DNA from: Streptococcus pantholopis
GTDB taxonomy: Bacteria; Bacillota; Bacilli; Lactobacillales; Streptococcaceae
NCBI RefSeq assembly: GCF_001642085.1
Contig: NZ_CP014699.1
Coordinates: forward strand, 124,001-188,000
DNA length: 64,000 nucleotides
Direction: 5' to 3'
Shown one piece after another: positions 1 through 64,000 of this stretch. The position numbers and the translations under genes were made by a program. Each line of letters opens with the position of its first letter. Positions within the stretch are counted from its first letter, which is position 1. The notes below the pieces were generated by a model. That model saw only the letters and a program-made list of their open reading frames with translations. It was not told the origin of the DNA and did not search any database.

Positions 1-1
1 C

Positions 2-193
2 AAAGAAAAACTCCCGCAGGCTGATAATGAGACGATAGCCATTTTAATGGCCATTAATTCGTTGTCGACCCAGCTCAGCCGCGAAATTGAGTTTGAAAAA
101 ACGGAAAAAGAATTAACTGAGCTGCGGACCAAAACGATTGTCGGCATTCAAAAAAGGGCCGGACAGTCTCAAGGCGGCGGAGAAGAACGATGA
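2..193 (+). CDS. zapA: ZapA-like cell division protein (C-terminal part)
   Basis: The window opens inside a reading frame that gives 63 residues up to a TGA at 191-193. The segment IAILMAINSLSTQLSREIE followed by a charged helix matches the C-terminal coiled coil of ZapA, the small FtsZ-ring stabiliser. It overlaps the cvpA start by four bases (ATGA), so the two are translationally coupled. The order zapA-cvpA-mutS2 is usual in streptococci. The start lies outside the window. The identification rests on a short C-terminal segment plus context. Confidence 0.7.
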   Translation, partial: KEKLPQADNETIAILMAINSLSTQLSREIEFEKTEKELTELRTKTIVGIQKRAGQSQGGGEER

Positions 194-738
194 TTACCTT
201 TCTGCTTTTGCTTATTTTAGTCTGGCATTTCTATATTGGTTATACACGCGGCCTTCTTTTACAAGGTTTCTATTTTGCTGGCAGTATTGCCGCCTTGGTT
301 ATTGCTGGGCAATTTTATAAAGAATTGGCTCAGGTCATTACGCTTTGGATTCCTTATTCCAATCCCAGCGAAGGGGCTGAGGTCGCTTTCTTTACAGATG
401 TTGATCTTTTTGATTTAAGCTATGTCTACTATGCTGGAATTGCTTTTTTGCTGATTTTTATGGGGGTTTACCTGCTTGTTCGTTTGCTGGGTATTTTTCT
501 CCATTTAGCACCGCTTGATTATTTCGATAATAGGCGTGCAAATTGTATCAGCGGTACGCTGTCAGTTCTTGTTACTCTCCTGTTTTTTAGCCAGATTTTA
601 TCTATTTTAGCGACAGTCCCTTTAGATTTTGTACAAAATGCCCTGTCAGGAAGTTTTTTGGTGCGCTTGCTGGTCAGTCATTTTCCGGCTCTTTCAGCCC
701 TGATAGAAAATCTTTGGACGGTTAATATTCCTAAGTAA
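190..738 (+). CDS. cvpA: CvpA family membrane protein
   Basis: The product is a 182-aa membrane protein with about four hydrophobic helices, starting MITFLLLLILVWHFYIGYTRG. The N-terminal pattern (long helix, then a glycine-containing turn) is typical of CvpA. In E. coli this family is linked to colicin V production and biofilm phenotypes; the biochemical role in streptococci is not settled. It overlaps zapA by ATGA and is followed by a terminator hairpin and then mutS2. The family call is firm from topology and position; the function is inherited only from the family. Confidence 0.8.
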   Translation: MITFLLLLILVWHFYIGYTRGLLLQGFYFAGSIAALVIAGQFYKELAQVITLWIPYSNPSEGAEVAFFTDVDLFDLSYVYYAGIAFLLIFMGVYLLVRLLGIFLHLAPLDYFDNRRANCISGTLSVLVTLLFFSQILSILATVPLDFVQNALSGSFLVRLLVSHFPALSALIENLWTVNIPK

Positions 739-758
739 GGCAGAAGCCTTACTTTTTT
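733..758 (+). terminator. Rho-independent terminator after cvpA
   Basis: AAGTAAGG at 733-740 pairs with CCTTACTT at 747-754 and is followed by a T run. The hairpin overlaps the cvpA stop codon. A TATAAT-like box at 772-777 lies directly in front of mutS2. Confidence 0.75.
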
Positions 759-783
759 TAACTTTTTAGGTATAATAAAAGGT

Positions 784-3120
784 ATGAACAACAAGATTTT
801 AGAGCAAATGGAGTTTGTTAAAGTCAAGAATCTATTTGCAGTCTATTTGCAGACGGAACAGGGGGAGCAGGAACTGGCTGCCCTGACACCGATGACCGAA
901 GAGAAAAAAATCAAGCGCGCCTTTGCGGAAATTTTGGACATGGAGGCTGTTTTCACAGAAGCGCATTCTTTTGGGGTCGGTCAGATTCAGGATATTTCGG
1001 TCAGTATTCAGCGGCTGCAGGCAGACGCTGATTTAGATCTTACAGAGCTGCTGGGAATTAAACATGTTTTATTAACTGCAGCCGATCTAAAGCGCTTTTA
1101 CGCTGACTTGGAAAATGTCAGTTTAACGGAACTGCAGCGCTTATTTGAAGATCTGACTGTCTTTCCGCAGCTGCAGGGCAGTCTGCAGGCGGTTAATGAT
1201 GCCGGTTTTATCGAGGATTTTGCTAGTCCGGACTTGACTAAAATCCGCCGTCAGCTTCGCCAGCGTGAGGCTGAGCTGCGTCAGCTCCTGCAGGATTTGT
1301 TAAAAAAACAGGCCGAGTTTTTATCTGAAAAACTGATTGCCAGCCGTAACGGACGCAGCGTTCTGCCGGTCAAAAACACTCACCGGCACCGGATTCCAGG
1401 TGTTGTACATGATATTTCAGCATCAGGTGCTACTGTTTACATTGAACCGCGGGGGGCTGTCAATTTACATGAAGAAATCAGCCGCCTGCAGGCAGATGAG
1501 CGCTATGAAATTCAGAGAATTCTGCATGATTTATCTCAGCTTTTGCGGCCACACACAGCTTCTCTGCTTCAAAATGCCTGGATAATTGGGCATATTGACC
1601 TTGTCCGGTCAAAATATTTTTTCCTGCGTGACTATAAAGGGACAGTGCCGTCTGTATCGAAAGATAAGACAATCCATCTCCTTGCAGCTCGCCATCCTTT
1701 GCTGACTGACCCAGTGCCTAATGACTTGCAGTTTGCTGATGACTTAAAGGCGATTTTAATCACTGGGCCGAATACGGGCGGTAAAACGATTATGCTGAAA
1801 ACGCTCGGTCTGGCTCAGCTTATGGCCCAGGCCGGTCTGCCTATTCTGGCGGCTGCTGGTTCAAAAATTGCTGTTTTCCGCCAGGTTTTTGCCGATATCG
1901 GTGATGAGCAGTCTATCGAACAAAGTCTCTCAACCTTTTCCAGTCATATGACACAAATTGTTGCTGTCTTAAATAAAGCCGACCAAGACAGTCTCGTTCT
2001 TTTTGATGAGCTTGGAGCAGGTACTGATCCCAAAGAAGGAGCAGGCTTGGCCATGGGGGTTTTGGAATATTTGCGTTCACTTAATATTAAGACTATGGTA
2101 ACGACGCACTATCCCGAACTCAAGGCTTATGGTATTATGACAGACTTTGTAGCCAACGCCAGCATGGAGTTTGATCAGGACAGCCTCCGCCCTACCTATC
2201 GCTTTCTCCAAGGCGTTCCCGGACGATCTAATGCTTTTGAAATTGCCCGCCGTCTGGGCCTGTCCGATACCATCATTAAAAAAGCCGAAGAACTGACGGA
2301 GATGGACAGTGATGCCAACTCCATTATTGAAGAGCTGGAAAAACAAACGCTGGAGAGCCGCCGGCGCTTGGAACACATTGCAGAAATTGAAGAGGAAAAC
2401 AAGAAGTTCAACCGGGCTGTCAAAAAACTCTATAATGAGTTCTCCCATGCGCGCGACCAAGAGCTTCTGAAAGCAAGCAAACAGGCGCAGGAAATTGTCG
2501 ACCGCGCCTTATCTGAGAGCGATGAAATCCTTAAAAATCTTCGGGAACAATCGGCTTTAAAACCTCATGAAATTATTGCTGCGAAAGGCCGGCTGAAGGA
2601 ACTGGCACCGGCAGAAGAGCTGTCCAAAAATAAAGTGCTGAAAAAGGTCAAACACAGCAAAGCACCGCATGCTGGTGATGATATTGTCATTACGGCTTAC
2701 GGCCAGCGAGGAACGCTGACTAAACAGTTAAAAGACGGGAAATGGGAGGCGCAGGTTGGCCTGATTAAGATGACGGTTGGGGAGGATGAGTTTACCTTAG
2801 CTAAAAATCAAACCGGCAAGCAGTCTTCTAAAAAGAAGGAACTTAAGGTTGTTAAAAAAACCAATAGGAGCAGCAGTCCCCATGCTCGTTTGGACTTACG
2901 CGGCAAACGCTATGAAGAAGCGATGCAGGAATTAGATGCCTTTATTGACCAAGCGCTTCTTAACAATATGACGCAAGTGGATATTATCCACGGTATCGGA
3001 ACAGGAGTTATCCGCCAAGGGGTGACTCAGTACCTGCGCCGCAATAAGCATGTCAAAAAATTTGCTTATGCTCCGCAAAATGCCGGAGGCAGTGGCTGCA
3101 CCATAGCCCATTTAGGCTGA
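784..3120 (+). CDS. mutS2: Endonuclease MutS2
   Basis: This 778-aa protein has the full MutS2 layout. There is an N-terminal core and clamp, then a MutS-type ATPase with Walker A GPNTGGKT at about residues 329-336, Walker B in [12 protein letters not shown] at about 404-415 and the switch [11 protein letters not shown] long coiled coil follows (about 510-620), and a C-terminal Smr endonuclease domain carries [11 protein letters not shown] and HGIGTG (about 700-778). MutS2 does not do mismatch repair; it acts on branched recombination intermediates and on collided ribosomes. Length and motifs are complete. The ATG at 784 follows a TATAAT-like box closely, so the leader is short. Confidence 0.95.
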
Positions 3121-3356
3121 CAGCTAAGCACTAAAAATCAATCGGTACTGTTTTTCAGACTGAGCCTCAGTGCTGTAGAAAAGGTATTTGGGAAGAAAGC
3201 TGCGGACATTCCGGTGTTTTCATGCTTTTCCTAAGATGGTTTGGTGCAAAGCCCGGTATCTGAAATGCGAGCTATCAGGTTGGATACCTAAATTCAGCGC
3301 TTTGATCGCCCTTTAGACTTTCGGTTTCAGATCACGGTTCAGCCGATCTCAAAATC

Positions 3357-3887
3357 ATGATTGCATTTAGTATGACAGTATTTAAGAAAACAGAAAAAAA
3401 TTATGCGGCTTTTTACAATAGCCTCACAGCTAGAATTCGCCAGCAGCCGCAGAAAATCCGCCTTCTGAATCAGATCAATACGTTTCTAACTAGGCTGATT
3501 TATCTGACCTATCCCCTGCTTTTATTAGCTGTATTATGGCAGAAAGACTATCCTTTTCTTCCTTTTGTACTGATTCCTGCCCTCAGCTTTGCCGGTGTAT
3601 CGCTGCTGAGACGCATTATCAATCTGCCGCGGCCTTATGAAGCATGGGCAATTGACCCCTTAATCAGCAAGGACACCAAGGGCCAGTCTATGCCCAGCCG
3701 ACATGTTTTTTCAGCTGCTATTATCAGTATGTCCGTCCTGAGGCTTCATACTTGGCTTGGTTTGCTTTATCTTATTTTATCCCTTTTGCTGGCTTGCTGC
3801 CGCGTTCTGGGAGGCGTTCATTATCCTAAGGATGTTATCGTGGGCTATGCTTTAGGTCTGCTTTACGGTCTGCTTTTATTTCTATAA
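3357..3887 (+). CDS. PAP2 superfamily phosphatase, membrane-bound
   Basis: This 176-aa membrane protein carries the three PAP2 signature blocks: the RRIINLPRP segment, PSRH in MPSRHVFSAA, and the last block with catalytic His in CCRVLGGVHYPKDVIVG. Hydrophobic helices surround these motifs, so the active site faces the extracytoplasmic side, as in undecaprenyl-diphosphate or phosphatidate phosphatases. The exact lipid substrate cannot be read from the sequence. No SD stands before the ATG at 3357, and a second in-frame ATG at 3372 is also possible. The gene converges on the dehydrogenase gene, with a two-way terminator between them. Confidence 0.85.
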   Translation: MIAFSMTVFKKTEKNYAAFYNSLTARIRQQPQKIRLLNQINTFLTRLIYLTYPLLLLAVLWQKDYPFLPFVLIPALSFAGVSLLRRIINLPRPYEAWAIDPLISKDTKGQSMPSRHVFSAAIISMSVLRLHTWLGLLYLILSLLLACCRVLGGVHYPKDVIVGYALGLLYGLLLFL

Positions 3888-4013
3888 AAAGCTATCTTTA
3901 GCATTATAGCTTGACTATTCAGACATTGCCTCAAGCAAAGTATCTGTATTGAGACTATGCTCTTTGACTGCTTTTTAGACAAATATCCGAAAAGCTGAAA
4001 CAGCAGCTAAAAA

Positions 4014-4055
4014 GAAGAAAGACAGACCTCTGTGAATAGAGACCTGTCTTTTTCT
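4014..4055. terminator. Bidirectional terminator
   Basis: AAAGACAG (4018-4025) pairs with CTGTCTTT (4044-4051), with an inner CTCT/AGAG stem. A-rich and T-rich flanks let it work for the PAP2 gene on the plus strand and the dehydrogenase gene on the minus strand. Confidence 0.7.
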
Positions 4056-4067
4056 TAATTGGATAGT

Positions 4068-5096
4068 TTACAGATAAGTGTGCAGAGGAAAGCTTGGGTA
4101 AGACAGAAGCGGTAATTTTTCAGCGGTTATAAAGCCTGCCGGATCACTAATAACACTTGGGATACGGTTGACAATGGTAGCGCAGGTTAAGGCAACCGTA
4201 TCAGGTTTAGAAACTGAAAATTCCAAATCAGGCTGACCGGAAATAAACCAATCGCACATATCGCCGTCTTCTTTACGGTAGACTTTGCCGATGCATTCCA
4301 CCTCCAGCTCGATTCCCTGCTGTGTTTTAATTTCTGTAACCGCAGACATTCCGATAGCCTGTCCGGCTGGAATTGTCCGTCCCAGTGTCTGAGAATAGAC
4401 ATCCTCATCCAGAATAAAAGGGACATTTTTTTGCTGGATCCTGCTGATTGTCCAGCCCATTTTTGCACAAATCGCTTCAGCAGCATTCCACATATAAGAA
4501 GGCAAACTTTCAGCGGCAGCGATTTCCTGATTGAAGCGATCCAAATCATAGCCGGCACCGTGGGCTTCTGCTAAAGCTGGGCCGTAATCTTCTACATTGT
4601 AGCTGACTTTCCCGCTGACTTTTTTTATCTTATTCATACCGGCCATAGCTAAGCAGGGCATGTTAATCCAGTAAATGTCCTGCATACCGGATCCGGTGAT
4701 TGTGACATGATTGGCTTTAGCCAGCTTATCCAACCGGTTGGTTTCCAAAGGAGAGGTTGTCCAAGGGTAGATAGCCTCCTCACATGTGGAAATAACATTG
4801 ACACCATGTCTTAAAGCTGTTTCGTAGAAATCGAACATTTCAGGCATATAGGAAAAGACAGTTATAATGGCAATATCAGCGTCGCACTGCTCAAAAACAG
4901 CTTCGGCATCATCAGAAATAATAACACCTGTCTGACAGCCTAAGTCAGCAAATTCTCCTAAATCTTGACCGACAAGCTGAGGGTTTGTATCAATAGCACC
5001 GACAATTTCCACATCGTGGTCTTTTAAGTAGCGGCAGATAAGTCTGGCCATTTTACCGCAGCCAAACTGGACGGCACGGATTTTTGTGTTTCTCAT
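4068..5096 (-). CDS. NAD(P)-binding dehydrogenase, dihydrodipicolinate reductase-like
   Basis: The 342-aa product starts with a Rossmann fold (VQFGCGKMARLICRYL) and AIDTNPQLVGQDLG, the arrangement of the DapB-like N-terminal domain also found in 2,4-diaminopentanoate dehydrogenases. The C-terminal two thirds do not match DapB itself, so lysine biosynthesis is unlikely. An amino-acid or amine dehydrogenase role is an inference. It is divergent from the MerR-type regulator at 5335. Its promoter has the 19-bp spacer that MerR proteins act on, so it is the probable target of that regulator. An SD (AGGAGGAACTT) precedes the ATG at 5096. Confidence 0.7.
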   Translation of the reverse strand: MRNTKIRAVQFGCGKMARLICRYLKDHDVEIVGAIDTNPQLVGQDLGEFADLGCQTGVIISDDAEAVFEQCDADIAIITVFSYMPEMFDFYETALRHGVNVISTCEEAIYPWTTSPLETNRLDKLAKANHVTITGSGMQDIYWINMPCLAMAGMNKIKKVSGKVSYNVEDYGPALAEAHGAGYDLDRFNQEIAAAESLPSYMWNAAEAICAKMGWTISRIQQKNVPFILDEDVYSQTLGRTIPAGQAIGMSAVTEIKTQQGIELEVECIGKVYRKEDGDMCDWFISGQPDLEFSVSKPDTVALTCATIVNRIPSVISDPAGFITAEKLPLLSYPSFPLHTYL

Positions 5097-5219
5097 GAGA
5101 AGTTCCTCCTTTTATTTAAGTGATAAATATGGTACAAGATGAGATGATATACTGCAAAAGGTCAGTGATTAATAGCAGAGCTGCTATGTCTGCAAGGATT
5201 AAAAAGATTTTCTGCCTAT

Positions 5220-5250
5220 ATTATAATGTCTATAGTAACTAGAGGGTCAA
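5220..5250 (-). promoter_or_regulatory. MerR-type promoter with 19-bp spacer
   Basis: On the minus strand, TTGACC (5250-5245) and TATAAT (5225-5220) are separated by exactly 19 bases. The spacer contains the imperfect dyad CTCTAGTTACTATAG, like operators of BmrR/Mta-type MerR regulators. Over-long spacers are the hallmark of MerR-activated promoters. It reads into the dehydrogenase gene. Confidence 0.75.
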
Positions 5251-5334
5251 GAATAAACCATAGAGTGAAATTTCTGCCCCTTGAAAATTCTTCTTTCCTG
5301 CTTAAGGCAAAAGTATAAAAAGAAAGGGGAGGCA

Positions 5335-6174
5335 ATGAAAAAACTTTTACGGATTGGAAAATTTTCAGAGATGAATCATATTTCCATTCAGACAATACGT
5401 TTTTATGACCGCATTGATTTATTAAAACCTTTCTATGTTGACCCTGTGACCAACTACCGCTATTACCATATTAACCAGTCGTCTATAGTAGATGCTATCC
5501 AGCATCTACGGCAGTTAAATTTCTCCTTAAAAGAAATTAAGCTGATTCTTTCACAGGACGACCCTTCGCTTCTTAATAAGCTTGTTGAAAAACACAGACA
5601 GGATTTAAAAGAAAAAGAACTTATGCTGAACAGGCAGCAGCAGGACTTGAAAGATTTTCAGGCTTCTTTGCAAGCCTATCAAGAGCATGCTTCCTGTCAG
5701 AAATTAGAGATTATTCCGCTCCCCAAGCGGCGAATCCTGTCTTATACTGTAAAAGATAACATTTACCAAATGACCGCAGAAGAGTATGAACTTCAGCTAA
5801 GAGGGCTGAAACACAAAATTCAGTCTTACAGGCCTGCTTTCCAAAATTTTGGCTGTATCGGTTCGATTATGCCTCAGCAATCTTTCTTATTAGGAAACTG
5901 GTACTCTAAAGAAATGATTGTTTTTACACAGTCTGAGCTGGGTTTCCCTTTTACAAAAGTCAGCAATCTTCCTCCATCGCTTTATGCTGTGAGCTACTGC
6001 GATTCTTTTCAGGAAGAACTGGCTGCTTTGCCTCTTTTTTTAAAAGCTGTTCAAGAAGCAGACTGCCGTATTTGCGGTGACTATGTCTGTCAGGTCATCT
6101 ATGAGCACCCTAAACTGACAGAGGCAGAAAGAAAAATGTTTATCCGCATGCAAGTCCCGGTTCAGTATAAGTAA
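5335..6174 (+). CDS. MerR family transcriptional regulator with effector-binding domain
   Basis: The start is placed at the ATG at 5335, which follows AAAGGGGAGG with good spacing; the frame stays open upstream to 5281 but without an SD. The 279-aa protein has an N-terminal MerR winged helix (LLRIGKFSEMNHISIQTIRFYDRIDLL), an RYYHINQ wing and a dimerisation coiled coil of about 50 residues. A C-terminal domain of the GyrI/BmrR ligand-binding type follows. Such proteins untwist 19-bp-spaced promoters when they bind small hydrophobic ligands. The divergent gene at 4068-5096 carries exactly such a promoter. The ligand is unknown. Confidence 0.88.
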   Translation: MKKLLRIGKFSEMNHISIQTIRFYDRIDLLKPFYVDPVTNYRYYHINQSSIVDAIQHLRQLNFSLKEIKLILSQDDPSLLNKLVEKHRQDLKEKELMLNRQQQDLKDFQASLQAYQEHASCQKLEIIPLPKRRILSYTVKDNIYQMTAEEYELQLRGLKHKIQSYRPAFQNFGCIGSIMPQQSFLLGNWYSKEMIVFTQSELGFPFTKVSNLPPSLYAVSYCDSFQEELAALPLFLKAVQEADCRICGDYVCQVIYEHPKLTEAERKMFIRMQVPVQYK

Positions 6175-6227
6175 CACGGATTCAATTTATTCTGTGTGGA
6201 CAGTTTTTCATTTACCGTAGTAAATAT

Positions 6228-6256
6228 TTGGCAAAACACTTTTTTTCCCGTACAAT
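6228..6256 (+). promoter_or_regulatory. trxA promoter
   Basis: TTGGCA (6228-6233) and TACAAT (6251-6256) are separated by 17 bases, and the predicted transcript starts about 25 bases before the trxA ATG. Confidence 0.7.
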
Positions 6257-6289
6257 AGGCTCATAAACTAAAAGAAACGAGGGAAATAC

Positions 6290-6604
6290 ATGACACAGGT
6301 TGTTACAGATAAAACTTTTGCTGCTGAAACAGATCAAGGTCTGGTTTTAGTTGATTTTTGGGCTACTTGGTGCGGCCCCTGCCGGATGCAGGCTCCTATT
6401 TTAGAACAGCTTTCCGAAGAGCTGGACGAAGATGAGCTTAAAATTGTTAAGTTGGATGTAGATGAAAATCCTCAAACAGCACAGCAGTTTGGCATCATGT
6501 CCATCCCTACTCTGCTTTTTAAAAAAGATGGAGAAGTGGTTAAACAAGTGGCAGGTGTTCATACAAAAGATCAGCTTAAAGAAATTGTAGCTGAGCTGAG
6601 TTAA
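6290..6604 (+). CDS. trxA: Thioredoxin
   Basis: This 104-aa protein has the full thioredoxin fold and the redox motif WCGPC (about residues 28-32), followed by the cis-proline region SIPTLLFKKDG. It is the general cytosolic disulfide reductase, reduced by thioredoxin reductase. The gene stands alone between its own promoter and a strong terminator. The length is standard. Confidence 0.97.
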   Translation: MTQVVTDKTFAAETDQGLVLVDFWATWCGPCRMQAPILEQLSEELDEDELKIVKLDVDENPQTAQQFGIMSIPTLLFKKDGEVVKQVAGVHTKDQLKEIVAELS

Positions 6605-6621
6605 TCAGCCGATTGTTAAGT

Positions 6622-6663
6622 AAATAAAACCAGCGTCTATAGCATTAGACGCTGGTTTTATTT
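6622..6663. terminator. Terminator after trxA
   Basis: A perfect 18-bp stem (6622-6639 with 6646-6663) containing CCAGCGTCTA/TAGACGCTGG has A and T runs on either side, so it can act in both directions. Confidence 0.85.
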
Positions 6664-6780
6664 GTTTAAAAATAGAAATAGGGCTAATGAATAAAATCCT
6701 AAATCCGTCAAAGGTCTTTGCTTGAAATGAGCCTACTGCCTGCAATAGACTCCAAGGACATAGTTTAAGTGGGCAAAAAC

Positions 6781-7935
6781 CTAATCGTTGTCGTGTTTCA
6801 GGTATTCGTCCAGAATTTTCTGCTGCGGTGCTGCAAAAGGATAATTGACAAAATCGGCCGCAGAAACCCAGCGGACGGTTTCACTCTCCTGTATATCAGC
6901 CGCTGCCAGCAGACCTTCTGTCAGCTCAATCTGCCATTTCCGATGGCTAAAGACATGTTTAAGCTGGCTGAAGTGTCTGTCAGACCAGCTGGGACTGATC
7001 TGATACTGCTCTTCAAACACCTTTTTTTGAAACAGAGTTTCCCGCAGACTGTCAGCACTATCGTCAAATAAAGTTAATGGCTGTACGATAAAGCTTGTTT
7101 CCATCAGCGGGAAGGACCAAAAACCTTCCAGCAGGCGGCTGTTCTTATTTTTTTCCAGTAAATAATCGCCTGTTTCATTTCGGATAATAAAAGCTTGAAT
7201 TTGTACCGGCTGCGGTTTTTTCTTAGGACGCTTGATGGGGTATTTGTCCATTGTTCCATTTAAATATGCAGCACTGAAAAAGCGGACAGGGCTCTCCTCT
7301 GGTCTGGGATTTTTGGCCGATTCAATATCGCTCCCTAGATCCATCAAGGCCTGGTTAAAGTCTCCCGGCCGGTTAGGATCAATTAGGATTTCCATTAAAG
7401 CCTGAAAAATTTTACGGTTTTTAGGCTGACCAATATCATAATCAATTTCAAATAAACGCGACAGCACACGCATAACATTTCCATCAACAGCGGGTTCCGG
7501 CAAATCAAAAGCGATGCTGGCTATAGCACCGGCAGTGTAAGGGCCGATGCCTTTGAGCTGGGCTATTTGTTCATAGTTTGCTGGGAAATGTCCCTGGTAT
7601 TCCTCAACGATCTGTCTGGCAGCCTTTTGCATATTGCGGACTCTGGAGTAATAGCCCAACCCCTCCCAAGCCTTGAGCAGCTTTTCTTCATCGGCGGCTG
7701 CCAGGTCGGTGACAGTCGGGAAACAGTCAAGAAATCTCTCATAATAAGGAATAACGGTCTGAACTTGGGTTTGCTGCAGCATAATTTCTGAAATCCAGAT
7801 TTTATAAGGATTTTTAGTCCGGCGCCAAGGGAGATCCCGCTTCTCTCGGTCGTACCAATTGAGGAGTGTTCGCCGGAAAGAGGCAATCTTGCTTTCATCC
7901 CACATGACAATCCCATAGGCTTTTAAATCTATCAT
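6781..7935 (-). CDS. mutY: Adenine DNA glycosylase MutY, without Fe-S cluster ligands
   Basis: This 384-aa protein removes adenine opposite 8-oxoguanine. It shows WISEIMLQQTQVQTV with the catalytic Glu, the helix-hairpin-helix LKGIGPYTAGAIASIAF, and VDGNVMRVLSR with the catalytic Asp. A C-terminal NUDIX-like domain for recognising 8-oxoG follows (about residues 245-370). Where most MutY proteins have four cysteines holding a [4Fe-4S] cluster, this one reads SDIESAKNPRPEESPVRFFS, with none. Cluster-less MutY is known from lactobacilli and streptococci. The start at 7935 follows GGAGG. Confidence 0.93.
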   Translation of the reverse strand: MIDLKAYGIVMWDESKIASFRRTLLNWYDREKRDLPWRRTKNPYKIWISEIMLQQTQVQTVIPYYERFLDCFPTVTDLAAADEEKLLKAWEGLGYYSRVRNMQKAARQIVEEYQGHFPANYEQIAQLKGIGPYTAGAIASIAFDLPEPAVDGNVMRVLSRLFEIDYDIGQPKNRKIFQALMEILIDPNRPGDFNQALMDLGSDIESAKNPRPEESPVRFFSAAYLNGTMDKYPIKRPKKKPQPVQIQAFIIRNETGDYLLEKNKNSRLLEGFWSFPLMETSFIVQPLTLFDDSADSLRETLFQKKVFEEQYQISPSWSDRHFSQLKHVFSHRKWQIELTEGLLAAADIQESETVRWVSAADFVNYPFAAPQQKILDEYLKHDND

Positions 7936-7997
7936 ACCTCCTATTGTAGCAAACTGACTAAAAATTTCAAAATTGTACCATTTTATGAGTTTTATAC

Positions 7998-8026
7998 TTG
8001 ACAGGCGAAAACGCTTACAGTATAAT
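7998..8026 (+). promoter_or_regulatory. Consensus promoter with a cre-like site in the spacer
   Basis: TTGACA (7998-8003) and TATAAT (8021-8026) are both perfect and 17 bases apart. The spacer holds CGAAAACGCTTACA (8006-8019), which fits 13 of 14 positions of the CcpA cre consensus TGWAANCGNTNWCA. A repressor bound there would block RNA polymerase. This is the promoter of the RYKNGD peptide unit and implies strong expression that is shut off when preferred sugars are present. Confidence 0.75.
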
Positions 8027-8137
8027 AAAGGTGAAATTAAATAAGACTCAGTAAAAATGAAAGGAGATGTTTAGGAAGATTTTAGGAGTCTTCAGTAGGT
8101 AGGCAATCGTGATTTGATTATAAGGAAGGTGGCACAT

Positions 8138-8185
8138 ATGTTAGTTTTAAATATAGGCCGCTATAAAAACGGTGATAGTAAATAG
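8138..8185 (+). CDS. 15-residue RYKNGD peptide A
   Basis: The ORF encodes MLVLNIGRYKNGDSK. An SD-like AAGGAAGG stretch lies at 8122-8129. The heptapeptide GRYKNGD is shared with peptide C, and RYKNGD with peptide B. There is no signal peptide, no double-glycine leader and no known domain. It is too short for gene callers. I do not recognise the family. A signalling peptide, the precursor of a modified peptide, or a small regulatory protein are all possible. No modification enzyme or dedicated transporter adjoins it. Confidence 0.6.
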   Translation: MLVLNIGRYKNGDSK

Positions 8186-8245
8186 CAGGCGGTTTTTCCG
8201 CTTCTGAGAAGACTTTGAAAAATATTCGTTTTTGGAGGTCGGTTT

Positions 8246-8284
8246 ATGCATGTAGCTAGGTATAAAAATGGAGATACTGCTTAG
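8246..8284 (+). CDS. 12-residue RYKNGD peptide B
   Basis: The ORF encodes MHVARYKNGDTA after a good SD (GGAGG at 8234-8238, 7 bases before the ATG). RYKNGD is kept although several codons differ from peptides A and C (AGG for CGC, AAT for AAC, GGA for GGT or GGC). The conserved unit is therefore the peptide, not the DNA. The function is unknown. The hydrophobic N-terminal part of A and C (LVLNI, LKLNL) is shortened here. Confidence 0.6.
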   Translation: MHVARYKNGDTA

Positions 8285-8338
8285 ATGGGAACTTAAGAGT
8301 TTCTGTCAGCAGTAAACAGATTAGAAGAGGTACAGACA

Positions 8339-8389
8339 ATGCTTAAACTTAATCTAGGCCGCTATAAAAACGGCGATATTTCTTCTTGA
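8339..8389 (+). CDS. 16-residue RYKNGD peptide C
   Basis: The ORF encodes MLKLNLGRYKNGDISS; AGAAGAGG at 8323-8330 could be its SD. It resembles peptide A over LNxGRYKNGD. It is the last ORF of the unit and is followed after about 55 bases by a terminator. The function is unknown. Synonymous codon differences with B and repeated separate ribosome sites argue that all three are translated. Confidence 0.6.
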   Translation: MLKLNLGRYKNGDISS

Positions 8390-8443
8390 TACTAACAAAA
8401 ATAAAACAAACAAAACTTATAAAAAAATCATACTAAAAACACA

Positions 8444-8472
8444 AGCAGTCTCATATGAGGCTGCTTTTTTTA
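8444..8472 (+). terminator. Terminator of the RYKNGD unit
   Basis: AGCAGTCTCAT pairs with ATGAGGCTGCT (8444-8465, one G-U pair) and is followed by a T run. It closes a transcript of about 440 nt that contains only the three tiny ORFs. Confidence 0.85.
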
Positions 8473-8770
8473 TTAAGATACCAAGCCCGTTAAAAACGCA
8501 AAAGGAAAATAGGGGACTGACTGACGAATCGCTAGATTCTAAGTCAGGACGTCTTTTTCCCGCAGCGTTTAGGGCGTGTTCAATTCATTAAGATACCAAG
8601 CCAAGCCCGTTAAGAAGGCAAAAGGAAAAAGGCGGTAAGCCAGAAATCTCTGATTTCGTAGGCGCCCCCCTGCCAAGACGACTAGACGGGTGCGGTTGGC
8701 TGCTAAGGCGACAAATCCTTCAGACGTTTACGGCTGGATAGTAAGAGATCAGCACTCAGTTTGACTTCTT
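8473..8770 (-). repeat. Composite intergenic repeat, inverted orientation
   Basis: On the minus strand this block contains, in order, a unit of the family ending in CAGATTTCTGGCTTACCG-like sequence (about 8615-8760) and a hairpin unit (about 8473-8600) with the boundary AACGGGCTTGGTATCTT. Related blocks occur at 16428, 30325, 37580, 39330, 41850, 48684 and 50950. It follows the RYKNGD terminator and holds no gene. Confidence 0.8.
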
Positions 8771-8843
8771 TTTCAGGGCCGGCCTGCTCATGTCAGCATA
8801 AAGAGGGCTGCAGCGGCGGTGTATATGTCATATAAATGATAAA

Positions 8844-8907
8844 GTGTTAATTGTTTTGTAACACAATGTAAAATTAATTGCATGTTTTATTTGTATTATG
8901 ATATAAT
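8844..8907 (+). promoter_or_regulatory. Pilus locus promoter and possible operator
   Basis: TTGCAT (8878-8883) and TATAAT (8902-8907) have an 18-base spacer. Just upstream, GTGTTA (8844-8849) and TAACAC (8859-8864) form an inverted repeat around 9 bases, a plausible activator or repressor site. The promoter reads into the coiled-coil gene and the pilus genes behind it. Confidence 0.55.
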
Positions 8908-8934
8908 TAACACGAAAGGTTATAAATTATAGTT

Positions 8935-9219
8935 ATGTTAAATAAAGAGAGAAAAAATTTAAGAAAACTTAAAAAACCTGAACTTTTAGAGATTATGCTG
9001 GCGCAGAGTGAAGAAATTGAAGCGCTGAGAAACCAACTGGCTGTCGCTGAAAAAAAACTGGCAGACAGAGAAATTATTCTTGAAGAATCGGGTTCTCTGG
9101 CTGAGGCTTCGCTCAAACTGACAAATGTGTTTGTAGAAGCGCAAAAAGCAGCTGATTTATACTTAGACAATATAAAAGCAAAACTAGGAGAAGAAGATGG
9201 AAAAGCCGACAGAAGCTAA
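8935..9219 (+). CDS. Small coiled-coil protein, first gene of the pilus locus
   Basis: The 94-aa product is charged and almost wholly helical (KKPELLEIMLAQSEEIEALRNQL), with heptad repeats and no signal peptide or membrane segment. Similar small coiled-coil proteins precede signal peptidase genes in some Gram-positive surface-protein loci, but I do not recognise a named family. It overlaps the next gene by 23 bases, which implies co-translation with the signal peptidase. A role in pilus assembly or in delivery to the membrane is a guess from position. Confidence 0.65.
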   Translation: MLNKERKNLRKLKKPELLEIMLAQSEEIEALRNQLAVAEKKLADREIILEESGSLAEASLKLTNVFVEAQKAADLYLDNIKAKLGEEDGKADRS

Positions 9220-9799
9220 GAGTCAAGAGGTTCCTAGACTGCCTGAAAAAGCTGAAATTGAGATTGCATACAAAGAACTGAGCTACCGCAAGAAATTTTT
9301 AGAAACCTTAAGAAGCACCGCCTTTATGCTGACAGTTGTTGCAGCTGTTGCTGTTTTGGTTGCTGTGCTTTTTTTGCCCATTTTGCGGATTTACGGCAAG
9401 TCTATGAAAGGGACGCTGGACAGCGGAGATTTAGTTGTTTCAGTTAAGAGCAACCACTTTGAAACAGGTGATATTGTTGCTTTCTACTATAATAATAATA
9501 TTCTGGTGAAACGGGTTATTGCCGAATCCGGCGATTGGGTTGATATGGATAAGAAAGGCAATGTCTATGTCAATCAGAAAAAAATAGCTGAACCTTATCT
9601 GAAAGAAAAGGCTTATGGAGAAACAAATATTACCTTTCCTTATCAGGTTCCTGACGGACGTATTTTTGTTATGGGGGACAACCGCAAAGTTTCTATTGAT
9701 TCCCGTAACAGTTCAGTAGGGACAGTGGCTTCAGAACAAATTGTTGGAAAACTTATCTTTAAAATCTGGCCGCTGCCTGAACTAGGCCTGATTCAATAA
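9197..9799 (+). CDS. lepB: Type I signal peptidase of the pilus locus
   Basis: The 200-aa protein has a cytoplasmic N-terminus, one membrane helix (about residues 38-60), and the S26 catalytic blocks. IYGKSMKGTL carries the Ser, VKRVIAESGDWV carries the Lys, and VMGDNRKVSIDSRNSSVG is box E. Pilus loci of streptococci often include such a dedicated peptidase (LepA/SipA) needed for pilus polymerisation. In box E the usual SxDSR is kept, so it should be active, unlike some SipA proteins that lack catalytic residues. It lies 27 bases upstream of the adhesin. Confidence 0.88.
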   Translation: MEKPTEAKSQEVPRLPEKAEIEIAYKELSYRKKFLETLRSTAFMLTVVAAVAVLVAVLFLPILRIYGKSMKGTLDSGDLVVSVKSNHFETGDIVAFYYNNNILVKRVIAESGDWVDMDKKGNVYVNQKKIAEPYLKEKAYGETNITFPYQVPDGRIFVMGDNRKVSIDSRNSSVGTVASEQIVGKLIFKIWPLPELGLIQ

Positions 9800-9826
9800 T
9801 ATTAAATAATCCGTAAAGAAAGGAAA

Positions 9827-12800
9827 GTGAAAAGACAGGCGATGAAACAATGGTTTGATTTTAAATATCTGAGATCGCTTCAGTCTCGATATAAAAAATT
9901 AGCAGTCGCATTTGCGATAGTAGTTGTTTTTGTAACCACTTATGCCTTAATTCTGCCGGCCATTACGCTGGATCAGAACACTGCCAGTCAGGAACCCGGT
10001 ATTGAGGCCGCAGAGTCAAATGCTCAAGCGGCAGAAGATGCGCCTCCTGCAGCAGATACAGAAACTGAAAATCAGTCTCAAGCCGATGACAGTGCTTCTC
10101 AAGATACAGCAGAAGATGAGGCTGATTTGATTACTCAGCCAACGAGTCTGCAGTACAGCGGGAATAATTATGAGATTACGGTTAACTTTGATGCAGATGC
10201 GAAACTGCCTATAGGAGTGGAACTCAAGGTTGAAGAAATCAAAGAAAGTTCGGACAGTTACGCAGCTCATTATGAGCAGACCAAAAAAGCGCTGGACGGT
10301 GATGAGCTGTCCTATGCAAGATTTTTTGACATTTCCTTTGTCTACCAAGGCAAGGAAGTCGAACCCTCAGCTGCGGTAGAGGTGCAAGTCAGCTATCCTG
10401 AGGGACTGAAAAAAGAAAAAGACAGCGAACTTTTGGCTGTGCATTTTGCCGATAACAGTGATAAAACAGACCTTCTTGCGGTTGAATCAAGCGAAAAAGA
10501 CGGAAAAATATCGGAAGTCAGCTTCTCAGCAGACAGTTTCTCTGTTTATGGTGTCGTGCAGCGCGGTATCACCATCGAAGGGGTCAACTACTATACGGTC
10601 AAGTTTGTTTATACAGATAATGACGGTAAGGAGCAGGAAATTTCCACTTTGGTTGATGTCAAAGAAGGGGCCACTATTGGCTCGCTTCCTGAGGATCCTT
10701 TTAAATCGGGCTATCGTTTCGATCATTGGGAAAACAAGGAGACTGGCGAAACCGTTACAGCGGATACGCCGGTTACAGATGATATGACGGTTGAGGCTGT
10801 CTTTACTGATATCTCAATCTATACTGTGACTGCCAATTATTTTTACCATAATAACAGTGCTGGCCGAGATGTGACTTTTGATACTGAGATTTACCAGATT
10901 GAAGAGAATGACACACCTTACCGTATTACGCCCCCTGCTTCTACCGAAGTCAGCAAGGGCGAAGATACCAGCCTACCTGCTGATGCAATTTACTATCCCC
11001 AACAGTCTTTGATTGAACTTAAAGGGGAAGACTTAGCCGCTAAGGATGCCGCTGACGGAAAAGAAGATCAGAAGATAACCATTAATGTTGAGTATGTGCC
11101 TTACACAGCAGAATATGATTACGTCTATATGCTGAAAGACCTTGACGGTGAAGGCTATTCTGAAATAGAAACGGTGCATGCTTACGGTGTTCTCGGATCA
11201 ACTGTAAGACCGCAGGTTCTTTCCTATGATTATGCCAATTTTGAAAAAACAGAATCGGTCGAGATTAAAGAGGCTAAAGGGCAGAAGCTCTATGTCTACT
11301 ATACCAGAAAGAGCTACACACTTTCCTATGATACCAAAGGTGGCTCTTATATAGCACCGCAGACCGGTCTCTACCAGAGCAAGCAGCCTCTGACAGAGAC
11401 AGTTCCTACTAAGACAGGCTATGATTTTGTCGGCTGGCATGAAAAGGCTGATTTGTCTGATGAGGCTAAAACCAGCGGGTCAGTGACTTTAAATAGTGAT
11501 AAGACCCTTTACGCTGAATGGAAAGGTAAGACAGTTGATTATACCATTGTCTACTATAAAGAGCAGTATGATAACAGCAGCGGGACGACCCGCTTTGTCT
11601 ATGACAGTGCCAAGAGTGCACAGGGACAGGTTGGGACAACGGTTTCAGCTGCCGATGCTCCAGCAATCAGCACAGATACTACCGGCTATGAAAAAGACAG
11701 CGCACAAAATGCTGACTCCAAAGTGGAAATAGCCGCCGATGGTTCCTCAATTTTAAAAGTTTACTATAAACTGAAACGCTATACTTTTATCTTTGATTTG
11801 AACGGTCCAAGTATTGATTACAACTGGGAAACAACCGGCAAAATTAATAAAAACGGACAAGTTTATTCCGGAAGTCAGTATCGCATTTCTGATGTAGTTC
11901 TAGGTCAGGATGTTTCTGCGGTTTGGCCATCCGGTACCGATGAAGTTTATGACACTTCTAGTAGACAGTGGCTTTTTGTTGGCTGGATAAATCCAAGCAA
12001 TGGGAATATTTTGTTTACAACCAGACGGTTTGAAGTGACGCCGGATATGATACTAGGGGCAGATGCTAACAATCAAAAAATCTACACAGCCAGATGGCGC
12101 GAAGATGTAGTTACTTTTAATGTTGAGTACTATCTGCAGTCTGCCGATGACCCGTCTGTCTATGTAAAATCTGAAACTTACAGTCAATCTTTTGCTAGTA
12201 CTTCAGGGTCAACGCTTAGCCCAAAAGAAATCAGCGGCTTTACTTACAGAAATGGGACACCGAGCGGTTATTCGGGAACAAATGTTAATAATTATGGAGG
12301 TACTTACCGTTTCTACTATAACAGAGACAGTTTTGAAATTGATTATTATTATGGCAGCAGCAAGATAGAGACTAAGTCGAACATTCTTTTTGATGCCAAT
12401 ATTAATAACAAAACTTATAACTTCACGCCGTCCCGGCCAGATGGTGTTGATGAGGATTATACTTGGGGCGGCTGGTATGCCGATGCGGGGCTGACAACAC
12501 CTTACGACTTTGCGACCATGCCGGCTAGCAATGTGGTCCTCTATGCTAAATGGCAAGCACCGAGCTTCAAAGTGACTTTTGACACCAATGGCGGTGACAG
12601 CCAGGCACCAGCCGCTCAGACTGTTGAAAAATATAAGGAAGCTAGCTTCCCAGACAGCCCGACTAAAAAGTATTATGATTTTGTCGGCTGGTATACAGAG
12701 CCTGACGGCGGTGAACTTTATGACTGGTCCAAGCCGGTGACTGAGGATATCACTCTCTACGCTCACTGGCAGCTGAAACCACTGACCTATACCGTCCGCT

Positions 12801-14794
12801 ATTTAGAAGCCGGTACTAACAACCCGCTGGCAGCTGAAAAAACAGAGACCAGTCCGGCCTTTGCTTACAATCAGGAAATTTCTGAGTCTGCTCTGGCTAT
12901 TACAGGCTACAGACCGGACGACACCAGCAAAACAATCCACTTGGACTATGAAAACAATGTGATGACTTTCTATTACTCGCCTAAGGTAGCCGATGTTACC
13001 TATACGATTAAGTATGTCCTTGCGGATAATGAAGCCATTGAAGTAGCGCCGACTGTCACTAAGACAGTTGACGGCAGCACTATCCGAGCTAAAGAATCGG
13101 CTGCGCCAGTTGATAAGGACCATATGGCTTCGCAGGCCGGAGTAACTGAAGAGATGCTGTCTGTCGATTATTATCCTTTAGAAGATGTGGAGAGCTTAGT
13201 GCTGTCTTCTCAGGCAGACCATAACGTTATTGTCTTTAGATACCGCAATTATGATACGGCTCAGATTACGGTTAATTACCTGGATATGGACGGGAACCCG
13301 ATTCCCGGTCAGGATCCGCTGACTGTTCTAAAGAAAAAACCAGGAACGTATACAGTCAACCGTAAGTCCATAGACGGTTATACCTTTGAAGAGTCCAAAG
13401 ACAGCAATGATGATAAAAATAAGGTTGTCTACCGAATCGACAAGGGTGAAACCATCACTATTGACCTTTACTATAAGAAAAATATAGCTGTCACCGCTCA
13501 AAACAAAGAGAAAACCTATGACGGTACAGCTCTGACCAGCTCCGGTCTCTCAGACCTTCAGAACAGCTACAGCGATATGCTGGCTGAAGGAGACAGCTTG
13601 GACAGTGTGGCTTACAGCGGCAGTCAGACAGATGCCGGAGTCAGTCAGGTGATACCTAAAGACCTAGTCATTAAGGACAGTGATGGCAAGGAACGCAATT
13701 ACTACTATCATATTGATTACAATCCTGGTGTTCTGACTGTTCATAAGCAGCCGGTGACGGTAATAATCAGCGGTCAAACGAAGGAAAAGGTGTACGACGG
13801 TCAAGAGGCAAGTGTCACTTATGATGATATAGAGATTGTTGACAGCAGCAAACTCTATACAGAATCCGACCTGACCTTTACCGGCCCGAGTGATGACCAA
13901 AAGGTTTCTGCAACAGATGCCGGTACTTATCAGCTGAATTTGGAGAATCGTTTTGTCAATGAAAACCCTAATTTTGATGTGACTTTCCAAGTCTCTAACG
14001 GACAGCTGGTGATTAAACCGCGGAATCTGACACTGGTTTCTGCTTCGGCAGACAAGGCCTACGACGGTTCAAGCCTGACAGAGGATACCATAACTCTCAA
14101 GGTTCCGGACGGTGCTGATTACAGCGGCTTTGTTGAGGGAGAAGGCGCCAAGTATACAGTGACCGGCAGCCAGACTGATCCCGGCCAGTCGGAAAATCGC
14201 TTTAGCTATACTTTTGATGACCATACTAAGGCGCAAAACTATGAGATAGTGACCGAGTTTGGGAAGCTGACTGTTTTGCCGACACTCAATGTACAAAAAA
14301 CCAATAAGAGCTGGGAAGCCTTATCTGGCGGTAAATTCCAGATAAGCAAATGGGATGGCAGCAAATGGGCTGCGGTTGCTGATTTCGATGAAATCACTAT
14401 CAGCAGTACCGACGGTGCTAACATTCCGGGGTTGACAGCCGGCCGTTATAAACTTAAAGAAACGGCTGCGCCGGATGGCTACATTGTTTTAGGTGATGAC
14501 ATCTACTTTACTGTTACAGAAAAAACAGCTGAAGATGGCCTTTCATCGACATACAGCATTGAGCTGACTGATGAGAACGGCGATGCTGCAGAGGTTCCTA
14601 ATGCCAGACTGCAGTCGGGAGCCGGCCAGTACAGCCAGCGGCTGCAGATAGCTAATGAGCCCGGCCGAGCTCTGCCGCAAACAGGCGGTCAAGGCAGATA
14701 TTTCTATCTTGTCTGCGGTTTTGCACTGATGGGAGGAGCCTTGCTTGCTGCTCTCCTTAAAGAAAAGCGTAGGAGGAGGTCGTCCTATGGCTGA
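9827..14794 (+). CDS. Large LPXTG surface adhesin, probable pilus tip or ancillary protein
   Basis: The 1655-aa protein has a signal or anchor helix ending in ALILPAITLD. A series of InlB-type B-repeats follows (about 250-1110; repeated GYxFxxW and ADxTLYAxW motifs), then a MucBP-like region (about 1145-1215, TVNYLDMDGNPI). Three MBG-like repeats (about 1219-1480) each contain a YDG motif. A Cna B-type domain (about 1487-1600) has the isopeptide-type ETAAPDGY, and LPQTG at 1616-1620 is followed by a membrane helix and a basic tail. Sortase will link it to the pilus or wall. The GTG start at 9827 has a short SD spacing; the ATG at 9842 is the alternative. Ligand unknown. Confidence 0.85.
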   Translation: MKRQAMKQWFDFKYLRSLQSRYKKLAVAFAIVVVFVTTYALILPAITLDQNTASQEPGIEAAESNAQAAEDAPPAADTETENQSQADDSASQDTAEDEADLITQPTSLQYSGNNYEITVNFDADAKLPIGVELKVEEIKESSDSYAAHYEQTKKALDGDELSYARFFDISFVYQGKEVEPSAAVEVQVSYPEGLKKEKDSELLAVHFADNSDKTDLLAVESSEKDGKISEVSFSADSFSVYGVVQRGITIEGVNYYTVKFVYTDNDGKEQEISTLVDVKEGATIGSLPEDPFKSGYRFDHWENKETGETVTADTPVTDDMTVEAVFTDISIYTVTANYFYHNNSAGRDVTFDTEIYQIEENDTPYRITPPASTEVSKGEDTSLPADAIYYPQQSLIELKGEDLAAKDAADGKEDQKITINVEYVPYTAEYDYVYMLKDLDGEGYSEIETVHAYGVLGSTVRPQVLSYDYANFEKTESVEIKEAKGQKLYVYYTRKSYTLSYDTKGGSYIAPQTGLYQSKQPLTETVPTKTGYDFVGWHEKADLSDEAKTSGSVTLNSDKTLYAEWKGKTVDYTIVYYKEQYDNSSGTTRFVYDSAKSAQGQVGTTVSAADAPAISTDTTGYEKDSAQNADSKVEIAADGSSILKVYYKLKRYTFIFDLNGPSIDYNWETTGKINKNGQVYSGSQYRISDVVLGQDVSAVWPSGTDEVYDTSSRQWLFVGWINPSNGNILFTTRRFEVTPDMILGADANNQKIYTARWREDVVTFNVEYYLQSADDPSVYVKSETYSQSFASTSGSTLSPKEISGFTYRNGTPSGYSGTNVNNYGGTYRFYYNRDSFEIDYYYGSSKIETKSNILFDANINNKTYNFTPSRPDGVDEDYTWGGWYADAGLTTPYDFATMPASNVVLYAKWQAPSFKVTFDTNGGDSQAPAAQTVEKYKEASFPDSPTKKYYDFVGWYTEPDGGELYDWSKPVTEDITLYAHWQLKPLTYTVRYLEAGTNNPLAAEKTETSPAFAYNQEISESALAITGYRPDDTSKTIHLDYENNVMTFYYSPKVADVTYTIKYVLADNEAIEVAPTVTKTVDGSTIRAKESAAPVDKDHMASQAGVTEEMLSVDYYPLEDVESLVLSSQADHNVIVFRYRNYDTAQITVNYLDMDGNPIPGQDPLTVLKKKPGTYTVNRKSIDGYTFEESKDSNDDKNKVVYRIDKGETITIDLYYKKNIAVTAQNKEKTYDGTALTSSGLSDLQNSYSDMLAEGDSLDSVAYSGSQTDAGVSQVIPKDLVIKDSDGKERNYYYHIDYNPGVLTVHKQPVTVIISGQTKEKVYDGQEASVTYDDIEIVDSSKLYTESDLTFTGPSDDQKVSATDAGTYQLNLENRFVNENPNFDVTFQVSNGQLVIKPRNLTLVSASADKAYDGSSLTEDTITLKVPDGADYSGFVEGEGAKYTVTGSQTDPGQSENRFSYTFDDHTKAQNYEIVTEFGKLTVLPTLNVQKTNKSWEALSGGKFQISKWDGSKWAAVADFDEITISSTDGANIPGLTAGRYKLKETAAPDGYIVLGDDIYFTVTEKTAEDGLSSTYSIELTDENGDAAEVPNARLQSGAGQYSQRLQIANEPGRALPQTGGQGRYFYLVCGFALMGGALLAALLKEKRRRRSSYG

Positions 14795-14882
14795 TACCTC
14801 TTAAGTTGACTGCATGCTTGCAAAAAATCTGGAGCTAGGCAAGGCTTAGCTGAATCAATTATATTTTAGAAGAAGGGATATT

Positions 14883-16280
14883 ATGAAGAATTTAAGAAAA
14901 ATGGTAGCGCTGATACTGGCTGTACTGACAACCGTATTGGCTGGCGGACTGGTATCTGCCGATAACACAACAGGATCTATTACAATCAGCAATGCTTCGG
15001 CGGGGCAGGAATACTCGGTTTATAAACTGTTTGATGCAACCTACAGTGCCGATGGGATTTCATACAAGGTGCCAAGCGGCAAGACCTTTACCGGCAATGA
15101 ATGGTTTGATGTCGACAGCTCAGGCAATGTCTTGGCCAAAGAAGGCGCTGATGTTTCTACAGAGGCATTCAAAACATGGGCAGAAAGTTTCGGCACTCAG
15201 ATTGGCGACAAGGTAACAGCACAAAATAACACGGTCGTCTTTGATAATCTGCCATTCGGCTACTATTTTGTGAAATCTTCTCTTGGGGCAACGCTGACTG
15301 TGGACAGTACCAATCCTGATGCGACAGTGATTGATAAAAATGAAACCAACCCTACAATTCCGGATCCAAGCGACGGCGGCGGTAAGAAAATTATTGTTGA
15401 CGGGAAAACGGAGTCAACAACAACTGCTAAAATCGGCGACACCGTTAATTTCCAAATCAAATACACTGCAACTAACCATGTGACAGCTGATGGCAAAACT
15501 GAACAAATCACTAAATACACCATCAAAGATACTCCAACTGATCTGGATATTGACGAAACTTCTGTCAAAGTAACGGTAGGCGGGACTGATGTGACAGACC
15601 CTAATAATATTACTAAATCAACTAACGGAGAATTGACAATTGTTCTGCCATGGGTAAATGGCAGCACCAGCATTTATAATTCACCGACAGACGTTATTGT
15701 TACTTACAATGCCGTTGTGACCAAAGGCGCACAGGATGGCACTGCAAGCAACAAAGCGGCGATTTCCTACGATACTGCAACATCTCCTGACAATCCTGTC
15801 AACCCAAATGACCCAGGCGATAATGAAACAACAGTCAACACTTACAAATTTAATTTGGTGAAAACTGACGGAACTAAAAATCTGACAGGTGCTCAGTTTA
15901 AGCTCTATACAGCAGCCAACGGCGGTGAAGAAATCCAAGTCGTCAAAGATGGCGACAGCTACCGTGTAGCTGAGGCAGGCGAAACAGGTGTGGCTATCGA
16001 AGCTGGCCAAGTAGATATTAAAGGGCTTAAGGGCGATACAACTTACTATCTGGAAGAAATTAAAGCGCCGGACGGCTACAATATTTTGACAGAACGTCAG
16101 GCCGTAACTATTGACCCCAAAAAAGCTAATCAAACAGAGGAAGTTATCAATAGAGCAGGTGCGGAACTGCCATCAACAGGTTCTATCGGCACCACTCTCT
16201 TCTATCTCTTTGGTTCTCTTCTGGTAATCGGTGCTCTCATCTTTATGATTGCTAAAAGAAGAATGAAGAATCAGGCATAA
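14883..16280 (+). CDS. Major pilin (LPXTG backbone subunit)
   Basis: The 465-aa protein has a signal peptide (LVALILAVLTT-like segment ending near SADNTTG) and an N-terminal domain with FGYYFVKSS. A central region (KIIVDGKTESTTTAKIGDTVNFQIKY begins at about 170) and a C-terminal CnaB domain with the E-box YYLEEIKAPDGYN follow. LPSTG stands at 429-433 before the membrane helix. This is the architecture of streptococcal backbone pilins stabilised by internal isopeptide bonds. I see no canonical WxxxVxVYPK pilin motif, so the linking lysine is uncertain. It lies between adhesin and sortase. Confidence 0.85.
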   Translation: MKNLRKMVALILAVLTTVLAGGLVSADNTTGSITISNASAGQEYSVYKLFDATYSADGISYKVPSGKTFTGNEWFDVDSSGNVLAKEGADVSTEAFKTWAESFGTQIGDKVTAQNNTVVFDNLPFGYYFVKSSLGATLTVDSTNPDATVIDKNETNPTIPDPSDGGGKKIIVDGKTESTTTAKIGDTVNFQIKYTATNHVTADGKTEQITKYTIKDTPTDLDIDETSVKVTVGGTDVTDPNNITKSTNGELTIVLPWVNGSTSIYNSPTDVIVTYNAVVTKGAQDGTASNKAAISYDTATSPDNPVNPNDPGDNETTVNTYKFNLVKTDGTKNLTGAQFKLYTAANGGEEIQVVKDGDSYRVAEAGETGVAIEAGQVDIKGLKGDTTYYLEEIKAPDGYNILTERQAVTIDPKKANQTEEVINRAGAELPSTGSIGTTLFYLFGSLLVIGALIFMIAKRRMKNQA

Positions 16281-16316
16281 AGCAGTTTTAGAGTATTTTC
16301 AGCCTATTAAAAAGAA

Positions 16317-16350
16317 ATCTCCGGAAGGAGCAGCAGCTTTTTCCGGAGAT
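16317..16350 (+). terminator. Hairpin after the major pilin
   Basis: ATCTCCGGAA (16317-16326) pairs perfectly with TTCCGGAGAT (16341-16350), but the T tract behind it is weak. It may terminate only partly, lowering sortase relative to pilin. Confidence 0.6.
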
Positions 16351-16427
16351 AGCTCTTTTATAAGAACGGTGCTTCTTGCTGTGATTTTTAAGAGCTTTTC
16401 TATCTTGATTAATTGAACTTGCCCTAA

Positions 16428-16843
16428 ATGCTGCGGGAAAAACCAGTCAAACTGAGTGCTGAGCTATTACTATCCAGCCGTAAACGTCTGAAGGCTTTGC
16501 AGTCTTAACAGCCTGCCGCCCCCTTCTAGTCGTTCTGGCAGGGGTGCGCAGACGAAATCAAAGATTTCTGGCTTACCGTCATTTTCCTTACGCATTTAAC
16601 GGGCTTTGTATCTTGGTGAACTGAACACGCCCTAAAATCCTAGTGAAAAAGATGGCTGTCAGCGTGATGCCAGCATCACTTGTCAGTCCCTATTTTCATA
16701 CGGATTTTTAAACGGGCTTTGTATCTTGGTGAACTGAACACGCCCTAAACGCTGCGGGAAAAAGATGTCCTGACTTAGAATCTGGCGATTCGTCAGTCAG
16801 TCCCCTATTTTCCTTTTGCGTTCTTAACGGGCTTTGTATCTTG
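16428..16843 (+). repeat. Composite intergenic repeat between pilin and sortase
   Basis: The block holds one unit of the family around CTGGCTTACCGTCA (about 16470-16600), then two hairpin units (about 16610-16725 and 16726-16843), each ending AACGGGCTTTGTATCTT. The hairpins are GTGATGC/GCATCAC (16664-16679) and GAATC/GATTC (16778-16791). The block ends directly before the SD of the sortase gene. No gene lies in it. Confidence 0.85.
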
Positions 16844-16862
16844 GTGAAAGGGGTTTGTCGTC

Positions 16863-17801
16863 TTGCTGGATTGGCTAAAAAAGCATATAACAGCTATAAG
16901 TTTGACAGGGGTTTTTCTTATTGGCCTCGGTCTTTTGGCTTATCCGACTGTCAGTGATTATTGGAACTCTTTTCATCAGTCTGAAGCCATAATGGATTAT
17001 GCTAAAAGTGTGTCGGACATGGATTCTGAAGCTTACGATGAGATATTGGCGAGCGCTAAAGCCTATAATGCTCAAAATAAGATGAACTGGAATTTTTCCA
17101 AAGAAGACCGCACACAGTATGAAAAAGAGCTTAACTTCAATAAAAGCGGGATTATGGGTTATATCAATATTCCCAAAATTGATATTAAACTGTCTATTTT
17201 TCACGGGACAGATGAATCGGTTTTACAGACTTCGATAGGGCATCTCGAGGGGACTTCGCTGCCGATTGGAGGAACGGGGACCCACAGTGTGCTTTCCGGT
17301 CACCGCGGCTTGCCTTCTGCCCGGCTGTTTTCAGACTTGGATAAACTGCGTGAAGGGGATGTTTTTACCCTGCATATTCTGGATGAAACGCTGACATATG
17401 AAGTCGACCAAATTCGCGTTGTTGAACCGACTGACTTGTCGCAGCTGCAGATTGACCCCGATAAAGATTACTGTACCTTGGTGACCTGTACTCCTTATGG
17501 GATTAATACTCATCGTTTATTAGTCAGAGGCCACCGTATTGATAATCTTGACGGGAATGCCAATGTGATTGCTGATGCGGTACAGCTTAAACCTATTTTT
17601 ATTGCGCCTTTCCTTGCGGTTCCTATTTTATTGATTTTACTCGCCTATATTTTACTGGTAACAAGCCGTCCTTACCAAGAGCGCTATAAAAATCGTAAGC
17701 AGAACTACTTGCGTCAGCATGATTTACAGCCTGTACCAAATAACAAGAAAGACCGCCAGAAAGTTCTGGATAAGTTAGAACGGTATTTAAAGCATGACTA
17801 A
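16863..17801 (+). CDS. srtC: Class C sortase (pilin polymerase)
   Basis: The 312-aa enzyme has membrane helices near both ends and the sortase barrel between them, with His in SGHRG, Cys in TLVTCTPYG and Arg in HRLLVRG. The C-terminal second helix and basic tail are typical of class C. The lid motif DP(W/F/Y) before the barrel is not evident; the region reads KELNFNKSGIMGYI. The only start that fits is TTG at 16863 behind AAAGGGG, since a stop lies at 16845-16847. It should polymerise the pilin at 14883 and attach the large adhesin. Confidence 0.9.
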   Translation: MLDWLKKHITAISLTGVFLIGLGLLAYPTVSDYWNSFHQSEAIMDYAKSVSDMDSEAYDEILASAKAYNAQNKMNWNFSKEDRTQYEKELNFNKSGIMGYINIPKIDIKLSIFHGTDESVLQTSIGHLEGTSLPIGGTGTHSVLSGHRGLPSARLFSDLDKLREGDVFTLHILDETLTYEVDQIRVVEPTDLSQLQIDPDKDYCTLVTCTPYGINTHRLLVRGHRIDNLDGNANVIADAVQLKPIFIAPFLAVPILLILLAYILLVTSRPYQERYKNRKQNYLRQHDLQPVPNNKKDRQKVLDKLERYLKHD

Positions 17802-17866
17802 AATAAAAATTATTAATAAGCCGCTGGCGACTATGGAGAGTCTGTGCGAAATTGCGGCTAAAACGA

Positions 17867-17903
17867 GCAAACAAGCTGGGACATTTTGTCCCAGCTTGTT
17901 TGC
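17867..17903 (+). terminator. Terminator of the pilus locus
   Basis: A perfect 17-bp stem around a TTT loop, with GCTGGGACA opposite TGTCCCAGC. It ends the sortase transcript. The 313-base gap 17802-18114 otherwise holds only this hairpin and the peptide promoter. Confidence 0.85.
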
Positions 17904-17989
17904 TTTATATATTGGCTCATTGTCAGCTGGAATGGGGACTTAAAGTTAATATCTGGAGAGCACTAATTTGAACAGCTTTTTTTGGATTT

Positions 17990-18057
17990 ACCATTCATTA
18001 TAGAATAGCGACTATTCATGACAAAGTGATTTATTTTTCTTTTTGATGCGCTATACT
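17990..18057 (+). promoter_or_regulatory. LytTR-type direct repeat and promoter of the peptide operon
   Basis: ACCATTCATT (17990-17999) and ACTATTCATG (18011-18020) are imperfect direct repeats, 21 bases from start to start. This is the spacing and sequence style of ComE/BlpR-type LytTR binding sites. A -10 box TATACT follows at 18052-18057, placing the repeats around -74 to -44 from the likely start, where these activators work. No good -35 is present, as expected for an activated promoter. The LytTR regulator at 24822 is the obvious candidate. Confidence 0.7.
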
Positions 18058-18114
18058 AATCCATGTAAAGACGAAGTGCACAAAACGCTCTTTAAAAAAA
18101 TAAGGAGGACACTT

Positions 18115-18177
18115 ATGACAAGTGAAACTGGGAATAAGAATTTTCCAAGAGACGGATGTAAACTAACTAATAACTAA
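18115..18177 (+). CDS. 20-residue peptide 1 of the peptide operon
   Basis: The ORF begins MTSETGNKNFPRDGC and ends KLTNN, with a single Cys six residues from the end. TAAGGAGG (18101-18108) is a near-perfect SD six bases before the ATG. It is the first ORF behind the LytTR-type promoter. There is no double-glycine leader and no AgrD-like context (no AgrB gene), so a pheromone role is only a possibility. I do not recognise it. Confidence 0.5.
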   Translation: MTSETGNKNFPRDGCKLTNN

Positions 18178-18220
18178 ATTTGATTGCAGCACAATTGCTT
18201 GTAGAAGGGAGGAATTTTAA

Positions 18221-18295
18221 ATGATAATAACAATTGTTGCAGATGACTCAGTCTGGCAAGAAGTTCCAATGTCAAAAAAAAGAATCCCTGATTAA
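18221..18295 (+). CDS. 24-residue peptide 2 of the peptide operon
   Basis: The ORF starts MIITIVADDSVWQEVP and ends with a basic SKKRIPD tail. AGGGAGGA at 18206-18213 is the SD. It lies between peptide 1 and the paired 26-mers on the same transcript. The function is unknown. It is not similar to the other peptides by eye. Confidence 0.45.
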   Translation: MIITIVADDSVWQEVPMSKKRIPD

Positions 18296-18330
18296 AAAGC
18301 TAAACCCATGATTCAAAGGAGAAATTTCAA

Positions 18331-18411
18331 ATGAAAAAACAAAGCAAACGCAATACAGTCAGTGTCGGTATCTTCACATACACTTATACACGCGGCCGTC
18401 ACTCAATTTAA
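18331..18411 (+). CDS. 26-residue cationic peptide 3 (TYTYTRG family)
   Basis: It starts MKKQSKRNTVSVGIF, continues TYTYTRG and ends RHSI. It is basic at the N-terminus, with a Thr/Tyr-rich centre. AAAGGAG at about 18316 is the SD. It is a close paralogue of peptide 4, differing at a few residues and several silent sites. The size, charge, duplication and the ABC genes behind it suit an exported antimicrobial or signal peptide without a classical leader. This is inference; no known bacteriocin family was recognised. Confidence 0.6.
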   Translation: MKKQSKRNTVSVGIFTYTYTRGRHSI

Positions 18412-18440
18412 GATAGACTAAATACAAGGAGGAAACAATC

Positions 18441-18521
18441 ATGAAAAAACAAAGCAAACGCAATACGGTCAGTGTCGGTATCTTCTCATATACTTATACA
18501 CGCGGAAATCATAAGATCTAA
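18441..18521 (+). CDS. 26-residue cationic peptide 4 (TYTYTRG family)
   Basis: It has the same first 15 residues as peptide 3, then SYTYTRGNHKI. AAGGAGG (18426-18432) precedes the ATG by 8 bases. The two copies agree through SVGIF and YTYTRG and vary at the extreme C-terminus, as in two-peptide bacteriocins or peptides under diversifying pressure. The intercopy region also repeats the SD context, so the duplication includes the ribosome site. Confidence 0.6.
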   Translation: MKKQSKRNTVSVGIFSYTYTRGNHKI

Positions 18522-18539
18522 GCGGGAAATAATTTTTAC

Positions 18540-18613
18540 TGATAGTTAACGGACGAACAGTTAACTATCAATAAGATGGGGTTTAATAATCTATATTTAA
18601 ACCCTATCTTATT
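18540..18613 (+). promoter_or_regulatory. Two tandem hairpins between peptides and ABC genes
   Basis: Stem one is an 11-bp perfect pair (18540-18550 with 18560-18570). Stem two pairs 18570-18586 with 18597-18613 over 17 positions with one G-U. Neither has a clean T tract directly behind it. They probably set the ratio of peptide to transporter expression by partial termination or by protecting the upstream mRNA. Confidence 0.6.
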
Positions 18614-18639
18614 GATAAAAAATAGAAAAGGAAAAAGAG

Positions 18640-19377
18640 ATGTTATATACTTCAATTTTAAAATCAGTAGCAAGTCGGAGAGATGTCAAAATATTTTTTG
18701 CTTTTATTATCTTGCCCTTGTTAGTACCATTTTTGTCTCAAACAATGGAAGGTGCCCAATCTAATTTTGGTCAAAGTTTTCTAACATTTTTGGACTTGAC
18801 TTTAAATACTCAATATCGGATTATCTTGCCAGTTATGATTTTTTCACTGGTTGTTACTTCTGTTTTTAAAGATGAAATTGATTCTGGGATTATGTTCCTC
18901 TACAAAGATATCAATCGGACAAAGATTTTTAATGCTAAAGTCTTAAGTCTATTTAGCGTTTATGGTTTATATCTCTTAGGTACAGTAGTGGCAGGTTTGT
19001 TTGCCTACTATGTGATAATGGTGCCTAGAGGAGCTGTATCGGGCAGTCTGCTTCCTGAACAAATGGCAGATATCGGTCAAGCGGTCGTTTCAATCATTTC
19101 AACTGCTTTATTGAACCTGATTACAATCGTATTGGTAACGATGGTTTCAATTACATCAAAAACGATCCAATCTGTACTGACAGGTGTATTCTTTACATTG
19201 CTTGTGACAGTATCTCCAATGCTTATTGGTATTCGATATCTATTTCCAAGTGGCTATGTGACGATGAGTCAGAAGAGTTTTGGCATGGCCTTCCTACTGA
19301 TTATTGCCTTATCAGCTCTTTATTTAGGAATCTGTTACATTCGAGGATTGCAAAAATTTAGAAAGATTGAATTTTAG
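18640..19377 (+). CDS. ABC-2 type membrane protein, permease paralogue 1
   Basis: The 245-aa protein has six hydrophobic segments and a cytoplasmic signature FKDEIDSGIMFLYKDINRTKIF. The second permease at 21280 carries a matching FKRETDDHTMFLYKDINRKSIF, so the two are paralogues and probably form a heterodimer with the ATPase at 20400. Such permeases occur in bacteriocin immunity and peptide export units. It is the first transporter gene after the peptides and is followed by a CPBP gene five bases downstream of its stop by frame. Confidence 0.75.
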   Translation: MLYTSILKSVASRRDVKIFFAFIILPLLVPFLSQTMEGAQSNFGQSFLTFLDLTLNTQYRIILPVMIFSLVVTSVFKDEIDSGIMFLYKDINRTKIFNAKVLSLFSVYGLYLLGTVVAGLFAYYVIMVPRGAVSGSLLPEQMADIGQAVVSIISTALLNLITIVLVTMVSITSKTIQSVLTGVFFTLLVTVSPMLIGIRYLFPSGYVTMSQKSFGMAFLLIIALSALYLGICYIRGLQKFRKIEF

Positions 19378-19388
19378 GAGAAGTGACA

Positions 19389-19967
19389 ATGTTATTATCA
19401 AGTATAAAACATCTCTTTATCGTAATAGGACTGGTTGTTATAGCTTCGCTAGTCTATGTATTCGGTACCTCCATGCTATTCTTTAGTTCTGGAGATCAGC
19501 TAGAATTCTCTTATCTGCTTTCGCTTTTCTGTTTCATGCCCTTAGGATTCATCATTTTACCGCATTTTATAGCGAAAAAGAATAATCTTTATTCAAGCGG
19601 GCATAACATTCGCTTTAGTTGGCAGTCATATGTAATATTAGCTGTTTTAATTTTCTTGGTCAATCACTTCTTTATCAAAAGCAGTGAATATTTCCACCAA
19701 ATGATTATTTCAGCCTGTGAGGAATTCCTCTTCCGCTTTGCCCTCTACAAGATTTTGCGAAAGCATTATCCTTTCTGGCCAACAATTATTATTACTTCCC
19801 TCTTGTTTGGATTTGTCCTTCATTTGAACTATCCATTTATAGACAATTTAATACTCAGAGCGCCAATAGGCTTTCTCTTTGCACTGCTTGCTTCACGCCT
19901 TGGGCTGCAATATTCGATTGCTGGTCACTGGCTTTATAACCTAGTCATTTCACAAGTTAGTTTTTAG
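19389..19967 (+). CDS. CPBP family intramembrane metalloprotease
   Basis: I place the start at the ATG at 19389, 8 bases after AGGAG, rather than the GTG at 19383. The 192-aa membrane protein carries the CPBP (Abi) motifs EEFLFR, then FGFVLHLNYP and AGHWLYNLVI with the metal-binding residues. In Gram-positive bacteria these proteases are common in bacteriocin loci, where they process peptides or give immunity. Its place inside the peptide and transporter operon suggests one of those jobs. Confidence 0.82.
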   Translation: MLLSSIKHLFIVIGLVVIASLVYVFGTSMLFFSSGDQLEFSYLLSLFCFMPLGFIILPHFIAKKNNLYSSGHNIRFSWQSYVILAVLIFLVNHFFIKSSEYFHQMIISACEEFLFRFALYKILRKHYPFWPTIIITSLLFGFVLHLNYPFIDNLILRAPIGFLFALLASRLGLQYSIAGHWLYNLVISQVSF

Positions 19968-19978
19968 GAGGTCTCATT

Positions 19979-20407
19979 ATGACACTATTATTCATCGCTG
20001 CAATTATCTATATCATTCTGACATTAGCTGGATCGCATTTCTTACTAGCATTATCCGCTTCGAGCTTTGCTTTGCTGGTCTATGTCTTGCCGCTTCTACT
20101 TAATTTTCTAGTGACAAAAGTGCAAAAGAATGACAAGCAAAAATTGATTGCAAGTGTGGTTTGTCCAACCTTATCCTTATTATACTATATCGGTCTTACT
20201 TATTTGTCCTCATCTTCAGGTGTTTGGTCAAAATTTGTTGAAGTCAATAGCGTAGCAAACAGCAGTGTGAGTATGGAAATTACAAAAACACCGCTTGCTG
20301 CTTCACAACTTATCTTTGTTGCATTAGTTTTCTATGGTGTTTCATTAGCAGCATATTTTATCGCAAAATCATCAGTATCTAGAAATAAAGGAGTTCAACA
20401 TGCTTAA
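19979..20407 (+). CDS. Small membrane protein of the peptide operon
   Basis: The 142-aa product has about four hydrophobic helices and a central polar loop (KLIASVVCPTLSLLYYIG follows the KVQKNDKQ segment). It resembles no family I know. An excellent SD (GGAGG) precedes the ATG, and its end overlaps the ATPase gene by 8 bases. It may be an immunity protein or a transporter accessory; this is inferred from position only. Confidence 0.6.
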   Translation: MTLLFIAAIIYIILTLAGSHFLLALSASSFALLVYVLPLLLNFLVTKVQKNDKQKLIASVVCPTLSLLYYIGLTYLSSSSGVWSKFVEVNSVANSSVSMEITKTPLAASQLIFVALVFYGVSLAAYFIAKSSVSRNKGVQHA

Positions 20408-21275
20408 GGTTGAAAAGATTTCAAAAAAATTCTCAGGGAACGATTTTTATTCTCTCAAAGATGTCAGTATGGAAATTGAAAAAGGAGAGATTGTTGGTCT
20501 AATTGGTAAAAATGGTGCAGGGAAATCAACCCTGATGAAATTGATGGCAAAATCTTTGAAGCCAACATCTGGAGCCATTACTTATAAAAAAGAAGATATT
20601 AACAGTCGTGACAATGTATTGGATGATTTTGGGATTATGATTGATCCTGTCTTCTATCCGGAAATGTCTGTTATCGATAATTTAAAATTTTACCTCAAGT
20701 TACACGGTAAACAAGATTTATATTCTAATATTGAAAGTACTTTGAAAATCGTTGAACTTTGGGATGCTCGGAATCGTAAACCCAAAGGCTTCTCATTTGG
20801 GATGAAGCAACGGACAGCCTTGGCAATTGCTATGGTGGCTGAACCTGACTTCCTTATTCTTGATGAACCTTTTGTTGGTCTGGATCCAATCGGAGTTCAA
20901 AAACTCATTGATATTCTCAAAAAATGGTCAAGCGAACGTCAAATCTCCATGCTGATTTCCAGTCACCAATTGGGAGAATTAGAGGCGTTATGTGACCGTT
21001 ATATTTACATTGATGCTGGGCAGCTAGCTGATTCATTCTTAGGACAGGAAGCTCAAAGTGTTGTTGTCCACTTGACAGAAGGGGCTGACTTAGAGCCCTT
21101 GCAGGCACTCTTATCAGAATCTGTCAAATTGAACAACAATCAGCAATTAGAGATTTCGACTGCCGCTGATAAGGAGACCTTGAATACAGTTTGGTCAAAT
21201 CTTGGGAACTGTCGTCTCATTGAAAGTATTGAAATTAAAGAGAATCATCTTAAAGATGTTTTTATGAAAGGATAA
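20400..21275 (+). CDS. ABC transporter ATP-binding protein
   Basis: The 291-aa ATPase has Walker A GKNGAGKST, the signature FSFGMKQRT (like the bacitracin and lantibiotic immunity type), Walker B FLILDEPFVGLDP and an H-loop in SSHQLGELE. A C-terminal extension of about 80 residues follows. Its partners are the two FLYKDINR permeases flanking it (18640 and 21280). It overlaps the upstream gene by 8 bases and lies 4 bases before the next. Confidence 0.85.
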   Translation: MLKVEKISKKFSGNDFYSLKDVSMEIEKGEIVGLIGKNGAGKSTLMKLMAKSLKPTSGAITYKKEDINSRDNVLDDFGIMIDPVFYPEMSVIDNLKFYLKLHGKQDLYSNIESTLKIVELWDARNRKPKGFSFGMKQRTALAIAMVAEPDFLILDEPFVGLDPIGVQKLIDILKKWSSERQISMLISSHQLGELEALCDRYIYIDAGQLADSFLGQEAQSVVVHLTEGADLEPLQALLSESVKLNNNQQLEISTAADKETLNTVWSNLGNCRLIESIEIKENHLKDVFMKG

Positions 21276-21279
21276 GTCT

Positions 21280-22050
21280 ATGAAAGGCATTTTTTCAGCA
21301 GTATTAGAATCAGTTTGGAAGCGCAAGGAAACCAAAATATTCTTGGTTTTCGCCCTCTACCCTTTGATTTACTATGTTGCATCGTTCTTTGGGTCATCAA
21401 ACTTTATGCAAATTGATGTTGGACAGGGTGTTCAAGTTGGCTACCTCGACTTTGCTGATATGATGCTCAATTCAATAGATGCAATGATATTACCAACTTT
21501 AGCCCTGTATTTTTTAACCATTTCAGTCTTTAAACGCGAGACAGATGATCATACCATGTTTTTATATAAGGATATCAATCGTAAATCGATTTTTCTATCG
21601 AAATTTTTCAGCCTAGTTCTTATCTTGGTACTCTACTTCATTTTATTCCTTGCGGTAAGCATGTTTGTTCATTACAGTCGTGTTGTTAACATGGATTTTG
21701 GCAGCAGCCGCTTTGGGTCTGACAATCTCTACAGTACCCTCTATGTCATCATTAATCTATTGGTGATCTTTCTTAAGGGGATCTTGTCCATTGCCGCAGC
21801 AGCATTTCTTTCTCTACGCTTTGGAACAGGGGCAACTATGGGAGTCTCCATTGCTCTCTCTCTAACGATGGCCGTCACTTCCATCATCGGTGGCCCTATT
21901 GCTATGATCTTCCCAAATGGTTACAACCAGTTTTTCAAAGGCATCAGTGATATTTGGATTCCTTTGGTGGGTTCAGTATCTGTTACTGCTCTCTATACTG
22001 TCATTTGTAATTATTTTAGTATTGAAACATTTAAAAATTTGGAGTTTTAA
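21280..22050 (+). CDS. ABC-2 type membrane protein, permease paralogue 2
   Basis: The 256-aa protein has six hydrophobic segments and the shared FLYKDINRKSIF signature, paralogous to the gene at 18640. Together with the ATPase they make a complete transporter, probably protective or exporting. Its stop overlaps the next start (TAATG). Confidence 0.75.
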   Translation: MKGIFSAVLESVWKRKETKIFLVFALYPLIYYVASFFGSSNFMQIDVGQGVQVGYLDFADMMLNSIDAMILPTLALYFLTISVFKRETDDHTMFLYKDINRKSIFLSKFFSLVLILVLYFILFLAVSMFVHYSRVVNMDFGSSRFGSDNLYSTLYVIINLLVIFLKGILSIAAAAFLSLRFGTGATMGVSIALSLTMAVTSIIGGPIAMIFPNGYNQFFKGISDIWIPLVGSVSVTALYTVICNYFSIETFKNLEF

Positions 22051-23768
22051 TGATAACAAATCAATTGTTCAAGCTGCTGATTAACTTCCTCAACAAGCCA
22101 AAATTTATTTTAGGTTTTGTTCTGAGTTTGATAGGAACAAATTTAGGTCTTTTGTTGCCGCAGCTAATTGGTAGATTATTAGATGTAAAATTTTTAACAG
22201 AAATCAGCTCCCAGCCAAATTTGTTAGCCGGGATGGTTCTATTTTTCATTTCTGTTTATGTTATTCGGGCAACCTCATCCTATTTAGTAGGTACATGTGG
22301 TAGCCAAGCCTTAAATAAAATTCAAAAATACATCTATGATCACCTTTTAAAAACATCGGTTCAGGAGTTGGATACCTATCAGTCTGGTGACTTGGCCAGT
22401 CGTCTGACAAATGACATGTCTATTGTTCTCAATTTCATCACAGCTGTCATCCCAAATTTATTATTAAATTTCATTATTATTGCTGGTTCAATTTATTTTT
22501 TATTCACAATCAGTCCCTCAATGACTCTGATTAGTTTAGTTATTGTCCCAGTCTTGCTATTGATTATTGTTCCTATCAATGCTCGATTAGAATCCTACTA
22601 TAACAATTACCAAACTGGAGTTGGGGAAATTTCTAGCCGCATCAGTCATAAGTTTGTTCACATCCGTCTTATGAAGGCTTTTCGAGGGGAGCGTAGTGAA
22701 GCAAGGGAAATGGGGAAATCTTTCGACCGTCTGACTGCAAATTATAAAAAAATTATCGGTTGGTCTTCCTTCCAAAACACCCTAATCAGCAGCCTAATGA
22801 TGGGATTCATTATCCTGATTCTGGTTCTGGCTGGTGGTGAAGTGGCTAAGGGGGCAATGACCATGAGTTCATTGATGACTTTTGTTCTTTATCTTACGCA
22901 GATGATTGACCCAATATCAGATATTTCGGAAGGTGCGACTGAAATTAGCGAGTTTAAGAGTGTCTCAAACCGTTTGATGGAAGTTCTGAAATTAGCTAAA
23001 GACGATTATTGTGAGGATAAATTTGGTCTTGAGAATACAGCTATTAACATGAGCGGAGTCAATTTCGCTTATGATACGGATAATATTTTGAATAATTTGT
23101 CTGTTCAAATTCCTTCGGGCAAGCATGTTGCCATTGTTGGTCCCAGCGGGGCAGGGAAATCGACCATCTTTTCCTTGTTAATGAAATTCTACCAAGATTA
23201 CCAGGGAAGTATCCAAATTGGTCAGCAGGAGTTGAAGAATTTATCACCCAGCCAGGTCCGTCAAATGATTTCTTACATCCCTCAAGATAATACCTTATTT
23301 CATGGCACAATCCGTGAAAACTTGCTTTATGGTAAAAATAGTAGCGTTTCGGAAGAACGTTTACAAGAAATTCTTGAGCAACTTGATCTATCTCGGCTAA
23401 TTGATGAATTGGAAAAGGGTATTGATACTGGGATATCAGATAGTGGTACGGGACTTTCAGAAGAACAAAAGCAGCGCTTTAACATTGCCAGAGCTTTTCT
23501 AGTGGACCACCCTATCTATCTTTTAGATGAGGTAACAGCCAGTCTTGATAGTGTTACAGAGAGCATCATTAGTAAGGCAATTGATAAATTCACAGCAGGA
23601 AAGACCCGGTTGACGATCGCTCACCGCTTAAATACGATTAGAGAAGCTGATTATATTCTGGTTTTAAATAAGAATGGTTCTGTTTCAGATTTTGGGGAGC
23701 ACCAGCAATTAACCCAGCGTAGCAGCCTCTACAATCATTTCCTGTCTGAATTGCAAGAAGCAAGTTAA
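22050..23768 (+). CDS. ABC exporter (fused membrane and ATPase domains)
   Basis: The 572-aa protein has an ABC type 1 exporter membrane domain (six helices, about 15-300) and an ATPase with Walker A GPSGAGKST, Walker B IYLLDEVTAS and an H-loop IAHRLNT. The signature normally read LSGGQ is here LSEEQKQRF, a notable change. There is no N-terminal C39 peptidase domain, so it does not clip double-glycine leaders. This matches the absence of such leaders in the four peptides. It is a likely exporter of peptides 3 and 4. Confidence 0.82.
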   Translation: MITNQLFKLLINFLNKPKFILGFVLSLIGTNLGLLLPQLIGRLLDVKFLTEISSQPNLLAGMVLFFISVYVIRATSSYLVGTCGSQALNKIQKYIYDHLLKTSVQELDTYQSGDLASRLTNDMSIVLNFITAVIPNLLLNFIIIAGSIYFLFTISPSMTLISLVIVPVLLLIIVPINARLESYYNNYQTGVGEISSRISHKFVHIRLMKAFRGERSEAREMGKSFDRLTANYKKIIGWSSFQNTLISSLMMGFIILILVLAGGEVAKGAMTMSSLMTFVLYLTQMIDPISDISEGATEISEFKSVSNRLMEVLKLAKDDYCEDKFGLENTAINMSGVNFAYDTDNILNNLSVQIPSGKHVAIVGPSGAGKSTIFSLLMKFYQDYQGSIQIGQQELKNLSPSQVRQMISYIPQDNTLFHGTIRENLLYGKNSSVSEERLQEILEQLDLSRLIDELEKGIDTGISDSGTGLSEEQKQRFNIARAFLVDHPIYLLDEVTASLDSVTESIISKAIDKFTAGKTRLTIAHRLNTIREADYILVLNKNGSVSDFGEHQQLTQRSSLYNHFLSELQEAS

Positions 23769-24106
23769 AAAGTGAATGAAACTATCTATCAAGAATTCTT
23801 AGTGAATCTGAAGGAGTTTTTCAGCTCTTTAAGTTCTGAGCAGCCACCTGAAACAGTCTATCTATCCCAGGCTGTCAAAGGTTCAATCACCATACCTTGC
23901 TCTTGTTCATTGCAGCAAAAATCGACTGCTTTACCATTAGAATAGACTTTCTGTCGTTCCCGCAAACACCTAGATTTGCTATTTTGTTTTCTTATTTCAA
24001 GGCACCTTTCTCTGTACTTAAATCAAAAGCGGCATTGCTTTTGTAATAAAAGCCATAGAGAGAATTGCTTGTTGGGAAATGCGCAAAAGCGATTATTTTT
24101 CTTAAA
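23769..24106. other. Gap after the exporter, no convincing gene
   Basis: This stretch carries short broken frames. A GTG-led frame (23772-23945, 57 codons) has no SD and no recognisable content. A hairpin-rich stretch around CTTTTGTAATAAAAGCC may be a weak terminator. It looks like decayed sequence between the transporter operon and the palindrome at 24107. Confidence 0.4.
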
Positions 24107-24156
24107 CACAATAAAAGCTAACCATGATTGCGCAATCATGGTTAGCTTTTATTGTG
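24107..24156. terminator. Perfect 50-bp palindrome, probable bidirectional terminator
   Basis: The two 25-base arms (24107-24131 and 24132-24156) are exact reverse complements with no spacer. The outer arms are rich in A and T, so RNA from either strand would form a long hairpin with a U-rich 3' side. It lies between the exporter (plus strand) and the receiver-like gene (minus strand). Confidence 0.7.
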
Positions 24157-24298
24157 CACGTTTCAAGAAGATTACAAAATTATTTTTTGTTTATGTATTT
24201 GATGTCTAAAGCACTTCTTTAACATTGAAGACTTTATTATGTTGTGATATGATAAAAAAGTAATTGGGCCATATAAAAGAGGCCTAATCTTATTTTTT

Positions 24299-24682
24299 TC
24301 AGAAGATGTTAGATTGATAAGACATGTAATCATCAATGTATTGGCATATTTCATTTTTATCGAGTTCTTTGCTGCTTATGACCCCCAGAAAGCTTATGTG
24401 GGTTCTGAAAATCATCGTATAATTGAGCTGATCAGCGACTAAAATAATCTGATTTGAGTAGCTGTTAGAACTAAAACGGATATATTTTGATTGTTGAATG
24501 CCATCCCAATCTTTTAGTGTAGAGTCATGGATGATGAAGAATAAATTAACTTTACTAAGTAAAGGAAAATCTATATGGTGGGAAATTACTAAGCGATGAC
24601 TTGGATATTTTTGTTTTAAATAATCTTGGATAATGATTTCTAAGTCTGTCTTGTAAAATAAGGGCTGAATGAGATAAATCAC
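24299..24682 (-). CDS. Receiver-like protein without phosphorylation site or output domain
   Basis: The 127-aa product aligns by eye along its length with the receiver half of the regulator at 24822. MIYLIQPLFYKTDLEIII aligns with the first strand and helix, NLFFIIHDST with the strand carrying the phosphorylated Asp, and IILVADQLNY with the following strand. The acidic pair near the N-terminus is replaced by QPL, the acceptor Asp by a non-acidic residue, and the LytTR DNA-binding domain is missing. It is transcribed away from the two-component genes. An antagonist or decoy role is inferred. Confidence 0.6.
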   Translation of the reverse strand: MIYLIQPLFYKTDLEIIIQDYLKQKYPSHRLVISHHIDFPLLSKVNLFFIIHDSTLKDWDGIQQSKYIRFSSNSYSNQIILVADQLNYTMIFRTHISFLGVISSKELDKNEICQYIDDYMSYQSNIF

Positions 24683-24821
24683 TATGCTTCCTTTCCGTTT
24701 TTAATAATATTATAAAATAATCAAAGGGCTAGGGTTGCAAATATAATAAATAGGCTTTTTTTTGTCACAAATGGAGTTAAAGTCTAAAAATTAATGTGTA
24801 TTGCTTTTGGAGAGAGGTATT

Positions 24822-25556
24822 ATGTTAAATATATTTATATTAGAGGATGACTATTTACAACAAACTCGTTTAGAAAATATCATTAAGCAAAGTGCTGCTT
24901 CAAAAAATTTAAAGTACAGACATTTAGAAATATATGGGAAACCCCAACAACTGCTAGATGCAATTACTGAGAAAGGGAATCATCAGTTATTTTTTCTTGA
25001 TATTGAAATCAAAGGGGAAGATCAAAAAGGAATGGAGATTGCTCGCGAAATTCGTTTAAAAGATCCTAATGCTGTTATTGTTTTTGTGTCAACACATTCA
25101 GAATTTATGCCTGTAACCTATAAATACCGTGTTTCAGCACTGGATTTCATTGATAAGGGACTGCCTGAAGAAGAATTTCAAGAAGCTATCGTTTCAGTAT
25201 TGGTTCATGCTTATGAGAATATGGGGCGTACTGTCGGAGAAGATGCCTTTATCTTTAAGAATAAGCATTCACATGTTCAGGTTCCTTTTTCAGATGTCCT
25301 TTTTTTTGAAACCTCAACAACTGTTCATAAGGTTATTCTCTACACAAAGACAGGGCAATTAGAATTTTATGGGAAAGTATCCGAAATCGCTAAATCGGAT
25401 GAACGACTATACCAAAGTCACCGTGCTTATGTAGTTAATCCTGAAAATATTGTCCGCATTGACCGGTCTAATCATATGATTTATTTTGAAGGTGATGAGA
25501 CTTGTTTTGTCTCTAAGCTGAAACTAAAAGGGCTGATTGAAAGAGTGGAGAAATAA
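24822..25556 (+). CDS. LytTR family response regulator
   Basis: The start is taken as the ATG at 24822 behind AGAGAGG. The 244-aa protein has an AgrA/ComE-type receiver (ILEDDYLQQTRLENII, LFFLDIEIKG with the phosphorylated Asp, ALDFIDKGL) and a LytTR DNA-binding domain (about 140-244; FSDVLFFETS, YQSHRAYVVNPENI). Regulators of this type bind paired 9-10 bp repeats 21 bases apart. Such a pair stands before the peptide operon at 17990. It is translated with the kinase that starts four bases after its stop. Confidence 0.9.
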   Translation: MLNIFILEDDYLQQTRLENIIKQSAASKNLKYRHLEIYGKPQQLLDAITEKGNHQLFFLDIEIKGEDQKGMEIAREIRLKDPNAVIVFVSTHSEFMPVTYKYRVSALDFIDKGLPEEEFQEAIVSVLVHAYENMGRTVGEDAFIFKNKHSHVQVPFSDVLFFETSTTVHKVILYTKTGQLEFYGKVSEIAKSDERLYQSHRAYVVNPENIVRIDRSNHMIYFEGDETCFVSKLKLKGLIERVEK

Positions 25557-25559
25557 ATA

Positions 25560-26927
25560 GTGGCGGGTAGTATATATAGTGGGTTAATCATCCTAGTCGA
25601 CTGGCTGATCAAATTATTTGTATTCAGTAAAATAAGCGGTCTGAAAATAGGATTAAAAAAGATTTTGATTATTCTGACCGGTATCCTTGTTTTGACTTGG
25701 ATTTCACAAGGACTGGGGCCATTCATTGAATCATTTTATCTTGTCCTTATACTTATCTTTATTTTACGGCCCAGATGGAAACCTTCTCAGTATCTCTTTT
25801 ATGGCTTAGTCCCGATTGTGTTGGTGGATTTATTTCAGCGAATAACAGGGATTTTTATGGTAAAACACTTGTTCGTTTTCAATGCGAACACCTCTAGCGA
25901 TGATTTTATCTTTAGCTTATTCTCTCTTCTCGTATTTCTACCTGTTTACTTCCTATTTATTCGGATCATGCAGGTTGATTTTGAAAATATTGATATCATT
26001 TTTAAGGGCAAGATGTATCAGGTAACTGTTTATATCATTAATGCCTTCCTTCTGGTATACTGTGTGGCTATTAATCCTTTGATGGTTTGGAATAATCAAT
26101 CCCAATTCTCACTTGAAGTTCCCAATTATAAGTTCAGCATTGATGTGACTCGCTTTTACCTTTTATTCTTTATTGCAGCCATTATTTATGTTAATTTTAG
26201 GGTCAAGGATCAGCTGGACAAGGAATTGCGCCGTTCAAAAGAACGACAATTGAAATCTCTGTCAGAATATAGTCAACATGTAGAATCGCTTTATCGGGAA
26301 ATCCGTAGCTTTAGACACGATTATACTAATATTTTAGTTAGTCTTTCTCAGTCTATAAATAATGGTGATCTGCCCATGATTAAGCAAATTTATGAATCTA
26401 TTTTAGAGGATTCGGATAAAAAGTTTTATGATGCCAAATACGATATGGCTAATTTGGCGAATATCAAGGATGAAGCATTAAAAAGTATTTTATTTGCAAA
26501 ACTGAGTCAGGCTCAGCATGCTGGCATTGATGTGACAGTTGAGATTATTGAGCCGATTGGAGTACCTAATATGGAATTACTGGATATCATTACTATCCTT
26601 TCAATTCTATTAGATAATGCTATTGAAGCTTCTTTAAAAGCAGAGGAACCAAGTTTTTTGTTTGCTTACTTTAAAGAGGCAGATCAGACTATTCTGATTA
26701 TTGATAATGCAACAAAATTGGATAAAACTGATACTAAATCAATATTTAATTACGGCGAATCCAGTAAAGGTGAAGAAAGAGGAATTGGTTTAGCTAATGT
26801 TAGGGAGATTCTAGGGAAATATCCTGATGCTAGCTTAATGACCACTAGTTCCAATTACCGATTTAGACAAGAATTGCATATTCTCGAAAAGACGGCGTAC
26901 ATGCCAAGTTTGGATAAAGACAGCTGA
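25560..26927 (+). CDS. HPK10 (AgrC/BlpH-type) sensor histidine kinase
   Basis: The 455-aa protein starts with GTG and has about six N-terminal membrane helices (to about residue 215). A cytoplasmic part follows with the HPK10 H-box FRHDYTNIL, then LLDNAIEAS, LIIDNA and GIGLANVREIL of a GHKL ATPase. Such kinases sense extracellular peptide signals. No cognate double-glycine pheromone was found nearby, so the signal may be one of the four short peptides, or come from elsewhere. It forms a pair with the regulator at 24822. Confidence 0.9.
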   Translation: MAGSIYSGLIILVDWLIKLFVFSKISGLKIGLKKILIILTGILVLTWISQGLGPFIESFYLVLILIFILRPRWKPSQYLFYGLVPIVLVDLFQRITGIFMVKHLFVFNANTSSDDFIFSLFSLLVFLPVYFLFIRIMQVDFENIDIIFKGKMYQVTVYIINAFLLVYCVAINPLMVWNNQSQFSLEVPNYKFSIDVTRFYLLFFIAAIIYVNFRVKDQLDKELRRSKERQLKSLSEYSQHVESLYREIRSFRHDYTNILVSLSQSINNGDLPMIKQIYESILEDSDKKFYDAKYDMANLANIKDEALKSILFAKLSQAQHAGIDVTVEIIEPIGVPNMELLDIITILSILLDNAIEASLKAEEPSFLFAYFKEADQTILIIDNATKLDKTDTKSIFNYGESSKGEERGIGLANVREILGKYPDASLMTTSSNYRFRQELHILEKTAYMPSLDKDS

Positions 26928-27469
26928 GAGCTTTAATCTTTATGCTGAATGTCGTCAAGTCTACCGTTGTCCAGAAATCACTGTCAATCGCAGAAGAAGG
27001 CCAATTAGAAGCTCTTGAGCTATTAGATTGCGGACCAGATTAGAAGTGATTTGAAAGAATTTTATCATTGAACTGCGACAGTGAGTGGACTGAATTTTAG
27101 CATGTTTTTTTAACTATGACAGGTTTTGCTTTTCCTGGAATTAAAGGAGCGGAAGCACCTTTTGGTGAGTTGGACGGTTTAAAAAATTATCATGGGTTTA
27201 CAAGAACTTTTTGCCTCGTTTTCATTATTAGAGTTGCCGATTTTAAAAAGAGGCCTTGTTTGCGGTCTAAGAACCTAAACCCAGTTCACTAAGAGTTGGT
27301 TTCTCAGGCACATTGTCGGAAAAATCTAAATACAGGATTAATTCGCCATGCTGGGATTTTTAATCCAAGAAAGTTTGTGATAAAATCGAATTACTTTTGT
27401 ATGAGTCTTTCTAAAATGATAGTTTTGACGCTTTTTCATTATAAATTATATGAAATTTTTTCTACACCC
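26928..27469. other. Decayed intergenic sequence
   Basis: About 540 bases without an intact gene. Two broken coding-like stretches are visible: one near 26942-27043 (ending EEGQLEALELLDCGPD) and one near 27121-27200 (GFAFPGIKGAEAPFGELDG), separated by stops and in different frames. They may be remnants of one or two lost genes. I do not recognise the families. Confidence 0.4.
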
Positions 27470-27526
27470 AAAAAGGCCCTATAACCTCTGCAGTAGATCC
27501 CACTGCAGAGGTTATAGGGCCTTTTT
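27470..27526. terminator. Strong bidirectional terminator
   Basis: A 25-bp perfect stem (27470-27494 with 27502-27526) around a 7-base loop begins with five A and ends with five T. It closes the decayed region on one side and the hydrolase gene on the other. Confidence 0.85.
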
Positions 27527-27596
27527 AGTTTAAGACGGCGTTTTGTCACTGTCTTTTTCGCCTTTGCTGCCTTTATAAAGCGGTTTTTCAGCAGCT

Positions 27597-28712
27597 TTAA
27601 TCAGCTGTCAGTAAGGCCAGTTGATCGACAGCTTTAATAAAAACTTCAGGTTTCTCAGCATGAATGTCGTGGCCGCTTTTGATATGGTTGATAAAGGTAT
27701 TCTGCCTCAGTAAGCTGTCAACGCGCTTAGCATCCTCATCGTCCATGGCACTGAGAAGGATACCGTTATCATCATAATAATCTTCCATGTTGGCAGGTTT
27801 TGCAGCATGCAGCAAAACAGAGGGGCACTGAATGTTTTTAAGCGTCTCTTCCTGATTATAGCCATTAAACCAGGAAAAATCATAAAAAGTAAGTCCGAAC
27901 TGCAGATCATACTCGCCTGTACCGTCCTGTAAGTTAGCAGTTAAAGTGTAGATTTCGTTGATTTTCAGTTCAGGAGGGTAATACCATATTTTAGGGATGG
28001 TCTGAGGATGTTTCTTCATATAGCGGAGAGCTGGATTTTTGACAAGCTTATCGAAGATTTCTTGGCTGCCAAACAGTTCTGCCATATAAGAATGCTCTAA
28101 TGAATAGCGTGTAAAGTTCACCTCTTTGCTTGCTAGAAAGTCAGCCATATCTTTGAAGCCCAGCCAGGCAAAAGTTGACTCTGCCCGGCCTTTTTCGGTT
28201 GAAAAGAAGGGGGCGTCTTCAATCAGCAGCCCTTTAACCGCATCCGGCTCATTAGCCGCTACCCAAGCGGCAATCAGACCGCCGGAAGAATGTCCGGAAA
28301 TCAGCACAGGCTCTTGAATAACAGTATCAATAAACCAAGCGATATCCTGGCCGATAGCTACTGCCGAGTATTTTGCCGGATCTTTGCTGGAGCCGCCGTG
28401 TCCGTAGTAGTCAACTGCATAGATATGATAGCGCTGCGAGAGTTCTCCCAGTACTTTGGCATAATCTTCCCAGGACACCTGCTGACCGTGCAGTAAAACC
28501 AAGGGCTCCCCTTTATCAGGACCTTCCCCGTAGTTGAGGATGGAACCATCCGGCAAATGGGCTTGCTTTTCCTTAAACTGAGCTTCCTTAATCCGTTTGG
28601 TTGTCTTTTGCTCATAGGTCATGTTGCGGTAGGCGTAAAAAGCTAACCCTATTCCGGCAGTGATTAAAAAACAACTAATGATGATAAGCATTCTTTTCCT
28701 TTTCTTTTTCAT
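27597..28712 (-). CDS. Membrane-anchored alpha/beta hydrolase
   Basis: The 371-aa protein has an N-terminal membrane anchor (LIIISCFLITAGIGLAFYAY) and an alpha/beta hydrolase fold. The nucleophile elbow is GHSSGG, the oxyanion turn LLHGQQVSW, and the catalytic His lies in SGHDIHAEKP. The substrate cannot be read from the sequence. It lies directly downstream of the HTH-AbrB gene at 28764 on the same strand, separated by 51 bases, so that regulator may control it. Confidence 0.8.
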   Translation of the reverse strand: MKKKRKRMLIIISCFLITAGIGLAFYAYRNMTYEQKTTKRIKEAQFKEKQAHLPDGSILNYGEGPDKGEPLVLLHGQQVSWEDYAKVLGELSQRYHIYAVDYYGHGGSSKDPAKYSAVAIGQDIAWFIDTVIQEPVLISGHSSGGLIAAWVAANEPDAVKGLLIEDAPFFSTEKGRAESTFAWLGFKDMADFLASKEVNFTRYSLEHSYMAELFGSQEIFDKLVKNPALRYMKKHPQTIPKIWYYPPELKINEIYTLTANLQDGTGEYDLQFGLTFYDFSWFNGYNQEETLKNIQCPSVLLHAAKPANMEDYYDDNGILLSAMDDEDAKRVDSLLRQNTFINHIKSGHDIHAEKPEVFIKAVDQLALLTAD

Positions 28713-28763
28713 TTTTTGCTCCCTTTTAGGCTGAACCTGCCTTGGCAGCTCAACTGTTCTATT

Positions 28764-29183
28764 TTATTTATTGTTTTTAGCTTTGAGGGACTGATAGCCT
28801 TCTAAAAAGAAATCAACATTGACTAAGGCTAAACCTCTGTCAGTATCGCCAATTAGGAGTAAATCGTCGCCTGGCTTAATGGCAAACTGTTTTCTGGCTC
28901 TTGCCGGCAAAGAGACAGAACCATCCTTCTGGACGGTCACGCTGCCAAAAATATACTTCCCCTTTTGCTGAGGCAGAGCTAAAAGCGCAGGATCCAAATG
29001 CAACAAATCTTCCATACTGACATCGAAGCATTCTGCCAATTTGGCGCAGGAGAGGACATCAGGCAGGCTGCTTCCTGCTTCCCATTTGGCCACTGTCTGT
29101 CTTGAAACACCGATTTTTTCTGCCAGACGCTCCTGGGACAGGTTTTGTTTTTTTCGCAGCAGTTTTATATTTTTGTCAATCAT
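28764..29183 (-). CDS. Regulator with HTH_3 and SpoVT/AbrB-like domains
   Basis: The 139-aa protein joins an N-terminal XRE/Cro helix-turn-helix (LSQERLAEKIGVSRQTVAKWE) to a C-terminal swapped-hairpin AbrB domain (about 78-125; VTVQKDGSVSLPARARKQFAIKPGDDLLLIGD). Both parts can bind DNA. The combination occurs in Firmicutes next to membrane proteins. It is probably autoregulatory and may act on the hydrolase gene behind it. Confidence 0.85.
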   Translation of the reverse strand: MIDKNIKLLRKKQNLSQERLAEKIGVSRQTVAKWEAGSSLPDVLSCAKLAECFDVSMEDLLHLDPALLALPQQKGKYIFGSVTVQKDGSVSLPARARKQFAIKPGDDLLLIGDTDRGLALVNVDFFLEGYQSLKAKNNK

Positions 29184-29311
29184 AGGCTACCTCTTTCTTG
29201 ATAGCATTAGTATAGCAGAAAAACAGAAGCTTACAAGCAACAGGCTTTGCCATATTGCTTCTTTTTTGTTAAAAAAGGGAGCAGGCCATGCCAAAACCGT
29301 TTGAATTTCAC

Positions 29312-29340
29312 TTGCATTTAGACTAAAATTCCTGTATAAT
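29312..29340 (+). promoter_or_regulatory. rpsF operon promoter
   Basis: TTGCAT (29312-29317) and TATAAT (29335-29340), 17 bases apart, lie about 75 bases before the rpsF start. Confidence 0.75.
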
Positions 29341-29348
29341 AATGTTTC

Positions 29349-29393
29349 GTGAGTATCCCTCACTTACTCGCGGGAGAACCGCGGGTCACTAGT
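29349..29393 (+). promoter_or_regulatory. Structured rpsF leader, possible S6:S18 binding RNA
   Basis: The leader folds into GTGAG/CTCAC (29350-29364) and CGCGG/CCGCG (29370-29384) hairpins with an outer ACTAGTC arm. A leader RNA that binds the S6:S18 complex and controls rpsF is known from many bacteria, and the position is right. I cannot confirm the motif without a covariance model. Confidence 0.45.
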
Positions 29394-29413
29394 CCAAAAG
29401 GAGGAACAAATCA

Positions 29414-29704
29414 ATGGCTAAATACGAAATTCTTTATATTATTCGTCCAAACATTGAAGAAGAAGCTAAAAATGCTTTGGTAGCGCGTTTTGATACCATC
29501 TTAACAGACAACGGCGCTGTTGTTGCTGAATCAAAAGATTGGGAAAAACGCCGTCTGGCATATGAAATCCAAGATTTTCATGAAGGGCTTTACCATATCG
29601 TTAATCTTGAAGCGAATGACGCTGCTGCTCTTAATGAGTTTGACCGTCTGGCTAAAATTAATGATGACATTCTTCGCCATATGGTCGTTAAATTAGACGC
29701 TTAA
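29414..29704 (+). CDS. rpsF: 30S ribosomal protein S6
   Basis: The 96-aa protein reads [19 protein letters not shown] through [18 protein letters not shown], standard S6. S6 binds S18 in the platform of the 30S subunit. It heads the conserved rpsF-ssb-rpsR operon with an AAAGGAGG SD. Confidence 0.97.
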
Positions 29705-29718
29705 GAAGAAGGTAACTT

Positions 29719-30222
29719 ATGATTAATAATGTCGTACTTGTGGGACGCATGACCCGTGACGCAGAATTACGCTACACCCCAAGCAATCAGGCTGTGGCAA
29801 CTTTTACTTTGGCAGTCAATCGCAATTTTAAAAATCAGGCCGGAGAGCGTGAAGCTGATTTCATTAACATTGTCATTTGGCGGCAGGCCGCAGAAAATTT
29901 AGCTAATTGGGCTAAAAAGGGGACTTTGCTTGGAATTACAGGCCGAATTCAGACCCGTAATTATGAAAATCAACAGGGTCAGCGTGTTTATGTGACGGAA
30001 GTTGTTGCTGATAACTTTCAAATATTAGAAAGCCGTGCTGCGCGCGAAGGCGCTAATACAGGTAATTATCAGTCTTCAGGCGGGAACCAGTCTTTTGGCG
30101 GTTCACCACAAGGCAGCGCTCAGCAGCCTTCACAGAATCAAACCCCAAATTTTGGCAGAGATGAGAGTCCTTTCGGAAATTCAAACCCCTTGGATATCTC
30201 TGATGATGACCTGCCATTCTAG
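29719..30222 (+). CDS. ssb: Single-stranded DNA-binding protein
   Basis: The 167-aa protein has the OB fold ([46 protein letters not shown]), a Gly/Gln/Ser-rich linker and the acidic C-terminal tip DISDDDLPF used to recruit replication and repair proteins. It lies 14 bases after rpsF. Confidence 0.97.
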
Positions 30223-30324
30223 AGAAAAGCAGATAAGCGGTATTACTGTATTACTGCCTGAGAGCACCTGACTGCTTTAGTGCCTCTGGTTTTCTGTTTA
30301 TTCTCTAACCTTAATATCAAAATA

Positions 30325-30497
30325 AATAGGCCCCAAGCGCTGTGTAAAAAAAAAAAGCTGCAGTCGAAGGAAGCGCAGGCTGACCTAGAAATGTGGCTAA
30401 TCTATGAGTATAGACTTTCCCTGAGTTTTTAGTGGCTCATTGGTCAGTCTCCTATTTTTACCTTGCGTTTTAAACGGGCTTTGTATCTTAGTAAAGG
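30325..30497 (+). repeat. Intergenic repeat unit inside the rpsF operon
   Basis: The unit sits between ssb and rpsR, so it is part of the operon mRNA. It carries CTGACC (30380-30385) pairing with GGTCAG (30442-30447) and ends AACGGGCTTTGTATCTT immediately before the rpsR SD. It is the most diverged hairpin unit in the window. Confidence 0.7.
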
Positions 30498-30506
30498 AGA
30501 AATGAT

Positions 30507-30746
30507 ATGGCTCAACAACGCCGCGGCGGTTTTAAACGCCGTAAAAAAGTTGATTACATCGCAGCTAACAAAATTGAATACGTTGATTATAAAGATACTG
30601 AATTACTCAGCCGCTTTGTTTCAGAGCGCGGTAAAATTCTTCCGCGCCGGGTAACAGGCACATCAGCTAAGAATCAGCGTAAAGTCACTACAGCTATCAA
30701 ACGTGCACGTGTTATGGCTTTGATGCCTTTTGTCAATGAAGACTAA
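30507..30746 (+). CDS. rpsR: 30S ribosomal protein S18
   Basis: The 79-aa protein ([20 protein letters not shown], then [21 protein letters not shown]) is standard S18, partner of S6. A repeat unit separates it from ssb, with its own SD AAAGGAG before the ATG. Confidence 0.97.
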
Positions 30747-30767
30747 ACCTCTTATTTGATAGTAACT

Positions 30768-30807
30768 AAACAGCTTATAAGCTATCTGCTTATAAGCTGT
30801 TTTTTTA
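30768..30807 (+). terminator. Terminator of the rpsF operon
   Basis: A perfect 15-bp stem (AAACAGCTTATAAGC with its complement, 30768-30802) is followed by a T run. Confidence 0.85.
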
Positions 30808-30816
30808 TAAAAAAAG

Positions 30817-30864
30817 AGTGAGATTAAAATCAGATTTCGGCGGTATCCTGATTTTAATCTCACT
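30817..30864. terminator. Second hairpin, probable terminator for the minus strand
   Basis: A 17-bp perfect stem (30817-30833 with 30848-30864) is preceded by an A run. On the minus strand this gives a hairpin followed by U residues, suiting the DUF1129 gene. Confidence 0.7.
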
Positions 30865-30955
30865 TATCATAATTGACCGCCCCCCAGTTTGCAGCAGGAA
30901 TGTAAAATTTTCGCTGAAAAGCGCTTCTCTGTTCCCAGCCTCTCTTTTTTGAGAG

Positions 30956-31639
30956 TTAAGGCCGTTCTTGCTGGGCGGTTAAGGCGTTTAAAATATTATA
31001 TTTTCGTTTAAGATAGAAGCGTACAGCAAGTGATACGCCTCCAAGAACAACTAAAGCATACCAAGGGAGCTGTGGGTTGAGACTGGCCGGCAGGAGGGCG
31101 GTGGCAGAATAAATAAGCACAAAGGCCAGCATAGCAGCGCCCAAGATAAAGAAGGTTTTGAGCCGTCCCGGGCGCTGGCTCTTTTCTTTGCCCATATGCC
31201 GGTAAAGAAAGTGGTAGGTGGCGTACATAACAGCGCCGGCTCCGAATCCCAGTGTTATCAGTGAAAAGAGGCCTGTAGCTGCCGTATTGCTGTTGAAGAG
31301 CATAAGGATACCATTAAGCAGTGCCACGATTCCCAGAAAAAGCAGGGATGTATCTAGCCACATCAGCCATGGATTGGTATTTTTTTCTTGCTGGTCTGCT
31401 GCAGTGCTGCCGGAGCTCCTTTTTTCAGGGGAAAAGGCAGAAGCCCAGACTGTCGGCGAACCGAGGAAAGAGCGAGCCGGGATACCATTTTTCTGATTTT
31501 CCAGTATTTCCGGCAGAACTTCTTTAAGAATGGCTTGGGTTTCAGTTTCTGTTTTGCCATCTTCCGTAAGCTGGCGCATAGCAATGCGGATAAATTCTTG
31601 GTTTTTTCTGGTCAATTGTGATAGTATTTCTTGATCCAT
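30956..31639 (-). CDS. DUF1129 family membrane protein
   Basis: The 227-aa protein has a helical N-terminal region (LTRKNQEFIRIAMRQLTEDGKTE) and four to five membrane helices (about 92-215). This is the DUF1129 pattern of lactobacilli and streptococci; the function is unknown. Upstream of its SD on the minus strand stands CTGTATCTTAATTTAAGGAG, a decayed copy of the repeat boundary seen before other genes. Confidence 0.75.
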   Translation of the reverse strand: MDQEILSQLTRKNQEFIRIAMRQLTEDGKTETETQAILKEVLPEILENQKNGIPARSFLGSPTVWASAFSPEKRSSGSTAADQQEKNTNPWLMWLDTSLLFLGIVALLNGILMLFNSNTAATGLFSLITLGFGAGAVMYATYHFLYRHMGKEKSQRPGRLKTFFILGAAMLAFVLIYSATALLPASLNPQLPWYALVVLGGVSLAVRFYLKRKYNILNALTAQQERP

Positions 31640-31738
31640 GATTTCTCCTTAAATTAAGATACAGAGCCGTGTTTAGTTCCATCAAGTTTAGTCCTGATTG
31701 GGACAGCTGCTTAATGCGAAGGCTTCAGTCAGTCTGAT

Positions 31739-32683
31739 TTAAAACCATTTTTTTCTGATGAAATAGACAACAACGATAGCGCTCATTATTGAAGCGATTA
31801 AAACGATATACCAAAATGCGTGTTCCAAACCGTTTAAAGGCAGCCAATTGTTTTTAAAGTTCATGCCGTAGGCGGAAAAGATAACTGTAGGAATATCCAG
31901 CGCCATTGTCATCAGAGCCAGCGTTTTCATAATGGTATTCTGGTTATTATTGATAATTGAAGCAGTGGTTTCAGTCATGGCATTTAAGACATTTTCATAA
32001 ATCCCTGCCATCTCAATCGCCTGCTGTGTTTCGATCAAAGTATCTTCCAGAAGGTCTTCGTCTTCGATATATTTTTTGAGGCTGCTGGTACTGCTGGAGA
32101 GTTTTTTGACGATACGCTCGTTAAATTTAAGCGAAGCCTTTAAATAGACAATAGATTTCTCCAGTTCCATCATATCAATCAGCTGTTCGTTCCGAGTCGC
32201 ACCTTCCAGCTGAGCCTCAATTTTATCGCTTTGCCTGTCAATCGTCCGCAGGGCTGCCAGATAGAGTTCGGCGTTGCGGTATAGGAGTTGAAAGACAAAA
32301 CGGGTCTTCATAAAAGTATAGAAGTTGCGCACCCGTCGGTTGTAAAAATGATCAAAGAGTGTCAGTTCTTCCAAACAGGTCGTAATAACAGCGTTTTTGG
32401 TTACAATGATACCTAAAGGAATCGTAACATAGTAGCTCTTATTATTGCGCTCTTCATAGGTTGGGACGTCAACAATAATAATGGTATAATTGTCTTCGAC
32501 AGAAATACGGGAGGTCTCTTCTACGTCAAGCGGAGCCCGTAAATCAGAGATGTCAATGTGGAACTGTTCAGCCAGCTGACTTGACTCTTCCTGGGAGGGG
32601 TTGACCAGATTAATCCAAGCACCCGGCTCGAAACTTTCAATTTCTTTGAATTCCAATGCTGTTGAAAGAAACATTTGCTTCAT
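31739..32683 (-). CDS. corA: CorA-like magnesium/divalent cation transporter
   Basis: The start is set at the ATG at 32683 behind GGAGGG; the frame extends to 32779 without an SD. The 314-aa protein has the long cytoplasmic alpha/beta funnel and two C-terminal membrane helices with the signature YGMNF between them, as in CorA/MIT channels. It imports Mg2+ or a related ion. It stands alone with the DUF1129 gene downstream. Confidence 0.88.
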   Translation of the reverse strand: MKQMFLSTALEFKEIESFEPGAWINLVNPSQEESSQLAEQFHIDISDLRAPLDVEETSRISVEDNYTIIIVDVPTYEERNNKSYYVTIPLGIIVTKNAVITTCLEELTLFDHFYNRRVRNFYTFMKTRFVFQLLYRNAELYLAALRTIDRQSDKIEAQLEGATRNEQLIDMMELEKSIVYLKASLKFNERIVKKLSSSTSSLKKYIEDEDLLEDTLIETQQAIEMAGIYENVLNAMTETTASIINNNQNTIMKTLALMTMALDIPTVIFSAYGMNFKNNWLPLNGLEHAFWYIVLIASIMSAIVVVYFIRKKWF

Positions 32684-32917
32684 GACAAGCCCTCCTTCGA
32701 AGTAAGATACCGTGCTGACAGCTTTAAACCAAGCAGAAAAGAAGGCCGTACAGGGAGGCAAAGCCTGCTGTTTTATCAAATAGTAACAGCAGCCAGCCCT
32801 GTACTGCTTGTTATCAACTGAAGCACACTGTTCTATTATACTATAATTGTTGAATTTTGGGGCAAGAGATTACGATAAATTTTTGATATAATAATACAGA
32901 CAGTTAGATAGGAGGGT

Positions 32918-35770
32918 ATGTTTTCAAAAAAGCATACAGAAATTATGCAGGATAAATTGGTAATACACGGGGCCAGAGCCCATAATTTAAAAAACATTGA
33001 TGTTGAAATACCGCGTGATAAACTGGTGGTTGTGACCGGTCTTTCCGGTTCAGGAAAATCAAGTTTGGCCTTTGATACCATTTATGCGGAAGGCCAGCGC
33101 CGCTATGTTGAAAGTCTGTCGGCCTATGCCCGGCAGTTCCTCGGGAATATGGAAAAACCGGATGTTGACTCAATTGACGGGCTTAGTCCGGCTATTTCTA
33201 TTGACCAGAAAACGACCAGTAAAAATCCTCGCTCGACAGTAGGAACAGCAACGGAGATTAATGATTATCTGCGTCTGCTCTATGCGCGTGTAGGGGTGCC
33301 TTACTGTATTAATGGTCATGGTGCAATTACTGCTTCATCTGTCGAACAGATTACAGACCAGATTCTGCAGCTGCCGGAACGGACTCGGATGCAGATATTA
33401 GCCCCTGTTGTCCGCCGAAAAAAAGGCCAGCATAAAACTGTTTTTGCCAGAATACAAAAGGATGGCTATGTTCGTGTTCGTGTTGACGGGGAAATCTTTG
33501 ATATTGCAGAAGTTCCCGACTTATCAAAAAGTAAACTCCATAATATAGAAATCGTCGTTGACCGACTGGTTAACAAAGAAGGTATACGAAGCCGCCTCTT
33601 CGATTCCATCGAGGCCGCCCTGCGTTTAGCCGACGGTTATGTTATCATTGATACGATGGACGGCAGTGAGCTGCTTTTTTCAGAGCATTACTCCTGCCCG
33701 GTCTGTGGTTTTACAGTACCGGAACTAGAACCCAGACTCTTCTCTTTCAACGCTCCTTTTGGTTCCTGCCCGACCTGTGATGGGCTGGGAAGCAGGCTAG
33801 AAGTGGACTTGGATTTAGTTGTCCCCGACAAAAGCAAAACGCTGCGTGAGGGAGCTCTGGCTCCCTGGAACCCCATTTCTTCTCAGTATTACCCGGCTAT
33901 GCTGGAGCAGGCTATGACTGCTTTTGGTATCGATATGGATACCCCTTTTGCTGATTTATCAGAGGATGATCAAAACATCATTCTTTATGGTTCTGGTGAG
34001 CGGGAGTTTCATTTCCATTATATCAATGATTTTGGCGGTGAGCGTGACCTTGATTTGCCTTTTGAAGGAGTCGTTCATAATATTGACCGGCGCTATCATG
34101 AAACAGCCAGTGATTTCACCCGCAATGTTATGCGCGGTTATATGAACGAGCTGCCTTGTGTGACTTGCGGCGGCTACCGTCTGAATGAACAGGCTCTTAG
34201 TGTCCGGGTCGGCGGTCAGAAAGGTCTGAATATTGGTGAAGTTTCTGACTTATCTATTGCTGATCATTTGGAATTGCTGAACCGTATTGAACTGTCGGAG
34301 ACTGAAAAAACCATTGCTGCTCCAATTGTTAAGGAAATCAAGGATCGCTTGACTTTTCTGCATAATGTCGGCCTGAACTACCTGACGCTTTCGCGTTCTG
34401 CTGGGACCCTCTCAGGCGGTGAAAGCCAGCGGATTCGTCTGGCCACTCAAATCGGCTCCAACTTATCCGGAGTTCTCTATATCCTTGACGAACCTTCAAT
34501 AGGCCTGCACCAGCGCGACAATGACCGCCTGCTTTCAAGCCTGAAAAAAATGCGGGACTTAGGCAATACCCTGATTGTGGTTGAACATGATGAAGACACC
34601 ATGATGCAGGCAGACTGGCTTATTGATGTTGGTCCGGGTGCGGGTGATTTTGGCGGTGAAATTGTAGCTTCAGGGACACCCAAGCAAGTTGCTAAAAGCA
34701 AGGCTTCCATTACCGGTCAGTACCTGTCAGGTAAACAGGCCATTGCCGTTCCTTCAGAGCGGCGTGCAGGCAATGGGCGTTTCCTTGAGATTAAAGGAGC
34801 GGCCGAAAACAATCTGCAAAATTTAGATGTCCGTTTTCCCCTGGGGAAATTTATCGCGGTGACCGGTGTATCCGGTTCAGGTAAATCTACCCTAGTTAAC
34901 GGGATTCTCAAAAAAGCTGTTGCCCAAAAATTGAACCGCAACTCGGCTAAACCTGGTAAATACCGGTCAATAACAGGGATTGAGCACTTAGAACGTCTGA
35001 TTGATATCGATCAAAGTCCTATTGGCCGGACTCCGCGTTCCAATCCTGCCACCTATACTGGAGTTTTTGACGATATTCGGGATTTATTTGCCAAAACAAA
35101 TGAAGCTAAAATCCGCGGCTACAAGAAGGGACGCTTTTCTTTCAATGTTAAGGGAGGCCGCTGCGAGGCCTGTTCCGGTGACGGAATCATCAAGATTGAG
35201 ATGCATTTTTTGCCGGATGTTTATGTTCCCTGCGAAGTCTGCCATGGGACCCGTTATAACAGCGAGACTTTGGAAGTTCACTACAAGGAAAAAAACATTG
35301 CCCAAATCCTCGATATGACCGTCAATGATGCTGTTGATTTCTTTGCTCCCATTCCTAAAATTGCCCGCAAACTGCAGACGATTAAGGATGTCGGACTGGG
35401 TTATGTCACATTGGGACAGCCTGCAACAACCCTTTCAGGAGGAGAAGCACAGCGTATGAAACTGGCCTCTGAACTCCATAAACGCTCAACGGGCAAGAGC
35501 CTCTATATCTTAGATGAACCGACAACAGGTCTCCACACGGACGATATTAAACGTCTCCTTAAGGTTCTTGAGCGTTTTGTGGACGACGGCAACACCGTTC
35601 TTGTCATTGAACACAATCTTGATGTGATTAAGACAGCTGACCACATTATAGATTTAGGTCCGGAAGGCGGTGTCGGAGGCGGAACTGTCGTTGCTACAGG
35701 CACTCCGGAAGAAGTCGCACAAATCACAGAAAGCTTTACAGGCCAGTATCTCCAAACAAAATTAAAATAA
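32918..35770 (+). CDS. uvrA: Excinuclease ABC subunit UvrA
   Basis: The 950-aa protein has two ABC ATPase modules (Walker [10 protein letters not shown] and GVSGSGKST; signatures LSGGESQRI and LSGGEAQRM) and three zinc-binding cysteine pairs (CPVC/CPTC, CVTC region, [12 protein letters not shown]). It detects bulky lesions with UvrB. The ATG at 32918 lies only one base after GGAGGG. The ATG at 32945 ([15 protein letters not shown]) matches the usual N-terminus but lies 28 bases from the SD, so the start is uncertain by nine codons. Confidence 0.96.
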
Positions 35771-35776
35771 GCGCAG

Positions 35777-35803
35777 ATCCGGCAGCTCAGCCGGATTTTT
35801 TTG
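35777..35803 (+). terminator. uvrA terminator
   Basis: ATCCGGC (35777-35783) pairs with GCCGGAT (35790-35796), followed by seven T. Confidence 0.85.
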
Positions 35804-35822
35804 CGTTTTTTACCTTTTTTTC

Positions 35823-35856
35823 TTGACAAATTGCTTGATATACTACCTATATCAAG
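35823..35856 (+). promoter_or_regulatory. Likely promoter and operator of the Nmad-like pair
   Basis: TTGACA at 35823-35828 is followed by CTTGATATA (35834-35842) and TATATCAAG (35848-35856), a perfect 9-bp inverted repeat around 5 bases that covers the expected -10 region. A repressor bound there would close the promoter. No matching regulator gene is adjacent. Confidence 0.5.
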
Positions 35857-35961
35857 GCTTGACTTTACAGCCAAGCCTTTCTAGCGGCAAAAACAGTAAG
35901 TACAAAGTATTTAGCTGTTATTTTAGAAGCCGTTGTGTAAGCGCATTCAAAAGGAGAAGCA

Positions 35962-36654
35962 ATGAAGGCAGCACAAACACTTATCTATTGTTATCGCATG
36001 ACACATGACTATGGTGTCAATCCTTGTACTTTTACTATGGATTATCAGCCTACACCTGAATTGTTAACCGAAGGCGGCTGTATGAAAGCGATTCGAGCCA
36101 ATCTTAAGAAGCACTGGGCAGACAAGATAAAGAATAAGGAAATTGATGCTTATATTATGGCAGTTGCAGGTCATTCTGATGATGGCGGCCGTAAAACAGA
36201 TGTCGCTAGGAAACATTTTATCAGTCCTAAATACAACGGCTTGATTTTTACAGCAAAAATAACAGACATCATGACGAAAACTGAATATTTACGATCACCC
36301 ATTTCTAAGAATCGGCGGGATGCCTATAATTACCAATGGGAAGCGGATCAGGATAATTTAGCATTTTCACCTTCTATGCAAGAAGCTGTCATTGTATCTA
36401 ATGAGTTCAGATATTTTGGGAAATCACCGAAGGTATTGCCTCAGCATATTATCGAATTGTTTCCTAATGGCAGTCGGGCTATGTTAAGCGGAAAGAAAAT
36501 GCCCCGCTGGAATCCCAAAAATGGTTTATATTATTCTGATGAACGTCCGAAAGAGACACAGGAACTTTTAGATTTTATTAAAACTATTTTCCAGTCGGAA
36601 GAAGAACATGTTGTGGATTTGCCTTACTACCCTATTTACATTCATGAAAGCTAG
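35962..36654 (+). CDS. Nmad2-like nucleotide modification-associated domain protein
   Basis: The 230-aa protein begins with a strand reading YCYRMTHDYGVNPCTFTMDY and has AVAGHSDDGG and GLIFTAKITDIMTKTEYL, then EFRYFGKS. This order resembles Nmad2, a domain defined by its association with genes for modified DNA bases. The recognition is by memory of the pattern, not by alignment. It is followed closely by an Nmad3-like gene, which supports it. The biochemical activity is unknown. Confidence 0.5.
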   Translation: MKAAQTLIYCYRMTHDYGVNPCTFTMDYQPTPELLTEGGCMKAIRANLKKHWADKIKNKEIDAYIMAVAGHSDDGGRKTDVARKHFISPKYNGLIFTAKITDIMTKTEYLRSPISKNRRDAYNYQWEADQDNLAFSPSMQEAVIVSNEFRYFGKSPKVLPQHIIELFPNGSRAMLSGKKMPRWNPKNGLYYSDERPKETQELLDFIKTIFQSEEEHVVDLPYYPIYIHES

Positions 36655-36680
36655 GAGGACTTATGAGTTATTATCAGTAA
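36653..36680 (+). other. Strong SD with a five-codon ORF
   Basis: AGGAGGACTT is followed by ATGAGTTATTATCAG and a stop. It could be a remnant of a deleted gene whose ribosome site remains, or a leader ORF for the next gene. Confidence 0.4.
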
Positions 36681-36742
36681 ATATACTTTTATAATGAATT
36701 TTAGCAACACCTCTATAGCTTGATTAGTAAAGGAGAAAAACA

Positions 36743-37552
36743 ATGAAGATTATATTGTCAAGAAAAGGGTTTGACAAATCAAACGGGGGTTTCCCAAGTC
36801 CTATCTTGCCTGATGGAACCTTATTATCAATGCCGATACCTACTAAGAATGATTTTCTGACCTTTGATGAGCTGGAATATGAAGGTGTCACTTATGCTGA
36901 TATTTTGAGACAGTTGCGGGGAAAAGAAGATGAATTTAACCATTCTCACTGCCATCTTGACCCGGATATTCGGAAACAGGCCCGGAAAATACCGATACCA
37001 GACTGGCAGCCGGCTTTTGGGCAAATTAACTCAGCCCAAGGTTTTTTAAGGAATCAGCAGGTTGGACTTGGTGACCTGTTTTTATTCTTTGGCTGGTTTA
37101 GACAAACTGAAGGGGATTTAAAGGCTGGGACGTTGAGATTTAAAAAGGATGCCCCAGATTTAAATGTCATTTACGGTTACCTGCAAATTGGTGACATGAT
37201 TAATCAGTCCGAGAAATTGCAGACCGCCTATCCTTGGCATCCGCATTCTCACAGTTTTCGTGCTGAGAAAACTACCAATATGCTTTATTTAGCAAGTGAA
37301 AGCCTAAGCTTTAATAAACAGCTTAGTGGCTCAGGAGTATTTCAGCTTTCAGAAAATAAAATCCTTACTATGCCTGGGGGGACTCGTTCTGTTTGGAAGG
37401 AGATTGACGCTCTGTCTCCAGATAATCTCCGTGGCCATCATAAAAATTCTGCTCGGAATGGCGGTATTTATTACAGTGGAATCTGGCAGGAAAAAGTTTT
37501 AAAAGAAAACGCTCTGTCAGAAGAGTGGGCAAAAGGACTGTTTGAAAAATAG
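36743..37552 (+). CDS. Nmad3-like nucleotide modification-associated domain protein
   Basis: The 269-aa protein starts MKIILSRKGFDKSNGGFPSP and continues ILPDGTLLSMPIP, features I associate with Nmad3. It also has HCHLDPDI, GDLFLFFGWF and YAYPWHPHSH-like segments, rich in conserved His and Asp. Nmad domains were described near systems that modify bases in DNA or nucleotides; none has a settled reaction. Together with the gene at 35962 it forms a two-gene accessory cassette between uvrA and pepP. AAAGGAG precedes the ATG. Confidence 0.65.
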   Translation: MKIILSRKGFDKSNGGFPSPILPDGTLLSMPIPTKNDFLTFDELEYEGVTYADILRQLRGKEDEFNHSHCHLDPDIRKQARKIPIPDWQPAFGQINSAQGFLRNQQVGLGDLFLFFGWFRQTEGDLKAGTLRFKKDAPDLNVIYGYLQIGDMINQSEKLQTAYPWHPHSHSFRAEKTTNMLYLASESLSFNKQLSGSGVFQLSENKILTMPGGTRSVWKEIDALSPDNLRGHHKNSARNGGIYYSGIWQEKVLKENALSEEWAKGLFEK

Positions 37553-37579
37553 ACAGATGATTTAGAAATGGAGAATAGC

Positions 37580-37775
37580 CTAAAGTTGTAAAAAGAGATG
37601 CGCCATCAGTGCTGACTTCTCATTTATCTAGCTGTAGCCGTCTGAAAGTTTTGTTGTCCTAGCGGCCGACAACAGCTTTCTAGTTGTCTTGACAGAGGTA
37701 GGTCTGCCAAATCAGAGATTTCGGACTTACCATCATTTTCATACAGGTTTCTTAATAGGCATTGTATCTTGTTTT
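37580..37775 (+). repeat. Intergenic repeat, degenerate unit
   Basis: It contains the conserved core GCTGTAGCCGTCTGAAAG, a CTAGTTGTCTTGACAGAGGT segment and AATCAGAGATTTCGGACTTA, and ends in ATTGTATCTT before an SD. It matches the 105-bp family at 51271. Confidence 0.7.
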
Positions 37776-37791
37776 AAAGGAGGTGAGAACG

Positions 37792-37992
37792 ATAATAACA
37801 CTGCAAATTGATAAGGAGTGGAACGGAGATTATACGTTTACGGTTTCTAATACATTCGAGAGCAGAAGCCTCTCTGTACCAAGTTATCAAGTATCGGATT
37901 TTGGAATTCAGCAAGCCAAGAATAATATTCAGTTTGCATTTGATTTAGATGACGGTATCTCTAAAGTTAAGCAAGCTTTAGGGATATACTAA
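37792..37992 (+). CDS. Small hypothetical protein with probable ATA start
   Basis: AAAGGAGGTGA (37776-37786) is one of the best SDs in the window. The codon at the right distance is ATA (37792), followed by ITLQIDKEWNGDYTFTV. The frame is also open from a TTG at 37762, but that lies inside the repeat and has no SD. From the ATA the product is 66 aa, soluble, with FGIQQAKNNIQFAFDLDDGI in the C-terminal half. I do not recognise a family. It lies between a repeat and pepP. Confidence 0.5.
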   Translation: MITLQIDKEWNGDYTFTVSNTFESRSLSVPSYQVSDFGIQQAKNNIQFAFDLDDGISKVKQALGIY

Positions 37993-38012
37993 GCGCATTG
38001 CCAATGTTTTTT

Positions 38013-38035
38013 AGAACTCACTATGAGTTCTTTTC
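38013..38035 (+). terminator. Terminator before pepP
   Basis: AGAACTCA (38013-38020) pairs with TGAGTTCT (38024-38031), followed by T-rich sequence. Confidence 0.65.
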
Positions 38036-38112
38036 TTTTGCCTGTTTTCCTAGAATTACTGCTGAAATCATGATAGAATAAAGGAAAGCTATATGATGAA
38101 CGAGGAGTTTTT

Positions 38113-39177
38113 ATGGAGCAAAGAATCCTCAATTTTGAGCGAAAACTTGCTCAGTCGGATCTTGATGGCTTTTTAGTCACTGATTTGCTGAATATTTATT
38201 ATTTAACAGGCTTTTCTGGGACTGAAGCAACGGTTTTTATCTCTAAAAACCGCCGGCTTTTTCTGACTGATGCCAGATACGTTTTAGCAGCTCAAAATAC
38301 TGTATCGGGATTTGAAATTATTGAAAGTCGCCGGCCACTGGCAGAGATTGCTGAGATAGTGAAAGCTGATCGGCTTGTTCGTCTGGGATTTGATCACCAA
38401 GTAACTTTTGCCTATTACCAGAAGCTTCAGACCTATTTTGCAGGAATCGACTTGGTTGCGCTGGCTGATTTTACAGAAGAGCTGCGCCTTGTCAAAGATC
38501 CCAAGGAAATAGCTGCGATTCGAATGGCCTGCCGCATTACCGATCAAGCCTTTGCTGATGTTTTGGATTTTATTAAGCCGGGAGTGACAACGGAATGGGA
38601 TCTTGCTAACTTTTTAGACTTTAGAATGCGGAAGTACGGGGCTTCCGGTCTTTCTTTTACCACGATAGCAGCCTCAGGCTGCCGATCGGCTATGCCGCAT
38701 GGGACAGCCACTGAAAAGGTGATTCAAAACGGGGAAATGCTGACTTTGGATTTTGGCTGTTACTACAATCATTATGTCAGCGATATGACTCGCACTGTTC
38801 ATATTGGTCCGGCGACAGATGAAGAAGGTGAGATTTATGATACCGTTTTGCGCGCTAATCAAGCGCTTATAAGAACAGCGAAAGCTGGTCTCAGTTACCG
38901 TGATTTTGACAGTATTCCGCGTGAAGTTATTGAACAAGCGGGATTCGGTCAGGATTTTACACATGGTATCGGGCATGGTATTGGTCTTGATGTTCATGAA
39001 CTCCCTTATTTCAGCGGGACTGACGGAATACTTAGAGCAGGTATGGTTGTAACAGATGAGCCGGGGATTTACCTTGATAATAAGTACGGTGTCCGTATTG
39101 AAGATGACCTTCTAATAACTGAAGATGGCTGTGAGGTTCTGACAGAATCGCCCAAGGAGCTGCTGATATTGTCTTAA
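38113..39177 (+). CDS. pepP: Xaa-Pro aminopeptidase/dipeptidase (M24B)
   Basis: The 354-aa protein has a creatinase-like N-terminal domain and a pita-bread M24 domain. The metal ligands are visible in LDFGCYYNHYVSDMTRT (two Asp), GIGHGIGLDVHE (His), TDEPGIY (Glu) and RIEDDLLIT (Glu). It removes residues next to proline from peptides. The order pepP-comEB-efp-asp23-nusB is typical of streptococci. The length fits the short PepP/PepQ group, so the choice between aminopeptidase and dipeptidase rests on context. Confidence 0.9.
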   Translation: MEQRILNFERKLAQSDLDGFLVTDLLNIYYLTGFSGTEATVFISKNRRLFLTDARYVLAAQNTVSGFEIIESRRPLAEIAEIVKADRLVRLGFDHQVTFAYYQKLQTYFAGIDLVALADFTEELRLVKDPKEIAAIRMACRITDQAFADVLDFIKPGVTTEWDLANFLDFRMRKYGASGLSFTTIAASGCRSAMPHGTATEKVIQNGEMLTLDFGCYYNHYVSDMTRTVHIGPATDEEGEIYDTVLRANQALIRTAKAGLSYRDFDSIPREVIEQAGFGQDFTHGIGHGIGLDVHELPYFSGTDGILRAGMVVTDEPGIYLDNKYGVRIEDDLLITEDGCEVLTESPKELLILS

Positions 39178-39289
39178 AAATTTGTTTAGCCCACAGAGCT
39201 AAAAGAGAAAGCTGAGCAGCTGGCATAGCTAAGAATTCTACAAAAAGAAGAATCCCAAAGCTGCTGTCTGCTTAATCCTAGAGGTGAGA

Positions 39290-39690
39290 GAATTTTATGG
39301 CTGAGGTCCTGTGCCTCTTTTCTCGGCTAACCGTCAGCCGTAAACGACTGAAGGACGATTTTAAAAATAGATCTTAATGTTTGTTATGGTGTTATTTGCA
39401 AGACGCAGTAGCCTAGTGGCACTTTATTCGCTTTTTCAAAGCTTTAAAATGCCTACTAGGCTTTGCGGGGGTGGGACAACGAACTTTGTGGTCTGGGGTT
39501 CTGTCCCACTCCCTAGTCGTTCTGGCAGAGGTGCGTCTGCGAAATCGCAGATTTCGGACTTACCGTCAGCCGTAGCCGTCTGAAGGCTTTGCCGTCTTAG
39601 GAGCCGCCTGCACCCTTCTAGTCGTCTTGGCAGAGGTGCGTCTGCGAAATCGCAGATTTCGGACTTACCGTCATTTTTGTTTTGTTCTTT
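39290..39690 (+). repeat. Composite intergenic repeat before comEB
   Basis: The block has an extended unit (about 39338-39560) with an extra 150 bases that include GTGGGACA/TGTCCCAC and CTAGTGGCA/TGCCTACTAG-type hairpins. A regular unit follows (about 39567-39672). Both end in GCGAAATCGCAGATTTCGGA. The extra segment recurs at 51060-51220. Open frames inside (39377-39583) are repeat-borne and not counted as genes. Confidence 0.8.
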
Positions 39691-39721
39691 TAATGGGGAT
39701 ATGTCTTTGTGGAGTGTGTTT

Positions 39722-40189
39722 ATGGTTAAAGATCAACGTTTATCTTGGCAGGATTATTTTATGGCGAATGCGGAACTGATTTCCAAGCGTTCAACTTGTG
39801 ACCGCGCGTTCGTGGGGGCCGTTTTGGTTAAAAATAATCGGATTATTGCTACCGGCTATAATGGTGGTGTTTCAGAAACTGACAATTGTAACGAAGTGGG
39901 GCACCAAATGGATGACGGCCATTGTATTCGGACTGTGCATGCGGAAATGAATGCCCTGATTCAGTGTGCTAAAGAGGGGATCTCAACTAACAATACAGAG
40001 ATTTATGTTACCCATTTTCCGTGTATTAACTGTACAAAGGCACTTTTACAGGCCGGGATAAAGAAGATTACTTATAAGGCCAATTACAATCCGCATCCAT
40101 TTGCTATTGAACTATTGAAGGCGAAACATGTCCCCTATGTACAGCATGATGTGCCGGAACTTAAGCTGGGGAATGGCTCGGACCAGTAG
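39722..40189 (+). CDS. comEB: Deoxycytidylate deaminase / ComEB
   Basis: The start is the ATG at 39722; the frame is open to 39677 inside the repeat. The 155-aa zinc enzyme has [11 protein letters not shown] (His and catalytic Glu) and [10 protein letters not shown] (two Cys ligands), the dCMP deaminase pattern. It turns dCMP into dUMP for thymidylate synthesis. Confidence 0.92.
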
Positions 40190-40266
40190 TGAATCAGAAA
40201 AAAATTTGAGCCCCTGCTTATTTTATGATAGAATGAGTTGATAACTATTTATAAGAGGTAAGAAGA

Positions 40267-40827
40267 ATGATTGAAGCAAGCAAGCTCAAAGCTGGGATGA
40301 CTTTTGAAACGACAGACAATAAATTATTAAAGGTCCTTGAGGCCAGCCACCACAAACCTGGTAAGGGCAACACTGTTATGCGCATGAAACTGCGTGATGT
40401 ACGGACAGGTTCAACTTTTGATACGACTTACCGTCCGGAAGAAAAATTTGAGCAGGCTATTATTGAGACTCGTTCTGCACAGTATCTCTACCAAATGGAC
40501 AGCACAGCCTTTTTCATGGATACTGAAAATTATGAGCAGTACGAAATTCCGGTTGCTAATATTGAGCAGGAATTGCTCTATATTCTTGAAAATTCGGAAG
40601 TCAAAATCCAGTTTTACGGGACGGAGGTTATCGGCATAACGGTACCGACAACTGTTGAATTGACCGTAACTGAGACACAGCCGTCAATCAAAGGAGCTAC
40701 TGTAACAGGTTCAGGCAAACCTGCCACTCTGGAAACCGGGCTTGTTGTCAATGTGCCGGACTTCATTGAAGAAGGACAAAAATTAATCATTAATACAGCG
40801 GAAGGGACTTATGTTTCGCGTGCCTAA
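40267..40827 (+). CDS. efp: Elongation factor P
   Basis: The 186-aa protein has three beta-barrel domains and the loop [11 protein letters not shown] that reaches the peptidyl-transferase centre and carries a lysine rather than arginine. EF-P relieves ribosome stalling at polyproline. Length and order are standard. Confidence 0.97.
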
Positions 40828-40859
40828 GCCTTTGACCCGTAGCTATAGAAAGGACTACT

Positions 40860-41249
40860 ATGACAACTGAAAATATTGGTGATATTGTTATCTCTCCCAG
40901 AGTGCTCGAAGTGATTACCGGAATTGCTGCAACTAAAGTTGAAGGCGTTCACTCGCTCCACAATAAAGTCGTAACGGATAGGCTCAGTAAAGCGACCTTA
41001 AGCAAAGGTGTTTATCTGCAGACCGAAGAGGACGGCACGATTAACACCGATATCTATGTCTATTTGCAGTACGGTGTATCTGTTCCGGAAGTGGCAATGG
41101 CGGTTCAAAAAGCTGTTAAAGCTGCTGTTTATGAAATGGCAGATGTCATTGTTTCTTCGGTTAATATCCATGTGCAAGGAATGGTAACTGAGAAGACAGC
41201 AAAGCCGGATATGAAGTCTCTGTTTGAAGAGGATTTCTTAGATGACTAA
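40860..41249 (+). CDS. asp23: Asp23/Gls24 family envelope stress protein
   Basis: The 129-aa protein ([41 protein letters not shown]) is a typical YqhY-like Asp23 protein found between efp and nusB in Firmicutes. It overlaps nusB by 8 bases. The precise role is unknown; YqhY is linked to fatty-acid synthesis control. Confidence 0.9.
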
Positions 41250-41688
41250 TACATTTGAAAATTCGCGCCGTGACTTGCGTGAACGCGCATTTCAGACCTT
41301 ATTCAGCTTAGAATTGGGCGGCGATTCTTTAGGAGCTATGCAGTTTGCTTACGGCTATGATAAGGATCAGGGAAGCCAGGAGATTCCTGCTTTTCTTTCC
41401 GACCTTGTTACAGGGGTCCTCACTTACCAAACAGACTTGGATCGGATAATCAGCCAGCATTTAAAATCAGGCTGGTCTCTGGAGCGTCTGACACTGACTG
41501 ATAAAACCTTGCTGCGTTTAGGCTTGTATGAAATCAAATATTTCAGTGAAACACCAGACCGTGTAGCGGTTAATGAAATTATCGAAATAGCCAAAAAGTA
41601 CTCTGATAAGACATCAGCAAAATTTGTTAACGGACTTCTGAGCCAATTCGTTATTGAAGAAAAAGAAGAAGCTGACAGTCTTAACTAA
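41242..41688 (+). CDS. nusB: Transcription antitermination factor NusB
   Basis: The 148-aa helical protein begins with [17 protein letters not shown] and ends with [27 protein letters not shown], standard NusB. It joins S10 in the rRNA antitermination complex. It ends the efp operon. Confidence 0.95.
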
Positions 41689-41713
41689 AACATTTTTTAA
41701 AACTTATAAAACG

Positions 41714-41760
41714 GGTCCACCTCTATGATTGCTTTATATCATAGAGGTGGGCCTTTTTTT
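41714..41760 (+). terminator. Terminator after nusB
   Basis: A 16-bp stem (41714-41729 with 41738-41753, one G-U) containing CCACCTCTATGAT is followed by seven T. Confidence 0.88.
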
Positions 41761-41802
41761 ATTTAAATCATTTTTTAATCAGCTGCGAGGACAGTTCAAA
41801 AA

Positions 41803-41831
41803 TTGCGCCATGGAACCGTTTTCGTTATAAT
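41803..41831 (+). promoter_or_regulatory. Promoter upstream of the second GH32 gene
   Basis: TTGCGC (41803-41808) and TATAAT (41826-41831) are 17 bases apart. The next gene starts about 630 bases later, so the repeats in between would be a long transcribed leader. Confidence 0.6.
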
Positions 41832-41849
41832 ATAAGAAAAGGTACTGCT

Positions 41850-42446
41850 GTTGAACTGAACACGGGCTAAGCTCTTTGCAGTGAAATCATCCAGTGGATG
41901 ATTTCAGCCCGAACTCAGAAAGGGAGAGTGAGGGGCTGGAAATTTGTGTCGTTACTTAGTTACCGTCAGCCGTAAACGTCTGGAGGCTTTGTCGCCTTAG
42001 CAGTCGACTGCACCCTTCTAGTCGTTTTGGCAGAGGTGCGTCTGCGAAATCGAAGATTTCGGACTTACCGTCAGCCGTAGCCGTCTGAAGGCTTTGTCGC
42101 CTTAACAGTCGACCGCACCCTTCTAGTCGTTTTGGCAGGGGTGCGTCTGCGAAATCGAAGATTTCGGACTTACCGTCATTTTCTTTTTGCGTTTTTAACG
42201 GGCTTTGTATCTTGATGAACTGAACACGGCCTAAACGCTGCGGGAAAAAGATGTCCTGACTTAGAATCTGGCGATTCGTCAGTCAGTCCCCTATTTTCCT
42301 TTTGCGTTTTTAACGGGCTTTGTATCTTGATAATTGAACACGCCCTAAGAGCTGTGCAAAAAAGATAAAATTTCCTAGAGTCTTAGCGACTCTTCGTCAA
42401 TTTTCCTATTTTTGCTTTGCTCGTTAACGGGCTTTGTATCTTTTTA
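41850..42446 (+). repeat. Composite intergenic repeat before the second GH32 gene
   Basis: From left to right: a partial hairpin unit (TGAAATCATC/GATGATTTCA, 41882-41906), two units of the 105-bp family (about 41971-42180), and two hairpin units of 115-bp period (42211 and 42326). These two carry GAATC/GATTC and GAGTC/GACTC with an AAAATT/AATTTT outer arm. The block ends AACGGGCTTTGTATCTT next to the SD. Confidence 0.85.
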
Positions 42447-42458
42447 GAAGGAGGAATT

Positions 42459-43922
42459 ATGAAAGAGTGGACGCTTGCTGAACGTTATCGTGTTTTGGAA
42501 GACAAAAGTCAGATAGAAGAGCTTTACAGCCGCATCAGCCGATCGGACTACCGCCAGGCCTATCACGTTCAGCCGATAACCGGCCTCTCCAGCGATCCTA
42601 ATGGTTTTATTTACCATAAAGGGCAGTGGCATCTTTTTTATCAATGGTGCCCTTGGGGTGCTGTTCACGGGCTGAAATACTGGTATCATGTGCTATCAAA
42701 GGATCTGATTCATTGGGAAAATAAAGGTATAGGGCTTGCACCGGATACATTTTATGATAATAAAGGCGTTCATTCAGGTTCCGGTTTTTCATATGACAGT
42801 ACGCTTTATCTTTTTTATACAGGCAATCACCGTGATGAGAACTGGGTAAGAACACCTTATACTTGTGCAGCCAAGCTCAGTGATTCAGGACAGGCCAGTA
42901 AGCTCCCTCGGCCTCTTTTTGGCCCTCATCCTGATTATACAGAGCATCAGCGCGATCCCAAAGTTGTCTACCATGAAGAGAAGCAGCGCTATTATATTTT
43001 ACTTGGTGCTCAATCGAAGGAAGGCAAAGGCAAAATTTTGATTTATACGTCTAAACAGCTCCTTGCAGGCTGGACTTTTGCTGGAGAATTGAAGGTTCCG
43101 GGCTATGAAGATTTTGGCGGTATGTGGGAATGTCCGTCAATTGCACACCTAGGCGGCAGTGATGTTCTTGTTTTTTCACCGCAGTATACCAAGATCCCTG
43201 GAAGAAATGCGAATACAAATCACACAGTCTATCTTATCGGCCGGATGGATTACGACAGCTTAACTTTTACAGCAGAAGGGCCTTGTCGCTGCTTAGATTA
43301 CGGTTTTGACTTCTATGCCGCTCAGTTTGCAGCTAATGTTCAGGATAAGAATAAAGCTGTTTTGACTGCTTGGATCGGCCTGCCGGATAACCATTATCCT
43401 ACAGAAGAAGAGGAGTGGGAGGGGAGCCTCTGTTTACCAAGGGAACTGAAAATTCGCAACGGCCGCTTACTGCAGCAGCCAGTAGAGCAAGTTAAAGAAC
43501 TGCGGCAGGAAAAACTGCAAATAAATCAGCAGCAGAATTTACCAAGAGTCTGTGAGCTTGAAGCTGTCAATAAGGGGACAGATTTCCGTCTGAGTCTCTT
43601 TACCAAGTCAGATGGCAGCGGCGGTTTAGAGATTCACTATGATGCCAAAAGCAATCTCTGCCATATTGACCGCAGTCAGATGGATCAGCGCTTTAATCAG
43701 GAATTAGGCGAAGAACTGACCCTGCCATTGGAGACACCTTTGACTTATTTGTCTGTTTTTATTGACAGATGCTCTGTGGAGCTTTTCTTTAATCAAGGCG
43801 AGGCGACTTTCACTACCCACCTCTACCCAACAAGTCAGGAAAGCTTTTATACCGTCAGCGGAGAACTGGATTTAGAGATCTGGACCTTAAAAAAGGCTGT
43901 AAAAGACAGTTTCATCGTTTAA
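42459..43922 (+). CDS. GH32 fructosidase, paralogue of ScrB
   Basis: I start at the ATG at 42459 behind AAGGAGG. The 487-aa enzyme has GH32 landmarks: GLSSDPNGF with the nucleophile Asp (the usual NDPNG has S for N), FYTGN, HQRDPKV, and MWECPS with the acid-base Glu. It resembles ScrB at 44986 over its length. It probably cleaves sucrose 6-phosphate or a related fructoside inside the cell, since it has no signal peptide. It stands apart from scrB and converges on scrR. Confidence 0.85.
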   Translation: MKEWTLAERYRVLEDKSQIEELYSRISRSDYRQAYHVQPITGLSSDPNGFIYHKGQWHLFYQWCPWGAVHGLKYWYHVLSKDLIHWENKGIGLAPDTFYDNKGVHSGSGFSYDSTLYLFYTGNHRDENWVRTPYTCAAKLSDSGQASKLPRPLFGPHPDYTEHQRDPKVVYHEEKQRYYILLGAQSKEGKGKILIYTSKQLLAGWTFAGELKVPGYEDFGGMWECPSIAHLGGSDVLVFSPQYTKIPGRNANTNHTVYLIGRMDYDSLTFTAEGPCRCLDYGFDFYAAQFAANVQDKNKAVLTAWIGLPDNHYPTEEEEWEGSLCLPRELKIRNGRLLQQPVEQVKELRQEKLQINQQQNLPRVCELEAVNKGTDFRLSLFTKSDGSGGLEIHYDAKSNLCHIDRSQMDQRFNQELGEELTLPLETPLTYLSVFIDRCSVELFFNQGEATFTTHLYPTSQESFYTVSGELDLEIWTLKKAVKDSFIV

Positions 43923-43931
43923 AAAATAATT

Positions 43932-43988
43932 AAAAACCATCGAGTTTACCTCCTTATTTGAGGTGTTCGATGGTTTTTATCATAGCGT
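43932..43988. terminator. Bidirectional terminator
   Basis: AAAAACCATCGA pairs with TCGATGGTTTTT, with an inner ACCTC/GAGGT stem, between the GH32 gene and scrR. Confidence 0.85.
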
Positions 43989-44039
43989 TTGAAGTCCTTA
44001 CTGGCAGCTGGCAAAAGTGGATGAACCCCTTTACTTGTC

Positions 44040-45005
44040 TCAGATGCTTTTGCCCGAAAGTAGAGTAATCGGCAGAATATATTCTGTTTTTAGTTCTTCT
44101 GTCCCTTGGATTTTCTTGAGCAGGAGTTCGACCATTAATTTGGCAATGTCACTGATTGGCTGCTTGACTGAGGTCAGATAAGGGACATAGTTTTCAATGA
44201 ATGTTGTGCCATCGTAGCCGATAATTTTTAGATCTTCAGGAATTTTAATGCCAAGCTCCTCTGCTAGTTTTATCACCAGCATTGCTGTGACATCATCAGA
44301 AGCAAAAATACCATCTGGTTTTATCCGTTTGATTAAGTTTTTGATTTCCATGGTTTTTCGAACAGGAGAGAAATCACTGGAAATATTAACGTAAGTGGCA
44401 TCGGGTAAGACAGAGCTGAAACCGACACGCCGTCTGGCCGTTGGAGAGTCGCTGTCGTCATTGCCTGTAATCATGGCAATATTTTGGCAGCCTGCTTTGG
44501 CCAAAGTCTGGGCGGCCAGCACACCGCCGGCGAAATTATCAGAAGAAACGACAGGGATATTAGGTGAGAGGTTACGGTCAAAGGCAATAATCGGTGCTGT
44601 GACACGATCGTAATCAGAAATGCCTAGATTGTGGCTGCCGGAGATAATGCCGTCAACTTGATTGGCTTCCAGCATCTCCAAATATTCTTTTTCTTTATCA
44701 GAGTTATGTTCACTGTTGCAGATAATCGTCTTGTAACCTGCTTCAAAAAATTCACGCTCCAAATGTTCAATTAACTCAGCGTAAAAAATATGGCTGATAT
44801 TTGGGAAAATCAAACCGACTAGCTGGGCTGATTTCCCCTGCAGACTGCGGGCCAGATTATTGGGACGGTAGCCCAGTTCCCGCATGGCCTGAGTGACTTT
44901 ATCAATTGTTTTTTGCGAAAGATAGCCTTTCCTGTTAATAACGCGTGAAACGGTTGTCGGACTCACTCCGGCTAGTTTTGCAACATCAGTTAGTTTTGCG
45001 ACCAT
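44040..45005 (-). CDS. scrR: LacI family sucrose operon repressor ScrR
   Basis: The 321-aa protein has a LacI helix-turn-helix (LTDVAKLAGVSPTTVSRVINRKG) and a periplasmic-binding-like effector domain. It overlaps scrB by 20 bases and is co-transcribed with it. In S. mutans ScrR represses scrA and scrB by binding operators between them; two matching operators are present at 46541-46608. Confidence 0.93.
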   Translation of the reverse strand: MVAKLTDVAKLAGVSPTTVSRVINRKGYLSQKTIDKVTQAMRELGYRPNNLARSLQGKSAQLVGLIFPNISHIFYAELIEHLEREFFEAGYKTIICNSEHNSDKEKEYLEMLEANQVDGIISGSHNLGISDYDRVTAPIIAFDRNLSPNIPVVSSDNFAGGVLAAQTLAKAGCQNIAMITGNDDSDSPTARRRVGFSSVLPDATYVNISSDFSPVRKTMEIKNLIKRIKPDGIFASDDVTAMLVIKLAEELGIKIPEDLKIIGYDGTTFIENYVPYLTSVKQPISDIAKLMVELLLKKIQGTEELKTEYILPITLLSGKSI

Positions 45006-46443
45006 AGTCTAATTCATAGTATTTCCCGCTGACATCACCATTTTTTATAAGAATCCCCGTCTGATCCTTATTAGGGAAAACACGTCCGGAAAATACTTTT
45101 TCTCCTTTATTAATAAAAATTTCAAAGACTGATTTATCAATGAAGATATTAGCGCTTATCTGACCGGGGTCAACAGAACAGGAACGGGTTTGTCCGTATT
45201 CCGTGGCATACTGTTCTCCGGCTTGGCTTCTGTCAATAGTAATTTCCCCTTGCTTGCTGTCCACCATGATTGAAAAACCTTTTCCTTTTTGGTCAGCAAA
45301 GAGGATGATTTCAGTTTGTTCTTGAGCTGCGAAAATCAATTCCAGTTCATAGACATTATTGGTAGAAGGCAAATTGTCGAAAGTTTTGCCCTCGTCCTTG
45401 CGCAGACTGACAATCGCTTCTACAGGATACTGATAGAGCTTGCCGTCTTTGATTTTCAGCTCTTTAACCAATGAGAGTACGCCTTGGTAGTCAAATTTAT
45501 CTGTTGGGTAGGCAATATCAGGGAGCCCCAGCCAGCTGACTGTGAGGGCGCGTCCATCCGGCGCATTGAAACCTTGAGTGGCATAGGCTTCAAACCCATA
45601 GTCCAGATTTTGGATAGCTGACGGTTCTTTAAGTTTCCCAGTCTCAGGTTCAAACGACTGAGCGATTTTATACATATTAGGGTAGATATTGCGGTAATCA
45701 CTGATCGTTTTGTCCAATCCTTGCGGGCAATAGAGCAGGACAGGCTGCTTGTCAACAAAAACAAGGTTGGGGCACTCCATCATATAAGCAGTCCCGTCAT
45801 TGGCAAAATCTAAATCAGCTGCAAAATGCCATGCTTTGTAATCACGATTATCTGCCTTATAGAGTTTGATAAGTCCCTTTTTATTTTTATTCTGAGCACC
45901 GATTAGGGCATAATATTCACCTTCATAGTAAAAAATCTGCGGATCGCGGAAATGTGCTGTAACATCGTCCGGCTGTGCAATCAATGCCTTTGGAACTTTT
46001 TCCCAGTTTCCTTTGCTGTCAAGGAGCACGCCGTTTTGATAGGTCTGGCGCAGCCAGTTTTCATCACGGACATTGCCGGTATAGAAGATAAACAGCTTAT
46101 CACCAAACTGCATGGCTGAACCGGAATACATGCCGTGACTATCTAGGGGACTGTCAGGGGTTAAAACTGTTCCGGTCTCTTCAAAGTGGACTAAATCGGT
46201 TGATTCTGTCTGCACCCATGATTTCAGACCATGAGCAGCTCCGAAAGGAAAGTACTGATAAAAAAGCTGCCATTTGCCCTTGAAGAAGGAAAAGCCATTG
46301 GGATCATTTAACAATCCGTAGGGGGGTTCGATATGAAAGTTAGTATGCCAAGGAGAGCGGGCTGCATTTTCCTTGATCTTCTCCAACTCGGCCTCTGACC
46401 AGTCAGCATAAGGCCTGTATTTTTGCTCGCGTGTTAGCGCCAT
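44986..46443 (-). CDS. scrB: Sucrose-6-phosphate hydrolase
   Basis: The 485-aa GH32 enzyme has GLLNDPNGF (nucleophile Asp), FYTGN, HFRDPQI and MMECPNL (acid-base Glu). It splits sucrose 6-phosphate into glucose 6-phosphate and fructose. It is divergent from scrA and overlaps scrR. An SD (GGAGG) precedes the ATG at 46443. Confidence 0.95.
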   Translation of the reverse strand: MALTREQKYRPYADWSEAELEKIKENAARSPWHTNFHIEPPYGLLNDPNGFSFFKGKWQLFYQYFPFGAAHGLKSWVQTESTDLVHFEETGTVLTPDSPLDSHGMYSGSAMQFGDKLFIFYTGNVRDENWLRQTYQNGVLLDSKGNWEKVPKALIAQPDDVTAHFRDPQIFYYEGEYYALIGAQNKNKKGLIKLYKADNRDYKAWHFAADLDFANDGTAYMMECPNLVFVDKQPVLLYCPQGLDKTISDYRNIYPNMYKIAQSFEPETGKLKEPSAIQNLDYGFEAYATQGFNAPDGRALTVSWLGLPDIAYPTDKFDYQGVLSLVKELKIKDGKLYQYPVEAIVSLRKDEGKTFDNLPSTNNVYELELIFAAQEQTEIILFADQKGKGFSIMVDSKQGEITIDRSQAGEQYATEYGQTRSCSVDPGQISANIFIDKSVFEIFINKGEKVFSGRVFPNKDQTGILIKNGDVSGKYYELDYGRKTN

Positions 46444-46540
46444 CTGTGCCTCCGTGTAATTAACTTTATAACTCTATAATAGACGTTTTCAGAGCAAAAA
46501 GCAATTAAATGCGGTAAAAAAACAAGTTTGAATAAATTTA

Positions 46541-46608
46541 TGTAAAACGCTTGACATATTTTAAAAAAATGTTACAATAGTAGTACGTTGAAAGTGAAAC
46601 GCTTTCAA
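46541..46608. promoter_or_regulatory. scrA promoter and two ScrR-type operators
   Basis: TTGACA (46551-46556) and TACAAT (46573-46578) form the scrA promoter. TGTAAAACGCTTGACA (46541-46556) overlaps the -35, and TTGAAAGTGAAACGCTTTCAA (46588-46608) lies over the start region with 7-bp inverted arms. Both contain the AAACGCTT core of LacI-family sites. The position between scrA and scrB fits control of both. Confidence 0.8.
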
Positions 46609-46636
46609 AAATAATTTTAGAGGAGCTTTTTGCCAC

Positions 46637-48550
46637 ATGGATAATGCACAAATTGCAAAACAGGTTGTCGATGCCATCGGCGGTGTGGACAATGTCCGCA
46701 GTGTCACCCACTGTGCCACCCGTCTTCGTGTCATGGTCAAAGACGAATCGGTTATCGATAAAGACACAGTTGAAAATATTGACAAAGTTCAGGGTGCCTT
46801 CTTTAATTCAGGTCAGTACCAAATCATTTTTGGGACCGGAACGGTTAACAAGATTTATGATGAAGTTGTAGCTCTTGGTTTGCCGACAGCTTCTAAAGAA
46901 GAGCAAAAAGAAGAAGCGGCTAAACAAGGGAACTGGTTCCAGCGTGCTGTTCGGACTTTTGGTGATGTTTTCGTTCCTTTGCTTCCGGCAATTGTCGCTA
47001 CAGGTCTTTTTATGGGGATTCGCGGTGCCATTGCACAGGATGAGATTTTGCAGTTTTTCGGGACTACAGCCGAAGAATTTCAGTCTACCAATTTTTACAC
47101 CTATACAGTTGTTTTAACTGATACGGCCTTTGCTTTCTTCCCAGCTTTAATTTCTTGGTCAGCCTTCCGTGTATTCGGCGGCAATCCGGTTATCGGTCTG
47201 GTTTTGGGGCTGATGATGGTCAACTCTGCCCTGCCAAATGCTTGGGCAGTTGCTTCCGGTGATGCCACACCGATTTATTTCTTCGGATTTGTTCCGGTAG
47301 TCGGCTACCAAAACTCGGTTCTGCCAGCCTTCTTTGTCGGTTTGCTCGGTGCTAAGCTGGAAAAATGGCTGCACAAGAAGATTCCGGATGTTCTTGATCT
47401 TCTGGTTGTTCCTTTCCTGACCTTTACCATCATGTCCATCCTGGCTCTCTTTGTTATTGGTCCAATCTTCCATACAGTAGAAGACTATGTATTGGCAGCA
47501 ACAGAGTTCCTGCTCAATCTGCCATTGGGGCTTTCCGGCTTAATTATCGGAGGTCTTCATCAAGTTATCGTGGTAACAGGTGTTCACCATATCTTCAACC
47601 TGTTGGAATCTCAGTTGATTGCTAATAACGGTGCCGATCCGTTTAATGCGATTATCACTGCTGCAATGACTGCTCAAGCAGGAGCAACTTTAGCGGTTGG
47701 TGTCAAAACGAAATCTGCTAAGTTAAAAGCTTTGGCTTTCCCAGCTGCTCTTTCTGCCGGCCTTGGAATCACTGAACCGGCTATCTTCGGGGTTAACCTG
47801 CGCTTTGGGAAACCATTTATCGTCGGTTTGATTGCCGGTGCTGCCGGCGGCTGGCTGGCTTCCATTCTTGGCCTTGCAGGTACTGGTTTTGGGATTACTA
47901 TTATTCCGGGAACTCTTCTTTATCTTAACGGTCAGCTTTTGCAGTATGTCATCATGGTTTTGGCAACAACAGCTCTTTCCTTCACCTTGACATATATGTT
48001 TGGCTATAGCGATGAAGAAGAAGTGGCTAATACTGAAGCAACCGCAGCTCCGGTTGTTGAAGAAAAAGTTGTTGAAGAAGCTCCTGTCGCTTTAGCTGAT
48101 ACAACCGTTCAAGCACCGCTTTCCGGTGAAGTTGTAGCTCTTGAAAATGTCAACGATCCAGTATTTGCCAGCGGTGCCATGGGACAAGGTTTGGCTATTA
48201 AACCAAGTGAGGATGCTGTTTACGCACCGGCTGATGCTGAAGTCACCATTGCTTTTGAAACAGGCCACGCTTACGGACTGAAGACAGAAACCGGAGCAGA
48301 AATTTTAATTCATATCGGTATTGATACTGTTTCAATGGACGGAGACGGCTTTGTTAAAAATGTTTCTGCCGGACAGAAAGTCAAAGCAGGCGATAAGCTT
48401 GGTTCATTTGACTCAAGTAAAATTGCTGCTGCCGGACTTGATAATACCACGATGATTATTGTAACGAACTCAACTGACTTTTCTTCAGTTGAAGGATTAG
48501 CCAGCGGTTCAGTTAAACAGGGTGATGACTTGCTTAAAGCAGCAAAATAA
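46637..48550 (+). CDS. scrA: Sucrose-specific PTS transporter EIIBCA
   Basis: The 637-aa protein has EIIB with the phosphocysteine in THCATRLRV, EIIC with about ten helices (105-460), and a C-terminal EIIA with the His site in AEILIHIGIDTV (about 500-637). It imports and phosphorylates sucrose. It is divergent from scrB and under the two operators upstream. Confidence 0.96.
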   Translation: MDNAQIAKQVVDAIGGVDNVRSVTHCATRLRVMVKDESVIDKDTVENIDKVQGAFFNSGQYQIIFGTGTVNKIYDEVVALGLPTASKEEQKEEAAKQGNWFQRAVRTFGDVFVPLLPAIVATGLFMGIRGAIAQDEILQFFGTTAEEFQSTNFYTYTVVLTDTAFAFFPALISWSAFRVFGGNPVIGLVLGLMMVNSALPNAWAVASGDATPIYFFGFVPVVGYQNSVLPAFFVGLLGAKLEKWLHKKIPDVLDLLVVPFLTFTIMSILALFVIGPIFHTVEDYVLAATEFLLNLPLGLSGLIIGGLHQVIVVTGVHHIFNLLESQLIANNGADPFNAIITAAMTAQAGATLAVGVKTKSAKLKALAFPAALSAGLGITEPAIFGVNLRFGKPFIVGLIAGAAGGWLASILGLAGTGFGITIIPGTLLYLNGQLLQYVIMVLATTALSFTLTYMFGYSDEEEVANTEATAAPVVEEKVVEEAPVALADTTVQAPLSGEVVALENVNDPVFASGAMGQGLAIKPSEDAVYAPADAEVTIAFETGHAYGLKTETGAEILIHIGIDTVSMDGDGFVKNVSAGQKVKAGDKLGSFDSSKIAAAGLDNTTMIIVTNSTDFSSVEGLASGSVKQGDDLLKAAK

Positions 48551-48656
48551 TGGCTGTCTGCGAGTCGGTCAAAATAGGACTTTAGACGAAAAACAGCAGT
48601 CCTGTCTGCCAAAGACGGTTTCACCTTGTTAACACAGCAAAACAATAAATGAAAGA

Positions 48657-48680
48657 CCGGGACTTTGTCCCGGCCTTTTT
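48657..48680 (+). terminator. Terminator after scrA
   Basis: CCGGGAC and GTCCCGG pair around TTT (48657-48673), followed by five T. Confidence 0.85.
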
Positions 48681-48683
48681 AAG

Positions 48684-48850
48684 ATACAAAACCCGTATTC
48701 AGTTCATCAAGATATAAGCCCGTTAAAAAAGTAAAGCAAAAAAACGGTAAGTCCGAAATCTTTGATTTCGCAGACACCCCTCTGCCAGGACGACTAGAAG
48801 GGAGCGGTCGGCTATAAAGACTGCAAAGCCTTCAGACATCTATGGCTAGG
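48684..48850 (-). repeat. Intergenic repeat, inverted orientation
   Basis: On the minus strand this is one unit of the 105-bp family, with GTCTGCGAAATCAAAGATTT and CTTTTTTAACGGGCTTATATC at its end. It lies between the scrA terminator and scrK. Confidence 0.75.
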
Positions 48851-48947
48851 GCAAAAGTACCAAATGCTTGTCCTATCTTTTAATTGACTGTAATTAATGC
48901 TATAATATAGATGATTTTTAAATATAATTGATATTGAGGTTTTTACA

Positions 48948-49829
48948 ATGGCAAAATTATACGGCAGTGTTGAAGCAGGCGGCACAAAATTTGTCTGCGC
49001 AGTAGGCGATGCTGATTTTCAGATTGTTGAAAAGGTGCAGTTTCCGACCACAACTCCCTATGAAACAATTGAAAAAACAGTCGCTTTCTTTAAAAAGTTT
49101 GAAGCCGATCTGGCAGGGATTGCTATCGGTTCTTTCGGCCCTATTGATATTGATGAAAATTCACAGACCTACGGTTTTATTACCACAACCCCTAAACCGA
49201 ATTGGGCTGATGTGGATTTAGTGGGATTGATTTCCAAGGATTTCAAGGTTCCTTTCTATTTTACAACTGATGTGAACAGTTCTGCTTATGGCGAAGCCCT
49301 TGTGCGTAAAGGGGTTAACAGTCTGGTTTATTATACGATTGGAACCGGCATCGGGGCAGGTGCAATTCAAAATGGTGAATTTATCGGCGGTCTAGGCCAT
49401 ACTGAGGCTGGCCATGTTTATATGGCACTGCATCCTAAAGATGTTGCTGATGAATTTTCAGGGACCTGTCCTTTCCACAAGGGCTGCCTAGAGGGCTTAG
49501 CCGCAGGTCCCAGCTTAGAAGCACGGACGGGAATTCGCGGTGAGGAGATTGCTCAAAATGCTGATGTCTGGGAAATTCAGGCCTACTATATTGCTCAGGC
49601 GGCTATACAAGCTACGGTTCTCTACCGCCCGCAGGTTATTGTCTTTGGCGGCGGTGTTATGGCGCAAGAGCACATGATTAAACGAGTGCGCAGCAAATTT
49701 ACAGCTCTTTTAAATGATTACCTGCCAGTGCCGGATGTTGAGAGCTATATTGTCACACCTGCTGTTGCTGAGAATGGCTCTGCAACACTTGGAAATTTTG
49801 CGCTTGCAAAGAAAGTTGCTGAACGCTAA
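48948..49829 (+). CDS. scrK: Fructokinase (ROK family)
   Basis: The 293-aa protein has an N-terminal phosphate loop (YGSVEAGGTKFVCAVG), the ROK motif GLGHTEAGHVYM with metal-binding His, and the zinc cysteines in CPFHKGCLEG. It phosphorylates fructose released by ScrB. A TATAAT box at 48901-48906 suggests its own promoter. The order scrB-scrA-scrK is that of mutans streptococci. Confidence 0.94.
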   Translation: MAKLYGSVEAGGTKFVCAVGDADFQIVEKVQFPTTTPYETIEKTVAFFKKFEADLAGIAIGSFGPIDIDENSQTYGFITTTPKPNWADVDLVGLISKDFKVPFYFTTDVNSSAYGEALVRKGVNSLVYYTIGTGIGAGAIQNGEFIGGLGHTEAGHVYMALHPKDVADEFSGTCPFHKGCLEGLAAGPSLEARTGIRGEEIAQNADVWEIQAYYIAQAAIQATVLYRPQVIVFGGGVMAQEHMIKRVRSKFTALLNDYLPVPDVESYIVTPAVAENGSATLGNFALAKKVAER

Positions 49830-49973
49830 ATTTGCCAGCCGATCGGATTGGGAGAATGTGAGCCTGTCTGATTTTATCTGATAGACCTAATAAGGAGCAG
49901 AAAAGATTTGACAGTCATTTTCTCTGCTCTTTTTATAGTAAAAAGAGTTACTGCTGTTTTAAGAGAGGAGTTT

Positions 49974-50750
49974 ATGAACTTTAAAGAACGTATTTCCATT
50001 CAGTTTACTAATTTGACTAAAACAGATAAAAAAATTACAAATATCCTCTTAAAACATCCGGAGTATTTAATTGAACACAGTGCCCAAGAGGCAGCTGAAC
50101 TGATGGAAACCTCGCCGGCTGCACTGGTCAGATTAGCTAAGAAAATCGGGCATAAGGGGCTGGCAGATTTTAAGATATCGTTGGAAGACTATGCCAAACA
50201 TGAACCAAGAGAAGATGTCTATTTAGAAAAACCGCTGCTAACCAAGGTTATTGATAATTATCGGAAAAACCTCCATTTATTAGAAATGCAGCTGGATGAG
50301 GAGCAGCTGGAGCGGATTGCAGAGATATTAGCTAAAGCACCGCAAATCAAAATTTTAGGAATCGGAAGTTCCGGCTTAGTTGCTGAGCACATGGTCTATT
50401 TTTTGCTTTATCAAGATAAGTATACGGAGAGTGTGACCAGTAAAACGAAAATGTACTACCTTTCCCGGAGTCTGACAGCAGAAGATGTCCTGCTGATTTA
50501 TTCTGTTTCCGGCAATAAAGACTATGAAGAATTGTTTGCAGCGGTGAAAGAGGCAGGGGCGCAGCTTATTGTTGTAACAATGAATGACCATGCCGATATT
50601 AAAAAAATCGCAGCAGAATTTGTTTTACTGCCATCAAATTTGACTAATTTAGGGAGTTCGTCCGGGGAAATCTACCAGCTGGATAATCGGTCACTGTTTT
50701 TGGTTTTTTCGGAAATTTTAGCAGCCTATATCCACAAAAAATTAAAGTAA
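49974..50750 (+). CDS. RpiR/MurR family regulator
   Basis: The start is the ATG at 49974 after GAGAGGAG. The 258-aa protein has an HTH_6 domain (LMETSPAALVRLAKKIGHKGLADFKISL) and a C-terminal SIS domain (about 115-245; ILGIGSSGLVAEHM, YSVSGNKDYEELF) that binds phosphosugars. The palindrome ATTGAAAT-TT-ATTTCAAT in the following promoter resembles RpiR operators, so it likely controls the EIIC and GH1 genes behind it. Confidence 0.88.
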   Translation: MNFKERISIQFTNLTKTDKKITNILLKHPEYLIEHSAQEAAELMETSPAALVRLAKKIGHKGLADFKISLEDYAKHEPREDVYLEKPLLTKVIDNYRKNLHLLEMQLDEEQLERIAEILAKAPQIKILGIGSSGLVAEHMVYFLLYQDKYTESVTSKTKMYYLSRSLTAEDVLLIYSVSGNKDYEELFAAVKEAGAQLIVVTMNDHADIKKIAAEFVLLPSNLTNLGSSSGEIYQLDNRSLFLVFSEILAAYIHKKLK

Positions 50751-50766
50751 ATATCATTTTACTAAC

Positions 50767-50807
50767 AAAGAAGAACAGATCTTATTTGACCTGTTCTTCT
50801 TTTTTTA
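50767..50807 (+). terminator. Terminator after the RpiR gene
   Basis: AAAGAAGAACAG (50767-50778) pairs with CTGTTCTTCTTT (50791-50802), followed by T. Confidence 0.85.
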
Positions 50808-50877
50808 TTTTGTGCCTACTTGCTGTTTGCAGGCTGGAGCGGATGTTTGTAAAATAAATTTTATTTATAAAAAATAT

Positions 50878-50906
50878 ATTGAAATTTATTTCAATAATGT
50901 TATAAT
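50878..50906 (+). promoter_or_regulatory. Promoter with palindromic operator, EIIC operon
   Basis: TTGAAA (50879-50884) and TATAAT (50901-50906) are 16 bases apart. The inverted repeat ATTGAAAT TT ATTTCAAT (50878-50895) covers the -35, suiting repression by the RpiR protein encoded upstream. The EIIC start lies 960 bases downstream behind repeats. Confidence 0.6.
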
Positions 50907-50949
50907 AGGTTTGCGAGCAGTTTTCTGCTGCTTAAAATAACTATAAAAC

Positions 50950-51852
50950 TAAAAGCTGGGAAGCGCCAATGGCAGACCGCACTTGAGAATGGGGAGTGAG
51001 GGGGCCTTGTAAACTGTGTCGTTGCTTAGTTACCATCAGCCGTAGCCGTCTGAAGGACGATTTTAAAAATAGGCCTTAATATTTGTTAAAGTGCTATGTG
51101 CAAGACGCTAGTCGTCTAGTGGCACTTTATTCGCTTTTTCAAAGCTTTAAAATGCCTACTAGGCTTTGCGGGGGCGGGACAACGAACTTTATGGTCTGGG
51201 GTACTGTCCCACTCCCTAGTCGTCTTGGCAGAGGTGCGTCTGCGAAATCAAAGATTTCGGACTTACCGCCAGCCGTAAACGTCTGAAAGCTTTGTCGCCT
51301 TAACAGTCGACCGCACCTTTCTAGTCGTTCTGGCAGAGGTGCGTCTGCGAAATCAAAGATTTCGGACTTACCGCCAGCCGTAAACGTCTGAAAGCTTTGT
51401 CGCCTTAACAGTCGACCGCACCTTTCTAGTCGTTCTGGCAGGGGTGCGCCTACAAAATCACAGATTTCTGGCTTACCGCCAGCCGTAAACGTCTGAAAGC
51501 TTTGTCGCCTTAACAGTCGACCGCACCTTTCTAGTCGTTCTGGCAGAGGTGCGTCTGCGAAATCAAAGATTTCGGACTTACCGTCTTTTGGCTTTGCTCT
51601 TTTAACGGGCTTTGTATCTTGTTAATTGAACACGGCCTAAGAGCTGTGCAAAAAAGACAGCCCTCCCTTGAGTCTTTAGTGACTCGGCGGTCAGGCTCCT
51701 ATTTTTGCTTTGCTCTTTTAACGGCCTTTGTATCTTGTTAATTGAACACGGCCTAAGAGTTGTGCAAAAAAGACAGCCCTCCCTTGAGTCTTTAGTGACT
51801 CGGCGGTCAGGCTCCTATTTTTGCTTTGCTCTTTTAACGGCCTTTGTATCTT
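50950..51852 (+). repeat. Large composite repeat array before the EIIC gene
   Basis: It contains an extended unit (about 51037-51265, with the same extra 150 bases as at 39360), three tandem units with an exact 105-base period (starts 51271, 51376, 51481), and two hairpin units with a 116-base period (51621 and 51737). The two hairpin units carry GAGTC/GACTC with AGCC/GGCT outer arms. It ends just before the SD of the EIIC gene. Frames inside are not genes. Confidence 0.9.
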
Positions 51853-51869
51853 TATTAAAGGAGAATGTC

Positions 51870-53165
51870 ATGAATAAATTTATGGACATGCTGAGTCAGA
51901 AAATTTTGCCGTTGGCTACAGCTCTGGGAAACAATAAGTATCTTTTGGTTTTGCGTGATGCCTTCATGCTGTCTTTTCCCCTGACGATGTTTGGCTCACT
52001 AATTGTGGTTTTTAATAATCTGCCATTTTGGCCTGATAGTTTAAAAACTCAGTTTGCTGATCTTTTTGGCAATGGGCAAAGTGCTACTATGTCAATTATG
52101 ACTGTATTTGTATCGCTTGGAATCGGTTATTATATGGCTAAAGCGGAAGAGCTTGAAGAAGGGCTTTTCAGCGCTGTGGTTTCCCTAGCTGCATTCCTTA
52201 TTCTAACGCCCTTTTTCTTTGACGTGTTAAATGATGACGGAGAAATGCTAGCTACAGCAACAGGTGCATTGAGTTTGGACCGGCTGGGTGCTAAGGGGAT
52301 GTTTTTAGGTATCCTGACTTCTTTTTTTGCGGCTAAACTGTTTGTTTATTTAACTAAAAAAGGTTTTACCATAAAAATGCCTGACAGTGTTCCTCCGGCA
52401 GTTTCTAAATCTTTTTCTGCTTTGATTCCTGCTATTGGGACACTGATGCTTTTTCTACTTCTTAATGCCGGAATGGCGGCTGTTTTTAAGACGAATTTGC
52501 ATGATGTCATTTACGATATTATCCAAAAACCGCTTACCGGCTTAGGTACCAGCTTACCGGCAACGCTATTGGCTGTTTTTCTGGTGCAGTTTCTCTGGTT
52601 TTTCGGCCTGCATGGGCAGGTTATCATCAACTCTGTATTTGAGCCTTTTTGGCAAGCTAATATGCTGGATAATGCCCGCCTGACTCAGCAGGGAGCAGAA
52701 CTGTTGGCTCAGCAGGGGCATATTGTGACCAAATCATTTATGGATACCTTTACTGTCGGTTTAGGCGGATCCGGTTCAACATTAATTGTTGTCGTGATGA
52801 TGGCCTTTATGATGAAACAAAAGCAATATCGAGAGGTCGGCCGCTTTGCTTTGGGACCAGGGATTTTCAATGTTAATGAACCGGTCATCTTTGGTCTGCC
52901 TATGGTGATGAATGCCAGTATCTTTATCCCTTGGCTCTTAGCGCCGATTGTGTCAGCAGCCATTGCTTATCTTGGTTTTGCAAGTGGTTTGGTGCCTTTG
53001 ACAACAGGGGCTCAGGTTCCGTGGACCATGCCGATTTTTATTTCCGGATTTTTGGCAACCAATTCCATTATGGGATCCTTGCTACAGCTGGTTCAGGTTC
53101 TTGTCATTGCGCTGATTTGGTTCCCATTTTTGAAATTAATTGACCGCGCACAGATTGCGGAATAA
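51870..53165 (+). CDS. PTS EIIC of the lactose/cellobiose family
   Basis: The start is the ATG at 51870 behind AAAGGAG; the longer frame begins in the repeat. The 431-aa membrane protein has about ten helices and the segment GLGGSGSTLIV plus FNVNEPVIFGLPMVMN, typical of CelB-type EIIC for beta-glucosides. There are no EIIA or EIIB genes beside it, so it must share them with another system. With the following GH1 enzyme it forms an uptake and cleavage unit. Confidence 0.9.
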   Translation: MNKFMDMLSQKILPLATALGNNKYLLVLRDAFMLSFPLTMFGSLIVVFNNLPFWPDSLKTQFADLFGNGQSATMSIMTVFVSLGIGYYMAKAEELEEGLFSAVVSLAAFLILTPFFFDVLNDDGEMLATATGALSLDRLGAKGMFLGILTSFFAAKLFVYLTKKGFTIKMPDSVPPAVSKSFSALIPAIGTLMLFLLLNAGMAAVFKTNLHDVIYDIIQKPLTGLGTSLPATLLAVFLVQFLWFFGLHGQVIINSVFEPFWQANMLDNARLTQQGAELLAQQGHIVTKSFMDTFTVGLGGSGSTLIVVVMMAFMMKQKQYREVGRFALGPGIFNVNEPVIFGLPMVMNASIFIPWLLAPIVSAAIAYLGFASGLVPLTTGAQVPWTMPIFISGFLATNSIMGSLLQLVQVLVIALIWFPFLKLIDRAQIAE

Positions 53166-53184
53166 TGGGAAAACCAAAAGTCAG

Positions 53185-53212
53185 AGCCGGAAAAAACCAT
53201 TCCGGCTTTTTC
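53185..53212 (+). terminator. Terminator after EIIC
   Basis: AGCCGGAA (53185-53192) pairs with TTCCGGCT (53200-53207), followed by T. Confidence 0.8.
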
Positions 53213-53366
53213 TTGGTAGGGAGAAATAATCAAAGAACGATTATTCATTGTGTTTAATTTTAAGAAAGGTGCTAGTATTTAAGTTTTTACTCAATGGACA
53301 TCCCTATTGCTGTTAAACTGCGATACATTCTTAAGTTTGCAGTTTGAAATGAGAGGAGAAAATAAT

Positions 53367-54782
53367 ATGAAAAAGTTGGTATTTCCAGAGCATTTTTGGT
53401 GGGGGGCAGCGACCAGCGGCCCTCAGTCAGAAGGAAATTTTAAAAAAAAGCATCAAAATGTGATGGATTATTGGTATGCAAAAGCGCCTGAGGATTTTTA
53501 CAATCAGCTGGGACCGGACACAGCCTCAGATTTCTACCACGATTTTCAGGAAGATATTAAACTGATGAAAGCCTGCGGCCTAAATACAGTCAGGACATCT
53601 ATTCAGTGGTCGCGTTTGATTGATAATCTTGAAAAAAATACCGTTGATACAGAGGCGGCAGCTTTTTATAATGCAGTGATTGATGCCTTTATAGCAAATG
53701 AGATTCAGCCTTTTATAACCCTGCATCATTTTGATCTGCCTGCAGAACTCCTCCATAAGTATGGCGGCTGGGAAAGCAAATATGTGGTTGATCTGTTTGC
53801 TGGCTTTGCTGAGCAGTGTTTTGAGCTGTTCGGTGATCGTGTAAAACACTGGTTCACTCATAATGAGCCGCTTGTTGTAGTCGAAGGGGGGTACTTAGAG
53901 CAGTTTCATTATCCTAAAAAAGTCGATGGGAAAGCGGCTGTTCAGGTTGCTTATAATCTGCAGCTGGCCAGCAGCAAGGCTATTGCCAAGTACAGGCAGC
54001 TTAAGCAAGATGGGCAAATTGGGATTATTTTAAATCTCACACCTGCCTATCCGGCCAGCCAGGATAAAGAAGATTTGGCGGCCAGTCAAAAAGCGGATCT
54101 ATGGTATAACCGTCTTTTTATGGATGCCAGCAGTAAGGGAGAATTTCCCCCTGCCCTAGTCAGACTTTTAGAAGAAGAAGGAGTCCTTTGGCAGACTGAC
54201 GAGAACGAGCTGGCTTTAATTGGGGAAAATACAATTGATTTGCTGGGGGTCAATTTTTACCACCCCAATCGTGTTCAAAGACCTAGATATTCCCCCAACA
54301 GTTTAGCTGTGGATTTTCTGCCGGATAAGTATTGGCAGAGATATGATCTGCCTATGGCGCGGATGAATATTGACAAAGGCTGGGAAATTTATCCTCAAGC
54401 AGTTTATGATATCGCTAAAGATATTCAAGAAAACTATGGCAACCTGCCTTGGTATATCAGCGAAAATGGCATGGGAGTGTCGAGGGAGGAGCGTTATCTG
54501 AACGCTGAAGGCATCGTTGAAGATGACTACCGTATTCAATTTATAAAAGAACATTTGTACTGGCTGCATAAAGGCATGAGTGAAGGGAGCAACTGTCTGG
54601 GCTATCACCTTTGGACACCGATTGACTGCTGGAGCTGGTCTAATGCTTACCGCAATCGTTACGGACTAATTGCCAACGATATTCACACACAGACAAAAAA
54701 ATTGAAAAAATCCGCCCACTGGCTGAGGAAAACCGCGGAGAGCGGACAGTTTGAAATAGAAAGTGCTATAATAAAAGAGTAA
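53367..54782 (+). CDS. bglA: 6-phospho-beta-glucosidase (GH1)
   Basis: The start is the ATG at 53367 after AGAGGAG; the frame is open to 53307 without an SD. The 471-aa TIM-barrel enzyme has WWGAATSGPQSEGN, the acid-base Glu in THNEPLVVVEG and the nucleophile Glu in WYISENGMGV. It cleaves phosphorylated beta-glucosides delivered by the PTS, matching the EIIC gene upstream. Confidence 0.92.
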   Translation: MKKLVFPEHFWWGAATSGPQSEGNFKKKHQNVMDYWYAKAPEDFYNQLGPDTASDFYHDFQEDIKLMKACGLNTVRTSIQWSRLIDNLEKNTVDTEAAAFYNAVIDAFIANEIQPFITLHHFDLPAELLHKYGGWESKYVVDLFAGFAEQCFELFGDRVKHWFTHNEPLVVVEGGYLEQFHYPKKVDGKAAVQVAYNLQLASSKAIAKYRQLKQDGQIGIILNLTPAYPASQDKEDLAASQKADLWYNRLFMDASSKGEFPPALVRLLEEEGVLWQTDENELALIGENTIDLLGVNFYHPNRVQRPRYSPNSLAVDFLPDKYWQRYDLPMARMNIDKGWEIYPQAVYDIAKDIQENYGNLPWYISENGMGVSREERYLNAEGIVEDDYRIQFIKEHLYWLHKGMSEGSNCLGYHLWTPIDCWSWSNAYRNRYGLIANDIHTQTKKLKKSAHWLRKTAESGQFEIESAIIKE

Positions 54783-54807
54783 ATAAAATTGCAAAGGAGC
54801 TGGTCAA

Positions 54808-55761
54808 ATGGCAGAACCATTGTTTTTAGAGTCTGTGATGCAGGACAAAATCTGGGGAGGCACCAAGCTTAGGGATGAATTCGGCTACAGCATCCCGACA
54901 GAAACAACCGGTGAATATTGGGCGGTTTCTGCCCATCCTAATGGCGTATCCACAATCAAAAACGGTTTGTACAGCGGACAGAAATTAGACCTTCTTTACC
55001 GTGAGCGGCCTGATTTATTCGGTTATCCTAAAGATAAAGTCTTCCCGCTGCTGACAAAGATTTTAGATGCCAATGACTGGCTCAGCGTTCAGGTGCACCC
55101 AGATGACTCCTATGCTTTGGAGCATGAAGGAGAGTTAGGCAAAACGGAATGCTGGTATGTTATCGCCGCAGATCCAGGCGCCGAAATTATTTATGGACAC
55201 CAGGCAAAATCAAAAGAAGAACTGGCAGAGATGATTAAGGATGAAAAATGGGAAGAACTACTGACCAGAGTTCCAGTCAAATCCGGTGATTTTTTCTATG
55301 TTCCCAGCGGCACGATGCATGCTATCGGCAAAGGAATTATGATTCTTGAAACACAGCAGTCAAGTGACACGACTTACCGTGTCTATGATTTTGACCGTAA
55401 GGATGCTGGCGGCCATCAGAGAGAACTCCACATTGCTCAGTCACTGGATGTTCTGACAATAGGAAAGCCTGCAAATTCAACCCCCGCCGGCCTGCAGGTC
55501 GATGACTTGCTGACAACGGTTTTGGTAGCCAATCCCTTCTTTACAGTTTATCATTGGCAGCTTTCAGGCAGGACTGATATGAAGCGGCCCGGTCCCTATC
55601 TGCTTGTCAGTGTCTTGCAAGGACAAGGGAAACTGACTTTAGGTGAACACAAGAGTTATCGTTTACAGAAAGGCGATCACCTGATACTGCCGCACGATAT
55701 TAACCAATGGACTGTTGAGGGAGACTTGGATATTATTGCCAGCCACCCTCATGCCAACTAG
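54808..55761 (+). CDS. manA: Mannose-6-phosphate isomerase
   Basis: The 317-aa cupin enzyme has the zinc site in LSVQVHPDDSYALEHEG and GKTECWYVI, and FFYVPSGTMHAIGKG. It converts mannose 6-phosphate to fructose 6-phosphate. It follows bglA by 25 bases and is the last chromosomal-type gene before the AT-rich island. Confidence 0.95.
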   Translation: MAEPLFLESVMQDKIWGGTKLRDEFGYSIPTETTGEYWAVSAHPNGVSTIKNGLYSGQKLDLLYRERPDLFGYPKDKVFPLLTKILDANDWLSVQVHPDDSYALEHEGELGKTECWYVIAADPGAEIIYGHQAKSKEELAEMIKDEKWEELLTRVPVKSGDFFYVPSGTMHAIGKGIMILETQQSSDTTYRVYDFDRKDAGGHQRELHIAQSLDVLTIGKPANSTPAGLQVDDLLTTVLVANPFFTVYHWQLSGRTDMKRPGPYLLVSVLQGQGKLTLGEHKSYRLQKGDHLILPHDINQWTVEGDLDIIASHPHAN

Positions 55762-55773
55762 CTTTTCATAATG

Positions 55774-55802
55774 ACTGTTAAGGGCTGCCTTAACAGTTTT
55801 TT
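55774..55802 (+). terminator. Terminator after manA
   Basis: ACTGTTAAGG and CCTTAACAGT pair around GCTG, followed by T. It marks the left edge of the island. Confidence 0.88.
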
Positions 55803-56019
55803 AGTACGATGGGTATGTCGTACTAAAAAGATAAACCGTCTTAAACTTAAAAATTTTGTCTACGACCTATAACATTTTATAAATATTATTTTATAAATAT
55901 TTCTAAAACATTGATTAATTTTAAGTGGAATAATACAATTTAAAAATAGTATACATAGTAGATGTGAAGGAAAAAGAAAAAAGTTGATTTTTTCTTTTTG
56001 ACATAATTGAAATCTGAAT

Positions 56020-56799
56020 TTACTTTACCACAATGTCTCCAGTTCTTACTCGAATAATTAAATGATTTTTTTCAGAAGTATTTTTTATATATGGTTTGAT
56101 GACAGAATCTCCAAATTTTGAAGAAGTAGTCAACTTAATATCTTTTGCGGCTTCTTCTGATAAAGTAATATTTAAATCACCCAAATTAGCATAGAACTGA
56201 ACATTTTCTAAAATGTTTAGTGATGTCGCTTCCCAATCTCCAGTATTAATATTGATTTTGAAATTTGAAAGTTTTGTATTTTTTGTTATAAGATCACCAA
56301 TCTTTGTTCTTATTTCACCATGCATGCAATTTGAATTTAAAATTGTAATATCTCCTGTATCTTGAATAATTTTTATACTTGATAGCTTCTGATCTTTAAT
56401 TGATATATTACTGATATAACTATCAATGGTAATATCATTTATAATAGATGATTTTGGAATTTGGATAGTTACATAATTAGAGTTGCTTGTATTAGCAAAG
56501 AAATTGGAATATTTTTTTGATGATTCTTTAACTAATAGTTGGTTATTTGAAATTTTATAATCAAATTTCTCATTTGTTTTTTTATCAAAAAGCAAGTGAG
56601 CGCTATTATCAGGACTAGTTTCTATATTGATATTTTTGAATTGTGTGATGATTTTAATTGAATTAAAATCAGGTAAAACCACACTTTTGTTATTATTAGT
56701 TGAAATTTTAGAGTTTGATAAATTATATAATAAGCTTAGAGTATATATAATTACTACTACTATACCGCCAATAATGATAGATAAAATAAACTTTTTTAT
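56020..56799 (-). CDS. DUF4097-like beta-helix surface protein, probable ATA start
   Basis: The frame reads KKFILSIIIGGIVVVVIIYT, a clear membrane anchor, directly after an ATA at 56799-56797 that lies five bases behind GAGGAG. A stop codon four codons upstream rules out any other upstream start, and the next usable start (GTG at 56682) would remove the anchor. The 259-aa product continues with repeated beta strands (IKIIQDTGDITILNSN, FYANLGDLNITL, IRVRTGDIVVK) like the DUF4097 proteins of LiaG type. It is divergent from the thiazolylpeptide precursor and may be a self-protection or envelope-sensing protein. Confidence 0.65.
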   Translation of the reverse strand: MKKFILSIIIGGIVVVIIYTLSLLYNLSNSKISTNNNKSVVLPDFNSIKIITQFKNINIETSPDNSAHLLFDKKTNEKFDYKISNNQLLVKESSKKYSNFFANTSNSNYVTIQIPKSSIINDITIDSYISNISIKDQKLSSIKIIQDTGDITILNSNCMHGEIRTKIGDLITKNTKLSNFKININTGDWEATSLNILENVQFYANLGDLNITLSEEAAKDIKLTTSSKFGDSVIKPYIKNTSEKNHLIIRVRTGDIVVK

Positions 56800-56830
56800 T
56801 TCGTCTCCTCAAAAAAAGTTGATTATTCTA

Positions 56831-56887
56831 ATTATCTGTCAGTTTAATTAAAATTAAATTGACAGATAATAGAAAAAATAGTAAAAT
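56831..56887 (+). promoter_or_regulatory. Palindromic operator and promoter of the thiazolylpeptide unit
   Basis: TTGACA (56859-56864) and TAAAAT (56882-56887), 17 bases apart, form the promoter. A 40-base palindrome (56831-56870, arms ATTATCTGTCA and TGACAGATAAT, few mismatches in the centre) overlaps the -35 and lies between the two divergent genes, so one regulator could control both. No regulator gene is left in the island. Confidence 0.65.
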
Positions 56888-56922
56888 ACAACTGTGTTTT
56901 AGTATAGAGAGGAGAAAAATCA

Positions 56923-57093
56923 ATACAAAAGGAAGTAACACAGCTTCTTGATGAATTAGAATTGGATTTGCAATTCTCAGTTGTTGAACTTGAAGATGTT
57001 ACAGCATTACCTGAGACAGCCGCTTCTAGTGGTTCAACATCATGTTCAGCATCATCAACATGTGGTTCAAGCTCTTGTTCTACATGTACATAG
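56923..57093 (+). CDS. Thiazolylpeptide (TOMM) precursor peptide, probable ATA start
   Basis: The frame has no ATG. AGAGGAG (56908-56914) is followed 8 bases later by ATA, the only sensible start, giving 56 aa. The N-terminal part is acidic (LLDELELDLQFSVVELEDV), then TALPETAAS, the leader end typical of thiopeptide and lactazole-like precursors. The core is SGSTSCSASSTCGSSSCSTC plus T: from residue 35 it is 22 residues with 11 Ser, 4 Thr and 4 Cys, and otherwise only Gly and Ala. Such cores are turned into azoles and dehydroamino acids by cyclodehydratase and dehydratase enzymes, none of which remains nearby. Confidence 0.75.
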   Translation: MQKEVTQLLDELELDLQFSVVELEDVTALPETAASSGSTSCSASSTCGSSSCSTCT

Positions 57094-57125
57094 GATGTAT
57101 TATTAAGAGCTGGTATTATCCCATT

Positions 57126-57172
57126 GAGCTTTCCATATTGATTGAGTGGAAAGCTCATTTTGTTGATTTTTT
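57126..57172 (+). terminator. Attenuator hairpin between precursor and ABC genes
   Basis: GAGCTTTCCA (57126-57135) pairs perfectly with TGGAAAGCTC (57147-57156), followed by interrupted T sequence. Partial termination here would give more precursor than transporter mRNA, a usual bacteriocin arrangement. Confidence 0.7.
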
Positions 57173-57178
57173 ATAAAT

Positions 57179-58078
57179 ATGTTTTTAGAAGTATCAAATG
57201 TGAGTAAATTTATAGCTGGAAAGAAAATTATTGACAATGTCTCTTTCGAGTTAAAAGAGAATGAAATCTTAGGAATAGTAGGCCGTAATGGTTCAGGAAA
57301 AACAACTTTATTTAAAATTCTACTGTCTATGTGGGATTTTGATGAAGGTGATGTAGTATACTATTGTGAACCAAATTTAAATTTTAAACAAGATATTGGC
57401 TATTTACCAGAACAAAGGGGGCTGTTTAACAGAGAAAAAGTAATTAATCAATTGAAATTATTTGCTCAACTAAAAGGATTGAATAAACAAACTGCTTCAG
57501 AGAAAATCACTTTTTGGTTAGATTTTTTTGAATTAGGAGAATTAGCTGATTATCCTATAAATCAACTTTCAAAGGGAAACCAGCAGAAAGTACAATTTAT
57601 TTTGAGTGTTTTAAACGAACCACGATTATTAATTCTTGATGAACCTTTTAGTGGTTTAGATCCTTTAAATAGATTATATTTTGAAAATGCGATAAAACTT
57701 TTAAAAAAAAGTGGAACGACTATTTTGTTTTCGAGTCATGATTTAAAAAACGTAAACAATCTATCAGACAGAATCTTAATGCTAAAAAATGGTGTTATTG
57801 CTGAACAAGGTAGAGTTGAAGATATTTTGAAATATTATACAAAATTTGTGACGATAAATTTAGAATATCAAAAATTAATTCCTGACTTACAGATTCAGCT
57901 AGAAGAAAAAAATATAAGGTACTCCATTCTAGCTACGGATATGACGATTAATTTATCAAAAGACATTGATCAGCAAATTTTTGAACAAATTTTTACTACT
58001 AAAAATCTAAAAATGAATTTTTTCACCCCAAACTTTGAAGATGTTTTTAAATTTATCAATTTGGAGGAGAGAATATGA
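57179..58078 (+). CDS. ABC transporter ATP-binding protein of the thiazolylpeptide island
   Basis: The 299-aa ATPase has Walker A GRNGSGKTT, signature LSKGNQQKV, Walker B LLILDEPFSGLDP and the H-loop FSSHDLKNV. A C-terminal DUF4162-like part follows. It overlaps the permease by four bases. Its role is probably export of the mature peptide or self-immunity. There is no good SD before the ATG. Confidence 0.82.
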   Translation: MFLEVSNVSKFIAGKKIIDNVSFELKENEILGIVGRNGSGKTTLFKILLSMWDFDEGDVVYYCEPNLNFKQDIGYLPEQRGLFNREKVINQLKLFAQLKGLNKQTASEKITFWLDFFELGELADYPINQLSKGNQQKVQFILSVLNEPRLLILDEPFSGLDPLNRLYFENAIKLLKKSGTTILFSSHDLKNVNNLSDRILMLKNGVIAEQGRVEDILKYYTKFVTINLEYQKLIPDLQIQLEEKNIRYSILATDMTINLSKDIDQQIFEQIFTTKNLKMNFFTPNFEDVFKFINLEERI

Positions 58079-58965
58079 GGAGATATTTTTCGTTTCTGAA
58101 AACATCTATGCTAACTATTTTGAATATGAAAACTAGTTTATTGGGATTAATCTTTAATTGTTTGTTAGCGACAGCTTTAGTAGTTATATCAAAGATTTTT
58201 AATATTAATATTTTTGATTATTTTGTTAGAAATATTTCTCTAGAAATTATTATTAAAGTTGTATTTTTTATTATAGCATTATTACTATTTGCGGGAGTTT
58301 CTGCACTAATGCAATCAATCATAGTAGATAGAGATAGCAAAGTATTTGAAGTAATTTCTGTTAATATGTCTGAAAATCACTATATAATAGGGAAAATCAT
58401 CTCAGCAGTTTTATTGGTGTTTGTATCGTTTGTAAATCAAATTTTATCACTAGTATATATGTGGGGATTAAATGCGATTTTATATGGTAACTCTGTTACA
58501 TTAAAAATTGACTTCAATGTTTCAGTATGGAGCTTATTGAGTTCAATATTGTTAATTATATTGAGTGTGATACTATCATCGTTCTTGGTGTTATCAATAT
58601 CAATTAAAGTCAATAACATAAATGAAGCCTCAGGAACTGCGCTTGTTGTTTTAACTCCATACATTGTCTCTTTAATCGTTATTTTATTTTTACCAAATAA
58701 CATTGAAGAGCTGTCTCGAGTAAGTGAATTGCTTCTATGCATACCGCTAATAACTCCAATATTTTTGTTATTAAATATTTTCGTTAATGGATTCAGTATA
58801 ATACAAATAGTTGCTATTTTTTACATTATACTACAGATAGTTGCTATGTATTTTATAACACACAAAATATATAGAACTGCCTATTATAACAATAATAGTT
58901 ATAAACTATTGGAGTTATTTAATTTAATTTTTGTAAAGGAAAAAAAATATGCTAGAAATAAGTAA
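58075..58965 (+). CDS. ABC transporter permease of the thiazolylpeptide island
   Basis: The 296-aa protein has about six membrane helices with a long first loop, the ABC-2 pattern (NatB/YhaP-like). It overlaps both the ATPase before it and the truncated gene after it, showing a tightly packed operon. Confidence 0.75.
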   Translation: MRRYFSFLKTSMLTILNMKTSLLGLIFNCLLATALVVISKIFNINIFDYFVRNISLEIIIKVVFFIIALLLFAGVSALMQSIIVDRDSKVFEVISVNMSENHYIIGKIISAVLLVFVSFVNQILSLVYMWGLNAILYGNSVTLKIDFNVSVWSLLSSILLIILSVILSSFLVLSISIKVNNINEASGTALVVLTPYIVSLIVILFLPNNIEELSRVSELLLCIPLITPIFLLLNIFVNGFSIIQIVAIFYIILQIVAMYFITHKIYRTAYYNNNSYKLLELFNLIFVKEKKYARNK

Positions 58966-59044
58966 AGTAAGTAAATCAATACAAGAAGGAAAGTCTAGAG
59001 AAATTTTGAAGAATGTTGATTTGAAAATGTACCTTTGTCAATGA
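58949..59044 (+). pseudogene. Truncated ABC ATPase gene at the IS boundary
   Basis: AAAGGAAAAAAAT precedes an ATG at 58949 that begins MLEISKVSKSIQEGKSREIL and continues KNVDLKM, the start of a MacB/LolD-type ATPase. The frame stops after 31 codons exactly where the IS element begins, before any Walker motif. The rest of the gene and whatever followed it are gone. It shows the island once extended further. Confidence 0.7.
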
Positions 59045-60126
59045 TGTGAGACTAACAATTCTCATTTGAAGCTATCCCTTTGTTAAGCTTTACTAGGAGC
59101 TAGCTCCTAGTAAAGCTTTTCTGATGTCGATAGGAGATTGCCACCCTAATGTTTGCATGGGGAGCCTATTGGAACGGTAGAGGTAGGCGCTCATCTGTTT
59201 GATGAGGTCGTCATAGGAGTAGAATTGTAAGTGCTGGTAGAAACGTCTGTTGTCGTTTCGGTGGCTCCTTTCCACCTTTCCATTGTGTCTAGGTGTTCTG
59301 GGTCTGATACACTTGTGCTGGATTCCTAATTCTTCACAGAGCAGGTCAAGCGGGTGTCTTCTCTTGGTTTCCCTAAAATGCGTAAACTCAAAGCCATTGT
59401 CAGTTTGCAGGATTTGAGGCTTGTAGCCAAAGTACTGGATGGCCATTTTGAGAAACTGGACGGTAGAATGGGACGACTGCTCCTTGAAGGGGTAGATAAA
59501 GCGTTCCCTTGAAGCCTCATCGATGACGGTGTACTGGTAGAAACGATCAGGAAGTTTTCCTGTGTAGCAGTGTTTAGGGACGAACTTAACATCCATCTGC
59601 CACTTGATGCCCAAGTCAGTCGGTGTGTCATAGGGTTTAGGGGTATAGGTTTTCTTCTTCGTTTTAGGGGATTTGAAGACCCCCAATTTGCGCAAGACAC
59701 GAAAGAGAGAGCAGGGGTGTCTGTTGTATCCCTTGTTTGTCTTGAGTTTGTAGAAGATTTCGATGAGGGTGGCTCTTGGATTTCTTTTGATACTGTTTTT
59801 TATCCAGGAGATTTCTTGTTCGGTATGAGCCAATGGATGTGGAGTCAGAGGCCGATGGGACTTGTCTTTCAGCGATTCTTTAGTGCCATCAAACCTCTTG
59901 TTCCAGCGCATGAGCGAGGCTTTTGAGACTTTGTAGCGGCGGCAGATGAAGGCGACAGAGGCGCCCTTTCGATAGGTTTTAACCGCATGGTAGCGAGTGT
60001 CAAGTGTGTGTGGTAAATAGCGAAGATTTTGTGGTATACTAGTCATGAGAAGATTCCTTTTTGGTGAGTGTTGTGGTACTCTTATCATATCAAGGAATCT
60101 TCTTTTTTGAACCTGATGGTCTCACA
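59045..60126 (-). mobile_element. IS481-like insertion sequence
   Basis: The element is bounded by TGTGAGAC at 59045 and its complement GTCTCACA ending at 60126, with weak similarity further in (TAACA and CATCA). The length is 1082 bases and it holds one transposase gene on the minus strand. No target-site duplication is visible: the outer flanks are CAATGA and TCTATT. That suggests a deletion between two copies or a rearrangement at one end. The family is suggested by the TGT ends and single ORF. Confidence 0.75.
59093..60046 (-). CDS. DDE transposase (rve integrase core)
   Basis: I start at the ATG at 60046 (MTSIPQNLRYLPHT). The 317-aa protein has an N-terminal HTH (SVAFICRRYKVSKASLMRW) and the DDE core: MDVKFVP (first Asp), LQTDNGFEF (second Asp) and NGKVERSHR (Glu). 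No frameshift is needed, unlike IS3. It appears intact and could be active. Confidence 0.85.
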   Translation of the reverse strand: MTSIPQNLRYLPHTLDTRYHAVKTYRKGASVAFICRRYKVSKASLMRWNKRFDGTKESLKDKSHRPLTPHPLAHTEQEISWIKNSIKRNPRATLIEIFYKLKTNKGYNRHPCSLFRVLRKLGVFKSPKTKKKTYTPKPYDTPTDLGIKWQMDVKFVPKHCYTGKLPDRFYQYTVIDEASRERFIYPFKEQSSHSTVQFLKMAIQYFGYKPQILQTDNGFEFTHFRETKRRHPLDLLCEELGIQHKCIRPRTPRHNGKVERSHRNDNRRFYQHLQFYSYDDLIKQMSAYLYRSNRLPMQTLGWQSPIDIRKALLGASS

Positions 60127-60166
60127 TCTATTGTAACGTTACAATATGTAAAAAGCATTGCCATTC

Positions 60167-60195
60167 TTGAATTGGCTTCTGTTTTGTGATAAAAT
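60167..60195 (+). promoter_or_regulatory. secA promoter next to the IS end
   Basis: TTGAAT (60167-60172) and TAAAAT (60190-60195) are 17 bases apart. The IS ends 40 bases upstream, so the insertion sits just outside this essential promoter. Confidence 0.65.
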
Positions 60196-60225
60196 AAAAC
60201 GATAAGATTTTCGAAAGGAAACAGG

Positions 60226-62760
60226 ATGGCAAATATTCTACGTAAGGTCATTGAAAATGACAAAGGCGAATTAAGAAGATTAGAAAAAATAGCAAAGAAA
60301 GTAGAAGCTTATGCAGATGAAATGGCTGCTATGCCGGACGAAGAACTGCAGGCAAAAACACCGGAATTTAAAGAACGGTATCAAAAAGGGGAAAGCCTGG
60401 AAAGTCTTTTGCCCGAAGCTTTTGCCGTTGTCCGTGAGGCTGCTAAGCGCGTGCTGGGGCTTTATCCTTATCATGTGCAGATTCTTGGAGGGATAGTCCT
60501 GCATAATGGCGATGTGTCTGAAATGCGCACCGGTGAGGGGAAAACGCTGACCGCTACTATGCCGGTCTACCTCAATGCACTGGCCGGCCAAGGGGTTCAC
60601 GTCATCACCGTCAATGAATACCTGTCAACCCGTGATGCCACTGAAATGGGTGAAATTTACAGCTGGCTGGGGCTGTCTGTCGGTATTAATCTGGCGGCTA
60701 AATCAGCTGCTGAAAAGCGTGAAGCCTACAATTGTGATATCACTTACTCAACCAACTCTGAGGTTGGTTTTGACTATCTCCGCGATAATATGGTGGTCCG
60801 TCAGGAAGATATGGTGCAGCGTTCTCTGAATTTTGCGCTTGTCGATGAGGTTGACTCTGTGCTGATTGATGAAGCCAGAACGCCTTTAATTGTTTCCGGT
60901 GCTGTCAGTTCGGAAACCAACCAGCTCTACATTCGTGCAGACCGCTTTGTCAAAACTTTGGCTGAGACTGACTATGTGATTGATGTTCCGACTAAAACAA
61001 TCGGCTTAACCGATTCTGGAATAGATAAGGCTGAAAAGTACTTCCATTTAGAGAATCTTTATGATCTTGACAATGTTGCACTGACCCATTTTATTGACAA
61101 TGCTTTGCGGGCCAATTACATTATGCTTTTGGATATTGACTATGTCGTCAGCGAGGCACAGGAAATTCTCATCGTTGACCAGTTTACCGGACGGACAATG
61201 GAAGGCCGCCGTTTTTCTGATGGTCTTCACCAAGCCATTGAGGCCAAGGAAAATGTCAAAATCCAAGAAGAATCGAAGACAAGTGCCTCGATTACCTATC
61301 AGAATATGTTCCGCATGTATAAGAAACTGGCTGGGATGACCGGGACTGCTAAGACGGAAGAGGAAGAATTCCGGGAAGTTTACAATATGCGTATTATTCC
61401 TATTCCGACCAACCGTCCGATTGCCCGTCTCGATAATGCGGATTTGCTTTACCCTACTCTGACAGCCAAATTTAAGGCTGTGGTTGCTGATGTTAAAGCC
61501 CGTTATGAAAAGGGGCAGCCGGTTCTTTTGGGGACAGTAGCTGTTGAAACCTCGGAGCTGATTTCAAAAATGCTGGTTCAGGCTGGGGTGCCTCATGAGG
61601 TGCTTAATGCTAAAAACCACTTTAAAGAAGCCCAGATTATTATGAATGCCGGTCAGCGCGGTGCGGTAACAATCGCCACCAATATGGCCGGACGTGGAAC
61701 AGATATCAAATTGGGTGAGGGTGTCCGGGAACTCGGAGGACTGTGTGTTATCGGGACTGAGCGCCATGAAAGCCGCCGGATTGACAACCAGCTGCGCGGG
61801 CGTTCGGGCCGTCAGGGAGATCCGGGCGAGTCACAGTTTTACCTGTCGCTTGAAGATGATTTGATGCGGCGTTTTGGTTCAGACCGTATCAAGGTTTTTC
61901 TTGAGCGCTTGAATATGGATGATGAAGAGACGGTTATCAAGTCAGGGATGCTGACCCGTCAAGTTGAATCAGCTCAAAAGCGTGTTGAAGGCAATAACTA
62001 CGATACCCGTAAACAGGTTCTGCAGTATGATGATGTGATGCGGGAACAGCGGGAAATTATTTATGCTGAACGCCGTGATGTGATTACCGCTTCCAGAGAT
62101 TTAGGTCCGGAAATTAAAGCTATGGTGAAACGGACCATTGAACGAACAGTAGACTCTCACAGCCGTAACACCAACCGAGATGAAGCGCTGGAAGCTATTT
62201 TAAACTTTGCCAAAACCAATCTTCTGCCCGAAGATTCTATTAAATTATCTGAATTAGAAAATCAAAAAGACAGTGAACTGAAAGAAGATCTCTATCAGCG
62301 GGCTCTGAAGGTCTATGATCAGCAGATTGCCAAGCTCCGCGATAAGGAAGCTGTTATTGAATTTCAAAAGGTTCTGATTTTAATGGTAGTTGATAATAAG
62401 TGGACCGATCATATTGATGCACTTGATCAACTGCGCAATGCTGTCGGCCTTCGCGGCTATGCTCAAAATAATCCTGTTGTTGAATATCAGTCTGAAGGTT
62501 TCAGAATGTTCCAAGATATGATTGGGGCTATTGAGTTTGATGTAACACGGACGATGATGAAAGCACAGATTCATGAGCAGGAACGTGAACGGGCAGCCCG
62601 TCCGTCCAGTACAACTGCTGCCAGAAATATCAGTGCCCGTCAGGTCACAGGTCAGCAAACTGAAGGTCTTGATTTTTCTAAAGTTAAGCGCAATGATCCT
62701 TGTCCGTGCGGTTCCGGCAAGAAATTTAAAAACTGTCATGGCCGCAGGCGGCTGTCATAA
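60226..62760 (+). CDS. secA: Preprotein translocase ATPase SecA
   Basis: The 844-aa motor has the DEAD-like NBD1 ([14 protein letters not shown]), a preprotein cross-linking domain, NBD2 ([29 protein letters not shown]) and the C-terminal zinc motif [14 protein letters not shown]. It drives proteins through SecYEG. It is the standard SecA length and is followed by DAHP synthase genes. Confidence 0.97.
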
Positions 62761-62785
62761 GAGCAGTTGAATCTCAGGAGAAAGC

Positions 62786-63817
62786 ATGTCATTCAAATCA
62801 ACGAGCGAAAAAATTAATATTGAAGAAATAAAAAACAGCACTACCTTAGACGGTGCTGCTCTGTCTAAAAAAAGAGAGCGCGACCAACAGCTGACGGCCA
62901 TTATCAAGGGTGAAGATGAGCGGCTGTTACTTGTTGTCGGCCCTTGTTCATCTGATGATGAAAAAGCCGTACTAGAATATGCCCGCCGTTTGGCTCAATT
63001 GCAAGAGGCTGTTAAAGATCGGCTCTTTCTTGTCATGCGGGTATATACAGCTAAACCGCGGACAAACGGCGATGGCTATAAAGGCTTGGTTCATCAGCCC
63101 AATGCCAAGGCGACACCTCATTTAATCAATGGGATAAAGGCTGTACGCAGGCTCCACTACCGCGTTATTGAAGAAACTGGCATGACGACCGCAGATGAAA
63201 TGCTTTATCCGGAAAATCTCCCCTTGGTCGACGATCTCGTCTCTTATATTGCTGTCGGGGCGCGGTCGGTTGAAAATCAGCAGCACCGTTTTGTGGCTTC
63301 TGGCATCGATGTGCCGACAGGAATGAAAAATCCGACTTCCGGCAATCTGACCGTCATGTTTAACGGTATTTATGCGGCTCAGGCTCGGCAAAATTTTCTT
63401 TTTAACGGGGAGGAAGTTGAGACATCGGGCAATACATTGGCGCATGTGATTTTGCGAGGGGGGACCAATGAGTATGGCAAAAATATCCCCAATTACTACT
63501 ACGACAATCTTTTAGAAACTATTGATCAATATGAAAAAATGGCACTTGAGAATCCTTTTATCATCATTGACACCAATCATGACAATTCAGGGAAAAATTA
63601 TCTTGAGCAGATTCGTATTGTTCGGCAGACACTTATCAATCGCGACTGGAGTGAAAAGATAAAACAGTATGTCCGCGGCTTCATGATTGAGTCTTATCTG
63701 GAAGACGGCAGGCAGGACAAGCCCGAAGTTTACGGCAAGTCCATTACGGATCCTTGTCTTGGCTGGGAGAAGACCGAGGAGCTGGTTCGCGAAATCTATC
63801 AGACATTAGGAATGTAA
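62786..63817 (+). CDS. aroG: DAHP synthase (class I), first copy
   Basis: The 343-aa enzyme joins PEP and erythrose 4-phosphate, the first step of the shikimate pathway. Visible blocks are VVGPCSSDDEKA, MRVYTAKPRTNGDGYKGL, GARSVENQQHR and IDTNHDNSGKN. A second copy begins directly behind it, as in S. mutans. Confidence 0.94.
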   Translation: MSFKSTSEKINIEEIKNSTTLDGAALSKKRERDQQLTAIIKGEDERLLLVVGPCSSDDEKAVLEYARRLAQLQEAVKDRLFLVMRVYTAKPRTNGDGYKGLVHQPNAKATPHLINGIKAVRRLHYRVIEETGMTTADEMLYPENLPLVDDLVSYIAVGARSVENQQHRFVASGIDVPTGMKNPTSGNLTVMFNGIYAAQARQNFLFNGEEVETSGNTLAHVILRGGTNEYGKNIPNYYYDNLLETIDQYEKMALENPFIIIDTNHDNSGKNYLEQIRIVRQTLINRDWSEKIKQYVRGFMIESYLEDGRQDKPEVYGKSITDPCLGWEKTEELVREIYQTLGM

Positions 63818-63818
63818 A

Positions 63819-64000
63819 ATGGGAATTCATCAGAAAAGTGCGGCTCTTGATATCGCACAAATCAAAGCGCTGTCTAAGCTGGAAGGTCGCTTTCTTGACC
63901 GTAAACTGGCCAGAGATCAAGAACTGGCTGCTATCATCCGGGGGGAAGACGAGCGTCTGCTTTTAGTTATTGGCCCGTGTTCTTCAGACGATGAGAGGGC
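63819..64000 (+). CDS. DAHP synthase, second copy (N-terminal part)
   Basis: An ATG one base after the stop of the first copy starts MGIHQKSAALDIAQIK and reaches LLLVIGPCSSDDERA at the window edge, so it is a tandem paralogue cut off by the end of the window. Paralogues often differ in feedback control by phenylalanine or tyrosine; which this is cannot be told. Confidence 0.85.
   Translation, partial: MGIHQKSAALDIAQIKALSKLEGRFLDRKLARDQELAAIIRGEDERLLLVIGPCSSDDER

Follow-up and report, generated by a model that had tools for sequence, protein, structure and literature searches.

A frame of 56 codons plus TAG on the forward strand of the Streptococcus pantholopis genome belongs to the thiazolylpeptide (thiopeptide) precursor family. 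It occupies positions 56923-57093 of the 64,000-nucleotide stretch analysed here (the window; NZ_CP014699.1, positions 124,001 to 188,000), and its first codon is ATA where its relatives start. The locus is an additional representative of a known precursor family, and its most unusual aspect is the pairing of this ATA with a second one at the start of the divergent neighbouring gene. With the modification enzymes not found in the genome and ATA at the start, the precursor looks like what remains of a gene cluster otherwise lost. Probably a biosynthetic cluster was acquired and then lost its enzymes, leaving the precursor stranded in the surviving 5' end.

Translation of 56923-57093 (+) yields IQKEVTQLLDELELDLQFSVVELEDVTALPETAASSGSTSCSASSTCGSSSCSTCT*, consisting of the leader IQKEVTQLLDELELDLQFSVVELEDVTALPETAA and the putative core SSGSTSCSASSTCGSSSCSTCT (57025-57090, +), with the border between them placed by alignment. 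An earlier note on this DNA, made from the letters alone, had described a 56-codon frame without ATG, with an acidic leader of a quoted ending and a core of only Ser, Thr, Cys, Gly and Ala; the translation agrees on each point, and all 22 core residues are exclusively of these five kinds. The same note proposed a thiopeptide-type precursor and set a search against precursor models as the test beforehand. Three curated models score the peptide above their cut-offs: NF033400 (49.7 bits, cut-off 30; E 2.7e-13), TIGR03892 (28.9 bits, cut-off 25) and PF19409 (53 bits, cut-off 23.5; E 2.9e-14), which identifies a genuine thiazolylpeptide precursor sequence. A profile search of the whole genome returned it as the single match at E <= 0.001, and searches of plasmid and phage collections gave zero matches at E 0.01. 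Among 21 codons aligned with the precursor gene of Sutcliffiella horikoshii, 11 are identical, 9 differ synonymously and 1 nonsynonymously, the pattern expected of protein-coding gene evolution. An alignment of seven precursors contains 12 invariant columns and conserves the acidic leader, the Ser/Thr/Cys-rich core and an SGS...STCGSSSC pattern. Precursors of this family have been annotated in streptococci before: in a study of pneumococci a thiazolylpeptide-type bacteriocin is listed together with lantibiotic genes (PMC11261835), and a TOMM survey includes S. gallolyticus gallolytisin clusters and thiopeptides (PMC4603692). A literature search found no publication on the present locus, which does not prove its absence from print.

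PF19409 finds a match in 9 of 284 Streptococcus genomes, in 7 of them (S. pantholopis included) above the cut-off. The other six genomes above the cut-off carry nine precursor copies, all starting with ATG and none with ATA; YcaO exceeds its cut-off in all six and PF14028 in five. Sixteen precursor loci were inspected in named genomes; to judge by identical genes, two of them (L032 and L038) derive from the same genomes as G097 and G177 of the Streptococcus set. Read by eye, 15 of the 16 start with ATG behind a Shine-Dalgarno sequence, the precursor of Paenibacillus sambharensis starts with TTG or GTG, and none starts with ATA. BLAST places a YcaO relative inside the fetched DNA of 10 of the 16 loci, several of the others ending early, and a Pfam scan found YcaO and Lant_dehydr_N in genome G111. 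ATG-started relatives beside YcaO, PF14028, nitroreductase or LanB-type genes, for which the earlier note had suggested looking, are present in other streptococci and in bacilli. In two Streptococcus genomes, three (L017, 9416-9986) and two (L018, genome G087) near-identical precursor copies lie in tandem beside thiopeptide-type enzyme genes, and each of these genomes has two YcaO matches.

The S. pantholopis genome is a single contig of 2,241,302 bases with a completeness of 99.98%, and the species is represented by this one strain. Genome-wide profile searches, with positive controls in relatives, gave zero matches to YcaO (PF02624) and to PF14028. PF04738 likewise gave zero matches in this genome; the control genomes of the same search yielded none either, and in direct scans this model matches proteins of L017 and L033 and misses an 827-aa protein of Streptococcus orisasini. 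No azoline dehydrogenase (SagB-like nitroreductase) is found among the island proteins scanned. Since YcaO, PF14028 and PF04738 are all unmatched, the precursor is not expected to be matured by the usual enzymes here.

The transporter announced by the earlier note lies directly downstream. An ABC transporter ATPase of 299 aa (57179-58078, +), before whose ATG a Shine-Dalgarno sequence is not seen, is followed by an ABC-2 type permease of 296 aa (58075-58965, +; PF12698 27.2 bits, below the cut-off of 31.6). Both frames are intact and full-length, and both are homologous to the pair in Sutcliffiella. The permease finds only two weak partial matches among 283 other Streptococcus genomes.

Overlapping the permease end is what is left of a third gene for an ABC ATPase (MLEISKVSKSIQEGKSREILKNVDLKMY...; 58949-59044, +), of which about 27 recognisable codons remain before it is cut at an insertion sequence. 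With a profile built from 30 ABC N termini, the remnant scores 17.8 bits, a score reached by 0 of 2000 shuffles, and 15.0 bits (again 0 of 2000 shuffles) when the window's own ABC protein is left out of the profile. Comparison with Pfam, NCBIfam and PDB sequences gave zero matches, and BLAST against the third gene of the Sutcliffiella locus was not significant (E 0.66). Among 730 local ORFs the best BLAST partner of the remnant is the ABC ATPase of the window itself, with which it aligns in register at the N-terminal end, a score equalled by 53 of 300 shuffles; the purpose-built profile of ABC N termini is the sole method that separates the remnant from shuffled sequence.

The insertion sequence (59043-60128) is present as a single copy in the genome. 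Its ends, read by eye, are GATGTGAGAC and GTCTCACATC, and no target duplication is seen by eye. Inside it, a transposase with an rve domain is encoded at 59093-60088 (-), and a perfect 34 bp palindrome at one end of the element (59085-59118) surrounds the transposase stop and is perhaps a terminator. The secA promoter region follows directly after the element; between the element and secA lies a perfect 18 bp palindrome, TATTGTAACGTTACAATA (60129-60146), a possible operator. The gap between manA and secA measures 4,464 bp here, compared with 121-493 bp in the 14 of 29 other secA loci where both genes are seen. In 500-bp bins, GC content is 24-32% across the island (56000 to 59000) and 36-51% to either side of it. 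When proteins of the relatives were compared with the permease-to-secA interval by tblastn at E 0.1, none of the six resulting rows (E 0.016-0.082 over 9-73 residues) was a credible remnant of a cluster gene. Two of these rows involve LanB-type proteins (E 0.065 and 0.082) and fall inside the transposase gene, so they are taken as chance.

Members of the thiopeptide family are made from precursors whose leader guides modification of the core, after which the leader is removed and the product exported by ABC transporters. A thiazolylpeptide cluster was probably acquired horizontally and inserted between manA and secA. In the intact cluster, as judged from the families, the leader would have been bound by a cyclodehydratase complex and would have guided YcaO and LanB-like enzymes to the core, where Cys, Ser and Thr would become azoles and dehydro residues. 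Once the leader had been removed, the product would leave through the ABC pair, which may also or instead have protected the cell. A deletion at the insertion sequence appears to have taken away the 3' part of the cluster, and with it the genes for the cyclodehydratase and the dehydratase. What would still be present of it is a divergent DUF4097 gene, the precursor, the ATPase and permease pair, and the first codons of the third ABC gene. A mature product would not be expected today, and probably the unmodified peptide alone could be made, and at most in small amounts. In both divergent genes the ATA start may lower translation further, or stop it.

The curated precursor scores, the missing enzymes, the gene order shared with Sutcliffiella, the ABC gene cut at the insertion sequence, the low GC content and the wide manA-secA gap all count in favour of a cluster remnant, as do the start codons of the other precursors (ATG or, once, GTG/TTG, and never ATA). 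Counted against it are four genes (precursor, DUF4097, ATPase and permease) whose frames contain no stop; that the start codon is the sole visible defect in the precursor and DUF4097 genes is odd for neutral decay. To these are added the failure of tblastn to find pieces of the missing enzyme genes beside the insertion sequence, the reading by eye of the element's ends and missing target repeat, and an ABC remnant that standard libraries do not recognise.

Upstream of the precursor, a Shine-Dalgarno sequence, AGGAG (56910-56914, +), lies 8 nt 5' of the ATA. A promoter-like TTGACA-17-TAAAAT (56859-56887, +) matches at 11 of 12 positions and is the best in the region; such sites number 17 overall against a shuffle mean of 22.6, and so are not commoner than in shuffles. 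Between the divergent genes an imperfect palindrome (56822-56879; 28 nt arms, 82% complementary) forms a candidate shared operator/promoter region. Downstream, an attenuator-like hairpin with a 12 bp stem and a T-rich tail (57125-57157, +) separates the precursor from the transporter genes. Its stability (z -2.47) is equalled in 4 of 200 shuffles; a terminator scan with a loop limit of 8 counted zero terminators there. At the matching place 3' of the Sutcliffiella precursor, a stable hairpin (z -3.11) is equalled by 0 of 200 shuffles. The arrangement is in keeping with a hairpin that controls the ratio of the precursor to the downstream genes. The strong Shine-Dalgarno sequence, the promoter, the hairpin and the downstream ABC genes had all been proposed before, and each stands, the promoter as a match of the frequency just given.

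The divergent neighbour, on which the earlier note is silent, is a DUF4097 / LiaG-like gene of 259 codons plus stop (56020-56799, -). Its product matches PF13349 (54.4 bits, cut-off 22.9) and, below the cut-off of 285, NF049997 (34.5 bits). It too opens with ATA (56799-56797), behind the Shine-Dalgarno sequence AGGAG (56809-56805), and its earliest standard start is codon 40. The residues that follow the ATA, KKFILSIIIGGIVVVII, form a typical N-terminal membrane anchor, which is encoded only if translation begins at the ATA. Seven streptococcal DUF4097 homologues have an N-terminal ATG when read by eye, the alignment reaching the start in one of them only (L069). In the precursor alignment the window's ATA lies opposite the Met of an S. 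gallolyticus copy. An alternative TTG start occurs in the precursor frame at 56962, before which no strong Shine-Dalgarno sequence is visible by eye. The start codon is the sole visible defect in either gene. Of 495 possible single changes to the precursor 34 would create a stop, as would 122 of 2322 in the DUF4097 gene, against one that gives the ATA at the start; internal stops number zero in the precursor, DUF4097, ATPase and permease frames. Neutral decay alone hardly accounts for two neighbouring ATA starts in frames that are clean otherwise, an argument made after the fact.

In 464 kb of the genome, 389 frames of at least 100 codons were scanned for a codon behind a Shine-Dalgarno sequence with the first standard start 15 or more codons further on. 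The scan returned 28 rows of 18 codon types, of which by eye two resemble real gene starts: ATA in the DUF4097 gene, and ATC or CTT in a frame of L047. A genome-wide habit of AUA starts is unsupported, with one other gene-like case by eye among the 389 frames. The L047 frame (about 10386-10392; IANHIVERVTERIAPVIED) has a strong Shine-Dalgarno sequence before CTT-ATC and runs for about 22 codons without a standard start; its product may resemble RimP. A frame in L052 (about 1660-1670), presumably infC, reads GTG-AAG-ATT-ATA directly after a Shine-Dalgarno sequence, with the GTG in-frame. A weak start is thus possible there.

An unlikely alternative to a stranded remnant is that the locus still works in a throttled state, AUA being a real but weak start for both divergent genes. 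The peptide, unmodified or modified by foreign enzymes, would be exported by the ABC pair and serve as a signal, decoy or bacteriocin. Both divergent genes have ATA behind a Shine-Dalgarno sequence with otherwise intact frames, and the infC-like frame of this genome may use a weak start as well. In a study of Staphylococcus aureus, infC uses AUA, and AUA or AUU starts with a strong Shine-Dalgarno sequence give about 10% of the AUG reporter output in poor medium, a figure that for one gene rises to as much as 30% in rich medium (PMC13009471). Output in that range would mean that AUA throttles translation and does not abolish it, and with such starts and intact Shine-Dalgarno sequences on both sides of a single palindromic promoter region, the precursor and the DUF4097 protein would be made at a trickle. 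Against a working locus stand the modification enzymes not found in the genome, the truncated third transporter gene and the ATA start found in 0 of 9 precursor copies in six other Streptococcus genomes. A variant in which the locus stayed under tight control of its translation after the enzymes were lost, as a throttle on a stranded precursor and not by random decay, is slightly less likely again.

It is improbable that errors of assembly or base calling produced the two ATA triplets, or that this isolate alone carries them, a standard start being present in the normal gene; truncation of the cluster would hold regardless. For such an error speaks that the two triplets lie 128 bp apart on opposite strands, both within the common context AATA[AC]AAAAG. 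The G and A versions of this context occur 9 and 18 times in the data (ratio 0.50), which is not clearly depleted and, with such small counts, argues only weakly against an error; a shorter context gives 93 and 173 (ratio 0.54), and the bare ATG/ATA ratio is 0.73. A base-calling artefact tied to this motif is unsupported by these ratios, the counts being small.

The earlier note had read the locus as a bacteriocin operon, which would need its enzymes to act in trans. A good precursor, promoter, hairpin and exporter speak for a working operon of this kind. The enzymes are unmatched genome-wide in a single-contig genome of near-full completeness, an insertion sequence truncates the third transporter gene, and the precursor starts with ATA, so this part of the note does not stand. 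Enzymes acting in trans are rejected for YcaO and PF14028, whose searches had positive controls, and with a weaker control for PF04738, which leaves the proposal highly improbable. That the frame is a chance one whose translation is merely serine- and cysteine-rich, as the lack of a standard start codon upstream in frame might suggest, is refuted by the PF19409 E value, the gene order common with Sutcliffiella and the excess of synonymous codon differences, and is scarcely credible.

As this locus shows, a true RiPP precursor can be picked up by curated models in a host that is probably unable to mature it. Unless the enzymes are searched for and the start codon is checked, a precursor match makes the antibiotic potential of a strain look greater than it is. 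On a small scale, the pair of ATA starts is also a case in which AUA initiation in streptococci can be put directly to the test.

Within the families described by NF033400 thiazolyl_B, TIGR03892 and PF19409, 10 of the 16 named loci have a YcaO relative nearby, unlike the genome of the window, which has no YcaO match. The closest likeness is to Sutcliffiella horikoshii DSM 8719 (L033), whose precursor has 20 of 21 leader residues in common with that of the window (FSVVELEDVTALPETAASSGS against FSIVELEDVTALPETAASSGS). The order precursor, ABC ATPase, permease and further ABC gene is the same in both, a hairpin follows the precursor in both, and the ATPase and permease are 37.8% and 29% identical to the window's pair. 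In Sutcliffiella, unlike in the window, the precursor starts with ATG behind a strong Shine-Dalgarno sequence. Its transporter pair is followed by a MacB-like ABC gene (669 aa), another gene, an aminotransferase, an SDR-like gene and LanB_N (Lant_dehydr_N). The fetched DNA ends in the LanB_N gene, leaving YcaO outside view, and BLAST at 1e-4 found no DUF4097 relative in the fetched locus.

Streptococcus orisasini SH06 (L019/L038) also resembles the window, with a precursor containing LKEVTALPETAATSGS and STCGSSSCC and a cluster that includes an ABC pair. Unlike the window, its cluster encodes YcaO, PF14028, a nitroreductase and an aminotransferase, together with the 827-aa protein in the place of LanB that has zero Pfam matches. 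Its precursor starts with ATG, and its ABC ATPase is only 33% identical. A third comparison is offered by Streptococcus gallolyticus BI02 (L016/L032), in which the precursor is again followed by an ABC pair, an IS110-type element lies near the contig end, and YcaO and PF14028 are absent from the five neighbouring proteins scanned. It differs from the window in its ATG start, another type of ABC transporter, a piece of a short-chain dehydrogenase gene and a draft contig end. The same genome (G097) has YcaO matches on two other contigs, one above the cut-off and one below, and the S. gallolyticus precursor likewise looks separated from its enzymes.
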